Shown one piece after another: positions 1-64,000 of a stretch of 64,000 nucleotides of DNA; position 1 is the stretch's first letter, and each line of letters starts with the position of its first letter. The stretch spans positions 7,749,001-7,813,000 of the forward strand of contig NZ_FNTD01000004.1 in NCBI RefSeq assembly GCF_900104815.1, written 5' to 3'. Source of the DNA: Streptomyces misionensis. GTDB lineage: Bacteria > Actinomycetota > Actinomycetes > Streptomycetales > Streptomycetaceae. Position numbers and translations under genes: made by a program. The notes under the pieces are model-generated. The model did no database searches. It was not told the DNA's origin and saw nothing but the letters and a program-made list of their open reading frames with translations.

Positions 1-1
1 C

Positions 2-871
2 GGACCCGGCGGCCGCCAGAAGGTGATGGTCCGCGTCGTCCCCGGCATCGACGCGGGCGGCCACGCCAAGATCCGCACCGGCACCGAGGACCAGAAGTTC
101 GGCCTCTCCATCCGCGACGGCTACGCCCAGCACGCCATCGCCCGCATCCTCGACCAGCCCCGGCTGGAACTGACCGGGCTGCACTGCCACTTGGGCTCCC
201 AGATCACCAGCGTCAAGCCCTATCTGGTCGCCGTGCGCCGGATGACCGGCCTGATGGCCCGCCTGCACCGGCAGCACGGGCTGGTGCTGCGCGAACTCGA
301 CCTGGGCGGCGGACACGGCGTCGCCTACCGCCCCGGCGAGCAGGCGCTGGACCTGACCTCGCTGGCCCACCGGGTGAGTGCCGAACTGACCGGGGCCTGC
401 GCGGCGGCGGGGCTGCCCGTGCCGCGCCTGATCATCGAACCGGGCCGGGCCATCGCCGGCCCGGCCGGGGTCTCCCTCTACCGCGTGCTGTCCGTGAAGC
501 ACACCGGCGAGACGGTGTTCGTGGCGGTGGACGGCGGCATGAGCGACAACCCGCGCCCGGCCCTGTACGGCGCCGGCTACACCCCACGCCTGATCGGCCG
601 TCCCGCCACGCCCGAACGGGCCCGGGCGACCGTGGTCGGCCGCCACTGCGAAGCGGGCGACGTCATCGCCGAGGACGTGTCCCTCCCCACGGACATCCGC
701 CCCGGCGACCTGCTCGCCGTCCCCGTCACCGGCGCCTACCACTTCTCCATGGCCTCCACCTACAACCTGATCGGCCGCCCGCCCGTCGTCGCCGTACACA
801 ACGCCCACGCCCGCCTGCTCGTCCGCCGGGAGACCCTGGAGGACATCCGCCGCAGGGACGTGGGCCTCTGA
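2..871 (+). CDS. lysA: diaminopimelate decarboxylase-like protein (5' end outside window)
   Basis: Fold-type III PLP decarboxylase, the family that converts meso-diaminopimelate to L-lysine in the cytoplasm. The reading frame is open from base 2, so the N-terminus with the PLP lysine is missing. Visible hallmarks are HLGSQI, the glycine-rich phosphate-binding DLGGGHG, EPGRAI, the catalytic-cysteine segment HCEAGD, and the C-terminal GAYHFSMASTYN active-site motif. The GTG ATG at 23-28 is internal, not a start. Streptomycetes often carry LysA paralogues in natural-product loci, so this could act on a related substrate; the family call is firm, the substrate less so. It converges with the SDR gene across a hairpin. 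Confidence 0.85.
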   Translation, partial: GPGGRQKVMVRVVPGIDAGGHAKIRTGTEDQKFGLSIRDGYAQHAIARILDQPRLELTGLHCHLGSQITSVKPYLVAVRRMTGLMARLHRQHGLVLRELDLGGGHGVAYRPGEQALDLTSLAHRVSAELTGACAAAGLPVPRLIIEPGRAIAGPAGVSLYRVLSVKHTGETVFVAVDGGMSDNPRPALYGAGYTPRLIGRPATPERARATVVGRHCEAGDVIAEDVSLPTDIRPGDLLAVPVTGAYHFSMASTYNLIGRPPVVAVHNAHARLLVRRETLEDIRRRDVGL

Positions 872-880
872 TCCGGTCCC

Positions 881-925
881 GGTGACCGGGTGCCGGTCGC
901 GGGCCTGCGGCCCGACCCGGTCACC
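881..925. terminator. bidirectional hairpin terminator
   Basis: An 11-bp perfect outer stem (881-891 with 915-925) encloses an inner 6-bp stem (900-905 with 909-914). It lies just after the decarboxylase stop and overlaps the stop of the convergent SDR gene, so it can end both transcripts. Confidence 0.7.
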
Positions 926-1892
926 CGGGGACGGGGCGGGCGCCGGTCGCCGCCAGGGACAGGTCCCAGAGCCGGGCGGCCGCGTCGGGATCGACCGCGT
1001 ACGCGCGCACTCCGCCGTCGTCCATCGGGCGGTCGGCGGCGGAGACGGCCGCGATGTCGCAGTCCTCCAGGTAGAGCCCGCCCCGGCCGTCGAGGAGGGA
1101 GGACGTGGCCGCCCACAGACCGGTCGCGGCGCCCTGGGAAGGCGTCTTGAATCCGGCGCCGATCACCCTGCCGTCCGCGTCCACCCAGCCGCGGTCCATC
1201 TGTTCCCGGAGCGTCATCTCCCGCTGGAGCCCGGTGATGATCTTCCCCGGGTGGAGCGCGAACGCCCGTATGCCGTCCGCCCGTCCGAGCGCGTCGAGAT
1301 GGACGGCGAACAGGGAGTTCGCGGTCTTGGCCTGGCCGTACGCCAGCCACTTGTCGTAGCCGGTGCGAAAGTGCGGGTCGTGCCAGCGGACGCCGGTCAG
1401 GGTGTGTCCCGCCGAGCTGTTGACGACGACACGCGCACCGTCGGCGGCGGCCAGCAGGGGGTGGAGCTCGCAGACGAGAAGGAAGTGGCCGAGGTGGTTG
1501 ACCGCCAACTGGCCCTCCCAGCCGGGCCCGACGCGGCGCTCCGGGGTCGCCATCACACCGGCGACGGCCATCAGCAGGTCGAGCCGGTCCAGCAAGTCGC
1601 CGATCCGCTCGGCTGCCGCCCGCACGCTGCCCGGGTCGGCCAGGTCCATGGCGACGACCTCGGCACCCGCCACGTCCGCGAGCGCCGCACGGGCGAGGTC
1701 GGGCCGCCGTGCCGGTACGACGACCCGGGCCCCGGCCGCCGCCAGACTCCGGGTGGTCTCCAGCCCGAGCCCCGAGTAGCCCCCGGTCACCACGGCGGTG
1801 GTGCCCGAGAGGTCGAGGCCGGCCATGACGTCTTCGGCGGTGCTGAGGGCGGAGAAGGGCGAGCCGATCGGCCGCTGTTCGGTGGTGGTCAT
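921..1892 (-). CDS. short-chain dehydrogenase/reductase (SDR)
   Basis: NAD(P)-dependent oxidoreductase of 323 aa, a little longer than classical SDRs and resembling the retinol-dehydrogenase/WW-oxidoreductase-like group. The TGGYSGLG cofactor motif lies at about residues 36-43, a catalytic serine at about 159-160 and YGQAK at about 185-189. Substrate unknown. It is divergent from the MerR gene, and its start codon lies only 7 nt beyond a MerR-type -10 element, so its mRNA is probably leaderless and MerR-controlled. Confidence 0.85.
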   Translation of the reverse strand: MTTTEQRPIGSPFSALSTAEDVMAGLDLSGTTAVVTGGYSGLGLETTRSLAAAGARVVVPARRPDLARAALADVAGAEVVAMDLADPGSVRAAAERIGDLLDRLDLLMAVAGVMATPERRVGPGWEGQLAVNHLGHFLLVCELHPLLAAADGARVVVNSSAGHTLTGVRWHDPHFRTGYDKWLAYGQAKTANSLFAVHLDALGRADGIRAFALHPGKIITGLQREMTLREQMDRGWVDADGRVIGAGFKTPSQGAATGLWAATSSLLDGRGGLYLEDCDIAAVSAADRPMDDGGVRAYAVDPDAAARLWDLSLAATGARPVPG

Positions 1893-1899
1893 GCGGCCG

Positions 1900-1930
1900 A
1901 CGCTACGATCTCGAGCGAGGTCTAGATCAA
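1900..1930 (-). promoter_or_regulatory. MerR-type promoter for the SDR gene
   Basis: Reading toward the SDR gene: -35 TTGATC (1925-1930), a 19-bp spacer, and -10 TAGCGT (1900-1905). The long spacer holds a dyad, GATCTAGA/TCGAGATC (7 of 8 paired, 1907-1928). A 19-bp spacer centred on a dyad is the hallmark of MerR-activated promoters, which are untwisted by the activated regulator. Confidence 0.7.
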
Positions 1931-1948
1931 GTCGTACGGGGGCGGGAC

Positions 1949-2413
1949 ATGGCGACCGAGGAGTGGCTGAGCATCGGCGAGGTGGCCGAGCGCACCGGGC
2001 TCAGCGTCCACGCACTGCGCTTCTACGAGCGCGAGGGCCTGCTCGTCGGACCGGTCCGGCGCACCGCGGGCGGACGGCGGCGCTACACCGGTCTCGACGT
2101 CGACTGGCTGCTGATCTGCGTCAGACTGCGCGAGTCCGGCATGCCGCTGGCCGACCTCGGACGCTTCGCCGAGCTGGTGCGCCAGGGCCCGGGCAACGAG
2201 GCCGAGCGCCTGCGCCTCCTCGACGCCCACCGGCAGCGCGTCGACGCCCGGATCGAGGCGCTGGAGGAGTGCCGCTCGATCATCGCCTGGAAGTCCGGCG
2301 TCTACGCCGAGCACCTCGCGCGGGGTGAGGCGGGCGGCCTCTGGGATCCGACGGCCCGGGCCGTGACGACCGTCGACGGCTCGGGTGACAAGGCGGACGA
2401 CGAGCATGAGTGA
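1949..2413 (+). CDS. MerR family transcriptional regulator
   Basis: 154-aa MerR regulator. The N-terminal winged helix is typical (SIGEVAERTGLSVHALRFYEREGLL, then GGRRRYT), followed by the dimerisation helix with a run of Arg/Glu/Leu. The metal-binding cysteine pattern of MerR/CueR is absent, so it is more like the redox or small-molecule sensing SoxR/BmrR/YfmP side of the family. It is divergent from the SDR gene and overlaps the downstream acetyltransferase by 8 nt (ATGAGTGA), so the two are translationally coupled. Confidence 0.88.
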   Translation: MATEEWLSIGEVAERTGLSVHALRFYEREGLLVGPVRRTAGGRRRYTGLDVDWLLICVRLRESGMPLADLGRFAELVRQGPGNEAERLRLLDAHRQRVDARIEALEECRSIIAWKSGVYAEHLARGEAGGLWDPTARAVTTVDGSGDKADDEHE

Positions 2414-2966
2414 CACGGAGTACGAGTTCCGCGCGGCCCGGCCCGAGGACGCCGCGGCCATCGAGGCGCTCGACGGCTCCTTCACCACCCGCACCGTCTT
2501 CCATGTGGCCGTCACGGAGCACGGGTTCGCCCTCCGGGAGGTCCCGGTGGACCCGCCCCTGCGCAAGGTCTTCCCGGCCGAGGAGACAGGAGCCGCCGAT
2601 GCCCCCGGGGCCGGCGAGGACACGGACAGCCGTACCTTCGTCGCCCTCGCCATGGACGGCAGCCTGGCGGGCTTCGCCACCGTCGGCTACGCCGCCTGGA
2701 ACCGGCGGCTGGTCGTCGAGGACATCGCGGTCGCCCCGGCCCACCGGGGCCGGGGCATCAGCCGTGCTCTGATCGGTCACGCCGTCGCGTTCGCCCGTGA
2801 GCGCGGCGCCGTGCACATCTGGCTGGAGGTCACCAACGTCAACGCTCCGGCGATCCACGCCTACCGGCGGTTGGGCTTCACCTTCTGCGGACTGGACACG
2901 GCGCTCTACGACGGCACCCGCTCGGCGGGCGAACAGGCCCTGTACATGAGCATGCCCTGCCGTTGA
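2406..2966 (+). CDS. streptothricin/nourseothricin-type N-acetyltransferase (GNAT)
   Basis: GNAT acetyltransferase of 186 aa, counted from the ATG overlapping the MerR stop. It closely follows the streptothricin/nourseothricin acetyltransferase pattern as I recall it: an N-terminal DAAAIEALDGSF-type segment, EVPVDPPL.KVFP, AWNRRL.VEDI.VAP.HRG.G (acetyl-CoA loop), WLEVTNVNAPAIHAYRR.GF, CGLDTALYDGT and a YMSMPC end. Known members acetylate the beta-lysine amine of streptothricins and so inactivate them. No streptothricin biosynthetic gene is visible, so a stand-alone resistance gene is inferred. It is likely co-transcribed with the MerR regulator. Confidence 0.85.
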   Translation: MSDTEYEFRAARPEDAAAIEALDGSFTTRTVFHVAVTEHGFALREVPVDPPLRKVFPAEETGAADAPGAGEDTDSRTFVALAMDGSLAGFATVGYAAWNRRLVVEDIAVAPAHRGRGISRALIGHAVAFARERGAVHIWLEVTNVNAPAIHAYRRLGFTFCGLDTALYDGTRSAGEQALYMSMPCR

Positions 2967-2996
2967 GCGACCGGCGCGGGTGACCGCGACCGGGTC

Positions 2997-3014
2997 CGGC
3001 GAACGTGTTCGTTA
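2997..3014. promoter_or_regulatory. TetR operator, imperfect copy
   Basis: This matches 14 of 18 positions of the perfect palindrome at 3834-3851 (shared CGAACG and GTTCGTTA blocks). It lies 11 bp upstream of the GTG chosen as the TetR start and fits autorepression. Confidence 0.65.
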
Positions 3015-3025
3015 CGATCAGCGGT

Positions 3026-3721
3026 GTGACAGCGAGAAGAGAGCCGCTCAGCCGCCGGGAGCGCCCGGCGAAGCCCGCCCTGTCCCGGCAGTGGATCGTG
3101 GACACCGCCGTGCGGATCATGCGTGCCGAGGGGCTGGAGAAGGTGACCATGCGCCGCCTCGCACAAGAACTGGACACCGGGCCGGCCTCGCTGTACGTGT
3201 ACGTCGCCAACACCGCCGAACTGCACGCGGCCGTGCTGGACGCGCTGCTGGGGGAGGTCGAGCTGGTCGGCGACGCGGCCGGGGACGGTTGGCGCGACCA
3301 GCTCCTGGCGGTGCTGACGTCCTACACGCTCGTCCTGTTCGAGCACCCGCAACTCGCCCGGTCGGCCCTCGTCGCCCGTCCCAGCGGCGAGAACTACCTG
3401 CGGCTGGTGGAGCGGATCGTCGACCTGCTCGCCCGCAGCGGCGCTTCCCGCGAGCAGGTCGCCTGGGGCGTCGACAAACTGCTCCAGGACGCAACGGCCA
3501 CCGCCGCCGAGCAGTCGGCGCGGGAGCACGACCCCGCGGCCGAGGACGACTGGAACGCCCTGGCCCGCGCATTGCACGCCACGAGCCGGACCACTCATCC
3601 GGCGATCACGGCGCACATGCCCGTTCTGCTCAGCGGTTCCGTCACGGACCGCATGCGCTGGGGCTTCGACGTCCTCGTCAACGGCATCCTGCACACGCCC
3701 GTCCCCGGCACGGCGGACTGA
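3026..3721 (+). CDS. TetR family transcriptional regulator (TetR/TetR_C-like)
   Basis: 231-aa regulator when begun at GTG 3026; a GTG at 3005 would overlap the operator. The HTH reads IVDTAVRIMRAEGLEKVTMRRLAQELDTGPASLYVYVANTAEL, where TGPASLYVYV is the recognition helix typical of tetracycline-repressor-like proteins. The ligand domain is all helical. It lies upstream of and in line with the FAD monooxygenase, and its presumed operator occurs both before itself and before that gene, so it most likely represses both until a small molecule binds. Confidence 0.87.
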   Translation: MTARREPLSRRERPAKPALSRQWIVDTAVRIMRAEGLEKVTMRRLAQELDTGPASLYVYVANTAELHAAVLDALLGEVELVGDAAGDGWRDQLLAVLTSYTLVLFEHPQLARSALVARPSGENYLRLVERIVDLLARSGASREQVAWGVDKLLQDATATAAEQSAREHDPAAEDDWNALARALHATSRTTHPAITAHMPVLLSGSVTDRMRWGFDVLVNGILHTPVPGTAD

Positions 3722-3833
3722 GCCGCGCCCACTCCCGTCTCCTGAGGCCCTGAGGCCCTGAGGCTCTGAGGGCGGGTCGTCCGTCGCCCGCACCCGGTCC
3801 CTGCCCCGCGCATCTCCGACTCGAACTTGTTCG

Positions 3834-3851
3834 TAACGAACGCGTTCGTTA
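3834..3851. promoter_or_regulatory. perfect 18-bp TetR operator before the FAD monooxygenase gene
   Basis: TAACGAACGCGTTCGTTA is a perfect palindrome 88 bp upstream of the monooxygenase ATG. A flanking shorter repeat, CGAACTTGTTCG (3822-3833), abuts it and gives an extended array. The related copy at 2997-3014 marks this as the cognate TetR site. Confidence 0.8.
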
Positions 3852-3939
3852 TGGTGAAGGCGTTCGGTCGGCGACTTCATGGCGGAGCCTCCCGGGGGCT
3901 CCGCCGTGGCCGCGCGCACACCACTTCGGGAGGCCCCTG

Positions 3940-5106
3940 ATGACCACCAGCCACTACCCTGTCGCGATCATCGGCGGGGGACTCGGCGGCCTGACGGCCG
4001 CCCGGCTCCTCAGCGTCCACGGAATCGACGCCACGATCTTCGAGGCGGAGGCCTCCGCGGGCGTCCGCACCCAGGGCGGCATGCTCGACATCCACGAGGA
4101 GGACGGGCAGGAGGCGCTGCGCGCGGCCGGCCTCCACGACGAATTCCGCAAGATCATCCACGAGGGCGGACAGGCCATGCGCCTGGTCGGCCCCGACGGC
4201 ACCGTCCACCTCCGCGAGGAGGACGACGCCGACCGGGGCCGCCCGGAGGTGGACCGCGGTGACCTGCGCGACCTGCTGCTGAACTCCCTTCCGGACGGAA
4301 CGATCCGCTGGAACAGCAAGGTGTCCGGAGCCCGGCCGCTGGGCGGCGGACGCCACGAGGTGGCCTTCGCCGACGGTTCCGTCATCACCACCGATCTGCT
4401 GATCGGAGCCGACGGCGCCTGGTCGCGGATCCGGCCGCTGGTCTCGGCCGCCCGGCCCGCCTACACCGGCATCTCCTTCGTGGAGACCGATCTGCTGGAC
4501 GCCGACGCCCGCCACCCGCGCAGCGCGGCCCTCGTCGGCGGCGGGTTCTTCATCTGCCTCGGCGACCGGCGCGGCTTCCTCGCGCACCGGGAGACCGACG
4601 GCAGCCTCCACGTCTACACCGCGCTCAAGGCCGACGAGGACTGGCTCGACACGATCGACTTCGGCGACCCCGCGGCCGCCAAGGCGGCGGTCCTCGCCCA
4701 CTTCGAGGGCTGGGACGAGGGCTTGCGCAGCCTCGTCGCCGACGCCGACGGCACGCTCACGCCCCGCCGCATCCACGCCCTGCCCGTCGGGCACCGCTGG
4801 GACCGTGTCCCGGGGGTCACCCTGCTGGGCGACGCCGCGCACCTGATGTCCCCCTTCGCCGGCGAGGGTGCCAACCTGGCGATGCTCGACGGCGCGGAAC
4901 TCGGCCAGGCGATCGCCGCGCACCCCGGCGACGTCGAGGCCGCCCTCGCGGCGTACGAGGAGGCCCTCTTCCCGCGCGGCGAGGCGTCCGCCGTGGGGTC
5001 CGCGGCCAGCATGGACACCATGTTCGGCGAGGACGGCCTGGAAAGGACGGTCGCCTTCTTCACCGGCGCCCAGGGCCGGGAACAGCCTGGGGCCGAGCTG
5101 GCTTGA
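3940..5106 (+). CDS. FAD-dependent monooxygenase, TetX/PHBH-like
   Basis: 388-aa class A flavin monooxygenase. The Rossmann GGGLGG (residues 12-17) is followed by an acidic residue ending the second strand (FEAE). The middle carries the GADGAWS segment, and the C-terminal flavin site is GDAAHLMSPFAGEGANLAMLDGAELG. Overall order and length match TetX-like tetracycline-inactivating enzymes and related rifampicin or aromatic hydroxylases. It sits behind a TetR gene and a strong operator, so induction by its own substrate is likely. The substrate is unknown; tetracycline-like or other polyphenolic compounds are plausible. Confidence 0.85.
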   Translation: MTTSHYPVAIIGGGLGGLTAARLLSVHGIDATIFEAEASAGVRTQGGMLDIHEEDGQEALRAAGLHDEFRKIIHEGGQAMRLVGPDGTVHLREEDDADRGRPEVDRGDLRDLLLNSLPDGTIRWNSKVSGARPLGGGRHEVAFADGSVITTDLLIGADGAWSRIRPLVSAARPAYTGISFVETDLLDADARHPRSAALVGGGFFICLGDRRGFLAHRETDGSLHVYTALKADEDWLDTIDFGDPAAAKAAVLAHFEGWDEGLRSLVADADGTLTPRRIHALPVGHRWDRVPGVTLLGDAAHLMSPFAGEGANLAMLDGAELGQAIAAHPGDVEAALAAYEEALFPRGEASAVGSAASMDTMFGEDGLERTVAFFTGAQGREQPGAELA

Positions 5107-5164
5107 ACTATATGTTCAAAACGAACTGTTGACATCGTGTCACGTCTCCCCGCATCCTCGTGCC

Positions 5165-5614
5165 ATGTCGTCAACTTCCGACCAGCGCACCGACCCCTTC
5201 AAGCCGCCGCGGCCCGAGCAGGCGCGCGCGGCCCGCGTCCACGCGTCCCTGATGCGCATCGCCGAGCGGCACGCGGCCACCGAGGCGCAACGCCACCGCC
5301 AGATCCACCCGGTGGTCCTCGGGCCGCACGAGGCCGTCAGGCTCGTGTCGTTCCTGCTGAGCGGGGCCGCGCACCCCGAAGACGGCGAACCGGAGGTGGA
5401 CCAGGCCGACATGACCGCCGCGCTGAGCCTCGTCCCGCTGGTCCGGGCGGAGATGGACGAACTGGAGACCTCGCTCCTCCGGATGGCGCGCGGGCGCGGC
5501 ATGACCTGGCAGGAGATCGCCTTCGGACTCGGACTGGGCACCCCGCAGGCGGCCAGACAGCGCTACGAACGTCTGGCGAGCCGCGCCGCGGCCGACGAGG
5601 AGGCCCTGGAGTGA
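5165..5614 (+). CDS. small helix-turn-helix DNA-binding protein
   Basis: 149-aa actinomycete protein. The N-terminal half is rich in Arg/His and helical; the C-terminus carries a sigma-70 region-4-like HTH (RARGRGMTWQEIAFGLGLGTPQAARQRYERL). Proteins with this tail are common and uncharacterised in streptomycetes. The ATG at 5165 follows 58 nt after the monooxygenase stop, so it could be part of that transcript. Target unknown. Confidence 0.7.
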   Translation: MSSTSDQRTDPFKPPRPEQARAARVHASLMRIAERHAATEAQRHRQIHPVVLGPHEAVRLVSFLLSGAAHPEDGEPEVDQADMTAALSLVPLVRAEMDELETSLLRMARGRGMTWQEIAFGLGLGTPQAARQRYERLASRAAADEEALE

Positions 5615-5637
5615 GGGGCGCAGCGCGCGGCCGGGAC

Positions 5638-6432
5638 TCAGGGAAGGATGGAATCGATGTAGCCGCCGTCGACGCGGAGGGCGCCGCCCGTGGTGGCGGA
5701 GGCGAGCGGCGAGGCGAGGTAGACGACCATGTTGGCGATCTCCTCGGGCTCGATGAGGCGTTGCAGCAGCGACTGGGGGCGGTACCTGACCATGAACTCG
5801 CGCTGCGCCTGGTCCCAGGGCAGTTCGTCGCCGACGAGTTCGCGGACGAACCCCTCCACGCCGCCCGTGCGGGTCGGTCCGGCGATGACGGAGTTGACGG
5901 TGACTCCGGTGCCGGCGGCGTCCTTGGCGAAGCCGCGGCCCACGGCGAGCAGCGAGGTCTTCGTCATGCCGTAATGGATCATCTCGGCGGGGATGACCAC
6001 CGCCGAGTCGCTGGCGAGGTTGAGGACCCGGCCCCAGCCCCGCTCCTTCATGCCGGGCAGACAGGCGCGGATGAGCCGTACGGCGGACAGGACATTGACC
6101 TCGAAGTAGCGCCGCCACTCGGCGTCGTCGATCTCCAGCGGAGCCGCGGAACCGAAGATGCCGAGGTTGTTGACGAGGATGTCGACCGCGGGCACGGCCT
6201 CCAGCACGGCGGCCGTGCCCTGCTCCGTCGCGAGGTCCCCCGCGGCCCCGGTGACATGCTCGCTGCCGGAGGCGGCCCGCACGTCACGGACCGCGTCCGC
6301 GACGCGGTCCTCGCCGCGACCGTTGACGACGACGTGCGCACCCGCGCGGGCGAGTCCGACGGCGATGGCGTGCCCGATGCCCTGCGTGGAGCCGGTGACC
6401 AGGGCGGTACGGCCGGAGAGATCGATCTGCAT
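5638..6432 (-). CDS. short-chain dehydrogenase/reductase (SDR)
   Basis: Classical SDR of 264 aa. TGSTQGIG lies at about residues 13-20, NNLG replaces the usual NNAG, and the catalytic YGMTK follows a serine-containing strand (LASDSA). The GGALRVDGGYIDSILP end is the typical C-terminus. The frame stays open upstream, but the ATG at 6432 immediately precedes the family's conserved N-terminus, so this start is secure. Substrate unknown; it resembles 3-oxoacyl-ACP-reductase-type oxidoreductases. Confidence 0.87.
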   Translation of the reverse strand: MQIDLSGRTALVTGSTQGIGHAIAVGLARAGAHVVVNGRGEDRVADAVRDVRAASGSEHVTGAAGDLATEQGTAAVLEAVPAVDILVNNLGIFGSAAPLEIDDAEWRRYFEVNVLSAVRLIRACLPGMKERGWGRVLNLASDSAVVIPAEMIHYGMTKTSLLAVGRGFAKDAAGTGVTVNSVIAGPTRTGGVEGFVRELVGDELPWDQAQREFMVRYRPQSLLQRLIEPEEIANMVVYLASPLASATTGGALRVDGGYIDSILP

Positions 6433-6644
6433 CTGCGGTCCCTCGTCGAGGTGGTGGGTACTGCGGCCGTGGCCGGAAACGGGCTCACCATCCCTGCCCG
6501 CCGACCGGCAGCCCGCACACCCGGACCGCTCCGCGGTTACGCCATCCGCCGCGCCGGTTCCCACGATCGCCCCGGGCACCCGGGGGAGTGAGGAACCCGT
6601 GCGGCCGGGTCTCGCCCGTGCGGCGCGAGACCCGGCCGGTGCCG

Positions 6645-8675
6645 CTACTTCAGGTCGACGGCGTTGACGGACAGGCCGTTGTCGACGGCGTAGTACGGCC
6701 GGACGCGGGCCCGTCCGCGCGGCGTGTCCTCGAACACGGTCACGGGGTACACGTACACGTTCTTGCGCTCCCGCACATCGCCGAACCAGCCGGCGACGCG
6801 CACCGGTTCGGCCCGGCCGGAGACGCGCACCGACAGGTCCCACAGGTCCTGCTGCTCGCGGTGGAGCCGGGCGACGGTCGCACACGTCACGGTGGCGTGC
6901 AGCAGCCCGTCCTCGTCGCGGTGCCAGGTCGGCTCCAGGACGGGGAGGTCGGTGTCGCCGCGGTGCCGCAACTCGAAGCCCTCGATGTCGGCGTCGGTTC
7001 CGAACAGCCGTACCGCCACGCGGATCTCGCCGTCGTCGATGTCGATGTCCTGGGCCTCCGCGTGCACCTCGGCCTCGCGGGCGGTCAGCGCCACGAAACC
7101 GTCCACCGTCGTGTAGGGGAGCCAGGACCGCACCGGGGACAGCCGCGGGTCGGGCTGGAAAGCGACCAGGCCGCGCAGGTCGAGCAGATCGCTGCGCAGG
7201 CGCTTGCGCGGGCCGCGCGCCGGATCGATCCACAGGTCCCAGACCGCGTTGCCCAATGCCAGGGTGGGCTCGATGGCGGCGCTGAGGCCTCCCCGGTCGT
7301 CGGGGACCAGCGGCACCCGCAGGGTCGTACGGTTCTCGCCACCGCGCCTGATTAGCAGCAGCTCCCCCTGGTCGACCGGGGCGGTCGCGGCCGGTACGAC
7401 GCGCAGCGACCCGTCGGAGGCGGCGTGCACGCTGCCGCTCATCCTCGGTGCCGCCTTGGGGGCGGCCGTCCGGGCCGCGTCCGCCTGCTTGGCGCGGGGG
7501 CGCAGCAGACGGCTCCAGCGGGAGGGGCGGGCCGGCGCCGCGGTGGAGTCGTGGGCGCCGAGTTCGCGGAACAGCTTCTCGTACCGCGCGGCGATCGCCG
7601 CGGGGTCGAACCGCGCGGCGTTGCGCAGGGCGGCGGCGCCCATCGCGGCCCGGGCGCCGTCGTCGTCGATCAGCCGGAGCAGGCCGTCGGCGATGGAGTT
7701 CACGTCGCCCGGCGTGACAAGGAGGCCGTCCTCGCCGTCCCGGATGATCTCGCGGGGGCCGAGCGGGCAGTCGGTGCTCACGACGGGGACGCCGCAGCGC
7801 ATGGCCTCCACGATGGTCATGCCGAAGGACTCGCTGTCCGAGGTCACCGCGGCGATCGAGCCCTTCACCCACTCCGCCTCGATGGGCGAGGCCAGGCCCA
7901 TCAGATGGACCTTGTTGTACAGGCCGAGCTCGTTGATCAGGGCGCGCAGCTTGCCGTGCTGGCTGCCGTCGCCGTAGATCCGCAGCTGCCAGTCGGGGTG
8001 CTTGGCGGCGACCTTCGCGAAGGCCTGCACGAGCAGGTCGTACCGCTTGATGACGGCGAGGCGCCCCGCGGCGACGATGGTCTTGGCGGCGGGGTCGGCG
8101 GGGGACACCGCGGGCGCCGGGACGCTGTTGGGGATGGAGTAGATCGGCAAGCCGGGGATGGCCATGTCGCGCCGGTAGTTCTCGGCGTCGGCCTCCGAGA
8201 CGGTGACGAACGCGTTCAGACGCGCGTAGTTCTCCTTGAGGTCCGGCAGCAGCGCCTCGGGGTGCGAGGCGAGCGTGATGTGCTCCTGGCCGATGCTCAG
8301 CGTGCGTTCGGTGGCGAAGCGCGCGGCGTACACGTTCAGCCCGGGGCGGGTGCCGATGAGCACGTCGGGGGCGTTCTCCCGGAAGTGGGCGGCGGCCCGC
8401 TCGTCGGTCATCGTGCTGTACTGGCGGTAACGGGCCTCGGCCGCCGGGAAGACCTCGGCCGGTACGGCCCGGTCCTTCTCCGGCACCTCACGCGTGTCGA
8501 TCAGGCTGGTCAGCTTGATCCGCGGGTCCATGGCGAACAGCGGTGCGTCCTTGGACTGGAAGACCGAGACGATCTCCACCTCGTGGCGCTCGGCGAGCGC
8601 CTCGGCGAGATTGATGGTCGTCCGATTTGTCCCACCCAAACCGTACACATTATGGATAAGAAACGATATTCTCAT
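6645..8675 (-). CDS. family-4 glycosyltransferase with C-terminal extension, probable cell-wall glycopolymer enzyme
   Basis: 676 aa. The N-terminal ~390 residues are a GT-B family-4 glycosyltransferase: HNVYGLGGTNRTTINLAEAL donor loop, AAGRLAVIKRYDLLVQAF, and SDSESFGMTIVEAMRCGVPVVSTDCPLGPREII (EX7E and sugar-nucleotide site). A linker of about 60 Ala/Arg residues leads to a ~250-residue beta-rich C-terminal domain like those on teichoic-acid glycosyltransferases. RBS AGGAG stands 6 nt before the ATG. The first ~20 codons are unusually AT-rich, with AGA and ATA, unlike the rest of the gene. A role in decorating a cell-wall polymer is inferred from architecture and the promoter. Confidence 0.8.
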   Translation of the reverse strand: MRISFLIHNVYGLGGTNRTTINLAEALAERHEVEIVSVFQSKDAPLFAMDPRIKLTSLIDTREVPEKDRAVPAEVFPAAEARYRQYSTMTDERAAAHFRENAPDVLIGTRPGLNVYAARFATERTLSIGQEHITLASHPEALLPDLKENYARLNAFVTVSEADAENYRRDMAIPGLPIYSIPNSVPAPAVSPADPAAKTIVAAGRLAVIKRYDLLVQAFAKVAAKHPDWQLRIYGDGSQHGKLRALINELGLYNKVHLMGLASPIEAEWVKGSIAAVTSDSESFGMTIVEAMRCGVPVVSTDCPLGPREIIRDGEDGLLVTPGDVNSIADGLLRLIDDDGARAAMGAAALRNAARFDPAAIAARYEKLFRELGAHDSTAAPARPSRWSRLLRPRAKQADAARTAAPKAAPRMSGSVHAASDGSLRVVPAATAPVDQGELLLIRRGGENRTTLRVPLVPDDRGGLSAAIEPTLALGNAVWDLWIDPARGPRKRLRSDLLDLRGLVAFQPDPRLSPVRSWLPYTTVDGFVALTAREAEVHAEAQDIDIDDGEIRVAVRLFGTDADIEGFELRHRGDTDLPVLEPTWHRDEDGLLHATVTCATVARLHREQQDLWDLSVRVSGRAEPVRVAGWFGDVRERKNVYVYPVTVFEDTPRGRARVRPYYAVDNGLSVNAVDLK

Positions 8676-8693
8676 TTAATTCTCCTAGTGTAA

Positions 8694-8712
8694 GGCATAG
8701 GTGGGGTATGCC
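8694..8712. promoter_or_regulatory. inverted repeat in the glycosyltransferase promoter
   Basis: GGCATA and TATGCC arms (8694-8699, 8707-8712) flank a 7-bp G-rich spacer. On the minus strand it overlaps a plausible promoter (TTGGCA, 16 bp, TACACT) leading into the glycosyltransferase. It may be an operator; the regulator is unknown. Confidence 0.4.
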
Positions 8713-8765
8713 AAAGAAGGGGAAAGTGGAATCTGAGTGCTGGCTGAGAGCAAACTAGTAGAAGT

Positions 8766-8807
8766 ATTTCACAAATTTCACCCGATTTTCACGGAGAGGT
8801 CATAGGG
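8766..8807. promoter_or_regulatory. PHO-box-like direct repeats
   Basis: TTTCAC at 8767, 8776 and 8787 is followed by GGTCAT at 8798. The last three units are exactly 11 bp apart, with TCA at the same place in each. Streptomyces PhoP sites are 11-nt direct repeats built on GTTCAYYY, so this is a candidate PhoP site about 90-130 bp upstream of the glycosyltransferase start. The units match the consensus only partly. Confidence 0.45.
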
Positions 8808-8838
8808 CTGGTTCCCGCGGGTTCCGCGGCCCCGAAAC

Positions 8839-8881
8839 GAGCACGGCTCCTTCCCTCGCGGTGAGGGAAGGAGCCGTGCTC
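8839..8881. terminator. strong hairpin terminator
   Basis: Perfect 19-bp stem (8839-8857 with 8863-8881) with a 5-nt loop. It separates the aldo/keto reductase transcript from the glycosyltransferase promoter. Between it and the reductase stop (8882-9046) I see only GC-rich spacer. Confidence 0.85.
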
Positions 8882-9046
8882 CGTAAGGGAGTTGAACCCG
8901 CCGGCGCGGGTGGCCGCCCCCGAGGGGGGTGGGTGGCCGGTGCTCAGGCCCAGCCGGACGGGGCGCGGCCGGGCGCCGCCGGCGCCCGGCAGACCTCCGA
9001 GTGGGTCGCCGAGGACGCGGAACGGAGGTGGTGGGGGAGCGCCGGT

Positions 9047-9877
9047 TCAGTTGAGCTCGTCGGGGTGGGGGCCGGTGCGCAGGTCGCGGTCGAGCGCGGC
9101 GATCGCCGTCATCTCCTGCTCCGTCAGCGCGAAGTCGAAGACGTCGAGGTTCTCGCGGATGCGGGCCGGGGTGACCGACTTCGGAATCACGATGTTGCCC
9201 AGCTGGAGGTGCCAGCGGATGACGACCTGAGCGGGGGACTTGCCGTGCCGGGCGGCGATGTCGGTGATCGCCGGGTCGTCGAGCACCGCGCCCTGGGCGA
9301 GCGGGCTCCATGCCTCCGTGGCGATCTTGTGCTCGGCGTGGAAGGCGCGCAGAGCGGCCTGCTGGAGGCCGGGGTGCAGCTCGATCTGGTTGACGGCCGG
9401 GGTCAGCGTCGCCCCGTCCAGCAGACGCTCCAGGTGGCCGGGCTGGAAGTTGGAGACGCCGGCGGCGCGGATGCGGCCCTCCGCGGCGAGGCGCTCCAGG
9501 GCTCGCCAGGAGTCCCGGTACAGGTCGCGGGCGGGGGTCGGCCAGTGGATCAGGTACAGGTCGACGTAGTCGAGGCCGAGCTTGGCGAGGCTGGTGTCGA
9601 AGGCGCGCAGGGTGGCGTCGTAGCCCTGGTCCGCGTTCCACACCTTGGTGGTGACGAACAGCTCTTCGCGGGGCAGCGCGGCGGCGGCCAGGGCGCGGCC
9701 GACGCCGGTCTCGTTCCCGTAGATCGCGGCGGTGTCGATGCTGCGGTAGCCGGCCTCCAGCGCCGAGGTCACGGCGGCGGTGGTCTGCTCGTCGGGCACC
9801 TGGAAGACGCCGAAGCCGAGCTGGGGGATCTCGACGCCGTTGTCGAGGGTGACGGTGGGGATGGGGGAGGAGGCCAT
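9047..9877 (-). CDS. aldo/keto reductase (2,5-diketo-gluconate reductase-like)
   Basis: 276-aa NADPH-dependent (beta/alpha)8 reductase with the full catalytic tetrad: D48, Y53, K78 and H111 (IDTAAIYGNE, TTKVW, LIHWP). The C-terminus has the IPKSVTPARIRENLDVFDF nucleotide-binding segment. Length and motifs match the AKR5/DkgA-like group, which reduces small carbonyls such as methylglyoxal. It is monocistronic, ending at the strong hairpin, so a general aldehyde-detoxification role is inferred. Confidence 0.88.
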   Translation of the reverse strand: MASSPIPTVTLDNGVEIPQLGFGVFQVPDEQTTAAVTSALEAGYRSIDTAAIYGNETGVGRALAAAALPREELFVTTKVWNADQGYDATLRAFDTSLAKLGLDYVDLYLIHWPTPARDLYRDSWRALERLAAEGRIRAAGVSNFQPGHLERLLDGATLTPAVNQIELHPGLQQAALRAFHAEHKIATEAWSPLAQGAVLDDPAITDIAARHGKSPAQVVIRWHLQLGNIVIPKSVTPARIRENLDVFDFALTEQEMTAIAALDRDLRTGPHPDELN

Positions 9878-10176
9878 GGTGTGCGGATGCTCCTTGAGGT
9901 GGCGCGGGGCCCCTGAGGGCGGATGTACGACTTGCCTGGGTGCCGGTGGGACCGGGGTCCTGGCACTTGTTCGAGAATAGTTGCGGGCGCCTCATATGTG
10001 CAAACGCGGGTAGTGTGTTCCGACTGGGTGGCGGCGTCGGTGAAGGCGGTGGCACCCCGGAGCGCCCTGGGTCGACCTGCTGGAGCGGTCCGTCGGCGTG
10101 TCAGCCCCGTGTCAGGGGCCCGTGTCACTCTCTTTCACGTGAACGACCCCGGCGACGGAAGGGGGGTCGGGAGCGA
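9878..10176. other. intergenic stretch before the tRNA-like element
   Basis: Holds the reductase promoter region and a perfect decamer palindrome, TTCACGTGAA (10134-10143), whose role is unknown. I see no supported coding region. Confidence 0.5.
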
Positions 10177-10272
10177 GGAGAGGTGCCCGGAGCGGCTGAT
10201 CGGGGACCAACGAGCCACGCCTCAAGGTCGGATCCCCAGGGATCCACGCAGGTTCGAATCCTGCCCTCTCCG
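10177..10272 (+). tRNA. serine-type (long variable arm) tRNA-like element, probably a pseudo-tRNA
   Basis: A 96-nt cloverleaf can be drawn: 7-bp acceptor GGAGAGG/CCTCTCC with discriminator G, D stem CCCG/CGGG (10186-10189, 10201-10204), long variable arm GGATCC/GGATCC (10230-10245), and a perfect T arm, GCAGG-TTCGAAT-CCTGC (10248-10264). The anticodon region is abnormal: 25 nt closed by GACC/GGTC with an inner GAG/CTC, instead of the normal 17 nt. No 3' CCA is encoded. It looks like a tRNA-Ser that has decayed or acquired an insertion of about 8 nt; an expressed non-canonical tRNA is possible. Confidence 0.5.
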
Positions 10273-10445
10273 CACCGCGCGGTACGGCGCCCACCCGGGA
10301 GCACCCGGTGGGCGCCGTGCCGATGCCGTGCGGTCGGCCGGCCTTCCCGGCCGGCCCCGCGATGCGCGGCGGGTCGCACCGCGGTCGAGTTCAGTCCGCC
10401 GACCCACCGTGGCCTATGGGGCATGGCTCAGGGCGCCAGGCAGGT

Positions 10446-11045
10446 TCAGGGGCCGGCCGCCGGTCGGGGGAGTGCGCCGGTGAGCGCGAGGGCGACGAGT
10501 CGCGCGGCGAAGTCCTCGTCGAGCGGGGCGCCGCTGATGAGGGTGCGGGTGAACAGCGCGCCGCTGACGGCCTCGATCACCAGGCCGGGGTCCGCGTCCG
10601 GGGCCAGTTCGCCCCGCTCGATGCCCCGGCGCACCATGACGGCGCCGCGCTCGAGGCGCTCGGTCCAGTAGGGGAGGCGGCGGTCCGGCAGGGAGTCGTC
10701 GCGTTCGACGCTCAGCCGGAGCAGCGCCTCGCCCTGCGCCGTCGCGAGCAGCCGCGCCAGCGTGCCGAAGTAGGCGACGAGGTCGTCATGGACGCGTCCG
10801 GTGTCCGGAACGGGCATCGCCGCGTCGAGCTGCTCGGTCAGCGCTTCCAGGATCAGGTTCTCCCGGGTTCCCCACCTCCGGTAGACGGAGGTCTCGTGGA
10901 CGCCGGCGGCACGGGCGACGGCACCGACGGTGGTGCCGGCGAGCCCGTGTTCGGTCAGGACGTCCACCGTGGCGGCGAGGACGGCGGAGCGCATGCGGGC
11001 TCCTCGGCGGCGCAAGGGCGGTGCGTGCTGGTCGGAGGAGGCCAT
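10446..11045 (-). CDS. TetR family transcriptional regulator
   Basis: 199-aa regulator with HTH SAVLAATVDVLTEHGLAGTTVGAVARAAGVHETSVYRRWGTRENL and a TetR_C_16-like helical ligand domain. The ATG at 11045 is preferred; an in-frame TTG two codons upstream (11051) is possible. It is divergent from the alcohol dehydrogenase, with two copies of the same operator between them, so it most likely represses both genes. Confidence 0.87.
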   Translation of the reverse strand: MASSDQHAPPLRRRGARMRSAVLAATVDVLTEHGLAGTTVGAVARAAGVHETSVYRRWGTRENLILEALTEQLDAAMPVPDTGRVHDDLVAYFGTLARLLATAQGEALLRLSVERDDSLPDRRLPYWTERLERGAVMVRRGIERGELAPDADPGLVIEAVSGALFTRTLISGAPLDEDFAARLVALALTGALPRPAAGP

Positions 11046-11057
11046 GCTCAACCCTAA

Positions 11058-11073
11058 CGCAAGGCCACTTGCT
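11058..11073. promoter_or_regulatory. TetR operator 1 (imperfect)
   Basis: CGCAAG-GCCA-CTTGCT. Same half-sites as operator 2, with one mismatch in the last base. It lies 12 bp from the TetR start codon. Confidence 0.7.
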
Positions 11074-11100
11074 TTACCTCCGAGCCGGGCGTACGTTCAT

Positions 11101-11116
11101 CGCAAGGTGACTTGCG
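11101..11116. promoter_or_regulatory. TetR operator 2 (perfect arms)
   Basis: CGCAAG-GTGA-CTTGCG, a perfect inverted repeat 43 bp from operator 1 (four helical turns) and 51 bp before the dehydrogenase start. Confidence 0.75.
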
Positions 11117-11166
11117 TTAAGGGGTCTCGCGGCCCCGGGTCGCCGCCGTGTCAAGGAGGCCATGTC

Positions 11167-12180
11167 ATGGAGCAGATGCTCGCCGCCCGGCTGCACGTTC
11201 CCAGCCGCACCCTGCGGATCGAGGAGGTGGCGAAGCCGGTGCCCGGCCCCGGCCAGGTCCTGGTGAAGGTGGAGGCCGCGGGCGTCTGCCTGTCGGACGT
11301 CCATCTGATCGACGGGACCCTCACACCGCTGCTGCTGCGCGGCGACACGGTCACCCTCGGGCACGAGGTGTCCGGCACCATCGCGGAGACCGGGCCGGGC
11401 GTCACCCGTTGGACCCCGGGCCGGCGGGTCGTGCTGTACGCCGGCGAGATCCGCGACGGTGTCACCTACACCCGTGGCGTGGACTACGACGGCGGCTGGG
11501 CCGAGTACGCGCTCTCCGCCGAGGGCGCCCTCACCGAACTGCCCGACACCATCCCCTTCGACCAGGGCGCGATCATCCCGGACGCGGTCTCCACCCCGTG
11601 GGGCGCGATCACCGTCACCGGTGCCGTGAAGCCCGCCGAGGCGGTCGGCGTCTGGGGTGTCGGGGGACTCGGTGTCCACGCCGTCCAGTTGCTGCGGGCC
11701 GTGGGCGCGTGCCCCGTCATCGCGGTCGACCCCAATCCCACCGCCCGCGAGCGCGCCCTCGCCCACGGCGCGGACCTGGCGCTCGACCCGGCCGACCCGG
11801 CGTTGCGCGAGCGGATCGGCGCGGCGACCGGCGCCGCGGGTCTCGCCGCCGCGTTCGACTTCGCCGGTGTGCCGGCCGTGCGCGAGCAGGCGCTGAAGGT
11901 GCTCGCGCCCAAGGGACGGCTGGTTCTCGTGGGCCTGACCGACAAGCCGCTGACCGTCGCCGACGGCACCCGCTTCAGCTACCTCCAGCAGCAGATCCTC
12001 GGCCACTACGGCTCCGACATGCCGGTCGCGCTGCCGCAGTTGCTGTCCCTGATCCGGGGCGGCCGGCTGGACTTCTCCCGCTCGATCAGCGGCGAACTCC
12101 CGCTCGCACAGGCCGCCGAGGCGGTGGAGCGGCTGGAGAACAAGACCGGCGACCCGATCCGGCTGATCCTGCGCCCCTGA
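11167..12180 (+). CDS. zinc-binding alcohol dehydrogenase (MDR family)
   Basis: 337-aa medium-chain dehydrogenase. The catalytic zinc ligands fall in the usual places (GVCLSDVH with C41, then GHEVSG), and the NAD(P) motif is GVGGLG. The structural-zinc cysteine cluster of classical ADHs is absent. An AAGGAGG ribosome site (11153-11159) selects the ATG at 11167. It is divergent from and probably repressed by the neighbouring TetR. Substrate unknown. Confidence 0.85.
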   Translation: MEQMLAARLHVPSRTLRIEEVAKPVPGPGQVLVKVEAAGVCLSDVHLIDGTLTPLLLRGDTVTLGHEVSGTIAETGPGVTRWTPGRRVVLYAGEIRDGVTYTRGVDYDGGWAEYALSAEGALTELPDTIPFDQGAIIPDAVSTPWGAITVTGAVKPAEAVGVWGVGGLGVHAVQLLRAVGACPVIAVDPNPTARERALAHGADLALDPADPALRERIGAATGAAGLAAAFDFAGVPAVREQALKVLAPKGRLVLVGLTDKPLTVADGTRFSYLQQQILGHYGSDMPVALPQLLSLIRGGRLDFSRSISGELPLAQAAEAVERLENKTGDPIRLILRP

Positions 12181-12389
12181 CCGCGAGCCGCCCGCCCCGG
12201 CCCGTGTCCCACGCATCGGCACGGCCCAACTCCGGTTCGGTTCACGCCAGTCGGTCTGCGTGTATCGGCCATCTGTGTCACAGGTGTGTCTCAGCGAACT
12301 ATGAGATGCAACTGGGCCGCCGATCACCCTGTCTGGATGGGCAGTAGGCCCGCTCACCAGGAGCGGGAGCCGCCCTGAGGGGGAATCTG

Positions 12390-13004
12390 ATGCGCGTTCG
12401 TAAGTTCTCGATGCTCGCTGTCGCCGGTGTGGCCGTCGGTCTGTCGCTCACGGCCTGCAGCGGCGGCAGTGGCTCGGACGGCGCCTCGTCCTCCTCCAGC
12501 CCCTCCGTGACGGCCAGTTCGTCGGCCGGTTCCACGAGCGGCGCCCAGTCCGGCTCCTCGGCCGGCAAGTCCGGCGCGGGCTCGGTCAAGACCACGGGCT
12601 CGGGCAGCGCGAAGAAGTCCGGCGTCAGCTGCACCAACCAGATCGACTACGCCGGTGACCCGCGGTCCAACGCCGAGATCAACAGCATCGGTGAGCAGAC
12701 GGGTCACTGCCCGGCACCCGAGAAGGGCAGCAAGCCCGCGGGCACACCGAAGAAGCCCGGTGTCAGCTGCACGAACCAGGTCGACTACGCGGGCGACCCC
12801 CGTTCCAACGCGGAGATCAACTCGGTGGGCGAGCAGACGGGTTACTGCCCGACGCCGGAGAAGGGCAGCAAGCCGGCCGGCACGCCGAAGAAGCCCGGTG
12901 TCAGCTGCACGAACCAGGTCGACTACGCCGGTGACCCGCGGTCCAACGCCGAGATCAACAGCATCGGCGAGCAGACCGGCTACTGCCCGCCGGTCCAGCA
13001 CTGA
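12390..13004 (+). CDS. secreted lipoprotein with tandem cysteine-containing repeats
   Basis: 204 aa. A signal peptide with lipobox LTAC makes C23 the lipidation site. A ~50-residue Ser/Gly/Lys-rich linker follows, then three tandem units (residues 78-123, 124-169, and a shorter 170-204). Each unit is built as GVSCTNQ-DYAGDPRSNAEINS-GEQTG-CP with two cysteines, joined by a Pro/Lys linker. The pairing suggests one disulfide per unit in the oxidised cell-wall space. I do not recognise a named domain. It is expressed alone between a 209-bp leader region and a hairpin. Confidence 0.8.
   Translation: MRVRKFSMLAVAGVAVGLSLTACSGGSGSDGASSSSSPSVTASSSAGSTSGAQSGSSAGKSGAGSVKTTGSGSAKKSGVSCTNQIDYAGDPRSNAEINSIGEQTGHCPAPEKGSKPAGTPKKPGVSCTNQVDYAGDPRSNAEINSVGEQTGYCPTPEKGSKPAGTPKKPGVSCTNQVDYAGDPRSNAEINSIGEQTGYCPPVQH
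12621..13001 (+). repeat. 138-bp in-gene tandem repeats
   Basis: Two full 138-bp units (from 12621 and 12759) and one truncated unit (from 12897) encode the 46-aa repeats of the lipoprotein. The second and third copies are the most alike at DNA level, suggesting recent duplication. Confidence 0.85.
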
Positions 13005-13066
13005 GCCACCGGCCTGGCGGTACGCGCGGGGCGCGGAGGCCATGCCGACCGTACGGTCCCCGCTTC

Positions 13067-13099
13067 GGGCAACACCGCCGTGTCCTGGCGGCGTTGCCC
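13067..13099. terminator. hairpin terminator between convergent genes
   Basis: 13-bp stem with one mismatch (13067-13079 with 13087-13099) and a 7-nt loop, between the lipoprotein and dienelactone-hydrolase-like genes. Confidence 0.65.
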
Positions 13100-13180
13100 C
13101 GGGGGGCCGGGGTCGGATCCGCGTGGCCGGTGGCACGGAGACCTGCCGAAGTACCCGTGCACGGTGACGCGCTGACCAGA

Positions 13181-13906
13181 TCACTCCGTCACGGTCAGGC
13201 ACTCGGCGAGCAGATCGACCACGTCCTGCCAGGCTCGCCGCGCGTGCCGTGGGTGATAGCCGACGCCGGGGCGCACGGTGTGGTCGACCGACGGGTGGTG
13301 AAAGGCGTGCAGGGCGCCGCCGTAGACCACGAGGCGCCAGTCGACGCCCGCGGCCTGCATCTCGGCGGTGAACGCGTCCCGCTGCGCGGGCCCCATGATC
13401 GGGTCCTGCGACCCGACGCCGGCCCACACCGGGCAGCGAATGCGCGCCGCCTCGCCCGGTCGGCCCGTGATCAGTCCGTTGACCGTCCCGATCGCGCGCA
13501 GGTCGACGCCGTCACGCCCGAGTTCCAGCGCGATCGCGCCGCCGGTGCCGTAGCCGACGGCGGCGATCCGGTCGGGGTCGGTCCGCGGCTCGGCGCGCAA
13601 CACGTCGAGCGCCGCATGACCGATGTCCCGCATCCGCTCGGGGTCGGCGAGCAGCGGCATGCAACGGGCCAGCATCTCCTCGGGGTCACCCAGATAGCGC
13701 CCGCCGTGAAGGTCGAAGGCCAGCGCTACGTATCCCAGTTCGGCGAGAGCATCGGCCCGGCGGCGCTCGACGTCGCTGAGTCCCGTGCCCTCCGGACCGA
13801 GCAGCACCGCGGGCCGGCGATCGACTCCGGCCGGGAGCGCGAGGTGCCCGATCATCGTCAGACCGTCGGCCGGGTACTCGACCGTGCGGGTGGTAATCGT
13901 CGTCAT
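13181..13906 (-). CDS. dienelactone hydrolase family protein lacking the nucleophile
   Basis: 241-aa alpha/beta hydrolase of the DLH type. The family glutamate (PEG near residue 39), the aspartate (SQDP) and the histidine (ALHAFHH) are present. The nucleophile elbow reads GYGTGG where active members have G-x-C-x-G-G, so glycine replaces the catalytic cysteine. The ATG at 13906 follows a short promoter. Either it uses another mechanism or it has lost hydrolase activity; the family call is secure. Confidence 0.8.
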   Translation of the reverse strand: MTTITTRTVEYPADGLTMIGHLALPAGVDRRPAVLLGPEGTGLSDVERRRADALAELGYVALAFDLHGGRYLGDPEEMLARCMPLLADPERMRDIGHAALDVLRAEPRTDPDRIAAVGYGTGGAIALELGRDGVDLRAIGTVNGLITGRPGEAARIRCPVWAGVGSQDPIMGPAQRDAFTAEMQAAGVDWRLVVYGGALHAFHHPSVDHTVRPGVGYHPRHARRAWQDVVDLLAECLTVTE

Positions 13907-14114
13907 ACGGCCGGACTGTAGTGATCGCCGAGCCCGTCGGGCCGCTGTTCCGCCGCCGGCGGAACAGCGCGGGTGCTCCTCCGTCATGCGGCGATGGGAC
14001 AGGGCGCACGCGCCGTGCCGGCTGTCTACAACCTTTCGTCTTCCCAGGTCGTCCAACTCGCCGCCCGATCCTGATCATTGCATCGGGCTGTTGTCCGACT
14101 CATCGGGAGATGTC

Positions 14115-15461
14115 ATGAGTTCTGTCTTCGTCATGCGCGCACTGCGGCGCGGGGCGTGCGCCGCAGCCGTGGGGGCGCTGGTCGTCGCCGGTCTCGGCAC
14201 GGGGACGGCCTACGCCGACGAGGCGCAGACCGACCAGTTGTGGATACAGGCGCCGTACGAGCAGGCGGTCACCGTCGCTCCGGCGGGCGGCTCGGCGCAG
14301 TACCGCTCGCTGGCGCTCGGCCTTTACCACGACAACAGCGACTTCTCGGTGACGGACGGCCGGTTGACCGTCGACGTCTCCGGACTCGCCGGGGTCGCCG
14401 AGGTGGTCTGGCCCGACAACTGCACTCCGGACGACGCCGGTTCGGTCGCCGTGTGCGACACCGGGGACGTGCCGACCCGGTACACGCCGCAGGTCCAGCT
14501 GAAGGTGCGCGCCGCAGCGGGCGCCGCCGTCGGCACCCAGGGGGCGATCGAGTACTCGGCGGAGGCGACCGGCGGGCCCGACGGGAAACTCGTCGCCCCG
14601 GAGTACTCGGCGGAAACCTCCGTGACCGTCGGCTCCGGCCCGGACCTCGGTGTGAGCACCCCGCAGGACGCCTCCGGGGTCGAGCCCGGCACGAGCCTCA
14701 CCGTGCCGTTCTCCGTCACCAACACGGGCAACGAGACCGCCCACGGCTTCAGCGTGCGGATGTGGGCGACGTACGGCCTCGATGTCGTCACCCGCTACCC
14801 GCAGTGCACATACACCGGGCCGGACGAGGACAGCACATACATGTCGATGACGTATGTGACCTGCTCGTTCGACACCGAGGTCGCGCCCGGCGCCACCGTG
14901 GAGCTGCCGGAGCCGCTGCGGCTCGCGGTCACCGACCACGCGCTGTACGAGCGGTTCGACTACGAGGTCGAGCCCGGCGCCGGCGCCACCGACCTCGACG
15001 GTTCGGACAACGGCCGCTCCCTGCACGTCGACGCCGACAACACCGCCGACTTCGCCGTGCACGGCACCGAGGTGAGCGGCGCGGCCGGCGACACCGTCAC
15101 CGCCGCCTTCCGCTTCGACAACCGGGGCCCGGCCTGGGTCGGCAACGTCAGCTCCGGCGACCCGGTCGCCGTGCTCGACTTCTACCTCCCGGAGGGAACC
15201 ACCGCCATATCCGTGCCCGACACCTGCCGCAACGCCTGGAAGTCGGGCGACGACCCGGCGATCGGCCACTACGCCTGCACACTGCCGATGTGGGCCAAGC
15301 CGGACCTGCGGGTCGGCTTCCCGTTCCAGCTGCGCATCGACCGGGTCGTCCCCGACGCCACGGGCCGCGTCGTCGCCCGGCCCGACTACGGCACGGCCTT
15401 CGCCTTCGATCCGGACACCGAGAACAACTCCGCCGAGGTGGTCGTGAACCCGTCCGCCTGA
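14115..15461 (+). CDS. secreted beta-sandwich (CARDB/DUF11-like) protein
   Basis: 448 aa with a signal peptide (RALRRGACAAAVGALVVAGLGTGTAYA) and then only extracellular sequence. The mature part is acidic, rich in Thr/Val/Asp, and shows repeated segments of the type PGTSLTVPFSVTNTGNETAHGF and AGDTVTAAFRFDNRGPAW, as in Ig-like cell-surface repeat domains, with a few paired cysteines. No sortase motif or membrane anchor is seen, so it is probably released. Function unknown. Confidence 0.75.
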   Translation: MSSVFVMRALRRGACAAAVGALVVAGLGTGTAYADEAQTDQLWIQAPYEQAVTVAPAGGSAQYRSLALGLYHDNSDFSVTDGRLTVDVSGLAGVAEVVWPDNCTPDDAGSVAVCDTGDVPTRYTPQVQLKVRAAAGAAVGTQGAIEYSAEATGGPDGKLVAPEYSAETSVTVGSGPDLGVSTPQDASGVEPGTSLTVPFSVTNTGNETAHGFSVRMWATYGLDVVTRYPQCTYTGPDEDSTYMSMTYVTCSFDTEVAPGATVELPEPLRLAVTDHALYERFDYEVEPGAGATDLDGSDNGRSLHVDADNTADFAVHGTEVSGAAGDTVTAAFRFDNRGPAWVGNVSSGDPVAVLDFYLPEGTTAISVPDTCRNAWKSGDDPAIGHYACTLPMWAKPDLRVGFPFQLRIDRVVPDATGRVVARPDYGTAFAFDPDTENNSAEVVVNPSA

Positions 15462-15477
15462 CGGGCGCCCCGCCCGG

Positions 15478-15507
15478 GGCCCGGTGCCGAACTTCCGGCA
15501 CCGGGCC
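15478..15507. terminator. hairpin terminator
   Basis: Perfect 12-bp stem (15478-15489 with 15496-15507) with a 6-nt loop, 16 bp after the secreted-protein stop and before the DinB gene. Confidence 0.8.
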
Positions 15508-15550
15508 GAAAATCCCCCGAAGACGGCGGCGGAACCGGCAAAGTGACCCC

Positions 15551-16159
15551 ATGACCACGTCACCAGATGCCAAGGCCGACCTTCACCGCTACCTGCAGAC
15601 CGCCAGGGAGGCCTTGCTGTGGAAGCTCGAAGGACTCTCGGAGTACGACATCCGCCGCCCGCTCACACCGACCGGCACCAACCTGCTGGGCCTGGTGAAG
15701 CATGTCGCCGGTGTGGAACTGGGCTACCTCGGGGCCACGTTCGGCCGGCCCTCCGAGGAGCCGCTGCCCTGGGTCGGGGACGACGCCGAGACGAACGCGG
15801 ACATGTGGGCCACGGCCGACGAGTCCCGCGAGTCCATAGTGGGCCTCTACCGCCGCGCGTGGTCCCACGCGGACGCCACACTGGAGGCGCTGCCCCTCGA
15901 CACGATCGGCAAGGTGCCCTGGTGGCCGACCGGCCGCGACGAGATGACACTGCACCACGCCGTCGTCCGCGTGCTCACCGAGACACACCGCCACGCCGGA
16001 CACGCCGACATCGTCCGTGAACTCATCGACGGCGACGTCGGCGAGCGCAAGGACAGGGACAGCATGGCACCCGGCGACTCGGCGTGGTGGGAGTCCTACC
16101 GCGACCGCCTGGAACAGGCAGCGCGCCAAGCCGACGACAGGAGCGCTGCCGAGAACTGA
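15551..16159 (+). CDS. DinB family (mycothiol-dependent-type) protein
   Basis: 202-aa four-helix DinB/DUF664-type protein. The metal-site histidines are visible in LVKHVAGVE (about residue 56) and the ETHRHAGHAD motif. In actinobacteria this fold includes mycothiol-dependent S-transferases and maleylpyruvate isomerases. The ATG at 15551 begins a typical N-terminus. Substrate unknown; a thiol-conjugation role in detoxification is plausible. Confidence 0.8.
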   Translation: MTTSPDAKADLHRYLQTAREALLWKLEGLSEYDIRRPLTPTGTNLLGLVKHVAGVELGYLGATFGRPSEEPLPWVGDDAETNADMWATADESRESIVGLYRRAWSHADATLEALPLDTIGKVPWWPTGRDEMTLHHAVVRVLTETHRHAGHADIVRELIDGDVGERKDRDSMAPGDSAWWESYRDRLEQAARQADDRSAAEN

Positions 16160-16236
16160 CGGCCGATGCCGGGGGAGTTCTCCAACTGTTCCGTTGATAC
16201 CGTGACGTCGTTCGATGCGACCAGTCAGGGGGGACG

Positions 16237-16998
16237 GTGGCCACGGAAGTCGTCGTCACGGCGGGGCTCCGGTACGGGCCCAGCGACAAGCTCATGGACG
16301 TCTACCGGCCCACGGGCGCGCCGGGACCCGCGCCGGTGGTGCTGCTCTGGCACGGTCGGGGCCCCGACGAACGGGACGTCCTCGCGCCGGTCGCCCGCGC
16401 CGCCGCGGAGCGGGGCGTCCTCGTCCTGGTGCCGGACTGGCGGCCCGATGCTCCGGACGGCGGCCGTACGCACCTGATGGAGTCCGCCGCCTTCGTACGG
16501 CAGCGCGCGGCCGGCCTCGGTGGAGACCCCGGGCGGGTGGCACTCGCCGGTTGGTCGCGCGGCGGCAAGGCCGCGGTGGGCGTCGCACTGAACCCCACGG
16601 CATTCGGCGACTGGCGACCGCAGGCCGTCGTGGGGATCGCGGGCGCCTACGCCTCGGCCGCCCCCAGCACCGGAACCGTTCCGCTGGAGGACCTGCGCCG
16701 GGACGGCGGCCTGCTGCCACCGATACCGGTGTGGCTGGTGCACGGCACCGCCGATCCGGTGGTGGACGTGGCACGCTCCCGAGAACTGCACACGGCGCTC
16801 GGGGAACAGGGCTGGCCGGCGTCCCTCGCCGAGGTCCCGACCGATCACGCGGGCGTCGTCATGACCGAGTACGCCCCCGAACGCGAGCGCTGCCTGCCCA
16901 GCACCGCCGCCCACGCGGTGGCGGCGGGCGCGCTGACCGCCGACGTCCTGGCCCGCGCGGCGACGACCGCCGCCCGGCACTCCGCCCACCGGTCGTGA
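16237..16998 (+). CDS. alpha/beta hydrolase
   Basis: 253-aa serine hydrolase starting at GTG 16237. Nucleophile elbow GWSRGG, oxyanion segment LLWHGRGP, acid HGTADPVVD, and histidine near the end of the core (TDHAGV). It resembles the BD-FAE/carboxylesterase group with an N-terminal LMDVYRP motif typical of esterase/lipase-like proteins. It heads a run of small genes (16237-18102). Substrate unknown. Confidence 0.82.
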   Translation: MATEVVVTAGLRYGPSDKLMDVYRPTGAPGPAPVVLLWHGRGPDERDVLAPVARAAAERGVLVLVPDWRPDAPDGGRTHLMESAAFVRQRAAGLGGDPGRVALAGWSRGGKAAVGVALNPTAFGDWRPQAVVGIAGAYASAAPSTGTVPLEDLRRDGGLLPPIPVWLVHGTADPVVDVARSRELHTALGEQGWPASLAEVPTDHAGVVMTEYAPERERCLPSTAAHAVAAGALTADVLARAATTAARHSAHRS

Positions 16999-17032
16999 CC
17001 GGCCGAGCCCACCCGAGGGGAAACCGATACCG

Positions 17033-17395
17033 GTGAACGAGGACGAACGGGCCGTGCGGGCGGCCGTCGACGGGGAGATGCGCCTCCTCGATCCAAAGGT
17101 GCGCGCCTCCCCGGCCCGGGTCCTGGACCTGCTGGACCCGGAGTTCACCGAGATCGGGGCTTCCGGACGCCGCTGGGACGTGCGATCGATCCTCGCCGTG
17201 ACGAGCGACGGTTCGGTGTCCCCGCAGTCGCCGGTCGAGGTCAGCGACATGTCGGGTGCCGTCCTCGCGCCGGGCGTCGTCCACCTGACGTACGTCGCTG
17301 ACCACCAGGGCCGCCGGGCCTGGCGAAGCTCGGTGTGGCGGCTGACGGAAGCGGGCTGGCGGCTGTACTTCCACCAGGGCACGCCGACCGGCTGA
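17033..17395 (+). CDS. DUF4440/NTF2-like protein
   Basis: 120-aa single-domain protein with the cone-shaped NTF2/SnoaL-like pattern: long N-terminal helix (ERAVRAAVDGEMRLLDP), LDPEFTEIGASGRRWD and a C-terminal strand WRLTEAGWRLYFHQGTP, as in DUF4440 members. GTG start with a GAGGGGAAA ribosome site. Usually a ligand-binding or small isomerase fold; function not predictable. Confidence 0.75.
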   Translation: MNEDERAVRAAVDGEMRLLDPKVRASPARVLDLLDPEFTEIGASGRRWDVRSILAVTSDGSVSPQSPVEVSDMSGAVLAPGVVHLTYVADHQGRRAWRSSVWRLTEAGWRLYFHQGTPTG

Positions 17396-17457
17396 GCGAC
17401 GGCCGGAACACGCACCGCGTGCGGTGCGGACGCCACGGATGACAACGGGGGGCGACC

Positions 17458-18102
17458 ATGAAAAGAGTTCTCGTGTCCGCTTTGGCCGGTGCCGCGCTCG
17501 CCTCGATGGCCGCGTGTACGAGCCCCGGCGTACCGCCCCGGACCAGTTCGCCCACCACGTCGCGCGCCGCCTCCCCGCGGGCCACGACGGCCGGCCGCGA
17601 GGAGGTGACGGCCGCGGCGCGGCGCCATCTGCTGGTACAACTGCCGGCGAAGGACCACCCCGGCCGGGCTCCGATGTCCACGGCCGCCGTCGACCGGGGC
17701 GCCGCGCTGTTCGTCTGGGAGACCGGCGACAGGCGATTCTGCTTCGGCTCCGCCGCGGCGACCGGCGGGGCCGTCATGACGAGCTGCGCCTCGTCCCCCG
17801 GCAGCACCGCCTACTCCTCGCGTCCCACGGTCGTCCCTCTCGTCGTCACCGTGATCACCGATCAGCACGAAGTACTCGGCGCGGACCGCGAAGCCGTCGT
17901 GAAGGTGACGTGCGACGGCAGCCCCCTCGCACTGCGGCGGCTCGCTCCCGTCCTCGACGGCCGGCGCTTGCTCTACGCCTTCGACGTCCCCGCGCGGACC
18001 GGCGGCCGGGTCACCGTGACCGTCCGACGCGGACACACCACTGCCACGGAACACATGAAGCTGCTCTGGGCGGGCCACGGGGACCGCCCGTCATGCCGCT
18101 GA
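17458..18102 (+). CDS. putative lipoprotein
   Basis: 214 aa with signal peptide and lipobox MAAC (C20). A low-complexity Ser/Thr/Pro/Arg stretch of ~30 residues precedes a globular domain with two or three cysteines (RRFCFGS, TSCASS, VTCDGS). No family recognised. ATG preceded by GGGGGGCGA. Confidence 0.72.
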   Translation: MKRVLVSALAGAALASMAACTSPGVPPRTSSPTTSRAASPRATTAGREEVTAAARRHLLVQLPAKDHPGRAPMSTAAVDRGAALFVWETGDRRFCFGSAAATGGAVMTSCASSPGSTAYSSRPTVVPLVVTVITDQHEVLGADREAVVKVTCDGSPLALRRLAPVLDGRRLLYAFDVPARTGGRVTVTVRRGHTTATEHMKLLWAGHGDRPSCR

Positions 18103-18242
18103 CACGACACGGCCACCACGGTCGGCGCGGAGCGTCCGGCACGCACTGCGATGTCCGCCGCGCGTGTGCCGCCGCGTACACGCCGCGGGCCGCAGGCCCC
18201 TTCGTCCGGTTTCGCCGTGTGGCTGCGGGAAAGTCGGGATCC

Positions 18243-18956
18243 GTGGCGTCCTACGGAGCGGAGCAGCGCGTACGGCTGCCGGCGTTGCGCGCCGAATGGC
18301 TGACGCAGACGTTCGTGCACTGGTCCTACCCCGCTGAGCAGGTGCAGCGCCTGCTGCCGGCCGGGCTGACCGCGGACACGTGCGACGGGCGGGCCTGGGT
18401 GAGCCTGACGCCGTTCGTGATGGCGGGCGTACGGGTGCCGGGGTCCCCGCTCGCCGTGCCTCCCTTCGCGGAGACCAATCTGCGCACCTACGTGCGCGGC
18501 CGGGACGGCAGGGACGGCCTGTGGTTCCTGTCCCTCGAAGTGGCGTCCCCGGTGATGCTGGCGGCCCGCGTGATCGGCGCGCCGTACCGCCTCGGGCACC
18601 TGGGGCTGTCCCGCGACGGCGACGCTCTGACCTATGCCGGCGTCCGGGGACGTGGCGGGCCGTCGTACCGCCTCACCGTCCGGCCGGGCGAACCGCTCCG
18701 GCCGACCCGCCGGGACGTGTGGCTGACCTCGCGCTGGCGGGCCTTCACCCGCGGGTACGGCGTGCTCTGGGAGACGCCCGTCGAGCACGAGCCCTGGCCG
18801 CTGCGCGCGGCGCACGTCGAGGGCCTCGACGAGACGCTGACGAGGGCGGCCGGGCTGCCCCCGCCCGCCGGGGAGCCGCTGGCGCACTTCTCGGACGGGG
18901 TCCACACGGTGCGCTTCGCGCCCTCGCGACCGGTGTGGCGGAAGGGAAGACGGTGA
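18243..18956 (+). CDS. DUF2071 (YqjF-like) protein
   Basis: 237 aa, matching COG3361/DUF2071: LTQTFVHWSYPAEQVQRLLPAGLTADTCDGRAWVSLTPFVMAGVRVPG, then FAETNLRTYVRG and GLWFLSLE. The start is either GTG 18243 or the GTG eight codons earlier. Its stop overlaps a possible GTG of the next gene. Function unknown; the fold is related to acetoacetate decarboxylase-like proteins. Confidence 0.8.
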   Translation: MASYGAEQRVRLPALRAEWLTQTFVHWSYPAEQVQRLLPAGLTADTCDGRAWVSLTPFVMAGVRVPGSPLAVPPFAETNLRTYVRGRDGRDGLWFLSLEVASPVMLAARVIGAPYRLGHLGLSRDGDALTYAGVRGRGGPSYRLTVRPGEPLRPTRRDVWLTSRWRAFTRGYGVLWETPVEHEPWPLRAAHVEGLDETLTRAAGLPPPAGEPLAHFSDGVHTVRFAPSRPVWRKGRR

Positions 18957-18997
18957 GGCGATGCGTGCGGCCGGGTCAATCCCGAGGACGCGGGTGG

Positions 18998-19639
18998 ATG
19001 ACGCGGACCTCCGGTGAGGGCACGCGGGCCCGGCGGCCCGTCCGGATGCGCTTCGAGGGATGGATCGCCGGCCTCGGTACGGCGTCCGGAACCCGGCTGG
19101 TCGTGGGCCACTGGCCGCGCTCGCCCTTCGGGCCGTTCAGCGACGTGATGGTCGAACGGCCCGACGGGCACCGGCTGCTGCTGGCCCCGACCCGGCGGAC
19201 GGCCGAGTTCGTCGCCGGTACGTACGCCTTCGACGAGGTGCGGATCGAACCCGTACGGGTCCGCGTCACCGGCGACGTCTGGGCCGTCACCGCGGGAGCG
19301 CTGCTCGATCTGCGGTTCACGGTCGGCCGGCGCGGCCCCGCGGGGCTGCTGCTGCGTGCGGTACCCGCGGCGCTGTCCGGCAGCCCCGGCTGGACCGCGG
19401 TGACGGACCCGCTAGCCCGTTTGCTGCTGGGCGTGCGCACCCGGGGCACGGCCGGCGGCGGGCGCCATGAGTGGTACGGCGCCCACGACCTGCACCGGAT
19501 CACCCGGATGACCGCCGTGCTGCGGGGACGGAGCCTCGGTGCCCTCACGGCGGTGCGTTCACCGGTCCGGTTCGGCTTCGGCTCCACACCCCGCAGGCCC
19601 AGCCTGGTTCGGGTGACGACAACCGTGAGCACCCCTTGA
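18998..19639 (+). CDS. hypothetical protein coupled to the DUF2071 gene
   Basis: 213 aa from ATG 18998; a GTG at 18953 overlapping the upstream TGA (GTGA) would add 15 residues and imply translational coupling. Sequence features: FEGWIAGLGTASGTRLVVGHWPRSPFGPFSDVMVERPDGHRLLLAPT and a basic C-terminus. No signal peptide or clear membrane segment. I recognise no named domain; it looks like a cytosolic actinomycete partner of DUF2071. Confidence 0.7.
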   Translation: MTRTSGEGTRARRPVRMRFEGWIAGLGTASGTRLVVGHWPRSPFGPFSDVMVERPDGHRLLLAPTRRTAEFVAGTYAFDEVRIEPVRVRVTGDVWAVTAGALLDLRFTVGRRGPAGLLLRAVPAALSGSPGWTAVTDPLARLLLGVRTRGTAGGGRHEWYGAHDLHRITRMTAVLRGRSLGALTAVRSPVRFGFGSTPRRPSLVRVTTTVSTP

Positions 19640-19688
19640 CCACCCACGGAAAGCGGAACCCACGGGGCGAAGGGTCGTACCCGCGGGC

Positions 19689-20219
19689 TCAACCGCCTTG
19701 CTCGGCAAGGGCCTTGATGCCCTGAAGGGTCGCCTCCATTCCGGCGAGCAGTTCCTTCGACCGGGAGGCGAGGATCTCCTCCTCGCGGTCGGGCCAGCGT
19801 TCGAGCGCCAGCGTGACTCCGCTGCGGCCCGGCCCGATCAGCACGGACTGCCGCAGCAGGGTGCCGCCGTTCTCGGCCTGGAGTTCGCAGCGCCAGGTCG
19901 CCATGGGCCGTGCCGGATCCGGCGCCGGTTCTCCGTAACGGCCGTCCGCGTCCGTGACGGCCCAGGCGAACACCTTCGGCTCGGCCAGCTCGACGACATG
20001 GGAGACGGTGCGCCACTCGCCGAGCCGCTCGTGACGGTTGTACCCCTCGAAGCGGGCGCCGACCACGGGGCGGTCCGCGCCGTCGAGCCAGGCGACGCGT
20101 TGCAACTCCGGGCTGTGCCGGGCGGGCAGCCGGATGTCGGTCACCAGCTCCCATACCCGCCGCACGTCCGCCTGGACGTGAACGTCACAGTGCACGCTCG
20201 GGCCATCGGCGAATCGCAT
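19689..20219 (-). CDS. SRPBCC family protein
   Basis: 176-aa START/polyketide-cyclase-fold protein: VHVQADVRRVWELVTDIRLPARHSPELQRVAWLDG and GARFEGYNRHERLGEWRTVSHVVEL are the standard first strands and helix. The ATG at 20219, with GAGGGGGA upstream, is preferred to the GTG/ATG at 20267. Such proteins bind hydrophobic ligands. Convergent with the preceding hypothetical gene; function unknown. Confidence 0.78.
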   Translation of the reverse strand: MRFADGPSVHCDVHVQADVRRVWELVTDIRLPARHSPELQRVAWLDGADRPVVGARFEGYNRHERLGEWRTVSHVVELAEPKVFAWAVTDADGRYGEPAPDPARPMATWRCELQAENGGTLLRQSVLIGPGRSGVTLALERWPDREEEILASRSKELLAGMEATLQGIKALAEQGG

Positions 20220-20331
20220 GTCGTCCCCCTCGATGTCGGATCTCGGCTCATCCACGGCCTTGATCACTTTGACAGCAAGGCCCTTGATGAGTCGAGCGGC
20301 CGCGGCGGACTTTCTCGTTCGCGCCGGGCCG

Positions 20332-20943
20332 CTACGTACGCGCTGGGGGTGACGGTTCGGCGGTGAGACCGCCGAGGGCCGCGACAGCCAGTCGTACGGC
20401 CTTGTCCGCCACGGCCTCGTAGTCGTCGCCCGCCTCCAGCGCCGTGGTCGCGGCGTTGACGAACCCTTGCAGCAGCCGTGCCGTCCGCAGCGGGGCGTCG
20501 TCGCCGAGGTCCGCCAGCGCGCCCACGAGAGGGTCGAGCAGGGCCCGGTGTGCCGCGTCCGCGCCCGCGCGCAGCGCCGCGGCGTCCTGCGCGTCGGCGT
20601 CGGCCCGGGCGATGCGGTGCTCGCCGTCGCGGACCATCTCCAGCTGCGCGGTGACGTAGGCGGCCACCCGGTCGCGGGGCGAGTCGCCGGCGGCGGCGAG
20701 GGCGGCGTGGATGCGCTCGGTCCAGCGCGGAGCGGCCTCCCGGACCACCTCGGTCAGCAGCTGCCTGCGGTCGGCGAAGTACTTGTAGACGCTGTTGCGG
20801 GCCAGCCCGGTGCGGCGGGCGACCGCGGCGAACGTCACCTCGCAGGCGCCGCCCTCGGCGAGCAGTTCCCGTGCCGCTTCGAGCAGGGCGGCCCGCTGCT
20901 GGGCGCGGTGATCGGCGACCGACGCGGCGTGGATCTTGGGCAC
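20332..20943 (-). CDS. TetR family repressor of the adjacent ABC exporter
   Basis: 203 aa; HTH AALLEAARELLAEGGACEVTFAAVARRTGLARNSVYKYFADRRQL, then a helical ligand domain. It is divergent from the ABC permease gene with two inverted repeats of one sequence between them. It very likely represses the exporter and itself. Confidence 0.88.
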   Translation of the reverse strand: MPKIHAASVADHRAQQRAALLEAARELLAEGGACEVTFAAVARRTGLARNSVYKYFADRRQLLTEVVREAAPRWTERIHAALAAAGDSPRDRVAAYVTAQLEMVRDGEHRIARADADAQDAAALRAGADAAHRALLDPLVGALADLGDDAPLRTARLLQGFVNAATTALEAGDDYEAVADKAVRLAVAALGGLTAEPSPPART

Positions 20944-20967
20944 ACGGTCAGTTTAGGACCCCCACTT

Positions 20968-20984
20968 GGGGACGCCGCGTCCCC
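20968..20984. promoter_or_regulatory. TetR operator, proximal to regulator
   Basis: GGGGAC-GCCGC-GTCCCC, perfect arms. It lies 24 bp from the TetR start. Confidence 0.75.
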
Positions 20985-20995
20985 ATCTTCTATTT

Positions 20996-21014
20996 TAGGG
21001 ACGCCATGTCCCTA
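20996..21014. promoter_or_regulatory. TetR operator, proximal to exporter
   Basis: TAGGGAC-GCCAT-GTCCCTA, perfect 7-bp arms. Shares the GGGAC-GCC half-site with the first copy. Ends 17 bp before the permease GTG, so it covers the probable promoter and leader. Confidence 0.78.
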
Positions 21015-21031
21015 TCTTTGGAAGGAACACC

Positions 21032-22159
21032 GTGTTCCTCGCCCTGCTGGAACTCAAGGCGGCCCGCGGCCGCTTCCTGCTGATGGGCAGCGTCGTCGTC
21101 CTCGTCGCCGCGCTCGTCGGTATCGTCTCCGGGTTCACCACCGGCCTCGGTGACGACACCGTCTCCGCCCTGCGCAGACTGCCCGCCACCCACATCGCCT
21201 TCGCCGCCGGCTCGGACTCCGACCAGTTCGCCCGCGGTCTGATCGACGAGCGGACCGTCGACGGCTGGCGGCGGGAAGCCGGCGTCTCGGCCACCCCGCT
21301 CGGCGTCGCCATCACCCGCGGGACCACCGACCGGCACGTCGAGGTCGACCTCGCCGCGTTCGGGGTGGAACCCGGCGCCTTCACCGACCCCGGGGCCGAC
21401 GACGGCAAGCCCCTCGCCGCGAGCGCGCCCCAGGGGATCGTGGTCTCCCGCCAACTCGTCGGCGACGGTGTCCGCATCGGCGACACCCTCGCCATCGACC
21501 GGCTCGGCATCCGGCTGAAGGTCGTCGGCACCACCGGCCGCTCCTCCTACGGGCACGTCCCCGCCGCCTACGTCACCGCCGACACCTGGCGCCGCATCCG
21601 CTTCACCACACCGGGCACCGACGCGCGCCCCGGCGACCTCCCGCGCCAGTACAGCGCGATGGCCCTCAAGCTCCCCACGGGCTTCGACGCCACGACGCTC
21701 GCCGACGCGGACCACCGCCACCACACGGCCACCGTCCCGCTCGACGACGCGTTCGCCGCGGCCCCCGGCTACGAGGGCGAACGCCTGACGATGACCTCCA
21801 TCCAGACCTTCCTCTTCCTCATCGCACCGCTGGTCGTCGGCGCCTTCTTCGCCGTGTGGACGGTGCAGCGCACCCCGGAACTCGCCCTGCTGCGCGCCAT
21901 GGGCGCCTCCCGCCGCCGCCTGCTCGGCCACACCCTCGCGCAGGCCGCCGTGGTCGTCGTCGCCGGAACGGCCGCCGGAGCCGTACTCGCCTCCGCTGTC
22001 GGCCTGTTCGTCGGCGAGCAGGTGCCCTTCAGCCTTCCCGCCGCCACCCTCGCCACCACCATGGCCGCGGTGACCCTGGTCGCACTCGCGGGCTCCGCCT
22101 TCACCCTGCGCCGCGTCACCACCGTCGACCCGATGATCATGCTGGGAGCCGCACGATGA
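21032..22159 (+). CDS. ABC transporter permease, FtsX/MacB type
   Basis: 375-aa inner-membrane permease. One N-terminal transmembrane helix (residues ~15-37), a ~215-residue extracytoplasmic domain, then three helices (about 255-275, 302-325, 338-360), the FtsX-like layout. The sequence AVWTVQRTPELALLRAMGASRRRLL is the family's cytoplasmic coupling segment. GTG start with GGAAGGA upstream. Works with the ATPase encoded by the next gene (ATGA overlap). Exports an unknown substrate or acts as a mechanotransmitter. Confidence 0.88.
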   Translation: MFLALLELKAARGRFLLMGSVVVLVAALVGIVSGFTTGLGDDTVSALRRLPATHIAFAAGSDSDQFARGLIDERTVDGWRREAGVSATPLGVAITRGTTDRHVEVDLAAFGVEPGAFTDPGADDGKPLAASAPQGIVVSRQLVGDGVRIGDTLAIDRLGIRLKVVGTTGRSSYGHVPAAYVTADTWRRIRFTTPGTDARPGDLPRQYSAMALKLPTGFDATTLADADHRHHTATVPLDDAFAAAPGYEGERLTMTSIQTFLFLIAPLVVGAFFAVWTVQRTPELALLRAMGASRRRLLGHTLAQAAVVVVAGTAAGAVLASAVGLFVGEQVPFSLPAATLATTMAAVTLVALAGSAFTLRRVTTVDPMIMLGAAR

Positions 22160-22830
22160 CCCTCCGCCTCGACGACATCACCGTCACCCTCGGCCGCGGC
22201 GAAGCCCGCACCACCGCCCTGCGGGCACTGACCGCCACCTTCCGGCCGGGCGTCCTCACCGCCCTCGTCGGCCCCTCCGGCTCCGGCAAGTCCACCCTCC
22301 TCGCCGTCGCGGGCGCCCTGCTCCGCCCCGACGAGGGACGGGTCCTGCTCGGCGACACCGACCTGGCCGCCCTCACCGACCGCGAACGCGCCCGCGCCCG
22401 CCGCACCCGCATCGGCTACATGTTCCAGAGCGGCAACCTCATCACCGGCCTCACCGCCGAGGAGCAACTGCTCGCCGCCGCCTCCCTCGCCGACCGCGGA
22501 CCCCGCGCGGTCCGAGCCCGGGCCCGCGACCTGCTCGCCGACGTCGGCCTCGAACACCGGCTCCGCCACCGGCCCGACCAGCTCTCCGGCGGCGAACGCC
22601 AACGCGTCGCCCTGGCCCGCGCCCTGCTCACCCGGCCCGAACTCCTCCTCGTCGACGAACCGACAGCCGCCGTCGACCGGACCCGCGCCGACGACCTGAC
22701 CGCACTCATCGCACGCACCACACACGAGCACGGCTGCGTCACCGTCGTCGCCACCCACGACCCGGTGGTCGTCGAGGCGGCCGACGGCACGATCGACATG
22801 CGGGACCACACCGCCGCGCCTACGGCCTGA
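22156..22830 (+). CDS. ABC transporter ATP-binding protein, MacB/LolD type
   Basis: 224-aa ATPase: Walker A GPSGSGKST (about residues 36-44), Q-loop FQSGN, signature LSGGERQRVALARAL, Walker B LLLVDEPTA, switch ATHD. Overlaps the permease gene by ATGA, so it is translationally coupled. With the permease it forms a drug-export or lipoprotein-type transporter under TetR control. Confidence 0.9.
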   Translation: MTLRLDDITVTLGRGEARTTALRALTATFRPGVLTALVGPSGSGKSTLLAVAGALLRPDEGRVLLGDTDLAALTDRERARARRTRIGYMFQSGNLITGLTAEEQLLAAASLADRGPRAVRARARDLLADVGLEHRLRHRPDQLSGGERQRVALARALLTRPELLLVDEPTAAVDRTRADDLTALIARTTHEHGCVTVVATHDPVVVEAADGTIDMRDHTAAPTA

Positions 22831-22853
22831 GCCCCGGCCCGGCCCGCCGACAC

Positions 22854-22887
22854 CCCGTCGGCGCCCCTGAGAAGGAGCGCCGACGGG
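22854..22887. terminator. bidirectional terminator
   Basis: Perfect 11-bp stem (22854-22864 with 22877-22887) with a 12-nt loop between the convergent ABC and MerR genes. Confidence 0.75.
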
Positions 22888-22903
22888 AGGCAACCGATCC
22901 GCC

Positions 22904-23260
22904 TCAGGACCCCGCGCCGTAGTAGGAGATCTTGTCGTCGAGGACCTCCATCGCCCGGTGGAGCGCCGCCACCCAGTGCTCCAGTGCGGCACGGCGCTCA
23001 CGGAGGAAGGCGACCCGGTCCCGGGCGGAGTGCTCGGCGCGCAGGATGGCGACGAACTCCCGCAGGTCCGCGATGCCGAGGCCCGCCTCGCGGAAGCACG
23101 TGACCAGGCCGATCCAGAAGATGTCGTCCTCGGTGTACTCCCTGCGCCCGCCCGGGGAACGCCGGATCGGTCCGATGAGCCCTTCGCGCTCGTAATAGCG
23201 CAGCGTGTCGATGGACACGCCGGTGCGGTCGGCGGCCGCCGCCGGCGAGAGGGTCGTCAT
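22904..23260 (-). CDS. MerR family transcriptional regulator
   Basis: 118-aa short MerR protein: SPAAAADRTGVSIDTLRYYEREGLI, GGRREYTEDDIFWIGLVTCFREAGLGIADLREFV and a C-terminal coiled helix. No metal-binding cysteines at the tip (a single Cys in helix), so aldehyde- or redox-sensing like AdhR/NmlR is possible. It follows the aldo/keto reductase by 23 bp and is presumably co-transcribed, driving its own operon from the promoter at 24253-24283. RBS GGGAGA. Confidence 0.87.
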   Translation of the reverse strand: MTTLSPAAAADRTGVSIDTLRYYEREGLIGPIRRSPGGRREYTEDDIFWIGLVTCFREAGLGIADLREFVAILRAEHSARDRVAFLRERRAALEHWVAALHRAMEVLDDKISYYGAGS

Positions 23261-23283
23261 ACGGTCTCCCGGGTGAACCGTCA

Positions 23284-24246
23284 CTACCGCGCTCCGGCGA
23301 AGCGCGCCAGGTGCTCGTCGTCGAGACGCACTCGGCGTGCGGCGAGCGCCTCCTCGATCTGCTCCGCCCGGCTCGCGCCGACGATGGGGTCGATTCCCTG
23401 CCGCATCAGCCACGCGAGGACGACCTGGTTCCTGGTGACCGAGAGTTCCCCCGCGATGTCGCCCAGGACCGCGAGCACCCGTTCGGTCCCCGGGTGATCA
23501 TAGGTCCGCGGAAGCGGCTTGTCCGGGCGAACGTACGATCCCCACATCAACGAGCTGTACGACCAGACGCCCAGCCCCTCCGCCCGCGCCAGGTCCAGGT
23601 CCTCGGCGCTCAGCATGCGGTGGCCTGCCTCCGCGACCGGGGTGAGCGGACGCGGCTGCACGAGTGAGTGGCGCAGTTGCAGCGCCGTCCAGGGTTCCAC
23701 GCCCTGCTCCCGGGCGAGCGACCGGGCACGCGCGACGCGCCAGGCGGGATGGTTCGCCGCCCCGACCCTCAGGGCAACGCCCTTCGCGGCCAGTTCACCG
23801 AAGGCACCGACCGTCTCCTCCAGCGGCACGGCACGGTCCTCCGCGTGGGCCCAGAGCAGGTCGACGTGATCGGTCCCCAGCCGCAGCAGGCTCTCCTCGG
23901 CCCCGGCCTGGACGGCGCGCGCGGACAGCCCTTCGGCGCTGTCCGGCCAGGAGTGCGGAACGAGCGGGTTCTGCCGGACCTTCGTGGCGATCCGCACCGC
24001 ATCGCGCGCCCCCGGCCGGGCCCGGAGCCACGCGCCGATGACCTCCTCGCTCGCGCCGCCGATGCCACGGGGGTCGGCCCAGAACGAGTAGCAGTTCGCG
24101 GTGTCCAGCCAGACTCCGCCGCCGTCGACGAAGGCGTCGAGGACCGCGAAGGCCCGCTCGCGGTCCACGCGGGTGCCGAAGTCCATCGTCCCGAGGACGA
24201 CCTGGGGTCGAGCGGAGGTTCGAGTGGAGGCTTGAGTGGTGTTCAT
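23284..24246 (-). CDS. aldo/keto reductase
   Basis: 320-aa AKR of the AKR11/12-like type: D48 and Y53 (LDTANCYSFW), K89 (IATKV) and the histidine of LLWAHAED make the tetrad. The C-terminus ends with the NQVVLAWLMRQGIDPIVGASRAEQI nucleotide segment. The start codon lies 6 nt after the -10 element of a MerR promoter, so the mRNA should be leaderless. Likely reduces an aldehyde or ketone sensed by the MerR protein encoded next. Confidence 0.87.
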   Translation of the reverse strand: MNTTQASTRTSARPQVVLGTMDFGTRVDRERAFAVLDAFVDGGGVWLDTANCYSFWADPRGIGGASEEVIGAWLRARPGARDAVRIATKVRQNPLVPHSWPDSAEGLSARAVQAGAEESLLRLGTDHVDLLWAHAEDRAVPLEETVGAFGELAAKGVALRVGAANHPAWRVARARSLAREQGVEPWTALQLRHSLVQPRPLTPVAEAGHRMLSAEDLDLARAEGLGVWSYSSLMWGSYVRPDKPLPRTYDHPGTERVLAVLGDIAGELSVTRNQVVLAWLMRQGIDPIVGASRAEQIEEALAARRVRLDDEHLARFAGAR

Positions 24247-24252
24247 GCGCCC

Positions 24253-24283
24253 ATGCTCGAATCTGGAGCGCGCTCCAGGTCAA
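24253..24283 (-). promoter_or_regulatory. MerR-type promoter for the aldo/keto reductase-MerR operon
   Basis: On the minus strand: -35 TTGACC (24278-24283), 19-bp spacer, -10 GAGCAT (24253-24258). The spacer is almost filled by CTGGAGCGCGCTCCAG, a perfect 16-bp palindrome (24263-24278). Same architecture as the promoter at 1900-1930. Confidence 0.75.
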
Positions 24284-24319
24284 GACAGGGCGCGGGCGGC
24301 TTGCCGGCCGAGGGCGGCG

Positions 24320-25060
24320 TCAGGCCGGCTTGCGCCACACGGAGATGTGCTTGACCGAGTCCTGGGTGAACGGCGCCCCGTCCCAGTCCGCGACGCGGCG
24401 CTCCGGTTCCAGCCCGGCGATCCGCGCCATCAGATCCAGCTCCGCCGGCCAGGCGTACCGGTGCCGGGAGGCGTCGCGGCGGTAGCGGCCGTCGTCGCCG
24501 TCGCGGGTGAAGTGGTGCGAGACGAGGATCTGCTCGACCAGATCGAAGGTGTCGAAGCCGAGGTGCCGCTCGGAGACGTCGAACGGCACCGCGACCTGCC
24601 CGGGCGGCAGGAAGCGCAGCGGCGGTACGCCCAGCTCGATGACGAACCGGCCGCCGGGCGCCAGATGACGTGCGGCGTTGCGGAAGCACTCGACCTGCTC
24701 GTCCTGCGTGAGCAGGTTCGAGATCGTGTTGTAGACGAGATAGACGAGGCTGAACTCGCCGGGAACGACGGTCTTGGCCATGTCTCCGATGACGACCGGG
24801 AGCACGTCCTCGCCGACCTTGCGCCGCAGGACCGCTGCCATGTGCTCGGAGAGTTCGACACCCACCACCGGCACGCCGCGTTCCCGGAGCGGAACGCCCA
24901 CCCGCCCCGTCCCGATGGCGAACTCCAACGCCCTTCCGTCTCCGGCGAGTTCGGCGAGGAAATCGAGGGTGGGTCCGAGAACGGCGGCCGAGGACATCTC
25001 GGTCTCCTCGGCGTCGTAACGGTCGGCGGTCGCACGGTTCCACAGCTCACTGCTCGTCAC
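24320..25060 (-). CDS. class I SAM-dependent methyltransferase
   Basis: 246 aa. Motif I is ALEFAIGTGRVGVPL, motif II VVGVELS, and the post-II strand VVIGDMAKT; then FSLVYLVYNTISNLLTQDEQVECFRNAARHLAPGGRFVIEL (motif III). A general small-molecule methyltransferase with a C-terminal beta cap. The GTG at 25060 begins the conserved SSELWNRATADRYD N-terminus. Substrate unknown. Confidence 0.83.
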   Translation of the reverse strand: MTSSELWNRATADRYDAEETEMSSAAVLGPTLDFLAELAGDGRALEFAIGTGRVGVPLRERGVPVVGVELSEHMAAVLRRKVGEDVLPVVIGDMAKTVVPGEFSLVYLVYNTISNLLTQDEQVECFRNAARHLAPGGRFVIELGVPPLRFLPPGQVAVPFDVSERHLGFDTFDLVEQILVSHHFTRDGDDGRYRRDASRHRYAWPAELDLMARIAGLEPERRVADWDGAPFTQDSVKHISVWRKPA

Positions 25061-25240
25061 GGGCGGCCACTCTGCCGGTTGGCGCGGGACGATGTCGAGG
25101 CATTTACCCGGCCGCCGGGCGGGGCCCGCCCCCTTGCCGACGATGGTGGGCCCCGCCCGTGTCGAAGAACCCGTCTCCACGGCCCGGTGTCTGCGGCAGC
25201 GCCCGGTCGTCACCGCGCGGGCAGCCGTCCGGCCTGGCTG

Positions 25241-25690
25241 TCAGACCGCCCCGCGCCAGGCTCCGGTCTCGGTGCCGCGGGACTCGATGAACTCCTTGAA
25301 CCGCTTCAGGTCGCCGCTGACCTGGCGCTTGACGAAGCCGAGCTTGTCCCCGACGGTCTCGGTCACGCCCTCCGGCGTGTAGCCGAGTTGCAGCATGACC
25401 TTGGTGGTGTTGTCGTCCAGACGGTGGAACGTGACGACACCCGCCTGCTTCGCCTCGCCGTCGATCGAAGTCCAGGCGACGCGCTCGTCGGGGATCTGCT
25501 CGGTGATCTTCGCGTCGAATTCGCGCTCGACCCCGTCGATCTTCGTCTTCCAGTGGGTGAGGGTGTCGGTGCGCTGCTCGACGCGCTCGACGCCCCCCAT
25601 GAAGCGGGGGAATTCCTCGAACTGGGTCCACTGGTTGTAGGCGGCGCGGACGGGGACGTTGACCTCGATGGACTCTTCGACCTGGGACAT
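25241..25690 (-). CDS. SRPBCC (cyclase/dehydrase-like) protein
   Basis: 149 aa: VEESIEVNVPVRAAYNQWTQFEEFPRFMGGVERVEQ is the signature of the Polyketide_cyc/dehydrase group common in actinobacteria, often stress-induced. Single domain, no signal. Promoter region of 124 bp before the next gene; monocistronic. Ligand unknown. Confidence 0.83.
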   Translation of the reverse strand: MSQVEESIEVNVPVRAAYNQWTQFEEFPRFMGGVERVEQRTDTLTHWKTKIDGVEREFDAKITEQIPDERVAWTSIDGEAKQAGVVTFHRLDDNTTKVMLQLGYTPEGVTETVGDKLGFVKRQVSGDLKRFKEFIESRGTETGAWRGAV

Positions 25691-25814
25691 GCGCTCCTCG
25701 CTTCCTGGTGTACGGGTTGGACGAGGAGCGGGTTCCAGGCTAGGGGCCGTTCATGCCTGATCCGTTGCCGGTGGTCGGCCGGCGCCGTGGGCGCGGGCCG
25801 TTTGTCGTCTCGGG

Positions 25815-26516
25815 TCAGAACGCGCGGAAGTCCTGGAAGGAGGGCTCGAACGGGGGGTCGGGCAGGCGGTACGCCTTGCACCGCGCCCGTTGCCGGCCCT
25901 GCGGCCGGACGCCGACCGGCTCGCCGGGAAAGGCGTCGGGGAGGGCCTGCCAGCCCGTGTTCCGCTCGTAGTACCGGACGGCCGTGTGCACGGACGGCCA
26001 CCAGTCGTCGTCGATGACGACCAAGCCGCCGGGACGGACGATCTTGCGCAGGAAGTACAGGTCGACGAAGACTTCGTGAAACCGGTGACTGCCGTCCACG
26101 AAGGCCGCGTCGGCCACGAAGCCCTCGCCGAGGAGCCGAGGCAGCGCGATCGACGACGGACCGGGCACGAGCCTGGCGATCGAGTCCAGCCCCGCCGAAC
26201 ACAGCAGCTTCCAGCCGACGTTGGCGTACTCGCTCTCTTGGAACGGGTCGATGACGACGTGCCGGGGAGACGGCGCGCCGACGGTCAGCAGTGCCTCACC
26301 GATGGCGAGCGCGGAAGCGGCGTACGCGAGACCGATCTCCACGACCTTCCCGGCCCCCTCGCAGACCAGCAGATCCCGCAGCTGGTCGCCATGGCGTTCG
26401 GGAACGGAGACGGTCTCGAAGTCCCTCTCGTGGTCGCGCGCCCACGGAGGCCCCTCCCGGGCGAGCCGCCTCCGCACCTCGCTAACCCGCGCCACCCGTT
26501 CCTCCGCGTTCGCCAT
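25815..26516 (-). CDS. class I SAM-dependent methyltransferase (CmcI/Methyltransf_24-like)
   Basis: 233 aa from ATG 26516 (an in-frame ATG at 26525 and a GTG at 26534 are alternatives). VVEIGLAYAASALAIGEAL is motif I, HVVIDPFQ motif II, AFVDGSHRFHEVFVDLYFLRKIVRPGGLVVIDDDWWPSV the metal/acceptor half, as in macrocin-O-methyltransferase/CmcI-like enzymes. Two cysteines only. Substrate unknown. Confidence 0.8.
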   Translation of the reverse strand: MANAEERVARVSEVRRRLAREGPPWARDHERDFETVSVPERHGDQLRDLLVCEGAGKVVEIGLAYAASALAIGEALLTVGAPSPRHVVIDPFQESEYANVGWKLLCSAGLDSIARLVPGPSSIALPRLLGEGFVADAAFVDGSHRFHEVFVDLYFLRKIVRPGGLVVIDDDWWPSVHTAVRYYERNTGWQALPDAFPGEPVGVRPQGRQRARCKAYRLPDPPFEPSFQDFRAF

Positions 26517-26562
26517 GCCACCCATCCCTCGCACCGGAAGTCCGCCCCGACCGGGACCCGGC

Positions 26563-27156
26563 TCACTGGCTCAGGTGAGCCAGAAAACCCTCCTTCACAA
26601 GGTAAGGGCGTTCAGGGGGCAGGAGTTGCTGTGCGGCGTCCAGATCCCCGGCCTTTACGTGCGCGTGGACCCTGTGGGCGAGAGGGGTGATGTCGGTGAT
26701 CGAGGTGATCCACTCGTCCGCGTAGAGACGTGCCGCCTCCCCGGCGAGGCCGAGCTGGAGGGACCGGTAGGGAAGCGGCTGGAGGCGCAGGTCGCGTTCG
26801 GGGTCCCACTGCACCCGGGCGGGAGCCCGCTTCAATTGGCGCTTCCACGTGGCCTCGTCGGCGTGAAGCCCCCGCACGTAGTGGGAGAGGCAGGCGTTCT
26901 CCAACGCCCATTCGAAGCCTTCGCGGGAGATCTCGACGGCGAGGACGGTCTCCTGGCCTTCCTTCGCCCCCCACCCGCAGCGGTACATCATCCACAGGAA
27001 CGACGGCTTGATCCAGGTCATCCGGTCCCTCTTCCACGTCGGCGGAAACCGGCCCTCATGGGCTGCCCGGCGGCCGATCTCCGGCGTGTACGCCTGGTAG
27101 ACGGTGACGGTGGAGTCGGTGTACGTGGCCCGGATGCGGTTCGTGGGTTCTGTCAT
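26563..27156 (-). CDS. DUF4291 family protein
   Basis: 197 aa matching DUF4291 from start to end: IRATYTDSTVTVYQAYTPEIGRRAAHEGRF, RMTWIKPSFLWMMYRCGWG, EISREGFEWAL, QWDPERDL and the SLQLGL segment. Widespread, function unknown. The ATG at 27156 is the only sensible start. Ends 46 bp before the methyltransferase start, so co-transcription is possible. Confidence 0.87.
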   Translation of the reverse strand: MTEPTNRIRATYTDSTVTVYQAYTPEIGRRAAHEGRFPPTWKRDRMTWIKPSFLWMMYRCGWGAKEGQETVLAVEISREGFEWALENACLSHYVRGLHADEATWKRQLKRAPARVQWDPERDLRLQPLPYRSLQLGLAGEAARLYADEWITSITDITPLAHRVHAHVKAGDLDAAQQLLPPERPYLVKEGFLAHLSQ

Positions 27157-27368
27157 GGGAACAGGGTGGTCACACCCAGGTGAGGGCGCCATCGAATTAC
27201 CGTGCCCACCAGGGTCATCCGGGCCCCAGGTCACCGGGCGGGCGGGGAGGGGGCCGGTGAGCCCCGCCGCGTCGAAGAGGCGCCGCGCGCTCCCGCCGCC
27301 CCCGTACACGACCGCGACGCGTTCGGGTACGGGGGCGCGGAGTCCGGGTGCCGGTGTCCGGCGCGGTC

Positions 27369-29219
27369 TCAGGACCTCTGGTGGACGACCATCGCGGAGC
27401 CGCCGCCGCGCCGCTTCGGCTCGGCGACCGCCGTGACCTTTCCGTGGGACCCGAACTCCAGCGCGGCGACCGCGCCGATCTCGGGTGACGGGGTGAAGGC
27501 CGGCGGGGCCAGGACGAAGCGCTCGCCGAGGGCTTCGAGCGCGGGTCGCTCCGGCGAGTCGAGGAACGCGGGCTCGGCCTCCGTCGTCGCGCCGTTGCGC
27601 TGCGATATGCGCGGCGCGGCGACCGCGTCCGGCAGGGTCATGCCGAGGTCGAGGCGGTTGACGAGGGTCTGGAGAACGGTGGTGATGATGGTGGCGCCAC
27701 CCGGCGAACCCACGGCGATCACGGGCTTGCCGCCGCGCATGACGATCGTCGGCGACATGCTGCTGCGCGGCCGCTTGCCGGGCCCCGGCAGGTTCGGGTC
27801 GGGCACGCCTTCCTGCAAGGGCGTGAAGTCGAAGTCCGTCAGCTCGTTGTTGAGCAGGAACCCGCGGCCGGGAACCGTGATCGCCGAGCCGCCGGTCTGC
27901 TCGATCGTCAGCGTGTAGGAGACGACGTTGCCCCAGCGGTCGGAGGCCACCAGGTGGGTGGTCGACCGGCCTTCGTAGGGTTCGAGGGCGCCGGTGCCCG
28001 AGTCGGAGCAGCCCGCGGGGTGGCGCGGGTCGCCCGGGGCGACGGGGCTGGTCAGCGACGTGGTGGGCCGGATCAGGCAGGCGCGGTCCTTCGCGAACTC
28101 CTTGCCCAGCAGTTCCTGGGTCGGTACGTCGGAGAACGCCGGGTCGCCCACCCAGCGGTTGCGGTCCGCGAACGCGATCCGGCTGGCCTCCAGGTAGTCG
28201 TGCAGGGCCTGCACCTTGTCGGCCGGGGACAGGTGGAGGTTCTCCAGGATGTTGAGGGCCTCCCCGACCGTGGTGCCGCCGGAGGAGGACGGTGCCATGG
28301 AGTACACGTCAAGGCCGTGGTACGTCGTACGGGTCGGGGCCCGCATGATCACCCGGTAGGCGGCGAGATCCGCGCGTTCCATGAGGCCGGGGCGCACCTT
28401 GCGCGTGGAGCCCGGGGCCACCGGCGGATTCTGGACGGTCCGCACCACGTCGCGGCCGACGTCGCCGAAGTACATCGCGTCCATGCCGGTGCGGGCCAGC
28501 TCCCGGTAGGTCCGGGCCAGTTCCGGGTTGCGGAAGAGGCTGCCGACCACCGGCAGCCGACCGTTCGGCAGGAACAGCCGGGTGGTCGAGGTGAAGGCGC
28601 GGAAGCGGTCCTCGTTCATCTCGGTCTGGGCGCGGAACTGCTCGTTGACGACGAATCCCTCGTCCGCGATCCGGATCGCCGGCCGCATGACCTCGGCCAG
28701 CGAAAGGGTGCCCCAGGCGTCCAGGGCCTTCCGCCAGGTCGCCGGGGTGCCCGGAACACCCACGGACAGGCCGGAGTTGACGGCGTCGTCGAATGGGATC
28801 GCCTTGCCGGTGGCCGGATCGGTGAACGAGTCGGACCGCATGCGGGCCGGTCCGGTCTCCCGGCCGTCGATGGTGTGGACGGTCCTGGTTCGGGCGTCGT
28901 AGTAGACGAAGTAGCCGCCGCCTCCGACCCCGCACGAGTAGGGCTCGACGACACCGAGCGCGGCCGCGGTGGCGACGGCGGCGTCGATGGCGTTGCCGCC
29001 GCGGCGCAGAACGTCGATACCGACCTGTGTGGCGTAGGGGTTGACGCTGGCGACGGCACCGCCGTCACCGACGGCGACCGCCTGCTTGGCGGGCGGCTGG
29101 AGCCCGGGAGCCGTCTCCTGCGGGGCGGCGGGGGTCGAGGCGGCGGCGGTGTGGGGGAGCAGGGGAAGAGTGAGCAACGCCGTCGAAGCGGCGGTCACCA
29201 GGGTACGGCGGGTGGTCAC
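27369..29219 (-). CDS. ggt: gamma-glutamyltransferase (secreted)
   Basis: 616-aa Ntn-hydrolase from GTG 29219, chosen for GGAGG 5 nt upstream. An N-terminal signal peptide ([24 protein letters not shown]) sends it out of the cell. The autoprocessing threonine is the first T of RSTTH (about T420), followed by [12 protein letters not shown]; downstream are the oxyanion/substrate segment SSMSPTIV and GSPGGATI. Length and order match the proenzyme that cleaves itself into large and small subunits. It hydrolyses or transfers gamma-glutamyl groups. Monocistronic, divergent from ku. Confidence 0.92.
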
Positions 29220-29747
29220 GAAACCTCCGATTTCACCCCTCGTGAGAGGGAGTCGCCGACTGGAGCGGGGGGTGCGCGAAACATTTGCAGCCGGCCGTGG
29301 GACGGGCAACCGTGTGGATCAAGGTTTGCGGAAGATCTGAGGTTTCCCGCCGGTAGGGGACGACGGTCGGTCCAGAGGCCGACAAGGAGCCAACGGCCCA
29401 GGTCGGCGCGCTCGGTGGGCTGGGGTCGCGGCGGATCGGTCAGCGCGAAGTCTCCGTATAACTCACCGTCAGTTCATGGATTTCACAGGGCACTTGCTCG
29501 CCCACGCGGTCAGCCGTCTGTGGCGCGTTGCGCCCCTCCGGGAGCGTACCGGGCAAGGCGTGCGAGCGGGGTCAGGGCCATCGACGCCGGGAACAGCGGC
29601 ATGACCGCGGCCGTCACGGGCCCCGGTCGTCCGCGGTTCGGGTGCCCGATCGGGCGGCCCGGCGCGCGCGGGCACGGCAGCGGTGCGAGCGTGGAGGGGA
29701 ACAGGCGGTACCGGCCGTCGCGCTGGGTGGATGGAACGGAGCAGGCC
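29220..29747. other. 528-bp intergenic region between ggt and ku
   Basis: Holds both promoters. An AT-richer part (29440-29490) is the most promoter-like. I find no convincing coding or RNA gene; the open frames here are antisense or read-through. Confidence 0.5.
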
Positions 29748-30827
29748 ATGGCGCGGGCGATCTGGACAGGGGTGATCACGTTCGGGCTCGTCACCGTCCC
29801 CGTCGGGTTGTACACGGCGGTCCAGGACCACACGGTCCACTTCCACCAGCTTCAGCGCGGCACCTCCGACCGGATCCGCAACCGGCGGGTGAACGAGCGC
29901 ACCGGCGACGAGGTCGGCCCCGACGACATCGTCAAGGGCTTCGAGGTCGGCGAGGGCGAGTACATCGTCGTCGAACCCGAGGAACTGGACGAGATCGCGC
30001 CCGGCCGCTCCCAGACCATCGACATCACCGACTTCGTCGCCTTGGAGCAGATCGAGCCGGTCTACTTCGACCGGAGCTACTACATCGCCCCGCGCGGCAA
30101 GGAGTACACCAAGGTCTACGAGTTGCTGCGGGCGGCACTGGCCGAAGGGAACAGGGTCGGCATCGCCACCTTCGTGATGCGCAACAAGCAGTACCTGACC
30201 GCGCTGCGCGCCGAGGACGACGTGCTGGTGCTGCAGACGCTGCACTGGGCGGACGAGGTTCGCGACCCGGGCGAGGAACTGCCCGAACTGCCCTCCGGCC
30301 GGGCCGCGCGGGGCAAGGAACTCCAGATGGCGCGGCAGTTGATCGATGCCCTCAGCGGGGACTGGGATCCCGGCCGGTATCACGACACCTATCAGGAGAA
30401 GGTGCGCGAGCTGGTCGAGGCGAAGGCGGAGGGCAAGGAGATCACGGCGGCCGAGGCGCCGCCGGAGGCCACCAACGTCATCGACCTGATGAAGGCCCTC
30501 GAAGGCAGTCTGGACGCCGTGCGCTCCGGCCGCGGCAGCGGGGAGACGGCCGGGCGGAAGGGCAAGAGCGCCCCGCGCAAGACCTCCCACGCCCCCGCGG
30601 CGGGGACGCCGGCCCGGAAGGCCCCGCCGAAGAAGACCGGGACGGCGTCCAGGCGCTCCCGAGGCGGAGGCTCCGGCGGCAAGGACGGGTTGCGGCAGCT
30701 GAGCAAGGCGGAGCTGTACCGGCGGGCGAGCGACCAGGGCGTCCCCGGCCGGTCCAGGATGAGCCGTGAGGAACTCCTCGACGCCCTCACACGCACCGGA
30801 CGCCGTCGCAAGAAGAGCGCCGCCTGA
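29748..30827 (+). CDS. ku: Ku DNA end-binding protein with basic tail and SAP-like C-terminus
   Basis: 359 aa from ATG 29748. Ku core (~1-255): [76 protein letters not shown]. This homodimeric ring binds DNA ends and recruits LigD in non-homologous end joining. The core is followed by a ~65-residue Lys/Arg/Ala/Pro-rich tail and a terminal ~38-residue SAP/Rho-N-like helix pair ([30 protein letters not shown]). No ligD neighbour, as usual for streptomycete paralogues. Confidence 0.93.
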
Positions 30828-30832
30828 CCCAG

Positions 30833-31399
30833 TCAGGGCCCCGGCGGGGAGGCGGGGGCCGCCGGGGAGGCGGCCGCGGGGCGCTTGGTGTCGTACTGGT
30901 CCGCGGTGACGGTCAGCGACTGCGCGACCTGGCGCAGATAGGAGATGAGCCGCTCGGTCTCCTCCTGGTCGTTCTCGGTCGACTGGGCGGCCTGTTCCCA
31001 CCGCTGCTGAAGGAGCGCCTCGGCCTGCGCCCTCGCGGCCCGCACCATGTTGCGGGCCTGCTCACGGGCCGCGGTGACGGTCTGTTCGGCCGACTGCTGG
31101 GCGCGCGCCTGCTGCAGCACGGCGTCCACGGTCGGCACCCCGGTGGGGCTGCCGCCGTCACCGATGTTGTTCGCCCGGATCCAGTCCCGGTGACGCTGCA
31201 TGTCCGCCCGCAGCCGGTCGTTCTCCTCCGTGAGCGCGGTCAGCGCCTGGGCGCAGCGCCGCAGCGCGTCGTGCACCGCCTCTTCGCTGTAGCCGCGACG
31301 GGTCAGGGGCGCGCGGGGAAAGGTCATCGATCGCAGGGCCTCGGGCGTCACCCAGGGCTCCCGGGACTCCTGTGGCTGGGGGGCTCCTGTCTCGTTCAC
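30833..31399 (-). CDS. DivIVA-like coiled-coil protein
   Basis: 188 aa from GTG 31399, supported by GGAGA six bases upstream. A short N-terminal DivIVA-type segment (LRSMTFPRAPLTRRGYSEEAVHDALRRC) leads into a long Ala/Gln/Glu/Arg coiled coil, with a Pro/Ala-rich end. DivIVA-family proteins mark curved membrane and cell poles; this one is shorter and may be a cytoskeletal or scaffold relative. It starts 10 bp after the flavohaemoglobin-like gene and is probably in its operon. It converges with ku. Confidence 0.75.
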   Translation of the reverse strand: MNETGAPQPQESREPWVTPEALRSMTFPRAPLTRRGYSEEAVHDALRRCAQALTALTEENDRLRADMQRHRDWIRANNIGDGGSPTGVPTVDAVLQQARAQQSAEQTVTAAREQARNMVRAARAQAEALLQQRWEQAAQSTENDQEETERLISYLRQVAQSLTVTADQYDTKRPAAASPAAPASPPGP

Positions 31400-31409
31400 T
31401 TGTCTCCGA

Positions 31410-32516
31410 TCACCGAGCGTCTTCGTAGTGCAGCAGGTCGTGGGGGATTCCTGCGCCCGCCAGATCACGCACGGTGGCGGAGACCATGGCCGACGAACCG
31501 CAGATGTAGAAGGAGCGTCCACCCCCCGCGCCGGAGCGCAGGACCGGGCCGGCGAGGCTTCGGTTGTCGAAGGTGCCGGCATCGGCGCCGACCAGCGGAG
31601 TGACGCGAAGCCACGGGTGGACCTGGGCCAGTTGCCTGAGCACGGGCAGGTCGTACAGGCCGTGGTTGTCGCGTGCCGCGACGAACAAGTCGACGCGGCG
31701 GTACGGGCCGTGCTGCACGATCTCCTCGACCAGGGCCCGCAGCGGGGCCAGGCCGGTGCCGCCGGCGACCAGCACCAGGTCCCGGCCCTGGGACGCCCGC
31801 AGCGTGAGCCGGTTTCCGACCGGGGCGCCCAGGCGCAGCACGTCGCCCTGGCGCAGCCCGTACACCAGGGCGGGGCTGAGCAGGCCGCCGTCGACGGCGC
31901 GCACGTGGAACTCGATGGTGCCGTCGGCGCGTTGCGCGTTGGCCGGGGTGTAGGGCCGCCAGGTGCTGGGCAGCATCGGGGCTTCCACCATCACGGACTG
32001 CCCGGCCTGGTACGCCATCGGGTGGTCCAGGCGCAGCGTCAGCACCGCGAGGTCGAAGCCGCGTTGCTCGTGCCGCACCACCTGGGCGTTCCACCAGGCC
32101 GGATTGACCGCACCGTCCGCTTCGGCGGCTTGGATCATGGTGCGGGCGACCAGGGAGTACGCCTCGGTCCAGCCACGCTGGAGTTCCGGGGTCCAGGCGT
32201 CGCCCAGGAAGTAGGCCAGCGTGGCCAGCAGCGCCTGTCCCACCGCCTCGTAGTGCTGGGCGACGACCTGGAACCTGCGGTGGTCGCGGCCCAGTTGCTG
32301 GAGGAAGGGAATGAGCCGGTCCGGGTCGTCCGCCTCCGCGACGATCCGCCCGAGCGCGGCGACGAGCCGGTCGCGCTGGGCCCCCATGGCCACCGGGAAC
32401 ATCGGCCGGACCTCCGGCGCGATGAGGAACAGGTAGGAGTAGAAGTACCGCGGCACCTCGTCCCCCGACTTGCCGACGAGAGCGAAGGAATCTCTCAGCG
32501 CCTGGGAATCGCTCAC
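31410..32516 (-). CDS. flavohaemoglobin-like globin/oxidoreductase
   Basis: 368 aa. Globin domain ~1-135 (FYSYLFLIAPEVRPMFP; LGRDHRRFQVVAQHYEAVG with the proximal-His region), then FAD domain with RPYTPAN, and NAD domain with LVAGGTGLAPLRALVEEI and FYICGSSAMV. This is the arrangement of NO dioxygenases (Hmp) and of actinobacterial globin-coupled reductases. Likely consumes NO or O2 using NADH. Lies in line with a single-domain globin gene upstream and the DivIVA-like gene downstream. Confidence 0.87.
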   Translation of the reverse strand: MSDSQALRDSFALVGKSGDEVPRYFYSYLFLIAPEVRPMFPVAMGAQRDRLVAALGRIVAEADDPDRLIPFLQQLGRDHRRFQVVAQHYEAVGQALLATLAYFLGDAWTPELQRGWTEAYSLVARTMIQAAEADGAVNPAWWNAQVVRHEQRGFDLAVLTLRLDHPMAYQAGQSVMVEAPMLPSTWRPYTPANAQRADGTIEFHVRAVDGGLLSPALVYGLRQGDVLRLGAPVGNRLTLRASQGRDLVLVAGGTGLAPLRALVEEIVQHGPYRRVDLFVAARDNHGLYDLPVLRQLAQVHPWLRVTPLVGADAGTFDNRSLAGPVLRSGAGGGRSFYICGSSAMVSATVRDLAGAGIPHDLLHYEDAR

Positions 32517-32604
32517 GTCCGCCCTCCGGTGACTGACATCAGGGTGACCTCCAAAAATCGGGTGCCGTCCGACGGCTCGCGGTGAGGAGCCGTCAGCGGC
32601 CGGA

Positions 32605-33018
32605 TCAGCTCTGGGCCGCCTCGCCGGCGGCGACCATGGTGCTGCTGATCACGCCGTAGACCGCCGTCCAGGACTCCTCGACGGCCGGTGTCCAGGCATC
32701 GCCCGCGTGGTGGCGCAGGGCCGCTATCAGGCTGGCGCCCACGGCCGGGTAGTGCTCGGCCAGTGCGCCGTATCCCGCGTGGCGCCGCCCGAGGTTCTGC
32801 AGCATGCCCATGAGGGTGTCGGTGTTCTCCAGGTTCGAGACCAGGGCGCCCAGCGCCGCCCACAGGCGGTCACGCTGTTCGTCGAGGTGCGCCGCGAACA
32901 GGGGGCGCACGCCGGGGTGGTGGGTGAACAGGTGGTCGTAGAAGTACTCGGTCACCTGCGAACCGTGCGGCTGAACAGCCGCGAAGCTGCTCCGGATCAA
33001 CGCGATGTCTGCGGTCAT
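32605..33018 (-). CDS. single-domain globin
   Basis: 137-aa haemoglobin-like protein. SSFAAVQPHGSQVTEYFYDHLFTHHPGVRPLF and NLGRRHAGYGALAEHYPAVG (His in the F-helix region) match the Hmp/Vgb globin fold. The ATG at 33018 fits this N-terminus. It is separated by 88 bp from the flavohaemoglobin-like gene on the same strand; the two domains are related, suggesting an old duplication. Binds O2/NO through haem. Confidence 0.85.
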   Translation of the reverse strand: MTADIALIRSSFAAVQPHGSQVTEYFYDHLFTHHPGVRPLFAAHLDEQRDRLWAALGALVSNLENTDTLMGMLQNLGRRHAGYGALAEHYPAVGASLIAALRHHAGDAWTPAVEESWTAVYGVISSTMVAAGEAAQS

Positions 33019-33422
33019 GGCGGCCGACTGTAGCCAGCGGTCCTCTATTCGAACAAATTGAGTTCCTGATGCAACCGATCTGCGGACGTATTGCCGAATT
33101 CGCTGGTCAACCGCTATGTGCCCGCTGTGGTTTACCGTGCGGTATCGACCTGCTCGCCAGGGGTGGTACCGGTTTGACGAGACGGCAGGGAAGTTCGGCA
33201 AACTTCTGGTAACTCTCCTGACACGGCGTTCACTTGCGGATGCGGGGGACCGTCCCGGCGGCCCGCGTACGCGCTGGTGGGAGGGTTGTGCGGCGAAACT
33301 CCCGCAGGTCCGCGCCGGATTGGCACCCGGGTGGGCGGGGCAGACGGACGTCCGGTTGTCCGGTTGGTGGACGTGCCGCCGTTCGGGCGCCGGCCCGGCG
33401 GCGCAGGGAGGGACGGGTACGG
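33019..33422. other. 404-bp intergenic region with two inverted repeats
   Basis: Carries GAAC-N7-GTTC (33051-33065) in the globin promoter and GAAGTT-CGGCA-AACTTC (33190-33206) in the middle, either of which could be an operator. No coding region supported. Confidence 0.45.
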
Positions 33423-34028
33423 GTGGTTGAGCGATCGACGACGGGGCCGGGCGGACAATCCTCGCCGGCGGAGCGCGACGGTGTGCGGAAGCCGCCGCTG
33501 CGCCCCGGCCGCTACGACCCGGCCGATTACGCCGGGCCAGTGCTGCGCAGCGCCGCGGAGGCCGGTGTGTCTGCGGTGCTCCTCATGACGGTGCTTCACG
33601 TCGAGGCGTACAAACCGCACCATCCGCTGCTCGAACGGCTGTGGCAGTGGTGGAAGCCCGGGGCGTCCTTCGGCGTGGCCAACATGCACCGCGCGACGTT
33701 CGAGCGGGTACGGCGCGCGCACGGCCTGCCGGGGCGGTGGCAGGATCTCCGCGACGATCCCGCGTTCGCCGTCCACGCGGCGGCCCTGCACATGAAGGAC
33801 CTCGACCGGCGCCTTCCGAGGCGGCACGTGCGCCGCTACACCCGCGACGAACTCCTCGCCCTGGGCTACAACACGGGCGAACGCAACATGCGGGCCTTCG
33901 CCCGAGGCATCCCGCCGGGCCCCATGGCGCGGTCGTACCTGCGCCGGTTCCGTGCCTACCGGAGCCGCGCCGCCGAGGCGCTGGCCGACCGCGGCGACGC
34001 GCGCGGCACCGGGCGGCGAGAGGTCTGA
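33423..34028 (+). CDS. lysozyme-like / SLT-type domain protein
   Basis: 201 aa from GTG 33423 (GGGAGGGA upstream). Motifs of a lytic-transglycosylase fold are visible in order: catalytic Glu in VLHVEAYK, SFGVANM in place of S-x-GLMQ, AALHMKDLDRR, and LGYNTGERNMRAF in place of AYNAG-GNV. No signal peptide or wall-binding domain, so secretion is unclear. A regulated peptidoglycan- or spore-related role is inferred. Confidence 0.6.
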   Translation: MVERSTTGPGGQSSPAERDGVRKPPLRPGRYDPADYAGPVLRSAAEAGVSAVLLMTVLHVEAYKPHHPLLERLWQWWKPGASFGVANMHRATFERVRRAHGLPGRWQDLRDDPAFAVHAAALHMKDLDRRLPRRHVRRYTRDELLALGYNTGERNMRAFARGIPPGPMARSYLRRFRAYRSRAAEALADRGDARGTGRREV

Positions 34029-34135
34029 CGAGCCCCGGGAAAGCCAGGCCCGGCCCTGCGGTTCGGAAAGAAAGGTTCCCCTGGTCCGGGGTAGACGACG
34101 AGCACAATCGCGTCGACCCCTGAAGGAGACGAACC

Positions 34136-34363
34136 GTGGACAAGGGCAAGCAGATCACCGGTGCGGCCCGCGAGGAACTCGCACAGGAGATGAAGAAGCA
34201 GTACGAGCAGGGCATGTCCATACGGGCCATCGCCGAGGCGCACGGACGGTCGTACGGGTTCGTCCACCGGGTCCTGACCGAGACGGACGTCTCTCTGCGC
34301 AGCCGGGGCGGCGAACGTCCCCAGCGGCGGCGCCTGGAAGGAGCCGGCCGCTCACCGAGGTGA
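34136..34363 (+). CDS. small helix-turn-helix protein
   Basis: 75 aa, GTG start with GAAGGAGAC upstream. REELAQEMKKQYEQGMSIRAIAEAHGRSYGFVHRVLTETDVSLRSRGG is a compact Hin/resolvase-type HTH found as a stand-alone protein throughout streptomycetes. Basic tail. Target unknown. Confidence 0.82.
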   Translation: MDKGKQITGAAREELAQEMKKQYEQGMSIRAIAEAHGRSYGFVHRVLTETDVSLRSRGGERPQRRRLEGAGRSPR

Positions 34364-34481
34364 GGTCGGCCCGCCTCGCCGGCGACCCGTGAGGGGAACC
34401 GCACCCGGTGTGCGCATGCCCCGCATTTCGTGAAGATAACTTGCGATTTGTATGCATGTAGGCGCGAGGTAAGGGCATTCG

Positions 34482-34673
34482 ATGGCCAGGAGGTTGATAG
34501 CAATGGTTCCCCTGCTTCTGGTTCTTCTTCTGGCTCTGATCCTCTTCGGTGCGGGCTTCGCGCTGAAGGCACTGTGGTGGATCGCGGTGATCGTGCTGGT
34601 CGTCTGGCTGCTCGGCTTCGTCGTCCGGTCCGCGGACGGCACGGGCCGCAAGGGTCGCTGGTATCGCTGGTAG
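34482..34673 (+). CDS. small hydrophobic membrane protein
   Basis: 63 aa with two abutting transmembrane segments (LIAMVPLLLVLLLALILFGAG and LWWIAVIVLVVWLLGFVV) and a basic tail ending GRWYRW. Resembles the short stress-induced hydrophobic proteins (lmo0937/DUF5670-like). The upstream region is AT-rich. Followed by a strong terminator. Confidence 0.78.
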   Translation: MARRLIAMVPLLLVLLLALILFGAGFALKALWWIAVIVLVVWLLGFVVRSADGTGRKGRWYRW

Positions 34674-34715
34674 ACGCAGACGACCGGCGTGAGATGCGCC
34701 GGCGGTAAACGAGAT

Positions 34716-34761
34716 GCATGACGTGGGGCCCGGCCGGGTGAGGCCGGGCCCCACGTCATGC
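34716..34761. terminator. strong hairpin terminator
   Basis: Perfect 20-bp stem (34716-34735 with 34742-34761), 6-nt loop, followed by TTGGGGG. One of the longest hairpins in the window. Confidence 0.88.
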
Positions 34762-35148
34762 TTGGGGGACCGTGCAACGACACAGGGGGGCGGAACGGGC
34801 GTATCGGGCGCATCGTTGGGTATGTGTGCGGTGCACCGGTCTCGCGGGAACAGCAGTGGAACTCTGCGCCTCCTTGTCCCGCGGGGCCGGTGCGCCGTGT
34901 CCGGCGCCGTTTCGACGGGTGACGCGACCGGGCGGGCCAGGCATTACCTGTGCGGTAATCGCGTATCCGGGCAGGGAGCGGCAAGGTGGGGTCATCGGGT
35001 TCCGGGCCGGCGCACTCCGGCCCGGGATCCGGTCACGTCGACTGACCCGGACGAGAGGCGCGCCGACGACCCGGACCGGATCACCCCGGGCCGGCACCTC
35101 GTCCTGCACTGAACACGCGTCCCGGCCCCGCTCCTTGTCGCACGGACG
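34762..35148. other. 387-bp stretch without a supported gene
   Basis: GC-rich throughout, with overlapping open frames on both strands, none with a good start or family likeness. Probably spacer. Confidence 0.45.
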
Positions 35149-36033
35149 TCAGTCCTCTCCCGGTTCCGCCGCGGCCCGGTCGGCCCGGCCGCCGGAGCCG
35201 AGCGGGCCGGTGGCGCGCAGCGGCCGCCCGGCGTCCAGGCGGGGCAACTCGTGCCGGGTCACCCGCAGTACGACGGGCGGCAGGGCGCAGCGGACCGCCT
35301 GGAGGCAGCGCAGCCACGACGGTACGTAGACCGCGGTACGGCGGCGCTCCACCGCCCGTGCCAGCCGCGCGGCGACCGCTTCGGGCGGGTGGATGGTGCG
35401 CCCGGGAGCCGGCATGTGGACCCGCAACTCGTGGAGCGCGGCGAACCGTTCGGCCTCGCGGATCAGGTCGGTGTCCGTCCAGGCGGGGTAGGCGATGCCC
35501 ACGGCGACCCCTTGGTGCGCGACTTCCGCCCGCAGCGCGTGGGCGAACGCCTCCACACCCGCCTTGGAGGCGCAGTAGGCGCTCATCATCGGTGTGGCAC
35601 CGATCGAGGCCAGCGAAGCGACCTGGAGGAAGTACCCGGCGGTCGCGACGAGATCGGGCAGGAAGGCCCGTGCCGTGTGGGCGCTGCCCGTCAGATTGAC
35701 GTCGACGACACGGCGCCACGACGCGGGGTCGGACACCGCGAACGGTCCGCCCTCGGCGATGCCCGCGTTCGCCACGACCGCCGAGGGCCGGCCGAGACGG
35801 CCGCGTACCTCGGCCGCCGCGTCCTCCAGGGCGGTGGGGTCCGTGACGTCGACCTCGATCGCCAGGGCAGCGGTGGGCAGCGACGCGGCCAGCGCGTCCA
35901 GTTCGGCCCCCTCGTGCCCGAGGAGGGCCAAGCGCGCCCGGCGTCGGGCGAGTTGGCGCGCCAGGGCGGCGCCGAGTCCGCGCGCGGCTCCGGTGATGAC
36001 GACGGTCCGGTCTCGCAGAGGGCTGTTCGCCAC
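35149..36033 (-). CDS. short-chain dehydrogenase/reductase (SDR)
   Basis: 294-aa SDR: TGAARGLG (about 14-21), ANAG (about residue 88), YCASK catalytic pair. A basic, Pro-rich C-terminal ~60 residues (WLRCLQAVRCALPPVVLRV) may touch the membrane, as in sterol/lipid-type SDRs. It starts 10 bp after the DUF1990 gene, so the two form one operon. Confidence 0.86.
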   Translation of the reverse strand: MANSPLRDRTVVITGAARGLGAALARQLARRRARLALLGHEGAELDALAASLPTAALAIEVDVTDPTALEDAAAEVRGRLGRPSAVVANAGIAEGGPFAVSDPASWRRVVDVNLTGSAHTARAFLPDLVATAGYFLQVASLASIGATPMMSAYCASKAGVEAFAHALRAEVAHQGVAVGIAYPAWTDTDLIREAERFAALHELRVHMPAPGRTIHPPEAVAARLARAVERRRTAVYVPSWLRCLQAVRCALPPVVLRVTRHELPRLDAGRPLRATGPLGSGGRADRAAAEPGED

Positions 36034-36043
36034 CGGTCGGCCC

Positions 36044-36766
36044 TCATCCCTTCCGTGGTGTCATCCGGGACGGCTGGAGCCGGCGGGTGCGGATGTGCAC
36101 TCCGTCCACCAGCCGGCCGCCCGAGGCCTTGACGGCGGACAGGCAGAAGCGGACCCACATGTTGAGCTGGATCTCCTTCGCCACGCGCAGATGCGAGTAC
36201 AGCACGTGCACCAGCCGGGTGGCGGCGCGCGCCCACAACTCGATCTCGAACACCAGCAGGTCGCCGTCCCGGCGCGCGCGGAACTGCACCTGTCCGGCCT
36301 CCATGTGCCCGCGCAGGGTCACCAGGTGCAGCAGCTCACTGTCACGCTGGACGACGCGCACCGGACCGTTCCACGGGCCCGGCATCTCCACCAGTAGTTC
36401 GTCCGCGACGTTCAGCCCGTGGGCGCGGAGCTCGCCCACCCGGATGCCGACCACCTCCGAGGGCACGAAGTGTTCGAAGTGGCAGCAGAGCTGCTCGACC
36501 AGCCGGGCGCCGTCGACCTCGGCCCCCGCGATGTGCACCCGGAAGGTCCGGTGGAACAGGGGACCGAAGCCGTCCTCGGCGAGCTGCACCGTGTCGTCGA
36601 CCGCCTCGGTCGGGATCCGGGGCGGACGGTCCTGCTCGTCGCCCTCGCATTCGCCCGCGCGGTACAGCGGCGTCGTCTCCCAGAGGTAGCGCCAGGTGAC
36701 CAGCACCGTGCCCAGGAGCCATCGCGCCAGCACGGTCAGTGGCCGCGGCCAGCGTGGTGGGGACAT
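36044..36766 (-). CDS. DUF1990 family protein with N-terminal membrane anchor
   Basis: 240 aa. An N-terminal hydrophobic segment (TVLARWLLGTVLVTWRYLW) may anchor it. The core (FRVHIAGAEVDGARLVEQLCCHFEHFVPSEVVGI; MPGPWNGPVRVVQRD; TLRGHMEAGQVQFRAR) follows DUF1990/START-like proteins. Function unknown. First gene of an operon with the SDR; divergent from a small membrane-protein gene. Confidence 0.72.
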   Translation of the reverse strand: MSPPRWPRPLTVLARWLLGTVLVTWRYLWETTPLYRAGECEGDEQDRPPRIPTEAVDDTVQLAEDGFGPLFHRTFRVHIAGAEVDGARLVEQLCCHFEHFVPSEVVGIRVGELRAHGLNVADELLVEMPGPWNGPVRVVQRDSELLHLVTLRGHMEAGQVQFRARRDGDLLVFEIELWARAATRLVHVLYSHLRVAKEIQLNMWVRFCLSAVKASGGRLVDGVHIRTRRLQPSRMTPRKG

Positions 36767-36817
36767 CGACCCCCCTCAGGGCATCGGATCGGCGGAAATA
36801 CGCACGAAGAAATGTGA

Positions 36818-37105
36818 ATGAATATGGACATACCCTGGTATAGCAATGCTGACACGGTGGTGCGACACGAGTGGACGAACCCGGAGGCGCGCATGGTGGT
36901 CCGGCTTCTGCACCGCGCGGGCGTGCGCAGCGCTCACCTGCACCTCGCCTCGCTCGGCGCGGTCGGTCTGTGCGTGACGCTGTGGGTGCGCGCGAAGACC
37001 ATCGACCAGGAGCAGCGGGGGAACGCCGAACGGCGCGCGCTCTTCGTCGGCCTGTGGCCACCGACTCTGTGGCTGATCGGCGAATCGCTGCGGCGGCCGG
37101 AGTGA
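36818..37105 (+). CDS. small membrane protein
   Basis: 95 aa if begun at ATG 36818 (ATG 36824 or GTG 36858 also possible; the first ~14 codons look like promoter rather than protein). Two hydrophobic stretches (LASLGAVGLCVTLWV and FVGLWPPTLWLIGESL) and the charged WTNPEARMVVRLLHRAGV segment. Codon usage is coding-like. Unknown family, next to DUF1990 genes. Confidence 0.62.
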   Translation: MNMDIPWYSNADTVVRHEWTNPEARMVVRLLHRAGVRSAHLHLASLGAVGLCVTLWVRAKTIDQEQRGNAERRALFVGLWPPTLWLIGESLRRPE

Positions 37106-37111
37106 TGACCC

Positions 37112-37833
37112 TTGGGTGACCGGGTCTTCGGACAGCTCGACGTGGTGCGGGCGTGGCGCGAGCTCGCGGACGAGTCCGTCAACTACTCGATGGACGAAGT
37201 GCGCCGTCCCGCCTGGAACATCGACATCCACCGCACTCCGCTGCCCGCCGAGCCACCGGGCCCTCCCGCGCCGGGGGATCGTGGACGCACGCCCGCCGTC
37301 TGATCCGCGACTACGAGTTCTCCCCGCCGGAGATCGTCCGGGCGCTGTACGACCCGACCGCACCCCTCCTCGGCCGTGACATGCTGCTCGAAGCCCGTTT
37401 CCACGGCCTGCACTTCTATTGCGGCGTACGCGTCACCGAAGTGGTCGACGAGACGCGCGACGGCACGGACCACACCTGGGGATGGGCCTACGAGACCCTC
37501 GGTGGCCACCTGGAGCGCGGCAAGGTCACCTACGAGGTCGTGAAGGACGGCCGGACCGGAGCGGTGGAGTTCGTGGCCAGGTGCCATTCCCAGGGCGCGC
37601 CCACGCTGGGTCCCGTCACCTCCCTCGGATGGCGGCTCTTCGGCCGCCGCACCCAACTGCGGTTCTACCGCCGGTGCGGCGTACGCATGCGGCACTTCGT
37701 GGAGGCGGCACTGCGCGGCGAGCCCGTCCCGGCCCGCCCGCCGAGGATGGTCGGCCACCTGGTGTACGCCCCCTTCGACGCGCGGGCCCACCGCCTGGAC
37801 GGACTGGCCGTCAACCGGGTCGCCCCGGGCTGA
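37112..37833 (+). pseudogene. DUF1990 family gene, frameshifted in a G run
   Basis: The N-terminal part (QLDVVRAWRELADESVNYSMDEVRRPAWNIDIHRTPLP) and the C-terminal part (SWTHARRLIRDYEFSPPEIVRALYDP... to VNRVAPG) are both coding-like but in adjacent frames. They join exactly if the GGGGG at 37273-37277 had one more G. The C-terminal part has the DUF1990 pattern (HFYCGVRVTEVVDE; WGWAYETLGGHLERGKVTYEV). The start is TTG 37112 or GTG 37145. A true single-base deletion or a homopolymer consensus error. Confidence 0.7.
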
Positions 37834-38012
37834 GGGCGGCCGCCGGGGCCTCCGCCGGGCCGCACGGCGCCAAGGGCCCTGCGGTCCAGGCGGTCCTGCG
37901 CGCCGTGCCGGGTACGGACGGCCGGGCGCGGGTACTCCGGGGTGGGTCGGGACAGCCCAGTCCAGTCCCCGCGCAACCACAGACGGGACCCTCCCGTCGG
38001 GCAAGGACCACC

Positions 38013-38855
38013 ATGGCGAGCTTCGACGATTCCGCCGTCGACCTGCACTTCATCGGCAACGCGACGGTCCTGCTGCGGTACGGCGACCTCACCCTGCTCA
38101 CCGACCCCAACTTCCTGCACCGCGGCGAACCCGCACACCTCGGATACGGACTGATCAGCCGCCGTCTCACCGAACCGGCGCTGGATCCGTGGGAGCTGCC
38201 GCGCCTGGACGCCGTGGTCCTCTCCCACCTGCACGGCGACCACTGGGACCGCAGGGCCCGGCGGCACCTGGACCGGTCGGTGCCGATCGTCACCACGCCC
38301 CATGCGGCCCGCCGGCTGCGCTCCTGGCAGGGCTTCCGTCAGGCCGGAGGTCTGCACACCTGGGAGAGCTGCACCTTCCGGCAGGGCGACGCGCAGGTCC
38401 GGGTGACATCGCTGCCCGGTCGCCACTCCCTGCAGCCGGTGCTGCGGCGCCTGCTGCCGCCGGTGATGGGCAGCATGCTGGAGTTCGGTCCCCGCGGCGG
38501 CCCGGCACGGCTGCGGCTGTACGTCTCCGGCGACACGCTCCTCCACGACGGCCTCGAAGAGATCGCCCGCCGCTTCCCCGGCGCGGACCTCGCGGTGCTG
38601 CACCTGGGCGGCACCACTCTGCCGGGCGGTTTCGTGGTCACCATGGACGGCGCCCAGGGCGCCGAACTCGCCCGCCGCCTCGACTACCGGCACGTGCTGC
38701 CCGTGCACTACGACGACTACACCGTCTTCCGCTCCCCGCTCGACGCCTTCCTGACCGAGGCCCGCGCGCTCGGCCTTCAGGAGCGGCTGGTCCACTGCCT
38801 GCGCGGGCAGTACGCGCGCGTGGTGGCCTCCGAGGAGCGGCCCGCGGTGCGCTGA
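38013..38855 (+). CDS. MBL-fold metallo-hydrolase
   Basis: 280-aa beta-lactamase-fold protein: FIGNATVLLRYGDLTLLTDPNFLHRG, metal motif LSHLHGDHWD, VSGDTLL with the bridging Asp, and PVHYDDY. Resembles UlaG/N-acyl-phosphatidylethanolamine-phospholipase-like (RomA) proteins. The ATG at 38013 is the family start. May be transcribed with the DUF1990 gene upstream (179-bp gap). Substrate unknown. Confidence 0.83.
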   Translation: MASFDDSAVDLHFIGNATVLLRYGDLTLLTDPNFLHRGEPAHLGYGLISRRLTEPALDPWELPRLDAVVLSHLHGDHWDRRARRHLDRSVPIVTTPHAARRLRSWQGFRQAGGLHTWESCTFRQGDAQVRVTSLPGRHSLQPVLRRLLPPVMGSMLEFGPRGGPARLRLYVSGDTLLHDGLEEIARRFPGADLAVLHLGGTTLPGGFVVTMDGAQGAELARRLDYRHVLPVHYDDYTVFRSPLDAFLTEARALGLQERLVHCLRGQYARVVASEERPAVR

Positions 38856-39015
38856 GGTGTCAGTTCCAGGGTTCCTTGTACGGGCTCTCGCCCAGCAACC
38901 GCGCGGCGGCCACACAGAGCCCCTCGCCGTAGAGCTGGTGGCCGCGGTACCCGGGGGCGGCCAGGGCAGACTGTGTGGAGTTCGCGAGGCTGGGGAGAGG
39001 CTTGTGGAGCGGGGT

Positions 39016-39324
39016 ATGCGGGAGCGAAACGGTGCGGATCGGGAGCCGAACGCGTACGAGCGGGTCCTCGCCGAGGACCGTCGGGTCGTGCGCGAGCTGT
39101 TCCGAGTGAGTATCGGCGGTGCCCATGCCGGGCTCGTCATCACGGCCGTCGTCGTGGCCTTGTTCGCTGCGATCGGCGGCGCCCGGTGGGCATTGATCGT
39201 CGGTGGGGCGGTCGCGGCCTGGTTCGCCGTCGCCCTTTTCGCGGTCCGCCGTGGCGGGCGCCGCGGGCGGGCGGCGGCCGTGCGTGCCTATCTCCTGACC
39301 TTCGGCTGGGCCGGCTGGCTGTGA
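39016..39324 (+). CDS. small two-helix membrane protein
   Basis: 102 aa from ATG 39016 (GGAG upstream). A charged N-terminus (NAYERVLAEDRRVVRELFRVS) is followed by two transmembrane helices (LVITAVVVALFAAIGG and ALIVGGAVAAWFAVALFAV) and an Arg-rich loop. Unknown function. Confidence 0.65.
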   Translation: MRERNGADREPNAYERVLAEDRRVVRELFRVSIGGAHAGLVITAVVVALFAAIGGARWALIVGGAVAAWFAVALFAVRRGGRRGRAAAVRAYLLTFGWAGWL

Positions 39325-39550
39325 TCGGGGCAGGTGTCGGGCCTGGGTCGGGGCGCTGACGGCATAGCTTGGGCGACGGACCTCCACCCTCCTTTGCATT
39401 ACCGCGCGTCTGCAATTATTGTTATGTCTCGTAAGGTGCTTCTGCATCTACCTGGCCGTGTGTGACCCCGCAGAGGCATCCGACCGTCCGGGTCTCGCTC
39501 AACGGCAGGGAGGCCTCGGGCACGGAGATATCGAACGAAGAGGCTTCACC

Positions 39551-40561
39551 ATGTCGCTCACCGACATCCTTCCCGGCAAGCTCGGCTTCGGCACCGCGCC
39601 GCTGGGCAACATGTTCCGCGCGATCCCCGACGAGGAGGCCCGCGCGACCGTCGAGGCCGCCTGGGACCAGGGCATCCGCTACTACGACACCGCCCCCTTC
39701 TACGGCGCCGGACTGGCCGAACTGCGGCTCGGCGAGGTTCTCGCCACCAAGCCCCGCGACTCCTACGTCCTGTCGACCAAGGTCGGCCGCGTCATCCTCG
39801 ACGAGCTGGAGGAAGGCGCCCGCGACCTCGGCGAGAAGGGCGGGCTGTTCGAACACGGCCGCCCGAACAAGATTGTTCACGAGTGGACCGCCGACGCCAC
39901 CGAGCGCTCCATCGAAGACAGCCTGAAGCGCCTGGGCGTCGATCGCCTCGACATCGTCTGGGTCCACGACATAGCCCAGGACTTCCACGGCGACGTGTGG
40001 CTGCAGAAGTTCGAGGAGGCACGCACCGGCGCCTTCCGCGTCCTGTCCCGGCTGCGTGACGAAGGCGTCATCAAGGCCTGGGGCCTGGGTGTCAACAAGA
40101 CCGAGCCCATCGAGCTGACCCTGGCCCTCGACGAGCCGCGGCCCGACGGCTTCCTCCTGGCCGGCCGCTACACCCTCCTCGACCACGAGCACGCCCTCCA
40201 GCGCCTGCTCCCCATGGCCGAGGAACAGGGTGTCGGCATGGTCGTCGGCGGCCCCTACAGCTCCGGCGTGCTCGCCGGAGGCACCAACTTCGAGTACCAG
40301 CAGGCACCGCCCGCCATCATCGAGCGTGTCGAGCGCCTCAAGGCCCTCACCGACAAGCACGGCATCGGCATCAAGGCCGCCGCGCTCCAGTTCGCCCTCG
40401 CCCACCCCGTGGCCGCCGCCGTCGTCCCCGGCGCCACCCGCCCCAGCCGTATCGCCGAGGACGTCGCCGCCCTGGGCGAGACCGTCCCCGCCGCGTTCTG
40501 GCAGGACCTGCGCGCCGCCGGCCTGGTCAGCCCGGCCGCCCCGCTGCCCGACGGCGCCTGA
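39551..40561 (+). CDS. aldo/keto reductase, D-threo-aldose/L-fucose dehydrogenase type
   Basis: 336 aa: LGFGTAPLGNMFRAIPDEEARATVEAAWDQGIRYYDTAPFYG with D46 and Y51, K77 (STKVGR), IVWVHDI histidine, and the C-terminal PVAAAVVPGATRPSRIAEDV segment. Matches the AKR subgroup that oxidises sugars such as L-fucose or pyridoxal. The upstream 39390-39430 segment is AT-rich and promoter-like. Physiological substrate unknown. Confidence 0.87.
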   Translation: MSLTDILPGKLGFGTAPLGNMFRAIPDEEARATVEAAWDQGIRYYDTAPFYGAGLAELRLGEVLATKPRDSYVLSTKVGRVILDELEEGARDLGEKGGLFEHGRPNKIVHEWTADATERSIEDSLKRLGVDRLDIVWVHDIAQDFHGDVWLQKFEEARTGAFRVLSRLRDEGVIKAWGLGVNKTEPIELTLALDEPRPDGFLLAGRYTLLDHEHALQRLLPMAEEQGVGMVVGGPYSSGVLAGGTNFEYQQAPPAIIERVERLKALTDKHGIGIKAAALQFALAHPVAAAVVPGATRPSRIAEDVAALGETVPAAFWQDLRAAGLVSPAAPLPDGA

Positions 40562-40620
40562 CCCCGAAACCCGCCTGACACGGCCCGGGCCGCCCGCGCG
40601 CCGGGCCGTCGGCCCGGGTC

Positions 40621-41055
40621 TCAGTCGAGGCAGAACTCGTTGCCCTCGACGTCCTGCATCACGATGCACGACTCGTTGAAGCCGTCGGCCGGCAGCGTCC
40701 GCACATGTACGGCGCCGAGCGCGATCAGCCGTGCGCGCTCGGCCTCCAGCGCGGCGAGACGCTCGTCGCCGACGAGTCCGGTGCCGACCCGTACGTCGAG
40801 GTGCACCCGGTTCTTGACGACCTTGCCCTCGGGAACGCGCTGGAAGAACAGTCGCGGGCCGACGCCGGAGGGGTCGACGCAGGCGAACGCGGAACCCTGC
40901 CGTTCGGGCGGCAGTGAGCGGTCGAAGTCGTCCCAGCCGGCGAACCCCTTCGGCGGCGGCGGTACGACGTACCCCAGCACCTCGCACCAGAAGCGGGCGA
41001 CGCGCTCGGGTTCCGCGCAGTCGAAGGTGACCTGGAACTTCTTGATCGATGACAT
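40621..41055 (-). CDS. VOC family (glyoxalase-like) protein
   Basis: 144-aa glyoxalase/bleomycin-resistance-fold protein: KFQVTFDCAEPERVARFWCEVLGYV start and the CIVMQDVEGNEFCLD end, with the middle NRVHLDVRV strand. Two beta-alpha-beta modules. The ATG at 41055 is preferred over upstream in-frame ATGs. Ligand unknown. Confidence 0.85.
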   Translation of the reverse strand: MSSIKKFQVTFDCAEPERVARFWCEVLGYVVPPPPKGFAGWDDFDRSLPPERQGSAFACVDPSGVGPRLFFQRVPEGKVVKNRVHLDVRVGTGLVGDERLAALEAERARLIALGAVHVRTLPADGFNESCIVMQDVEGNEFCLD

Positions 41056-41084
41056 CGGCGCACGATAGCAGGGGCTTCCAACAC

Positions 41085-42008
41085 TCATCTCCCCTTTTTC
41101 TCCTGCCGGTTGGGAGGAGTTACCGGCTCGCCGTCCCATGGCCGGCCGGTCAGGCCGGACCGCTTCCCGTTCCCGCGCAGTCCGAGCGCGGCGGTCACGA
41201 ACGACGCGACCAGTGGCCGGCGGTCCTGCTCGGCCCAGGCGAGCACCAGGCGGCTGGGCGGCGCGTCGGCCACCGGGACGCACACGAGACCGGGCGGGAG
41301 GGGTTCGACCAGTGAGCGGGGGAGTACCCCGATCATCCGGCCCACCGTGATCATCTGGAGCAGCTGGACCACGTCGGCGACCTCGGGGCCGGTGCCCTCG
41401 CCGCCGGGTACGCCCCTCCAGCGTGGCAGCGTCTCGCCGTCCAGGTCGGGCATCCGCACCGAAGGGCGCCCGGCCAGCCGGTGTCCGGCCGGGACGATGA
41501 CCACGCGGTCCTCGGTGAGCAGCGTCTCGTGGGCCAGGCCGTCGAGGTCGTCGAACGGCGCGTAGAGCAGGCCGACGTCGGCCCGGCCGGCGCGCAGGAA
41601 GTCGGTGCGGTCGGCCGGCCCGCTGAAGAGGATGTCCACCTGACGGGCGTCCGGCTGGTGCGCGTACGCGGCCAGGAGACCGGAGAGCAGTCCGGCGTCG
41701 CCGCCGGGCTTGAGCACGAGCCGCAGGTGCGCCTGGGTGTCGCCGGCGCGCTGGGCGTGCCGGATGGCGGCGCCGACCGCGTTGAGCGCGTGCCGTCCGT
41801 GTTCCTGCAACGCCTTCCCGGCCGGGGTGAGTTCGACGTGCCGGCTGGAGCGGTTGAAGAGCGGGACACCGAGCCGGGTCTCGATCCGCCGGATGGCCTT
41901 CGACAGCGCCGGCTGGGCGATCGAAAGCCGGACGGCGGCCCGGCCGAAGTGCAGCTCGTCGGCGAGTGCGATGAAGTACTCGAGCTCGCGGGTCTCCAGT
42001 TGGATCAT
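41085..42008 (-). CDS. LysR family transcriptional regulator
   Basis: 307 aa. HTH ELEYFIALADELHFGRAAVRLSIAQPALSKAIRRIETRLGVPLFNRSSRHVELTPAGKAL is textbook LysR; the effector domain follows (RLVLKPGGDAGLLSGLL). Divergent from the small protein/SDR pair at 42079-43145, which it probably controls, with a candidate site at 42022-42035. Confidence 0.9.
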   Translation of the reverse strand: MIQLETRELEYFIALADELHFGRAAVRLSIAQPALSKAIRRIETRLGVPLFNRSSRHVELTPAGKALQEHGRHALNAVGAAIRHAQRAGDTQAHLRLVLKPGGDAGLLSGLLAAYAHQPDARQVDILFSGPADRTDFLRAGRADVGLLYAPFDDLDGLAHETLLTEDRVVIVPAGHRLAGRPSVRMPDLDGETLPRWRGVPGGEGTGPEVADVVQLLQMITVGRMIGVLPRSLVEPLPPGLVCVPVADAPPSRLVLAWAEQDRRPLVASFVTAALGLRGNGKRSGLTGRPWDGEPVTPPNRQEKKGR

Positions 42009-42021
42009 GCCTCCAGGTTAT

Positions 42022-42035
42022 CGCCGCATGGCGAA
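42022..42035. promoter_or_regulatory. candidate LysR operator
   Basis: TCGCC-GCAT-GGCGA inverted repeat between the divergent LysR gene and its presumed target operon. Confidence 0.4.
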
Positions 42036-42078
42036 CCGGTCTTGGACGCGGGCGCCGCGAGGAGTCGAGAATTGCCGC

Positions 42079-42396
42079 ATGATCAGCCACACGATGATTG
42101 TCTCGTTCGACCAGCCGCTGCCCGATGCCGAGCTGGACCAGTACCTCGCGGATATCGAACAGGTCATGCTCGACTCCGGCTACGCACAGTCGGTCGCGAC
42201 GCGGCGCCACCTTCCCGTCCCCGGCGAGGAAGCCATCCCGGCACTGATCGCGACCGCGATCGTCCAGGTGACCGTCGCCGACATGGACGCCCTGGCGAAG
42301 GCGTTCACCGCGCCGGGCATGCACGAGGTCATCGACCGCTGGCAGTCCCGGCACCCGTACAAGGTCGCCTGGGCGAACCACGAGGCGCTGGTATGA
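42079..42396 (+). CDS. hypothetical protein, possible Dabb-like fold
   Basis: 105 aa from ATG 42079. Strand-helix pattern MIVSFDQPLPDAELDQYLADIEQVMLDSG and the FTAPGMHEVIDRWQSRHPYKVAW end suggest a small ferredoxin-like alpha/beta barrel protein, but I do not recognise the family. Overlaps the SDR gene by ATGA; the pair is coupled and divergent from LysR. Confidence 0.72.
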   Translation: MISHTMIVSFDQPLPDAELDQYLADIEQVMLDSGYAQSVATRRHLPVPGEEAIPALIATAIVQVTVADMDALAKAFTAPGMHEVIDRWQSRHPYKVAWANHEALV

Positions 42397-43145
42397 GCCG
42401 CCCCGCCGGAAAGGTGGGTCTGGTCACCGGGGCCGGCAGCGGGATCGGCCGTGCGGCGGCGCAGCAGTTCGCCCGGAGCGGCGCCGCCGTGGCCGTGCTC
42501 GACATCGACGCGGACGCGGCGGCCGAGACCGTCGAGACCATAAGGAAGGACGGCGGGGAAGCGCTGGCCGTCACCGTCGACATCGCCGACGAACGGTCCG
42601 TGCGGGCGGCCGTCGAGCGCACGGTCGCCGCGTTCGGCGGCCTCGATTTCGCGGTGAACAACGCCGGTATGGCCTCGCACCACCGCAGGCTCGACCAGAT
42701 GACCCCGGACGAGTTCGAGCGCGTCGTCCGCGTCAACCTGACCGGGACGTTCCTCTGCATGAAGTACGAACTGCCCGTACTGCGCGGCCGTGGCGGCGGC
42801 GCGATCGTCAACATCGCCTCCAACGGCGGTCTTCACGCGATCCCGACCGCCCCCGCCTACGTGGCCGCCAAGCACGGCGTCGTCGGCCTCACCAAGGTCA
42901 CCGCGGTCGACTACGCCCCGGACGGCATCCGGGTCAACGCCGTGTGCCCCGGCCCCACCCGCACTCCCGGGTTCGAGGAGGTGGCGGCCGGTACTGACAT
43001 GATCGCGCGGCAGGCGGCGATCACGCCGCTCGGCCGACTGGCCACGCCGGAGGAGGCCGCGGCGGCGGCGGTCTGGCTCTGCTCGGACGCCGCGTCCTAC
43101 GTCACCGGGATCGCGATGTCGGTCGACGGCGGACGGCGGGCGTAA
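42393..43145 (+). CDS. short-chain dehydrogenase/reductase (SDR)
   Basis: 250-aa classical SDR: TGAGSGIG (12-19), NNAG, IASNGG serine strand, YVAAK, and PGPTRTPG. The VTGIAMSVDGG end is the usual family C-terminus. Start overlaps the upstream stop (ATGA). Probably the enzyme of the LysR-controlled operon; substrate unknown. Confidence 0.9.
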   Translation: MSRPAGKVGLVTGAGSGIGRAAAQQFARSGAAVAVLDIDADAAAETVETIRKDGGEALAVTVDIADERSVRAAVERTVAAFGGLDFAVNNAGMASHHRRLDQMTPDEFERVVRVNLTGTFLCMKYELPVLRGRGGGAIVNIASNGGLHAIPTAPAYVAAKHGVVGLTKVTAVDYAPDGIRVNAVCPGPTRTPGFEEVAAGTDMIARQAAITPLGRLATPEEAAAAAVWLCSDAASYVTGIAMSVDGGRRA

Positions 43146-43280
43146 CAGAGGGGGCTGTCGCGGTCGAGGGGTATGGGGCTGCGGGGGCGTGCCCGCACGT
43201 CGCCCGCGGTCCGGACGCCGTGCCTGGCGGCGGGACGGAGACGGCCTCGACGGTCACGGCTCCCGAGTCGGCCGCCCCGC

Positions 43281-43317
43281 TCGGGCCCGGAGCCACAGGT
43301 CGTAGCTCCGGGCCCGA
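43281..43317. terminator. hairpin, probable terminator
   Basis: Perfect 13-bp stem (43281-43293 with 43305-43317), 11-nt loop, between the SDR and NUDIX genes. It is the only marked structure in the 258-bp gap. Confidence 0.6.
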
Positions 43318-43403
43318 CCGTCTGGCGACTGCGGGGGGTGGATACTTCGGCCTCGTCGACGCGCGCCCGCGCCCGACCCGCCCGACCGGAGGAGAACCCC
43401 GCA

Positions 43404-43919
43404 GTGACGTCCGCCGAGCCGTTCACCCGCATCAAGATCCGCGTCGCCGCGGCCCTGTTCAACGGCGATGACATCGCCCTCATCCACCGCGTCAAGAACG
43501 GCCGGGACCAGTACACCCTGCCCGGCGGCAACGTCGAACCCGGTGAGCCCATCCACCAGGCACTCGCCCGCGAACTCCGCGAAGAACTGGGCCTCGACCT
43601 CACCGAGGCCATCAGCGCCCCGAACCTGACCTGGATCCAGGACGCCATGGTCACCCGCCCCGGTGGCACCCCGCCCCGCAAGCTCCACCTCGTCTTCCGC
43701 GTCCACATCCCCGGTGCCACCCGCGCCCGCCTGAGCACCGTCGAGTACGACGACGCCGTCGGCGCCGGCCGGCTCGCCTGGAGCCCCTACAAGGAGACGG
43801 CCGGCAGGTCGCTGTTCCCGCCGGTCCCCGTCGCGGCCCTGGACACGCCTACGGCGCCCGTCGACGCCGCCCGCGCCTTCCTGCCACCCCTGGACGACAC
43901 GAACTACCAGTGGATATGA
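43404..43919 (+). CDS. NUDIX hydrolase
   Basis: 171 aa from GTG 43404 (GAGGAG upstream). The Nudix box GGNVEPGEPIHQALARELREELG (about residues 41-63) has all catalytic Glu residues. Cleaves a nucleoside diphosphate linked to another moiety. Sits alone between an SDR and an MDR gene; substrate unknown. Confidence 0.9.
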   Translation: MTSAEPFTRIKIRVAAALFNGDDIALIHRVKNGRDQYTLPGGNVEPGEPIHQALARELREELGLDLTEAISAPNLTWIQDAMVTRPGGTPPRKLHLVFRVHIPGATRARLSTVEYDDAVGAGRLAWSPYKETAGRSLFPPVPVAALDTPTAPVDAARAFLPPLDDTNYQWI

Positions 43920-43984
43920 CGGGCCACGACGCCTGTTCCGCCATGGAACCGTACGACTGCCGGGCGGCACACGGCGCGTGCTCG

Positions 43985-45073
43985 TCAACGCGCGCGCGGG
44001 GTGAGGACGGTCCGGTCGAACGGCCCGCCGTGCACGGTGGCGTGCCGCACGGCGTCGTTGACGGCGTCCAGGCCGAACGTACGGATCTGTTCCGATCCAA
44101 GGTCGAGCGTGCCTGACGCGATGAGCCGGATCATGCCGACGTTCGCCGAGCGCGGGTACATCCACTGGCCGCGCACGGTGACCGAGTTCCGCATGAGCCA
44201 CGGGTAGGGGAGGGCGAGATCCTCGCCGCCGAGCATGCCGACACCGCCCATGAGGACGACGCGGCCCTGTTCGCGCACGGTCATGGCCGCGGTGCGGGTC
44301 ACCGAGCTGGGCGCGGCCGGCGGGAGGGCGTCGAACACCATGTCGATCGGGCCGTCGGCGGCCGCGGACATCGCGGCCCGGTCGGCGGCTTCGTCCCCGG
44401 TCAGTCCGACGGGCCGTACACGTGGGCCGAACCGGTCGGCGAGCAGACCGAGGACGGCACGGTTGCGGCCCGGCGCGACCACGCGGCCGGCCCCCATGGC
44501 CAGCGCCAGGGCGACCGTCGTGCTGCCGAGATTGCCGGTGGCCCCGCTGACGAGGATGGTCTCGCCGGCTTCGAGCCCGCCTGCCAGCAGCCCTCCGTAC
44601 GGGATCGTGTAGATGCCCAGCAAGGACCAGCGGGCAGGGTCGTCCCCGGCCCGGTCCGGCAGCGGATGGACGTTCTCCGTGGGCACCCGCATCAGTTCCG
44701 CGAACGACCCGTCGTGCAGATACCGGGCGAGCCGCGCGCCGCCCTCGCCGCGGGAACTCCAGCCCTGGAGCATGATGTCGGGCGTCAGCGCGTCGTCGCG
44801 GGCACGCACGGTGCAGTCGCACCACACGAGGTCGCCGACCCGCAGCCGGGTGGCGTCCGGACCGACGTGCACGATTCGCCCCACCCCTCCCAGTCCGGGT
44901 GTCAGAGGCGGTTCGAGCGGGTAGTTCCGCCGACCACCGAAGACATCCTCGGAATACGGTGGGACAAAGGCCGCCAGGACCTCGACCACCACTTCGCCGC
45001 CGCGCGCTTCGGGCTCGGGCACCTCCCGCACGTCGAGCGGGGCTCCGAACCGTGTCAGGACCGCTGCTCGCAT
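43985..45073 (-). CDS. medium-chain dehydrogenase, quinone-oxidoreductase-like
   Basis: 362 aa from ATG 45073 with AGGAGG upstream. GAPLDVREVPEPEARGGEVVVEVLAA N-terminus, GLGGVGRIVHVGPD, GATGNLGSTTVALALAMGA nucleotide motif. The usual catalytic-zinc Cys/GHE ligands are absent, which points to a zinc-independent reductase. It is divergent from a LysR gene that probably controls it. Confidence 0.85.
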   Translation of the reverse strand: MRAAVLTRFGAPLDVREVPEPEARGGEVVVEVLAAFVPPYSEDVFGGRRNYPLEPPLTPGLGGVGRIVHVGPDATRLRVGDLVWCDCTVRARDDALTPDIMLQGWSSRGEGGARLARYLHDGSFAELMRVPTENVHPLPDRAGDDPARWSLLGIYTIPYGGLLAGGLEAGETILVSGATGNLGSTTVALALAMGAGRVVAPGRNRAVLGLLADRFGPRVRPVGLTGDEAADRAAMSAAADGPIDMVFDALPPAAPSSVTRTAAMTVREQGRVVLMGGVGMLGGEDLALPYPWLMRNSVTVRGQWMYPRSANVGMIRLIASGTLDLGSEQIRTFGLDAVNDAVRHATVHGGPFDRTVLTPRAR

Positions 45074-45140
45074 CCTCTGACCTCCTTGATCGTCGGTCTT
45101 GAGGCTAGGAGCGCGAGAGGCATGCGCCAAGCGACGATCC

Positions 45141-45157
45141 CGCATATGTGGTATGCG
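45141..45157. promoter_or_regulatory. LysR-type operator
   Basis: CGCATA-TGTGG-TATGCG, perfect 6-bp arms and a 17-bp total, between the divergent dehydrogenase and LysR genes, directly before the ATG at 45166. Confidence 0.7.
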
Positions 45158-45165
45158 TAAGACGC

Positions 45166-46134
45166 ATGGACTTCTCCAGTACGGCGCTCCGGGTTCTGCG
45201 CCAGGTCGCCGAGTCGGGCAGCTTCACCGCGGCGGCCGCCCGGCTCGGCTACACCCAGTCGGCGATCTCACGTCAGGCGGCGGCACTCGAACGCAGCGCG
45301 GGCACCGTACTGTTCGAGCGCCGCCCCGACGGTGTGCGGCTCACCCCCGCCGGCCTCACCCTGCTGCGGCACGCCCGTACCATCCTGGACACCGTCGCGG
45401 CGGCCGAGCACGAACTCGCCGGCTCCGCCGCGCGGACGGAGCTGGTACGGCTGGGCATGTTCCCCAGCGCCGGGGCCACGATCCTCCCCGAACTGCTCAC
45501 GCGGCTCGCGACGGACAGCCCGCACATCACGGTCACGACGCGCGAGGGCACCACGCCCGCCCTCCTGCGGGGCCTGCGCGCGGGCTCGATCGACATCGCC
45601 GTCCTCACGTCCCGCCCGCCGCACCGGCCGTCGGACGGCGAGTCCCCCCGGCTGCACATCGAAACGGTCGAGGACACCGAACTGCGCGTGGCGGCCGCGA
45701 CGGCCGGCCCGTTCTCCGGCCGTGCCACCGTGCACCTGGACGAACTCGTCGACGTCCCCTGGATCGCCACCCCGTCATCGGAGGCCGAACCGCTCCTCGG
45801 CGTCTGGCCCGGCCTGCCGGGACGGCCCCGCGTCGTCCACAGCACGAGCGACTGGCTGACCAAGCTGCGGCTGGTCGCCGCCGGCTCCGGGGTGACGACC
45901 GTCCCGGCCCGCATGTCGGGGATCCTGCCCGACGGGGTGAGCCTGCTGCGCGTGGACGGAGCACCCCCCGAGGTCCGCCGCGTGCTCGTGGCACGCCTTC
46001 CCGGCCGCCCGGCCCCGGGAGTCGCGGCCGTCACCCGAGCGATCGTCTCGCCCGACCCGACCGTCGATCACGGCAGCGGCGACGCGCCGCGGACCCGCAC
46101 CCGTGGTACCGCCGCCGTCAGTCCTCCTGAATGA
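45166..46134 (+). CDS. LysR family transcriptional regulator
   Basis: 322 aa; HTH LRVLRQVAESGSFTAAAARLGYTQSAISRQAAALERSAGTVLFERRPDGVRLTPAG. The ATG at 45166 is chosen since an upstream GTG (45148) would lie inside the operator. The effector domain contains VRLGMFPSAGATILPELL and LRLVAAGSGVTTVP. Divergent from the quinone-oxidoreductase-like gene. Its last 17 bases overlap the antisense TOPRIM gene. Confidence 0.88.
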   Translation: MDFSSTALRVLRQVAESGSFTAAAARLGYTQSAISRQAAALERSAGTVLFERRPDGVRLTPAGLTLLRHARTILDTVAAAEHELAGSAARTELVRLGMFPSAGATILPELLTRLATDSPHITVTTREGTTPALLRGLRAGSIDIAVLTSRPPHRPSDGESPRLHIETVEDTELRVAAATAGPFSGRATVHLDELVDVPWIATPSSEAEPLLGVWPGLPGRPRVVHSTSDWLTKLRLVAAGSGVTTVPARMSGILPDGVSLLRVDGAPPEVRRVLVARLPGRPAPGVAAVTRAIVSPDPTVDHGSGDAPRTRTRGTAAVSPPE

Positions 46135-46755
46135 GCGTCAGTCTGCTCAGCAGGCGGCCGAGTGGGGCGGGAGCCCGGTCGGGGGCGAGGTCCTCGACCA
46201 GGACGCGGCCGTAGCGGATCTTGCGCCCCTTCTTGGTGCCGAGGAAACGCCTGAACTGCTGCCGGGGGGGGCTCGGCCTTGCTGGGCGGGCTGGCGCAGG
46301 AAGGTCTGAAGCGCGCGCAACTCGCCTTGCGCCCGAATGAGTTCCGCCACCCGTGGCACCCCCAAGGCACGGATGAGTTCGTCCTCCAGATCCGCGGCGC
46401 ACACGAAGAAGTCGTCCCGGGCGGCACCGGCCTCGCCGAAGCCCCGTGCGTAGTAGGGGTGTTCCGCCTCGTCGCACAGTCCGGTGAGGCGGAGGTCCAG
46501 GCCCGAGGGTCCGAGGAGCCGGGTGTAGCGCCCGACGCTCATCGCACCGCCGATCGGCAGGACGCAGATCCCCTCGGCCGCCAGGTCCCGGCCGCGGCCT
46601 TCCGCCAGCGCGTCGACCGCCGCGACGTCACTCGGCCCTTCCAGCAGCACGACCGCCCGGACCGCCAGCCGCGCGGCCAGATCCCGGGCCGGTTCGCCCG
46701 GCCCGCCGGCCGCCCACGCGGTGACCGCGTCTCGGAACGCCCCCATGTCGGCCAT
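46118..46755 (-). pseudogene. TOPRIM-domain protein, frameshifted in a G8 run
   Basis: The N-terminal frame (from ATG 46755) has the TOPRIM pattern LLEGPSDVAAVDALA with the catalytic Glu, PIGGAMSVGRY and LTGLCDEAE, as in OLD-like nucleases. The coding-like tail (QQFRRFLGTKKGRKIRYGRVLVEDLAPD...LIQED) lies in another frame. The two join if the G run at 46264-46271 had nine bases instead of eight. Otherwise the protein ends with ~45 aberrant residues. Nucleic-acid cleavage is the usual role of the fold. Confidence 0.7.
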
Positions 46756-46876
46756 GAGACGAGTCTGCGTCCGGCCTGGTGGCAGCGCGAGGGAATTTCC
46801 CCGAGGGTGCGGATCAGGAAGGGGATGACGGGCGGGCCGCTGGACAGCGGCTGTGCGCAGGGCCGGGGCCGCCCGC

Positions 46877-47449
46877 TCAGCGTTCGGCCGGGCCGAGGAC
46901 GCCTGTCACCAGCCGGCGCGCGTACGCGCCGTCCAGCCCGTCCGGGCGGAAGAGGATGCGGTACATCAGGGGCGCCACGACGTGGTCGATGACCGCTTCC
47001 GTGCCGGGTGTCGGCTCGCCGCGTTCGGCCGCCCTGGTGAGCACGGCGTCGATCTGCTCGGCGGCATAGGCGGAGCACTGCCCGGCATTGCCGCCGTCCG
47101 GGTCGCCGAGCAGGGCGTCGCGGATGTAGGCGCGGCCGGTGGGGGAGGACATCTCGTCGAGGAACTGCTCGGCCCAGCTCGTCAGGTCGCTCAGCAGGGA
47201 CCCGTGGTCGTCCGGTGCCGTGTCGGGCCGCAGCCGTTCCACCGCCACGTCCGACAGCAGTTCTTGCAGGTCCCCCCAGCGGCGGTAGATCGTCGACGGG
47301 GTCACACCCGCGCGCTGGGCGACTTGCGGGACCGTGAGCGTCTCCCGGCCGTTCTCCGCGACGAGTTCGCGTACGGCGGCGTGCACTGATGCCTGGACCC
47401 GGGCGCTGCGGCCGCCCGGACGCACCATCTGCCTGCTCATGGCATTCAT
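46877..47449 (-). CDS. TetR family regulator of the amidase/MBL regulon
   Basis: 190 aa (ATG 47449; ATG 47440 also possible). HTH ASVHAAVRELVAENGRETLTVPQVAQRAGVTPSTIYRRWGDLQEL. A 22-bp motif abuts its start codon and recurs twice in the amidase/MBL intergenic region, so it should autoregulate and control both neighbours. It lies downstream of the amidase gene on the same strand, separated by 47 bp. Confidence 0.87.
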   Translation of the reverse strand: MNAMSRQMVRPGGRSARVQASVHAAVRELVAENGRETLTVPQVAQRAGVTPSTIYRRWGDLQELLSDVAVERLRPDTAPDDHGSLLSDLTSWAEQFLDEMSSPTGRAYIRDALLGDPDGGNAGQCSAYAAEQIDAVLTRAAERGEPTPGTEAVIDHVVAPLMYRILFRPDGLDGAYARRLVTGVLGPAER

Positions 47450-47450
47450 C

Positions 47451-47472
47451 TTAAAGCAAATTCATTGCGTCT
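47451..47472. promoter_or_regulatory. regulon operator copy 1 (before TetR gene)
   Basis: On the minus strand: ACGCAATGAATTTGCTTTAA core. Shares ACGCAA and GCTTTAA blocks with copies 2 and 3 at the same spacing. Confidence 0.7.
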
Positions 47473-47496
47473 GATGGAAGCCTTCCCGCGGCCGGC

Positions 47497-48888
47497 TCAT
47501 GCCGCGCGCGCGAGCTCGCGGGCGGGCCGGGACTGCTCGTAGGCATGGCCGACGCGCAGGAGCACGCTCTCCGAGAGGGGGCGTCCCAGGAGCTGCATGC
47601 CGATCGGCAGCCCCGCCGGGTCGTGGCCGACCGGCAGGCAGAGGGCAGGCACCCCGGTGATGTTGGCGGGGGAGGAGAGGCGCACATAGGCGTCGGACAC
47701 ACTCTCGACGCTGCCGTCGGCCCAGGTGATCGTCTCCTGTTCGGCCCGCACGGCGGTGGCCGGGACGGCGGGAGCCGCGATCACGTCGACCTCCCGGAGG
47801 AGCCGGTCCCATGCCTCCCGCATGAGGGTGCGCGAGCGCTGGGCGCGCAGATAGTCCCCGGCGGTCATCAGCTCGCCGGCCTCCAGCAGGACGCGGACGT
47901 CGGCCTCGTAGAGCTCGGGGACGGTCCGCAGGGTGCGCTCGTGGTAGGCGGTGGCCTCGGGCACCATCAGGCCCCAATGCGTGGCCTGGACGTAGCGGGC
48001 CATGGGGATCTCCACGTCGACGAGGTGTGCGCCGAGGGCCTGGAGCCGGTCGACGGCCTGCCGGACGGCGGTTTCCACCTCCGGGTCGACGCGGTCGAAG
48101 TAGTAGGTGCTCGGCACGCCGATCCGCAGTCCGGAGAGGTCCGTTGCGGCGGTCGGGCGGTAGTCGGTGGCCGGTGCGGCGAGCGAGGCGGGGTCGCGCG
48201 GGTCGTACCCGGCCAGCGCGGTCAGCACCAGGGCCGCGTCCTCGACCGTGCGGGTGATCGGGCCGACGTGGTCCAGTGACCAGGACAGGGACGTGACACC
48301 GTGGCGGGAGACGAGACCGTAGGTCGGCTTGAGGCCGACCACCCCGTTGAGCGCGGCGGGCACCCGGATCGAGCCGCCGGTGTCGGTGCCGAGGGCGAAG
48401 GTCGCGGAGCCCGCCGCGACGGCGACGGCGGACCCGCCGCTCGACCCGCCGGCGACCCGGGCCGGGTCCCAGGCGTTGCGGGTCTGCGGGGTGGTGAGGC
48501 CGTAGGCGAACTCATGGGTGTGCGTCTTGCCGAGGAGGACCGCACCGGCCGCCGCCAGGCGCGCGGCGACCGTGCTGTCGCTGTGCGCGCGGTGGTCGGC
48601 GCGGACCCGGGAACCGGCCGACGTGGCCGTGCCGGCGACGTCGATCAGATCCTTCAGGCCCATCGGGATGCCGTGCAGCGGACCGCGGTAGCGGTCGGCC
48701 GCGATCTCGCGTTCGGCGTCCCGCGCGGCGCCGCGGGCGCGCTCGGCGTCGACGGCCGCGTACGCCCGCAGCCGCGGTTCCGTCCGGTCTATCCGCTCCA
48801 GGACGGAGTCCACGAGTTCCACGGGCGACAACCGGCGGGCGCGGATCGCGTCGGCGGCCTCGGTCAGGGACATCTCATACGGCCGCAT
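47497..48888 (-). CDS. amidase-signature hydrolase, AtzE/GatA-like
   Basis: 463 aa from ATG 48888 (AGGAGAAG upstream). Ser-Ser-Lys triad: K in GIPMGLKDLID, cis-Ser in GTDTGGSIRVPA context and the catalytic Ser in AGGSSGGSA. The GatA-type SLTEAADAIRARRLSPVELVDSVLERI N-terminus is present. Encoded just after a GatC/AtzG-like partner, overlapping by 14 nt, which fits an AtzE-AtzG-type complex. Hydrolyses an unknown C-N bond. Likely TetR-repressed. Confidence 0.88.
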   Translation of the reverse strand: MRPYEMSLTEAADAIRARRLSPVELVDSVLERIDRTEPRLRAYAAVDAERARGAARDAEREIAADRYRGPLHGIPMGLKDLIDVAGTATSAGSRVRADHRAHSDSTVAARLAAAGAVLLGKTHTHEFAYGLTTPQTRNAWDPARVAGGSSGGSAVAVAAGSATFALGTDTGGSIRVPAALNGVVGLKPTYGLVSRHGVTSLSWSLDHVGPITRTVEDAALVLTALAGYDPRDPASLAAPATDYRPTAATDLSGLRIGVPSTYYFDRVDPEVETAVRQAVDRLQALGAHLVDVEIPMARYVQATHWGLMVPEATAYHERTLRTVPELYEADVRVLLEAGELMTAGDYLRAQRSRTLMREAWDRLLREVDVIAAPAVPATAVRAEQETITWADGSVESVSDAYVRLSSPANITGVPALCLPVGHDPAGLPIGMQLLGRPLSESVLLRVGHAYEQSRPARELARAA

Positions 48889-49084
48889 CGGGCTTCTCCT
48901 GTTCGGCGCGGTAGGCGAGGGCGGGCGGGGTGTCGCCGAACTCCAGCTCCCGCAGGACGGCGACGACCGAGTGGATGTGACGGGCGACGGCGGCGACCTC
49001 GGCATGGCGGTCGCTCGGCAGGGGAAGCCCGGCACGCGCGGCCCAGCGGGCGGCTTCCGCGGGGGCGAGATCGCCAGGGGACAT
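48875..49084 (-). CDS. AtzG-like (GatC analogue) small subunit
   Basis: 69 aa. AAEAARWAARAGLPLP-type helix, DRHAEVAAVARHIHSVVAVLRELEF and DTPPALAYRAE follow the AtzG/DUF4089 pattern (G-L-P-L..R..VA, then D..PA..Y). In the AtzE system this small protein stabilises the amidase. It overlaps the amidase start by 14 nt and would be translated first from the shared mRNA. The call is by pattern and context; no structure check was possible. Confidence 0.68.
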   Translation of the reverse strand: MSPGDLAPAEAARWAARAGLPLPSDRHAEVAAVARHIHSVVAVLRELEFGDTPPALAYRAEQEKPDAAV

Positions 49085-49139
49085 GGGCCTCTTCTTTCGT
49101 CAGGACGGGGCAGGGCAGAGCTGAGGGAGCCTGCCCGCC

Positions 49140-49161
49140 TTAAAGCTAACTCTTTGCGTTA
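49140..49161. promoter_or_regulatory. regulon operator copy 2 (before AtzG-amidase operon)
   Basis: On the minus strand it begins TAACGCAAAG and ends TTAGCTTTAA. Same 22-bp layout as copies 1 and 3. Lies 55 bp before the small-subunit start. Confidence 0.75.
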
Positions 49162-49187
49162 GATGACTGTAGGGCCTACGATGCGCT

Positions 49188-49209
49188 TAACGCAAACAAA
49201 TAGCTTTTA
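49188..49209. promoter_or_regulatory. regulon operator copy 3 (before MBL gene)
   Basis: Plus strand: begins TAACGCAAAC, ends AATAGCTTTTA. 20 bp before the MBL start codon, so it covers the transcription start region. Inverse orientation to copy 2. Confidence 0.75.
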
Positions 49210-49229
49210 CTGTGCTGGAAGGAAAGACC

Positions 49230-50135
49230 ATGAACGCTTCCCCCTCGGCCGGCGCTCCCGGCTGGAGCGTGGGCGGTATCCGCGTCCACCGCATCGACGA
49301 GACCGTCCTGCCGCCCGCCACCGGGGAGTGGCTGCTGCCGGACGCCACGCCCGCCCTCGTCACCGCTCAGGACTGGCTGCGCCCCGACTTCGCCGACGCC
49401 GAGGGTGTCCTGCGCCTCGACAGCCACAGCTTCGCCTTCGTCCTCGGCGGGCTGCGCATCGTGGTGGACACCGGCATCGGCAACGGCAAGGAGCGGGCCA
49501 ACCCCGCCTGGCACAACCTGCGTACGGGCTACCTCCAGCGCCTCAGCGACGCCGGTTTCCCGCCGGACGAGGTGGACCTGGTGATCCTCACGCATCTGCA
49601 CGCCGACCACGTCGGCTGGAACACCCGCGAGGTGAACGGGGAATGGGTGCCCACCTTCCCCAACGCCCGTTACCTCGTGTCCCGTACCGAGCGGGAGTTC
49701 TGGGCCGGACACGACATGGAGGAGGCCCGCAGGCAGATGTTCCGGGACTCCGTCGTCCCGGTGGAGGAATCAGGGCAGCTCGACCTCGTCGACATTCCGG
49801 CGGAGGGCGCCGGGATCACTTCCGGCCTGCGCCTGCTGCCAACCCCCGGGCACACCCCGGGCCATGTCGCCGTCGAACTGACCGACGGCGGCCACCGGGC
49901 TGTGATCACCGGCGATTGCATCCACCACCCCCTCCAGTTCGCCCACCCCGCCGTCGGCGCCTGCGTCGACATCGACCCCGACCGCTCGGAGCGTTCCCGT
50001 CGCGCGCTGCTCGGCTCGCTCGCCGGCACCGACACCCTCCTCCTGGGCACCCACTTCCCCCCGCCCACGGCCGGCCACGTCGTCCCCCACGAGGGCGCCT
50101 ACCGCCTCGCGCCCGTCCCCGCCGACAGACACTGA
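49230..50135 (+). CDS. MBL-fold hydrolase, lactonase-like
   Basis: 301 aa from ATG 49230 (GGAAGGA upstream). Metal motif HLHADHVGW (H122, H124, D126, H127), LLPTPGHTPGHVAVEL and GDCIHHPLQFAHP with the bridging Asp, then HFPPPTAGHV. Resembles AHL-lactonase and related N-acyl/ester-lactone hydrolases. Shares the operator with the amidase operon on the other strand, so both are induced together. Confidence 0.86.
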   Translation: MNASPSAGAPGWSVGGIRVHRIDETVLPPATGEWLLPDATPALVTAQDWLRPDFADAEGVLRLDSHSFAFVLGGLRIVVDTGIGNGKERANPAWHNLRTGYLQRLSDAGFPPDEVDLVILTHLHADHVGWNTREVNGEWVPTFPNARYLVSRTEREFWAGHDMEEARRQMFRDSVVPVEESGQLDLVDIPAEGAGITSGLRLLPTPGHTPGHVAVELTDGGHRAVITGDCIHHPLQFAHPAVGACVDIDPDRSERSRRALLGSLAGTDTLLLGTHFPPPTAGHVVPHEGAYRLAPVPADRH

Positions 50136-50195
50136 CCCCCGGGGCGACGCGGTGACCGCCACCCCACCCCCCACACCCCCATGGCGCCGCGGACC

Positions 50196-51695
50196 TCAGT
50201 GGCACACGAACGACTTCTTCGCCGTACTGGTGGTCAGGGCGCACGTCTGGCCCCTGACCGCGCCGGACGCGTCGTGGAAGGTGAGGTTCCAGGTGCCGCC
50301 GCCGTCCGCGAGCACCGCGTACCCGAAGACGCCCGGACCCCCCGGGGTCTGCTCCTGAGTGATCGACTGGTGGACGGCCTGCGGTGGTGTGCCGATCTCC
50401 TTGCCCACGACCTTGGTGTCGTCCGGGCCGTTGTCCAGCGGCCCGCCCGAGGAGCCCACGGTCAGCTGGGGCGGACGCGGGGTGTCGAAGCCGAGCATCT
50501 GGTAGAGGTGGATGTGGCCCGAGAGCACCAGCCGTACGTTGTCCGCCAGCTGGTGCGGGCCGGTGGCGGCGACGGCCGCGTCGAGTACGTGCGTCGCCCA
50601 TTCCACGTTCTGGGGCAGGGTTCCGGCCGCCTTCACCATCCACACCGGCTTGTGCGTGAACACGAAGTAGTCGTTGGCCGGATGTTGCTGCGCGGCCTGG
50701 TTCACGGCGTCGAACCGCCGGGTGAAAACCGCGGTCTGTGTGGTACTTCCCGTGTCGCCGGGATCGGCGAAGGAGGAGTCCACCGAGACGAGATTCAGGG
50801 TGCCGGCCCTGATCGACGCGGTGGGACTGTAGGTGATGCACCTCCCGTCGGAGCGGAGGACGTCGGCGAGGTAGCGGAACCAGGCGCCTCCCGCACCGCC
50901 TTGCTGCGCCGCGTTGCAGTCCTCGTGGTTGCCGCGGGTCAGTGCGACGGGCGCGGTGGCCAGCAAGGGCTCGGCGGGCCGGAAGAAGTCGGCGACCACG
51001 CAGTCCCAGCCGGCCCGGTCGGCGGCCGTGGTGCAGCCAGGGTTGGCCGCCTTGTCGTTCTCCTTCGCCGGGTCCTCCCGGTAGAGGTAGTCACCGACGT
51101 GCACCACGAGGTCCGGCCGGGTGACGGCCGCGGCACTGGCCGCGATCCGGGGGAAGGGCCAACCGGTCTGGTGGTTCGCGCAGTTCTGCGCCGGGCCCGT
51201 CACCGGGACCTCGCAGCCGGTGTCCCCGATGACGGCGACCCTGCGCGGACGGTTGGCCGAGGTCCAGTCCGGCAACGGGAGTTGGCGATTGGCCGGGTGT
51301 ACGACAGCCGCCTGGACGGACGACTGTTCCAGCACCGCGTTCGACGCCGCGAGGGGAACGGCCAGTTCGCACACGGTCGTCGGGAACTGGGATCCCATCG
51401 GTGTGCTCACCCGGGTCATGGGATTCGGGTTCCTGGTCGTGCCCAGGGTGTAGCGCACGGCAGGGCACGTCTGGCTGGTGTCGGTGGACACATAGCGGAT
51501 CCGCGTGCCCGCGGCGGTGAGCTGCGTCCAGGCCCACGCCTCGCCGTCGGCCGTCCCGGGCGGGGGTGGTGAGGTGGCGGGAGGCCGCGGGCCCGCACCG
51601 CCCGCCGGGGTGGACGCGGGCGCGGCGGCCGCGGCCACTCCCGAGGCCAGGACACCCACCGCGGTGAGAACGACGATCCTGCGAAGCGAGGGCAC
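50196..51695 (-). CDS. secreted metallophosphoesterase
   Basis: 499 aa, GTG start. A signal peptide (RRIVVLTAVGVLASGVAAAAAPA) precedes a ~110-residue N-terminal domain of beta type and a calcineurin-like core: VIGDTGCE, VVHVGDYLYRED, LTRGNHEDCN, VFTHKPVW, LVLSGHIHLYQ, the standard five blocks. Resembles actinobacterial purple-acid-phosphatase-like enzymes. Releases phosphate from esters outside the cell. Followed by the MBL gene convergent at 50135. Confidence 0.9.
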   Translation of the reverse strand: MPSLRRIVVLTAVGVLASGVAAAAAPASTPAGGAGPRPPATSPPPPGTADGEAWAWTQLTAAGTRIRYVSTDTSQTCPAVRYTLGTTRNPNPMTRVSTPMGSQFPTTVCELAVPLAASNAVLEQSSVQAAVVHPANRQLPLPDWTSANRPRRVAVIGDTGCEVPVTGPAQNCANHQTGWPFPRIAASAAAVTRPDLVVHVGDYLYREDPAKENDKAANPGCTTAADRAGWDCVVADFFRPAEPLLATAPVALTRGNHEDCNAAQQGGAGGAWFRYLADVLRSDGRCITYSPTASIRAGTLNLVSVDSSFADPGDTGSTTQTAVFTRRFDAVNQAAQQHPANDYFVFTHKPVWMVKAAGTLPQNVEWATHVLDAAVAATGPHQLADNVRLVLSGHIHLYQMLGFDTPRPPQLTVGSSGGPLDNGPDDTKVVGKEIGTPPQAVHQSITQEQTPGGPGVFGYAVLADGGGTWNLTFHDASGAVRGQTCALTTSTAKKSFVCH

Positions 51696-51818
51696 AGTTC
51701 CTCCGGCGGTGTGTCCAGGTCACCCGCGGTCCCGTGGCCGGGCCGCACCTGGAATGCTCATCGATGCCGCCGCGCCGTGCAGCGCTGGTGAGGCGAACGG
51801 CTGACGGCACGGCCGTCC

Positions 51819-51899
51819 CGCCGTACGCCGCTCCCGCCGTACGCCGCTCCCGCCGTACGCCGCTCCCGCCGTACGCCGCTCCCGCCGTGTGCCGCTCCC
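51819..51899 (+). repeat. 16-bp tandem repeat array
   Basis: Unit CGCCGTACGCCGCTCC repeats with a 16-bp period; the GTACG block recurs at 51823, 51839, 51855, 51871 and in a degenerate copy (GTGTG) at 51887. It lies in the 336-bp gap upstream of the phosphoesterase; no coding evidence. Confidence 0.85.
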
Positions 51900-52031
51900 T
51901 CTGTGCGGTCACCCGGTCGGCCCGCACGGAGCCAGGGAACAACGGTGGTACGGCCCACCGGGCAGCGATGACGCCGCGCGGGCCGGTCGCGGCGAGGGAT
52001 GTCGCTGCCGGCGGGCGCGCCCGGAATCGGG

Positions 52032-53012
52032 TCAGGCGGTCAGGGCGGCGAGCCAGTCGGTCAGGATCCGGTTGACCTCGGCGGGCCGTTCCTGCTGGAT
52101 CCAGTGCCCGCAGCCGTCGAGGACGTGCGAGGAGACCAGGCCCGGCAGCGTGACCGGGTACGCCTTGATGGCGTCGGCGAGCCAGGTCGTGGAGGCGTCC
52201 AGACCGCCGCCGATGAACACCGAAGGCTGGGTGACGGGAGCGCCGTCGAAGGCGGCGAGGTCCTCCCAGTCACGGTCCATGTTCCGGTAGCGGTTGAGCG
52301 CTCCGGTCAGGCCCGTGCGCTCGAACTCCCCAGCGTGGAAGTCGAGTTCGTCCTCACCGAGCCAGGCGGGCCGGCGGCCGGCGGGGAACCGGTCGCGCAG
52401 CTTCCCGCCCCTGCCGACGAAGTGCGGGTCGGGGTCGTCGGGTCCGGGCATGGTGTCCGCGGACAGAGCGGCGTAGAAGCCGGCGAGCCAGCCGCGCACA
52501 TCGGGTTCGATCTCCGCCTCGGCGCGGCCCGGCTCCTGGAAGTAGGAGACGTAGAACTCCTCCTCCCCGCCCATCCCGGCGAAGACGTCGCGGGGCCGGG
52601 GGCCGCCGCGCGGGGTGTACGGAACGCTCAGGAGCCCCACCGCGCGGAAGACCTCCGGCCTGAGCAGGGCGGAGTTCGCGGCGATGGTGGCGCCCCAGTC
52701 GTGACCGACGATCACCGCCGACTCCTCGCCCAGCGCGCGCACCACCGCGACGTTGTCCTCGACCAGGTCGACCATCCGGTACGCGTCCGTCGCGGCGGGC
52801 CTGGAGGAACGGCCGTAGCCGCGTACGTCGATGGCGACGGCCCGGTATCCCGCCGCCGCGAGGGCCGGCAGCTGGTGGCGCCAGGAGTACCAGGACTCCG
52901 GGAAGCCGTGCACGAGCAGGACCAGGGGCCCGGTTCCCTGCTCCACGAGGTGGATCCGGCCTCCCGGCGAGGCCACCGACCGGTGCGTGATCTCCGAGAC
53001 GTGCTGCGACAT
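52032..53012 (-). CDS. alpha/beta hydrolase, epoxide-hydrolase-like
   Basis: 326 aa. VHGFPESWYSWRHQLPALAAAGYRAVAIDVRGYGRSS is the epoxide-hydrolase signature (HGFPE), the nucleophile is in VGHDWGA (Asp), and GHWIQQE has the histidine. The cap region carries the tyrosines expected for ring opening. The ATG at 53012 is chosen over the long upstream frame. Substrate unknown. Confidence 0.88.
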   Translation of the reverse strand: MSQHVSEITHRSVASPGGRIHLVEQGTGPLVLLVHGFPESWYSWRHQLPALAAAGYRAVAIDVRGYGRSSRPAATDAYRMVDLVEDNVAVVRALGEESAVIVGHDWGATIAANSALLRPEVFRAVGLLSVPYTPRGGPRPRDVFAGMGGEEEFYVSYFQEPGRAEAEIEPDVRGWLAGFYAALSADTMPGPDDPDPHFVGRGGKLRDRFPAGRRPAWLGEDELDFHAGEFERTGLTGALNRYRNMDRDWEDLAAFDGAPVTQPSVFIGGGLDASTTWLADAIKAYPVTLPGLVSSHVLDGCGHWIQQERPAEVNRILTDWLAALTA

Positions 53013-53403
53013 GTGTCCTCCCGCGTTGCCAGTCCTGTGTGCCGCCGTCACGGTCCCGCCTCGCGGTCCGCCCGGCCCGATGCCGATCATGGGGAGGCCC
53101 CGCCCGTAACACGAGCGCGTTTGCCGGTTCGGCAAATCGGCCCCGGAGGCGGCGCCGGTGGGCCACTCACGGCGCCGGCTCGCCCGGCCGCGTACGGCGA
53201 AGGCGGCATTCCTCGCCCTACGCGGCGGTGCGCGCCGTCCAGGAACCGGTGACAAGCGCTTGCCCGGCGCGGAAATCACAAGAAGCCGCACTCCCGCACC
53301 GCAGGACACATTTCCCGCGCCCTGGTCAACATTTACTTTTCCGGAATAGATCTGCATAGTGGCGCCTCGCGATATCGGCGGGCAGAACACGGAGGGCATT
53401 TTC
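53013..53403. other. intergenic region with two palindromes
   Basis: TTTGCCG-GTT-CGGCAAA (53120-53136) lies upstream of the epoxide-hydrolase-like gene and CAAGCGCTTG (53253-53262) upstream of the helicase gene. The 53320-53360 segment is AT-rich and promoter-like (TTTACT, 17 bp, CATAGT). A rifamycin-associated element of the type before helR genes is not seen. Confidence 0.5.
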
Positions 53404-55512
53404 TTGCCGCAGATCAACGAGGGCGCCGCGCACGAGATGAAGCACGAGCAGGCCCAAGTGACCGTCATCGGCGAGCTGTTCGACATGCGCCTGGCGGAGG
53501 CACGGGCGGAACTGGTGCGGGTGCTCGCGTCGGCGCCCGACGGGGCGGGCGAAACCTATGAACGGGAGGTGACCGCCGGCCGGCTGACGAGCGAGGTACG
53601 CCGGCTGGAAGGGGCCGAAGAGGGACTCGTATTCGGCCGGATCGATCTCGCGGACACGACGGTGCTGCGCATCGGGCGGATCGGTCTGCACCGGGAGCCG
53701 GACGACCTGCCCCTGCTGGTGGACTGGCGGGCCGAGGCCGCGCGGCCCTTCTACGAGGCCACCCCGGTCCACCCGATGGGGCTGCGCCGGCGCCGCCATC
53801 TGCGCCTGGCGGGCCGCACGGTGACCGGTCTGAGCGACGAACTCCTCGACGGCTCCGAACCCACCGGCCGGGACGTGATCGGCGACAGCCCGCTGACGGC
53901 CGCCCTCCAGGAGAAGCGCACGGGCCGCATGGGCACCGCGGTCGCCACGCTCCAGGTCGAACAGGACGCGATCGTCCGCTCACCGCACCGCGGCGTCACC
54001 GTCGTCCAGGGCGGCCCCGGCACCGGGAAGACGGTGGTGGCGCTGCACCGCGCCGCCTATGTGCTGTACGCGTTCCCCAAGGCATCGGAGCGCGGTGTGC
54101 TCGTCCTCGGACCGAACACACGGTTCCTCGACTACATCAGCCAGGTCCTGCCCTCACTCGGCGAGAACGACGTCGTCCTGGCGACCTGCGAGGAACTGGC
54201 CGGCATCACACCGGACATCGCGGCGCCCTTCGAGGCGGCGCGTCTGAAGGGAAGCGCCGCACTGGCCGACGACCTGGCCGCCCTGGTCCGCTCCTGCCAG
54301 GCCCCCGGCGGCGCGTTCGACATCCGGATCGGGCGGGAACAGGTCCGCCTGCCGGACGACGTCGTCGCACAAGCACGTGCGACGGCGCAGACCAGCGGTC
54401 TCGCGCACAACCGGGCGCGTCAGCTGTTCAAGGAACTGCTGATCGACGCCCTCGTCCGCGAACTCGCCCGCAGCGGCGCCGAGGAACTCGAACGGATCGA
54501 CGCCCAGGTCGCGCAGCTGACCGGTCTCGACCTGGACCGGGTCGCCGCGGCCGACCTGCGCCGCCTCGGCATCGACGCCGCGCCCGCCTCCGGTGCCGAC
54601 GAGTTCGACGCCGACACCGTGCGCGCCGGCCTCCTGGACGACGCCTTCCTGGACGAGGCCATCGAGGAGCTGTGGCCGCATCTGACGCCCGGCGACGTGG
54701 TCCACACGCTGCTGGCCGATCCCGATGCGCCGGCCCCCCACCTGCGCCGGCTCACCGCCTCCCAGCAGGCCCTGCTGCGGCGAACCCCCGACGCGCCCTG
54801 GACGGACGCCGACGTGCCGCTCCTCGACGAGGCGGCGAGCCTGGTCGACGGCCCGCCCGAGCACACCTTCGGCCACGTCGTCGTCGACGAGGCACAGGAA
54901 CTGACCGCCATGCAGTGGCGGATGATCGTACGACGCTGCCCGGGCAGATCGATGACCCTGGTCGGGGACTTCGCCCAGGCAGGACCGGCGACGGTGGCCC
55001 GGGACTGGAAGGAGGCACTCGGCCCGGACCTCGGACGGCGCTTCGACCTGCGGACCCTGACCGTCAGCTACCGCACCACACAGGAGATCCTCGCCACCAC
55101 GGAGGACCTGCTCGCCCGCATCGACCCGGGCCGCCCGGCGATCCGGTCGATCCGGCACGGTGAGCCGCCCCGGACCCTCACCGCCGCCCCGGCGTCGCTC
55201 CTCGCGGTCCTCGACCGGGAACTGCGGGCACAAAGCCGCGCGCACCCGGGGGAGTTGACCGGGGTGATCTGCGCCGACGACCGCATCGAACAGCTCACGG
55301 CCGCCGGTGTCGAAGAGCACGCCCGGCTGGTACCGGCCTCCCAGGCTCGCGGCCTGGAGTTCGACGCCGCCGTCGTGATCGACCCGGACCGGATCACCGC
55401 CGCCCGCCCCGGAGGCGAGCGCGACCTGTACGTCGCCCTCACCCGCGCGACCAAACGACTGTGCACCATCACCGTCACCACTGCCGACGCGTCCGGAACA
55501 CCGGTGGGGTGA
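53404..55512 (+). CDS. HelD/HelR-type RNA polymerase-associated superfamily-1 helicase
   Basis: 702 aa from TTG 53404, chosen for GGAGGG at 53391-53396; GTG 53359 overlaps the promoter. N-terminal charged helical region; Walker A GGPGTGKT (about 203-210); Walker B VVVDEAQE (about residue 495); TLVGDFAQAG; the RGLEFDAAVVID and LYVALTRA C-terminal motifs. These HelD family proteins remove stalled RNA polymerase from DNA, and HelR versions protect it from rifamycins. Which of the two this is cannot be told from sequence alone. Confidence 0.87.
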   Translation: MPQINEGAAHEMKHEQAQVTVIGELFDMRLAEARAELVRVLASAPDGAGETYEREVTAGRLTSEVRRLEGAEEGLVFGRIDLADTTVLRIGRIGLHREPDDLPLLVDWRAEAARPFYEATPVHPMGLRRRRHLRLAGRTVTGLSDELLDGSEPTGRDVIGDSPLTAALQEKRTGRMGTAVATLQVEQDAIVRSPHRGVTVVQGGPGTGKTVVALHRAAYVLYAFPKASERGVLVLGPNTRFLDYISQVLPSLGENDVVLATCEELAGITPDIAAPFEAARLKGSAALADDLAALVRSCQAPGGAFDIRIGREQVRLPDDVVAQARATAQTSGLAHNRARQLFKELLIDALVRELARSGAEELERIDAQVAQLTGLDLDRVAAADLRRLGIDAAPASGADEFDADTVRAGLLDDAFLDEAIEELWPHLTPGDVVHTLLADPDAPAPHLRRLTASQQALLRRTPDAPWTDADVPLLDEAASLVDGPPEHTFGHVVVDEAQELTAMQWRMIVRRCPGRSMTLVGDFAQAGPATVARDWKEALGPDLGRRFDLRTLTVSYRTTQEILATTEDLLARIDPGRPAIRSIRHGEPPRTLTAAPASLLAVLDRELRAQSRAHPGELTGVICADDRIEQLTAAGVEEHARLVPASQARGLEFDAAVVIDPDRITAARPGGERDLYVALTRATKRLCTITVTTADASGTPVG

Positions 55513-55570
55513 CGGGGCCGCGCAGCTGGCCGACCCTGTTTCGAGGCGGTGGGGGGCTCGGCCCCGGTGC

Positions 55571-56083
55571 TCAGGCCGCGGCTTCGCCGGGAGACCCGTC
55601 CTCCCCGAAGTCGCCCCGGCGATGCCTGGAGCGGTAGGTGCTGCCGGCGGGAAGGTCTTCGCCCGTTTCTTCCTTGTACGCCGCCCTGCGCTCCGCGCTC
55701 GCCTGCCGACCGGCGGCGAGCTTGACCAGGGTCGCCACTACCTCGTGCCCGGCAGGAGACTTCCGTTGCGGACGGTCCGCGACGTCGAGGCCGGGGGCCG
55801 ACAGGGAGTCCTCGGTGTCCTGGATGTCCTCGGCGTCCTGCCCCTCGGCGAGACGGGCGACCACGCCGACGACGGCCAGACCCATGGCACCGACGGCGAC
55901 GACGGCGCCGAGTTTCGCCTTGTGCTTGTCGAACAGGTTCTTCGCGGCCGCCGCCAAGGACGCGGGCCGGCCGTCCTCGGGGACGGCCCCGCGACCCTCG
56001 GGATCGTGCTTGCCGTCCTCGGGGGCGGGCTCGCTTCGCGCGGAGTCATTCACCCGGACAGATCTACCGGACACCTCTCTCAC
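55571..56083 (-). CDS. hypothetical membrane protein
   Basis: 170 aa if begun at GTG 56083; GTG 56074 or 56056 (161 aa) are alternatives. Acidic N-terminus, one transmembrane segment (AVVAVGAMGLAVVGVVA) and a charged C-terminal half. Family unknown. Confidence 0.6.
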   Translation of the reverse strand: MREVSGRSVRVNDSARSEPAPEDGKHDPEGRGAVPEDGRPASLAAAAKNLFDKHKAKLGAVVAVGAMGLAVVGVVARLAEGQDAEDIQDTEDSLSAPGLDVADRPQRKSPAGHEVVATLVKLAAGRQASAERRAAYKEETGEDLPAGSTYRSRHRRGDFGEDGSPGEAAA

Positions 56084-56124
56084 CTGTCAGGCAATCAACC
56101 GACATCACCCGATCAAGTTCGATC

Positions 56125-56682
56125 TCAGCCGGCCACCGTCATGGGGGGCCGGACGCCGAACCACTGTTCGGCGCCGTACGCCTCGAACCGTTCCACCTCG
56201 GTGAACCCGAGCTTCGCCGCGAGGCGCATCGAGCCGGCGTTGGCGGTCTGGGCGGTGAGCACCACCGGCTCGCCGGGGAGCGCGTCGGCGAACCAGTCGA
56301 GTACGGCCGTGCACGCCTCGGTCGCATACCCCTGCCCCCACGCCTCGGGCAGGAACATGTAGCCGAGCTCGGTCTTGCCGACATCCGCCCGGACGTGACC
56401 GGGGCCGTCCGCGTCGCGCTGGTCGAGCGTGACCATCCCGATCATCGCCCCGTCCAGCTCGACCACGAAGAAGCCGGGCCGCTGCCCGGGCACCTCGGGC
56501 ACCGTGCGCTCCAGCTCGTCACGCGGCCTGGAGCCGCCGACGTAGGTCCCCACCTCCGGCGAGGAGAACAGCGCGATGACCGCCGCACGGTCCCGGGCCT
56601 CCGACTCGCGCAGCACGAGCCGTGCGGTGCGTATCGGGGCAGGCGGCCAAGCGAAAAGCCCTGGTTCAGTCATGGCGGGCAA
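56125..56682 (-). CDS. GNAT acetyltransferase, RimJ/RimL-like
   Basis: 185 aa (ATG 56682 or 56673). IRTARLVLRESEARDRAAVIALF, FFVVELDGAMIGMVTLDQ, ELGYMFLPEAWGQGYATEA (acetyl-CoA loop) and NAGSMRLAAKLGF: the RimJ/RimL-type GNAT layout. Acetylates an unknown amine. Confidence 0.85.
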   Translation of the reverse strand: MPAMTEPGLFAWPPAPIRTARLVLRESEARDRAAVIALFSSPEVGTYVGGSRPRDELERTVPEVPGQRPGFFVVELDGAMIGMVTLDQRDADGPGHVRADVGKTELGYMFLPEAWGQGYATEACTAVLDWFADALPGEPVVLTAQTANAGSMRLAAKLGFTEVERFEAYGAEQWFGVRPPMTVAG

Positions 56683-56766
56683 CCTACCGCGGGCCCGTCG
56701 GCGGCAACTCGCCCACGGCGCAAGCGAGCAGGGGCAGCCCTGGCCGCGACCACGGTTCGCGGGGCG

Positions 56767-57891
56767 TCAATCGGTGTCGGTCGCGGCCAGCACGGCCAAG
56801 CCACGGCGATCGGGCGCGAGGGCGGCCAGACCGATGTCCCAGGCCACTCGCTCGAACCAGCTGGTGCCCGCGTCGAACCCGTACCAGACGCAACCTCGAA
56901 CCCGTTCCTCGACCTCTTCGGCGGTGAGACCTTCCGGGCTCTGGGCCAACGCCGCCAGAGACTGCCAGGCGGCGAGACGCCCATAGGCGCCGTACAAACC
57001 GGAGTTGTACGCCCCACCGGTCGACGCCGCGGCGAAGAGCACGCGCCACACCTCGGCGACCGGACGGACCGTGACCGACACGGCGGTCTTCTTTCCCGCT
57101 CCGCGCAGACACTCGAGTCCCAGTGTCGGCAGCGCCGTCGGCACCGACGCGGGCTCCAGCGGCTCGGCCATTGTGAACACCCGTGCTTCGACGCGCCCGT
57201 TGGACTCCTCGGCCCAGTTCGCCACGGCCCCGCCCATCGCCGTGGCGGCGGCCCGCGTCGTGGTCTCCGTCGCCGATGGGACTCGCGCGCCGCCGGGCAC
57301 CGCCGGCCCGCGGCCCGCGGAGGAGTCGTACGGCATCGAGTGACTGCGGCCGCGTACGCCGTAGCTCGGCAGGTCCGCGCCGCGCTCCATGTCGGACAGG
57401 CCGAGCGGCAGTTGGCGCAGCGGGTGATGACTCCAGTGCCGCGACAACGCCCAGCCCGCGATCCCCGGCGTCTCCTCCACGACCACACCGCGGAGCACCA
57501 GCTCATGGACCAGACAGGCCCGCAGCTCCTCCGAAGCCCGCCCCGTGAACGCCGACGCCAGGTCCTCGGCCTCGTGGCCGGAGGCCAGCAGCGAGGCCGT
57601 GTAGCGGTCCAGCTTCCGGTCGGCGGCCCGCGGGCAGGACACCATCCGCAGCGCCTGGGTGACATTCCCGGAGCCGCCGGTGGTGGCCAGCAGCCGCAGC
57701 AGATGGTCGAAGACGCTTCTGTACTGCCATGCCTGCGGCGCGGCGCCGTAGGCGTCGGCGCAGGCGATGCCCAGGTCCGCGGCGAAGGCCGAATCGCCCC
57801 GCGCGACCCGCTCCTCCGCCACCGCCCAGACCCCGCTGACGTCATCCAGTTCCGCCAGCCCCGCCACGATCGTCCGTATCTGATCAGCCAC
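56767..57891 (-). CDS. DUF6183 family protein
   Basis: 374 aa from GTG 57891. Conserved all along with the actinomycete DUF6183 pattern: IRTIVAGLAELDDVSGVWAVAEERVARGDSAFAADLGIA, QYRSVFDHLLRLLATT, ELRACLVHELVLRGV, TETTTRAAA and a STGGAYNSGLYGAYGRLAAWQS motif. Soluble and helical, no signal peptide. Function unknown. Confidence 0.8.
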   Translation of the reverse strand: MADQIRTIVAGLAELDDVSGVWAVAEERVARGDSAFAADLGIACADAYGAAPQAWQYRSVFDHLLRLLATTGGSGNVTQALRMVSCPRAADRKLDRYTASLLASGHEAEDLASAFTGRASEELRACLVHELVLRGVVVEETPGIAGWALSRHWSHHPLRQLPLGLSDMERGADLPSYGVRGRSHSMPYDSSAGRGPAVPGGARVPSATETTTRAAATAMGGAVANWAEESNGRVEARVFTMAEPLEPASVPTALPTLGLECLRGAGKKTAVSVTVRPVAEVWRVLFAAASTGGAYNSGLYGAYGRLAAWQSLAALAQSPEGLTAEEVEERVRGCVWYGFDAGTSWFERVAWDIGLAALAPDRRGLAVLAATDTD

Positions 57892-58123
57892 GGCTCCGAC
57901 CCTACGCAGCCCACGGCTCCGGGCCACCCGGCCCCGGCACCCGCGCGCCGCGCACCCCGTCGACCCGCTCCACGCGGCGCCGAGGCACACGTCCCTCTGG
58001 CGGCTGACCGTCTGACCCCTCCCGTGACGCGGTCCACCAGGGCCGCGAGGTCGTCGGCCACCACCACGGCACCCTTTGCTAAGCTGTGTACGACCTGAAC
58101 TGTGTGAGTGAGGAGTCGCAGAC
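57892..58123. other. promoter/leader region of the first ABC-F gene
   Basis: Intergenic DNA between the divergent DUF6183 and ABC-F genes. A short TTTGCTAAGCT stretch (58075-58085) looks promoter-like, and GAGGAG (58110-58115) precedes the leader ORF. No other gene seen. Confidence 0.5.
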
Positions 58124-58153
58124 GTGGTGGGTGACGACGACATCTCCGGGTGA
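58124..58153 (+). CDS. 9-codon leader ORF upstream of ABC-F
   Basis: GTG GTG GGT GAC GAC GAC ATC TCC GGG TGA (VVGDDDISG), preceded at 8 nt by GAGGAG. Short leaders like this before antibiotic-resistance ABC-F genes allow drug-stalled ribosomes to change downstream mRNA folding. Too short for ordinary gene finders; translation not shown. Confidence 0.5.
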   Translation: MVGDDDISG

Positions 58154-58233
58154 GATCCGGAACTGACGGCCACCGGCCGGTGCTCAGGAGCGCCGCCGAG
58201 GTGGTCCGCTTCGTCGTACCCCTTTCCCCACGT

Positions 58234-58266
58234 CTGCCCAGGGCAGAGGTTCCACAGCCCTGCCCT
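58234..58266 (+). promoter_or_regulatory. candidate attenuator with competing hairpins
   Basis: AGGGCAG (58240-58246) can pair either with the upstream CTGCCC (58234-58239, small loop) or with the downstream CTGCCCT (58260-58266). A palindrome, CACCGGCCGGTG (58171-58182), precedes it. Together with the leader ORF this fits ribosome-mediated attenuation. Confidence 0.4.
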
Positions 58267-58287
58267 CGCACCTTCGAGGTCTCCTTC

Positions 58288-59922
58288 ATGTCCGACGCCG
58301 CCGTCGTCTGCTCGCATCTCTCCTTCGCCTGGCCGGACGACACCCCGGCCTTCCACGACCTGTCCTTCACCGTGACCACCGGACGCACGGGCCTGGTCGC
58401 GCCCAACGGCTCAGGCAAGAGCACCCTGCTCAAGCTCATCGCCGGTGAACTCAAAGCCACCGCAGGCTCGTTGTCGGTCAGCGGGACAGTGGGCTACCTG
58501 CCGCAGAGCCTGCCCCTGACCGGTGATCTCACCGTCGCCGAGGTGCTCGGCGTCGCCGAGATCATCCGCGCCCTGGACGCCGTCGAGTCCGGGGATGTCG
58601 GCGAGGAGCACTTCACCACCATCGGCGACGACTGGGACATCGAGGAACGCACCCGCGCCCAGCTCGACCGCCTGGGACTCGCCGACCTCACCCTCGACCG
58701 CGGCCTGAACACGCTCAGCGGCGGCCAGGTCGTCTCGCTCGGCCTCGCCGCCCAGTTGCTCAGGCGCCCCGACGTGCTGCTGCTCGACGAGCCCACCAAC
58801 AACCTCGACCTGGCGGCCCGGCACAAGCTCTACGACGTACTCGAGGACTTCACCGGCTGCCTGCTGCTGGTCAGCCACGACCGCGCGCTGCTCGACCGCA
58901 TGGAACGCATCGCCGAACTCGGCTCCGACGAACTGCGCCTGTACGGCGGCAACTTCAGCGAGTACGAGGAGGCCGTGCGCATCGAGCAGGAGGCCGCGGA
59001 GAAGAACGTCCGCAACGCGGAGCAGGAACTCAAGCGTGAGAAGCGGGAGATGCAGCAGGCCCGCGAACGCGCCGAGCGCCGGGCGAGCAACGCCGCCCGC
59101 AACCTCAAGAACGCCGGTCTGCCCCGCATCTTCGCCGGCACCATGAAGCGCGGCGCACAGGAGTCCGCGGGCCGGGCCGGCCAGATGCACGCGTCCCGGG
59201 TCAGCGAGGCCAAGGCCCGCCTCGACGAGGCCGGACGCGCCCTGCGCGACGAGCAGCGCCTCACCCTGGAACTGCCCGACACCAGGGTGCCCGCCGGACG
59301 CAACCTCTTCCTCGGCGAGGGCATCCAGGTGCACCACGTGGGCCGGGCGGTGTTCGCCGACGGAGGCGTCGACCTGAGCGTCCGCGGCCCCGAACGGATC
59401 GCGCTCACCGGACCCAACGGCGCCGGCAAGACCACCCTGCTGCGGCTGATCACCGGCGACCTCGCCCCCGACAGCGGCGAGATCAAGCGCGGCGACGGCC
59501 GGATCGCCTACCTCTCGCAGCGCCTGGACCTGCTGGACCTGGACCGCACCGTGGCGGAGAACTTCGCCGCCTTCGCCCCCGAGCGGCCCGAGGCGGAGCG
59601 GATGAACCTGCTCGCCCGCTTCCTCTTCCGGGGCGCCAGGGCACACCTGCCGGCCGGGGTCCTCTCCGGCGGCGAGCGGCTGCGGGCCACCCTCGCCTGC
59701 GTGCTGTGCGCCGAACCGGCTCCCCACCTGCTCCTGCTCGACGAGCCGACCAACAACCTCGACCTGGTCAGCGCGGCCCAGCTGGAGAGCGCCCTCGACT
59801 CCTACCAGGGCGCCTTCATGGTGGTCAGCCACGACGAGCGGTTCCTCGCCGAGATCGGGGTGAACCGCTGGCTGCGGCTGGCCGACGGAACGCTGACGGA
59901 GACGGGAGCCCCCGCGGTGTGA
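58288..59922 (+). CDS. ABC-F family ATPase (antibiotic resistance / translation factor type)
   Basis: 544 aa from ATG 58288. Two fused ABC domains without membrane segments: Walker A APNGSGKST (38-46) and GPNGAGKTT (about 374-382), signatures LSGGQVVSLGL and LSGGERLRATL, both followed by LLLDEPTNNLDL with the catalytic Glu. A charged coiled linker (EQEAAEKNVRNAEQELKREKREMQQARERAERR) is the tRNA-contacting region. ABC-F proteins bind the ribosomal E site; resistance types displace drugs. Confidence 0.9.
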   Translation: MSDAAVVCSHLSFAWPDDTPAFHDLSFTVTTGRTGLVAPNGSGKSTLLKLIAGELKATAGSLSVSGTVGYLPQSLPLTGDLTVAEVLGVAEIIRALDAVESGDVGEEHFTTIGDDWDIEERTRAQLDRLGLADLTLDRGLNTLSGGQVVSLGLAAQLLRRPDVLLLDEPTNNLDLAARHKLYDVLEDFTGCLLLVSHDRALLDRMERIAELGSDELRLYGGNFSEYEEAVRIEQEAAEKNVRNAEQELKREKREMQQARERAERRASNAARNLKNAGLPRIFAGTMKRGAQESAGRAGQMHASRVSEAKARLDEAGRALRDEQRLTLELPDTRVPAGRNLFLGEGIQVHHVGRAVFADGGVDLSVRGPERIALTGPNGAGKTTLLRLITGDLAPDSGEIKRGDGRIAYLSQRLDLLDLDRTVAENFAAFAPERPEAERMNLLARFLFRGARAHLPAGVLSGGERLRATLACVLCAEPAPHLLLLDEPTNNLDLVSAAQLESALDSYQGAFMVVSHDERFLAEIGVNRWLRLADGTLTETGAPAV

Positions 59923-60001
59923 ACCGCCGGTGTGTCACACGGCCCGCCCCCGAGGCGCCGCGCCCGGCGGGCCGACCACCGATCACCTTGGACGGACGCC
60001 C

Positions 60002-61657
60002 ATGCCCCAGACCGCTCTGCTCGCCCACGACATCGTCCGCACCCTCGGCGGCCGCCGTGTCCTCGACGGCGTCAGCCTCACCGCGTCCCCCGGCCGGCGC
60101 ATCGGCCTGATCGGGGAGAACGGCGTCGGCAAGTCCACCCTGCTGAGGGTGCTCGCCGGCGTGGACGAACCCGACGCCGGAAGCGTCATCCGCCCCGCCG
60201 ACCTCGGCTTCCTGCACCAGGAGATGCCCTTCGACGCCGACTCGACCCTCGCCGCCGTGCTCGACGAGGCACTGCGCGAGGCCCGCGAGGACCTCGCGGA
60301 ACTCGAACGGCTCGGCGGGGAACTGGCCCGCCTCCCCGAGGGCGACCCCGGCCACCGGGAACTCCTCGACACCTACGGCCGATGCCTGGAACGGGCCCAG
60401 GACCGCGAGTCGTGGGACGCCGACCGCCGCGCGGCCCTCGTACTGGACGGACTGGGCCTCGGCGCGCTCCGCCACGACCGCACCCTCGGCTCACTGTCCG
60501 GCGGACAGCGCGGCCGGCTCGCCCTGACGGCGCTGCTCGTCAGACGGCCGTCGGCACTCCTGCTCGACGAGCCGACCAACCACCTCGACGACGGCGCCGC
60601 CGCCTTCCTGGAGGAACAGATCCGCGCCCTGCCCGGCTGCGTGGTGCTCGCCAGCCACGACCGGGCGTTCCTCGACGCCGTCTGCACCGATCTGATCGAC
60701 CTCGACCCGGCGGTGGACGGCCCGGTCCGCTACGGCGGCAACTACAGCGCCTACCTGGGCGAGAAGCGCGCCGAGCGGGCCCGCTGGGAGCAGCGGCACG
60801 CCGAGGAACAGCAGGAACTGGAGGAACTGCGGCACGCGGCGGGCGTGACCGCGCACCGGGTCGCGCCGGACCGGGGGCCGCGCGACAACGAGAAGATGGG
60901 CTACGGCCACCGGGCGGGCCGGGTGCAGAGCCAGATCTCCCGCCGGGTGCGCAACGCCACCCGGCGGCTGGAGGAACTGGAGCGCACCCGGGTCCCCGAG
61001 CCGCCGCGTCCGCTGCGGTTCGCCGCCGCGGAACTCGCCGCCCCCGCGGCGCAGGGACCGCGGCCGCTGGTCCGCCTGCGGGACGCCCGGGTGCCCGGCC
61101 GGCTCGCCCTGGACGCCCTGGACGTGTCGGCCACCGACCGGCTGCTGGTCACCGGTGGCAACGGAGCGGGCAAGTCGACGCTGCTCGCCGTGCTCGCCGG
61201 ACACCTGCCGGCCGAGGGCGAGGTGCGCAGGCGACACGGGCTGACGGTCGGACTCCTCACCCAGGACACCGTGTTCGAGCGGCCCGAGCGCACGGTCCGC
61301 GACACCTACGCGCTGTCCCTGGGCCCGGTGCGGGCCGAGCAGGTGCCGCTGGGCTCGCTCGGTCTGCTGCACGACGCGGACCTGGACCGACCCGTCGGCC
61401 GGCTGTCCGTCGGGCAGCGCCGACGGCTCGCGCTGGCCCTCCTGGTGGCCCGCCCGCCCCAGCTGCTGCTGCTCGACGAACCGACCAACCACCTGTCCCC
61501 GCGGCTGTGCGACGAGCTGGAGGAGGCCCTGGGCACCGGCCCGGGCGCGATCGTCGTCGCCAGCCACGACCGCTGGCTGCGGCGACGGTGGCAGGGCCGG
61601 GAACTCCGGCTGGAACCGGCATCCGGACGGCGGCCGCTCGCGGGCACGGTGAAGTGA
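60002..61657 (+). CDS. second ABC-F family ATPase
   Basis: 551 aa from ATG 60002. Walker A GENGVGKST (38-46) and GGNGAGKST (about 385), signatures SLSGGQRGRLAL and RLSVGQRRRLAL, Walker B LLLDEPTNHL in both. The linker (EKRAERARWEQRHAEEQQELEELRHAAGVTAHRVAPDRGPRDNEKMGYG) differs in sequence from that of the first copy. The pattern recalls the streptomycete macrolide-type Ard1/VarM/OleB group. It begins 79 bp after the first gene, likely in one transcript. Confidence 0.88.
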   Translation: MPQTALLAHDIVRTLGGRRVLDGVSLTASPGRRIGLIGENGVGKSTLLRVLAGVDEPDAGSVIRPADLGFLHQEMPFDADSTLAAVLDEALREAREDLAELERLGGELARLPEGDPGHRELLDTYGRCLERAQDRESWDADRRAALVLDGLGLGALRHDRTLGSLSGGQRGRLALTALLVRRPSALLLDEPTNHLDDGAAAFLEEQIRALPGCVVLASHDRAFLDAVCTDLIDLDPAVDGPVRYGGNYSAYLGEKRAERARWEQRHAEEQQELEELRHAAGVTAHRVAPDRGPRDNEKMGYGHRAGRVQSQISRRVRNATRRLEELERTRVPEPPRPLRFAAAELAAPAAQGPRPLVRLRDARVPGRLALDALDVSATDRLLVTGGNGAGKSTLLAVLAGHLPAEGEVRRRHGLTVGLLTQDTVFERPERTVRDTYALSLGPVRAEQVPLGSLGLLHDADLDRPVGRLSVGQRRRLALALLVARPPQLLLLDEPTNHLSPRLCDELEEALGTGPGAIVVASHDRWLRRRWQGRELRLEPASGRRPLAGTVK

Positions 61658-61794
61658 ACGACCCGGCTCCGGCTGTGCCGTCCGGATGGGCGTTCTCGGT
61701 CGGTGTGCCCCACGAAGCGAGGCACGTGCGGAGATTTCGCGCTCAAGCACGGAAGACCGCGCGCAGCGGCCGGGCGCGGGCAACCATCGGGCAC

Positions 61795-62247
61795 ATGAAG
61801 AGGACTCTTACCGCCGCCTCGCTCGCCCTGGCCGCCGCTCTCGCCCTGGCCTCACCCGCCGAGGCGGCCCCGACTCCGCCCGGGGACACACCGGCGCTGG
61901 CCTGCGGGCTGGGCACGGTCGATCTCACCAACCCCCCGATCGGCTACCCCGTCGCCACGATCAACGACGTGGCGAGGAAACTGGGGCTCGCCGAAGTCCC
62001 CACCGCCGTCGGCCTCGGCTGCGACAGGTCCGTCCCGACCGACCCGTACTCCGGCACCCACCCCTACCCCGGCTCCGGCCCGGTCGTGCTCCGTAGCAGC
62101 GAAAGGGCCCCGACCCAGGAGTACTGCACCGACTCGGTCAGCGCCCTCGGCGACATCATCGGCAACGGAGGCCCCGTGCCGGGCGGCAAGACGCTCGCGG
62201 TGATCGGCTCGGGCTGCGTCGTGGAAGCGAACCCGATCGTCATCTGA
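61795..62247 (+). CDS. small secreted protein
   Basis: 150 aa with a signal peptide (KRTLTAASLALAAALALASPAEA). The mature part has cysteines and Pro/Gly-rich segments (LACGLGTVDLTNPPIGYPVA; GSGCVVEANPIVI end), faintly like chaplin-type or protease-inhibitor-like exported proteins, but not convincingly either. Family unknown. Confidence 0.72.
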   Translation: MKRTLTAASLALAAALALASPAEAAPTPPGDTPALACGLGTVDLTNPPIGYPVATINDVARKLGLAEVPTAVGLGCDRSVPTDPYSGTHPYPGSGPVVLRSSERAPTQEYCTDSVSALGDIIGNGGPVPGGKTLAVIGSGCVVEANPIVI

Positions 62248-62471
62248 CGACCGCGCCCGCCGCTTGCGCGCCAAGGCGCCGTCACGAACAGGTTCCCGTG
62301 ACGGCGCCCTGGCCGGTTCCGCCGGGCTTGGTCCCGGGCCCGGACCTGCCGGTTCCGAGGCCGTGATCGCACCGGCCGGCGCGAGATCATCTGAGCCGGG
62401 GTCAGGCCCCGACGGGACAACCTCTAGACTCGGCGGCCGTACTGGTCATGATCACTACCGGAAGGGGCCAC

Positions 62472-62678
62472 ATGTTTCAGGACGCTCCGATCTACCACCA
62501 ACTTGTCGCGGAGCGTGGCGATGTACCCGCGCGAGTACGTGACGCGGCGACGAGCATACTCCGTGAACTCGACCACGTAATCGGTGCGATGGCGGTGCCC
62601 GCCCTCTCCACGAACCCTCTGCCGATGCGACATTCCGAAACCGCGGCGAGAACGGCACTTCCGCTACCCAGGCCGTAA
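62472..62678 (+). CDS. small conserved hypothetical protein
   Basis: 68 aa from ATG 62472 with GGAAGGGG upstream. MFQDAPIYHQLVAERGDVPARVRDAATSILRELDHVI resembles a short streptomycete protein found in many genomes. The C-terminus is low-complexity. Followed by a terminator. Confidence 0.7.
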   Translation: MFQDAPIYHQLVAERGDVPARVRDAATSILRELDHVIGAMAVPALSTNPLPMRHSETAARTALPLPRP

Positions 62679-62722
62679 CCGGCCTCGGACGTATGGGCAT
62701 TGGGGTGGGCGTCCGGTCAAAG

Positions 62723-62751
62723 GAGGGCCGGACCTTCGGGGTTCGGCCCTC
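62723..62751. terminator. hairpin terminator with TTCG-type loop
   Basis: 12-bp stem with one G-T wobble (62723-62734 with 62740-62751) and loop TTCGG, after the small ORF. Confidence 0.75.
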
Positions 62752-62950
62752 GGCGTGTGCCGGCGGAGCAAGGGGGCCGGCGCATGGGGTGTACGGCGCG
62801 TACGCCCGGGCCTGTCCCGAGACCCGCCCCGGGTGCACGATCTGGGACCAGCGCCCGATGGGCGTGCGAACGCTTCCTCCCCACGCTCCGTGTCAGCCGT
62901 CGGCTCACCAGGGGCCGCGCCGATCAGGAGGTCGTTCCTAGCCCGCCGAC

Positions 62951-63063
62951 GCGACGGCTCACGTGCGCATCGCCCGCCCGCACCGGGACACGTGGGTGTG
63001 ACGCTCCAGGACCCGGACGGGCATCGGCTGGTGCTGTCCACCCGGACCCGGTCCAACCCGTAG
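62951..63063 (+). pseudogene. decayed VOC (glyoxalase) gene with internal deletion
   Basis: An N-terminal-like piece AHVRIARPHRD (about 62959-62990) is followed by GVTLQDPDGHRLVLSTRTRSNP (62995-63063) in a different frame. These are the two ends of a typical streptomycete VOC protein, with its central ~80 residues missing. No start codon remains. Rest of 62752-62950: nothing supported. Confidence 0.5.
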
Positions 63064-63215
63064 GGCGTCGTCCACCCCCGAACGGCGGGCCCCTCCGCCC
63101 GCCCAGGCCCGCGAAGGCCGCGTGCCACTCGGTTGGCGGTGCGTGCGGTGGGCCGATCGGCGCGCGCCGGGCAAGTGGGGCCGCCGGGACACCCTCACGG
63201 CGGCACACTGGGCGC

Positions 63216-64000
63216 ATGAGCCTTGATCCGCGGGAATCGGTGCGGCGGTTTCCTCCGCGGCCACAGAGCGCGCGGGCGGCCAGAGGGTTCGTCCGGGCCG
63301 TCCTCGAAGGAGCCGAGCCCGCGGTGGTCGACGCCGCCGAGCTGCTGACCGGCGAGCTGGTGACCAACGCCGTGCTGCACGCGCGCACCGAGGTCGAGGT
63401 ACGGGTCCGGGTCGCCGACGGCGTGGTCCGGGCCCGGGTCGGCGACCTCAAGCCGGATCGCCCGGTGGTGTCCCGCCAAGGCCATCTGTACGCCGCCACC
63501 GGCTGGGGCCTGGGCATCGTCGAACGGCTGGCCGCCCGGCACGGCGTCGACGTCGCCGAGGACCACAAGGCCGTCTGGTTCGAGCTGCGGCCGGACACAC
63601 CGCCGCCCGCCACGTCGTGGCCACGGGTGCCACCCCCCGGGCCGCCCGGCACCGTCATCCTGGTCGATCTTCCGTACGCGCTGTACTCGGCGGCGCGCCA
63701 GCACCGGCACGCGCTGCTGCGGGAACTCGTGCTGGCCGACCTCGCGGACGCCCCCCTCGGCCCGCCCACCGTGGACCTGCTCGCCGCCCATGACGCGAAC
63801 AACCTGATCAGCGCGTGTGTCGCGGCGGCGCTGGAGGACCAGCAGGCCGACTCGGACATCCCCACGCTGACTCTTGCGGTCCCGGCGGACGCGGTCGAGG
63901 GCGCGGCCGCCTTGCGCAGGGTGCTCGACCTCGCCGAGGAGATGGCGCGTCAGGAGCGCCTGCTCGCCCGGCCCGCCCTGCCGCACATCGGCGCCTTCCA
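63216..64000 (+). CDS. RsbW-like ATPase domain protein, runs off window
   Basis: The frame opens at ATG 63216 and has no stop by 64000. The first ~130 residues are a serine-kinase-type HATPase_c_2 domain: ELLTGELVTNAVLHA (N box) and GWGLGIVERLA (G box), with VADGVVRARVGDL between. The next part (from about residue 145, ILVDLPYALYSAARQHRHALLRELVLADL) is a helical domain seen N-terminal to PAS/SpoIIE phosphatase units. Such proteins govern anti-sigma/anti-anti-sigma switches in streptomycetes. Its length and C-terminus are unknown. Confidence 0.82.
   Translation, partial: MSLDPRESVRRFPPRPQSARAARGFVRAVLEGAEPAVVDAAELLTGELVTNAVLHARTEVEVRVRVADGVVRARVGDLKPDRPVVSRQGHLYAATGWGLGIVERLAARHGVDVAEDHKAVWFELRPDTPPPATSWPRVPPPGPPGTVILVDLPYALYSAARQHRHALLRELVLADLADAPLGPPTVDLLAAHDANNLISACVAAALEDQQADSDIPTLTLAVPADAVEGAAALRRVLDLAEEMARQERLLARPALPHIGAF

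Follow-up and report, generated by a model that had tools for sequence, protein, structure and literature searches.

A TetR-linked gene set for a GatC-like small protein, an amidase and an MBL-fold hydrolase in Streptomyces misionensis, with three palindromic operators and a probable two-way promoter

Introduction

Several described systems come close to the locus reported here. In the QsdR/QsdA system of Rhodococcus, a TetR gene is divergent from a hydrolase operon and palindromes lie in between (PMC6262395), an arrangement that our locus shares. The two differ in that the amidase lies outside the Qsd operon, and neither a transporter nor a GatC-like protein is mentioned in the available part of that report (PMC6262395). 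In E. coli, the acrR/acrA promoter likewise works in two directions, under repression by a TetR-family protein and next to an efflux operon, as described in the accessible portion of PMC12825309; in our locus, by contrast, the promoter core is flanked by two operators, each holding one proposed -35 element. Finally, the AtzG/AtzE 1-carboxybiuret hydrolase of Pseudomonas sp. ADP pairs a small protein with an amidase, but its neighbours and regulator differ from those seen here. AtzE has been viewed as derived from GatA (available part of PMC12283126). In the literature that we searched (titles and the starts of abstracts, with few subscription papers), no description of this gene set was found.

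The locus lies in a stretch of 64,000 nucleotides of the Streptomyces misionensis genome, called the window below.

Results

Genes and regulatory elements of the locus

The features are as follows (operators and promoter core carry no strand).

46877..47449, minus strand: TetR-family repressor, TetR_N plus TetR_C_11 (PF16859, 72.2 bits, cut-off 32; N-terminal DNA-binding domain PF00440, 35 bits, curated cut-off 24)
47451..47473: operator A, TTAAAGCAAATTCATTGCGTCTG, 1 bp 5' of the TetR start codon, as at the TetR starts of many relatives
47497..48888, minus strand: amidase-signature amidase, 463 aa (Pfam Amidase, 403 bits)
48875..49084, minus strand: small protein that looks GatC-like, 69 aa, overlapping the amidase start by 14 bp
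49140..49162: operator B, TTAAAGCTAACTCTTTGCGTTAG, including the proposed -35 of the MBL promoter, TTGCGT (49154-49159)
49163..49186: promoter core between operators B and C
49171-49166, minus strand: proposed -10 of the small protein-amidase operon, TACAGT
49177-49182, plus strand: proposed -10 of the MBL promoter, TACGAT
49187..49209: operator C, TTAACGCAAACAAATAGCTTTTA, including the proposed -35 of the amidase promoter, TTGCGT (minus strand, 49195-49190)
49230..50135, plus strand: MBL-fold metallo-hydrolase, 301 aa, ATG preceded by AAGGAAAG (Lactamase_B, 74.3 bits)

The segment TPSTIYRRWG of the TetR protein (I or V at one place) is kept in this protein and in 10 aligned relatives from operator-carrying loci, and would be its recognition helix. 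The 14-bp overlap suggests that the small protein and the amidase are translationally coupled. Across 13 aligned sequences, K79, S149 and S173 of the amidase are invariant; by analogy, we assign them as the putative catalytic triad, and the spacing of the two serines matches that given for QsdB in the available part of PMC3676327.

Three copies of a 23-bp palindrome

The repeat unit is a 23-bp palindrome, TTAAMGCAAANNNTTTGCKTTAA, present in three copies in the window. The sequence-only reading had placed three sites at 47451-47472, 49140-49161 and 49188-49209; both they and the genes are real, the palindromes lying within 1 bp of these positions. The 22-bp motif that it gave (TAACGCAA, a spacer, then GCTTTAA) is exact at one of the three sites, and had to be relaxed to ACGCAANNANNTNGCTTTWA to fit all of them. 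This pattern, derived from the three sites themselves, finds them at 0 mismatches and has no further match in the window at up to 3 (shuffle expectation 0.11). At up to 2 mismatches, these three sites are also the only matches to the site-derived pattern in the 8.47-Mb genome, while the reversed pattern matches once. An earlier pattern with a wrong spacer gave a single unrelated match and was replaced, as were two palindromes in a wrong register, which were absent from the window and hit one unrelated site in 12 genomes (G035:C20:46021).

The operators accompany the gene set in other genomes

The set of MBL gene and small protein-amidase-TetR genes is found repeatedly in actinomycetes, with the palindrome alongside, which rules out a peculiarity of this window. 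With a consensus made by eye, partly from loci that were counted afterwards, 129 sites at up to 4 mismatches were found in 61 loci (799,867 bases, including the window's own part). Since 127 of them stand at the starts of regulon genes and the reversed consensus finds none, the sites go beyond chance. For this tally, identity floors were 40% for TetR, 45% for the amidase, 40% for the small protein, 55% for MBL and 38% for the MFS transporter, and long-protein matches covering less than 55% of the query were discarded; loci L001-L034, L046, L070-L101, L103-L105, L111 and L132 onward lie outside it. L037 and L038 look like one locus in two genomes, with equal match identities.

All 42 loci having the small protein and a near-full amidase carry the palindrome, 40 of them two or more times, although the 3 kb taken from 6 of these loci stop before or within TetR. 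Thus, the case that the sequence-only reading had named against itself, related TetR proteins with no motif near the amidase or MBL gene, occurs in none of these 42. At up to 4 mismatches, eight of the 61 loci have no site: L044 (partial MBL), L045 (distant MBL), L066 (middle of the amidase lacking), L118 (54% identity in the amidase; its 3 kb contain no TetR match), L126 (MBL, no TetR match), L119 (TetR at 59%, with one site at 5 mismatches), and L122 and L123 (TetR at about 44%). Some relatives of the MBL protein or the amidase stand without a TetR match or operator.

Could the sites be fortuitous, or belong to another regulator, with the amidase and MBL genes not co-regulated? The half-sites are not exclusive to one regulator, because a second TetR of the genome (L103), which does not match that of the cassette, is adjoined by similar ones. 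Yet only three sites exist in the genome, at least one is present in 53 of the 61 loci with nearly all sites at gene starts, and where the set is divided between two contigs (G035) operators are retained on both parts. We find this explanation hardly credible. The amidase and MBL genes are, as judged from sequence, very likely co-regulated, and the earlier proposal that one TetR acts on itself and on two divergent units gains from operators that track the genes across genera, phyla and a split cassette.

A probable two-way promoter between operators B and C

At 17-18 nt from the TTGCKT arm of the operator, TAnnnT occurs in 77 of 98 orientations (shuffles: mean 5.9, largest 13), in a tally that leaves aside L037, counted in both the 61-locus and 42-locus tallies, as well as L044 and L045. 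Paired operators are 45-49 bp apart in 49 pairs. The -10 boxes are poorly seen in proteobacterial operator pairs, and a generic sigma-70 scan of the window found no promoter. Altogether, a two-way promoter with elements on both strands probably lies between the paired operators. The MBL transcript would start inside operator C; operators B and C would each comprise the -35 element for one direction and the start region for the other, so that a bound repressor would shut both.

The small protein and the amidase

The sequence-only reading had called this pair AtzG/AtzE-type, a label that the comparisons made here do not support. None of 25 members of the small-protein family matches the Pfam AtzG-like profile PF13318 at E 1; a genome search with PF13318 also gave no match anywhere, but is uninformative because the controls were silent too. 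In profile comparison, the small protein has no match to AtzG (2.8%) and a weak one to the genome's own GatC (57.2%), and hhalign gives 97.4% against small frames preceding other amidases. With its structure model (pLDDT 77.7, pTM 0.54), the seven best Foldseek matches, each of them weak, belong to entries that contain GatC or AtzG, and viral structures yield 35 matches, which are weak and scattered and do not reach E 0.001. Nine of the 25 members match GGDEF_2 (E 0.0014 at best) and one matches DUF5419; these matches, and those of the small protein to unrelated PDB chains, were taken as chance.

The amidase falls under both NCBIfam AtzE cut-offs (352.6 bits against 461, and 339.3 against 425.75) and is separate from AtzE in the tree, though AtzE is a long branch there. 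Its top PDB matches are GatA chains; its own structure model was poor (pLDDT 53.5) and was set aside. The genome's own GatCA, of the tRNA amidotransferase, lies elsewhere. We take R358 and D425 to be the glutamine-binding residues of S. aureus GatA. As read from the alignment, they correspond to L334 and R403, which makes a glutamine amidotransferase role unlikely. The two proteins are probably a GatC-type pair, neither AtzG/AtzE nor a tRNA amidotransferase.

Cassette amidases and those of Rhodococcus plasmids share an open fork of the tree (support 84/96, not starred), a grouping of moderate support. The latter are 51-56% identical to ours and also have a GatC-like small frame directly upstream. 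Two of these nearest non-cassette amidases (L132, L134) adjoin nitrile hydratase genes and another (L133) an allantoin permease; in L132-L135, neither matches to TetR, MBL or MFS nor, at 4 mismatches, operators are found. The survey of plasmids took 25 hand-picked places among the matches listed (25 of 862, 15 and 60 of 210, and 40 of 1,553 records) and is therefore a sample.

A transporter in some loci

An MFS transporter is additionally present in 14 of the 42 loci and is absent from the S. misionensis genome. Its top matches are mostly drug-efflux families, all under cut-off, and decayed MFS fragments are seen in L036, L050, L058 and L106. TetR-MFS pairs of Proteobacteria have the same paired operators: once the consensus was fixed, operators were found in 8 of 10 TetR-MFS loci outside Actinomycetota, among them one in Roseibium with TetR divergent from MFS-small protein-amidase genes. 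Some TetR relatives accompany a transporter alone.

These neighbourhoods bear on a nutritional role, in which the TetR protein would sense a natural or nitrile-derived amide, the two hydrolases would supply carbon and nitrogen metabolism, and the transporter, where present, would import or balance this compound. The nitrile hydratase and allantoin permease genes beside the non-cassette amidases are consistent with it, as are the scarcity of the transporter among the 42 loci and the atzG-atzE-atzH clusters tied to nitrogen compounds in the available part of PMC6219798. The efflux-like, if sub-threshold, matches of the transporter argue against it, as do several Proteobacteria that pair the transporter with TetR without amidase and MBL; nor was a common downstream catabolic gene noticed, the loci being compared by cassette genes only. 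We consider this role unlikely.

The MBL-fold hydrolase

The protein has the motif HLHADH and, further on, H208, D229 and H275. Across 13 aligned sequences H122, H124, D126, H127, H208, D229 and H275 are invariant, as is the whole of HLHADH but for its A. Its closest solved-structure matches are organophosphorus hydrolases. Of the earlier description as lactonase-like, the MBL fold and the metal ligands stand; the lactonase label reduces to a distant family resemblance, since the top NCBIfam match, the AidB-type N-acylhomoserine lactonase, scores 85.7 bits against a cut-off of 360.

It is possible that the regulon degrades homoserine lactones. N-acylhomoserine lactones contain exactly an amide and a lactone bond, so that the amidase could cleave the acyl chain and the MBL protein open the ring. 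Indeed, QsdB, an amidase-signature enzyme, cleaves these compounds (available part of PMC3676327), and the Rhodococcus QsdR controls a lactonase and is displaced by free homoserine lactone (accessible portion of PMC6262395). Although AidB is the top family match, the MBL score is far too low for it; QsdB belongs to the NylA branch (same part of PMC3676327), whereas our amidase scores 136 bits with the NylA-type 6-aminohexanoate-cyclic-dimer hydrolase and 262 with GatA. Moreover, the five solved-structure matches of the TetR protein (PDB sequence search, E 1e-5) do not include QsdR (4ZA6), and the exporter is left unexplained. Such a two-enzyme attack on N-acylhomoserine lactones thus appears improbable.

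Discussion

The best reading of the locus is an inducible detoxification or catabolic regulon. The TetR protein would bind the palindrome three times, at its own start region and in both halves of the two-way promoter, until a small-molecule inducer frees it. The promoter would drive the MBL gene in one direction and the genes for the GatC-like protein, the amidase and probably TetR in the other. The products would consume or remove the inducing compound by cleaving two of its bonds, one an amide and the other lactone- or ester-like. As for the origin of the regulon, TetR and a putative MFS exporter may be the ancestral core, to which actinomycetes would have added the MBL hydrolase and the GatC-dependent amidase, the exporter being subsequently lost in S. 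misionensis. We lean towards this TetR-MFS-derived regulon, with its two-way promoter and an inducer cut at both bonds, as somewhat probable. Detoxification is argued for mainly by the transporter, whose presence in only 14 of the 42 loci and absence here weigh against that side of the reading. A bolder version, which we put forward only tentatively, is a TetR regulon of two phyla whose exporter, GatC-dependent amidase and MBL hydrolase are expressed from a symmetric two-way promoter with -35 elements inside its operators, and which disarms one particular natural product or signal, for example an acylated lactone, by cuts at two different bonds.

The layout of operator and promoter in the proposed regulon is unusually clear, and the operator itself recurs in genomes as far apart as those of Streptomyces and Proteobacteria; the inducer can therefore be searched for with a simple reporter. 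This may show which compounds are sensed by soil bacteria and hydrolysed by an amide-cutting enzyme paired with an ester-cutting one.

The cassette and its operators

The four cassette genes carry three predicted TetR sites, one at the TetR start and two paired between the divergent units:

46877-47449, minus strand, TetR gene
47497-48888, minus strand, amidase gene
48875-49084, minus strand, small-protein gene (69 aa), overlapping the amidase gene by 14 bp
49230-50135, plus strand, divergent gene for an MBL-fold hydrolase (MBL)

Adjoining the cassette is a short gene (46147-46755) whose 202-aa product contains an OLD-like TOPRIM domain.

The sequence-only reading had proposed three copies of a 22-bp motif; as written, it matches exactly at one site, while a relaxed pattern derived from the three window sites themselves finds all three places. 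With up to 3 mismatches allowed, this pattern picks out no other place in the window (0.11 expected), and the same holds across the 8.47-Mb genome with up to 2. Comparison of loci defined the operator unit as a 23-bp palindrome, TTAAMGCAAANNNTTTGCKTTAA.

A search for MBL relatives gave matches in 47 of 61 genomes, own included; the small protein, sought in a named genome collection, was found at 23 loci. The small protein accompanies a near-full amidase in 29 loci besides the window, and TetR, MBL and palindromes are found in all 29. At up to 4 mismatches, 53 of 61 loci (799,867 bases) have at least one palindrome site; of 129 sites in all, 127 are at regulon gene starts, and the reversed consensus gave none. 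Every one of the 42 loci that combine the small protein with a near-full amidase has a site, and 40 have two or more. The consensus had been derived by eye from the window and its relatives in actinomycetes; scanning of the proteobacterial loci came afterwards, so these loci constitute an independent test: sites occur in 8/10 of those fetched around a TetR match (L107-L110, L119-L122, L130, L131), L119 having one site at 5 mismatches and L122 none. No sites were seen in proteobacterial L111 and L138, fetched around MBL and amidase, respectively. A single TetR regulon would very likely cover the amidase and MBL operons.

Distribution, split and partial loci

The cassette is sporadic, since the small-protein family matches in only 8 of 396 genomes drawn from the phylum, own included (15 candidates scored per genome). 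In genome G035 it is split, with MBL and two operators on contig C8, and small protein-amidase-TetR on contig C1, where two operators precede the small protein and one lies at TetR. The pattern used to scan 12 genomes, with up to 2 mismatches allowed, gave no other site in G035. In that scan, exact matches were confined to cassettes, and few matches with 1 or 2 mismatches lay elsewhere. One of these, in the own genome (L103:5021-5065; G000:C4:1331020-1331064), is a pair of directly adjoining palindromes built from similar half-sites, CAACGCAA...TTGCGTTG. The pair lies between another TetR gene, which has no match to the cassette TetR, and a divergent gene; a frame resembling LLM-type oxidoreductases lies further along.

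In Kitasatospora aureofaciens ATCC 10762 (L066:8001-8719), the small protein is retained, the amidase matches at its two ends alone and operators are missing; this is probably a decaying cassette copy. A plasmid MBL (L126:8001-8912; 75% identity to the window MBL) comes without TetR match, amidase match or operators. A 66-aa GatC-like gene with an amidase (54% identical) occurs in another actinobacterial family (L142:8482-10072), and the 3-kb stretch at this amidase locus (L118) gave no TetR match.

A probable two-way promoter between paired operators

Across 49 operator pairs, with as many as 5 mismatches allowed per site, the two operators are spaced by 45-49 bp, and the core between them is near-palindromic, often ACCGTAGGNCCTACGGT. 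Tolerating 15-19 nt from the TTGCKT arm in the -10 search, we found TAnnnT 17 (47) or 18 (30) nt past it in 77/98 orientations, two strands counted, versus a mean of 5.9 and a maximum of 13 in shuffled cores (n=200). Given this spacing, the -35 of each promoter would fall within one operator and its start region within the other. In the window, the proposed elements are TTGCGT-17-TACGAT for MBL and TTGCGT-18-TACAGT for the amidase. No promoter came out of a generic sigma-70 scan of the window, and proteobacterial operator pairs show -10 boxes poorly. E. coli acrR/acrA provides a precedent for a bidirectional promoter under a TetR-family repressor (PMC12825309).

The MFS transporter

A near-full MFS gene is present in 14/42 small-protein and amidase loci, mostly between the operators and MBL. 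Decayed copies are seen in L036, L050 and L058, and L106 retains a piece. The transporter gene is absent from the own genome (best match 31% identity), from which it appears to have been lost. Proteobacterial TetRs of 51-63% identity have an MFS gene (40-44% identity) opposite in 7/8 loci, the exception, L110, facing a short MFS-matching piece alone; paired operators occur in 6/7, L119 having none at 4 mismatches. In Caballeronia L110 (5995-8094), the TetR has paired operators and is followed by another frame, presumably MurA-like. In Pantoea L121 (TetR 44%), MFS and TetR lie 2.4 kb apart with sites at each. A Roseibium operon (L120) comprises MFS, a 63-aa protein and an amidase of 51% identity; the operators there are spaced by 38 bp. 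Kitasatospora L125 has MBL-MFS divergent from TetR, without amidase match; this plasmid copy (281-3565) adjoins the genes named blsE, blsF and blsG in the record, whose notes assign them to antibiotic biosynthesis.

Possible function

The AtzG/AtzE identity suggested by the sequence-only reading was not borne out, and the small protein and amidase likely form a GatC-like pair. N-acylhomoserine lactones combine an amide and a lactone. As substrates they would have precedents in Rhodococcus QsdR/QsdA (PMC6262395) and the amidase QsdB (PMC3676327). Family tests did not place the cassette enzymes with either system. The nitrile-linked related amidases would point to primary amides. The best family matches of the MFS transporter are mostly efflux families, all under cut-offs. 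The literature searched yielded no description of this gene set. Detoxification is favoured because the transporter recurs, and we consider it somewhat probable that the cassette serves in the detoxification or catabolism of some compound.
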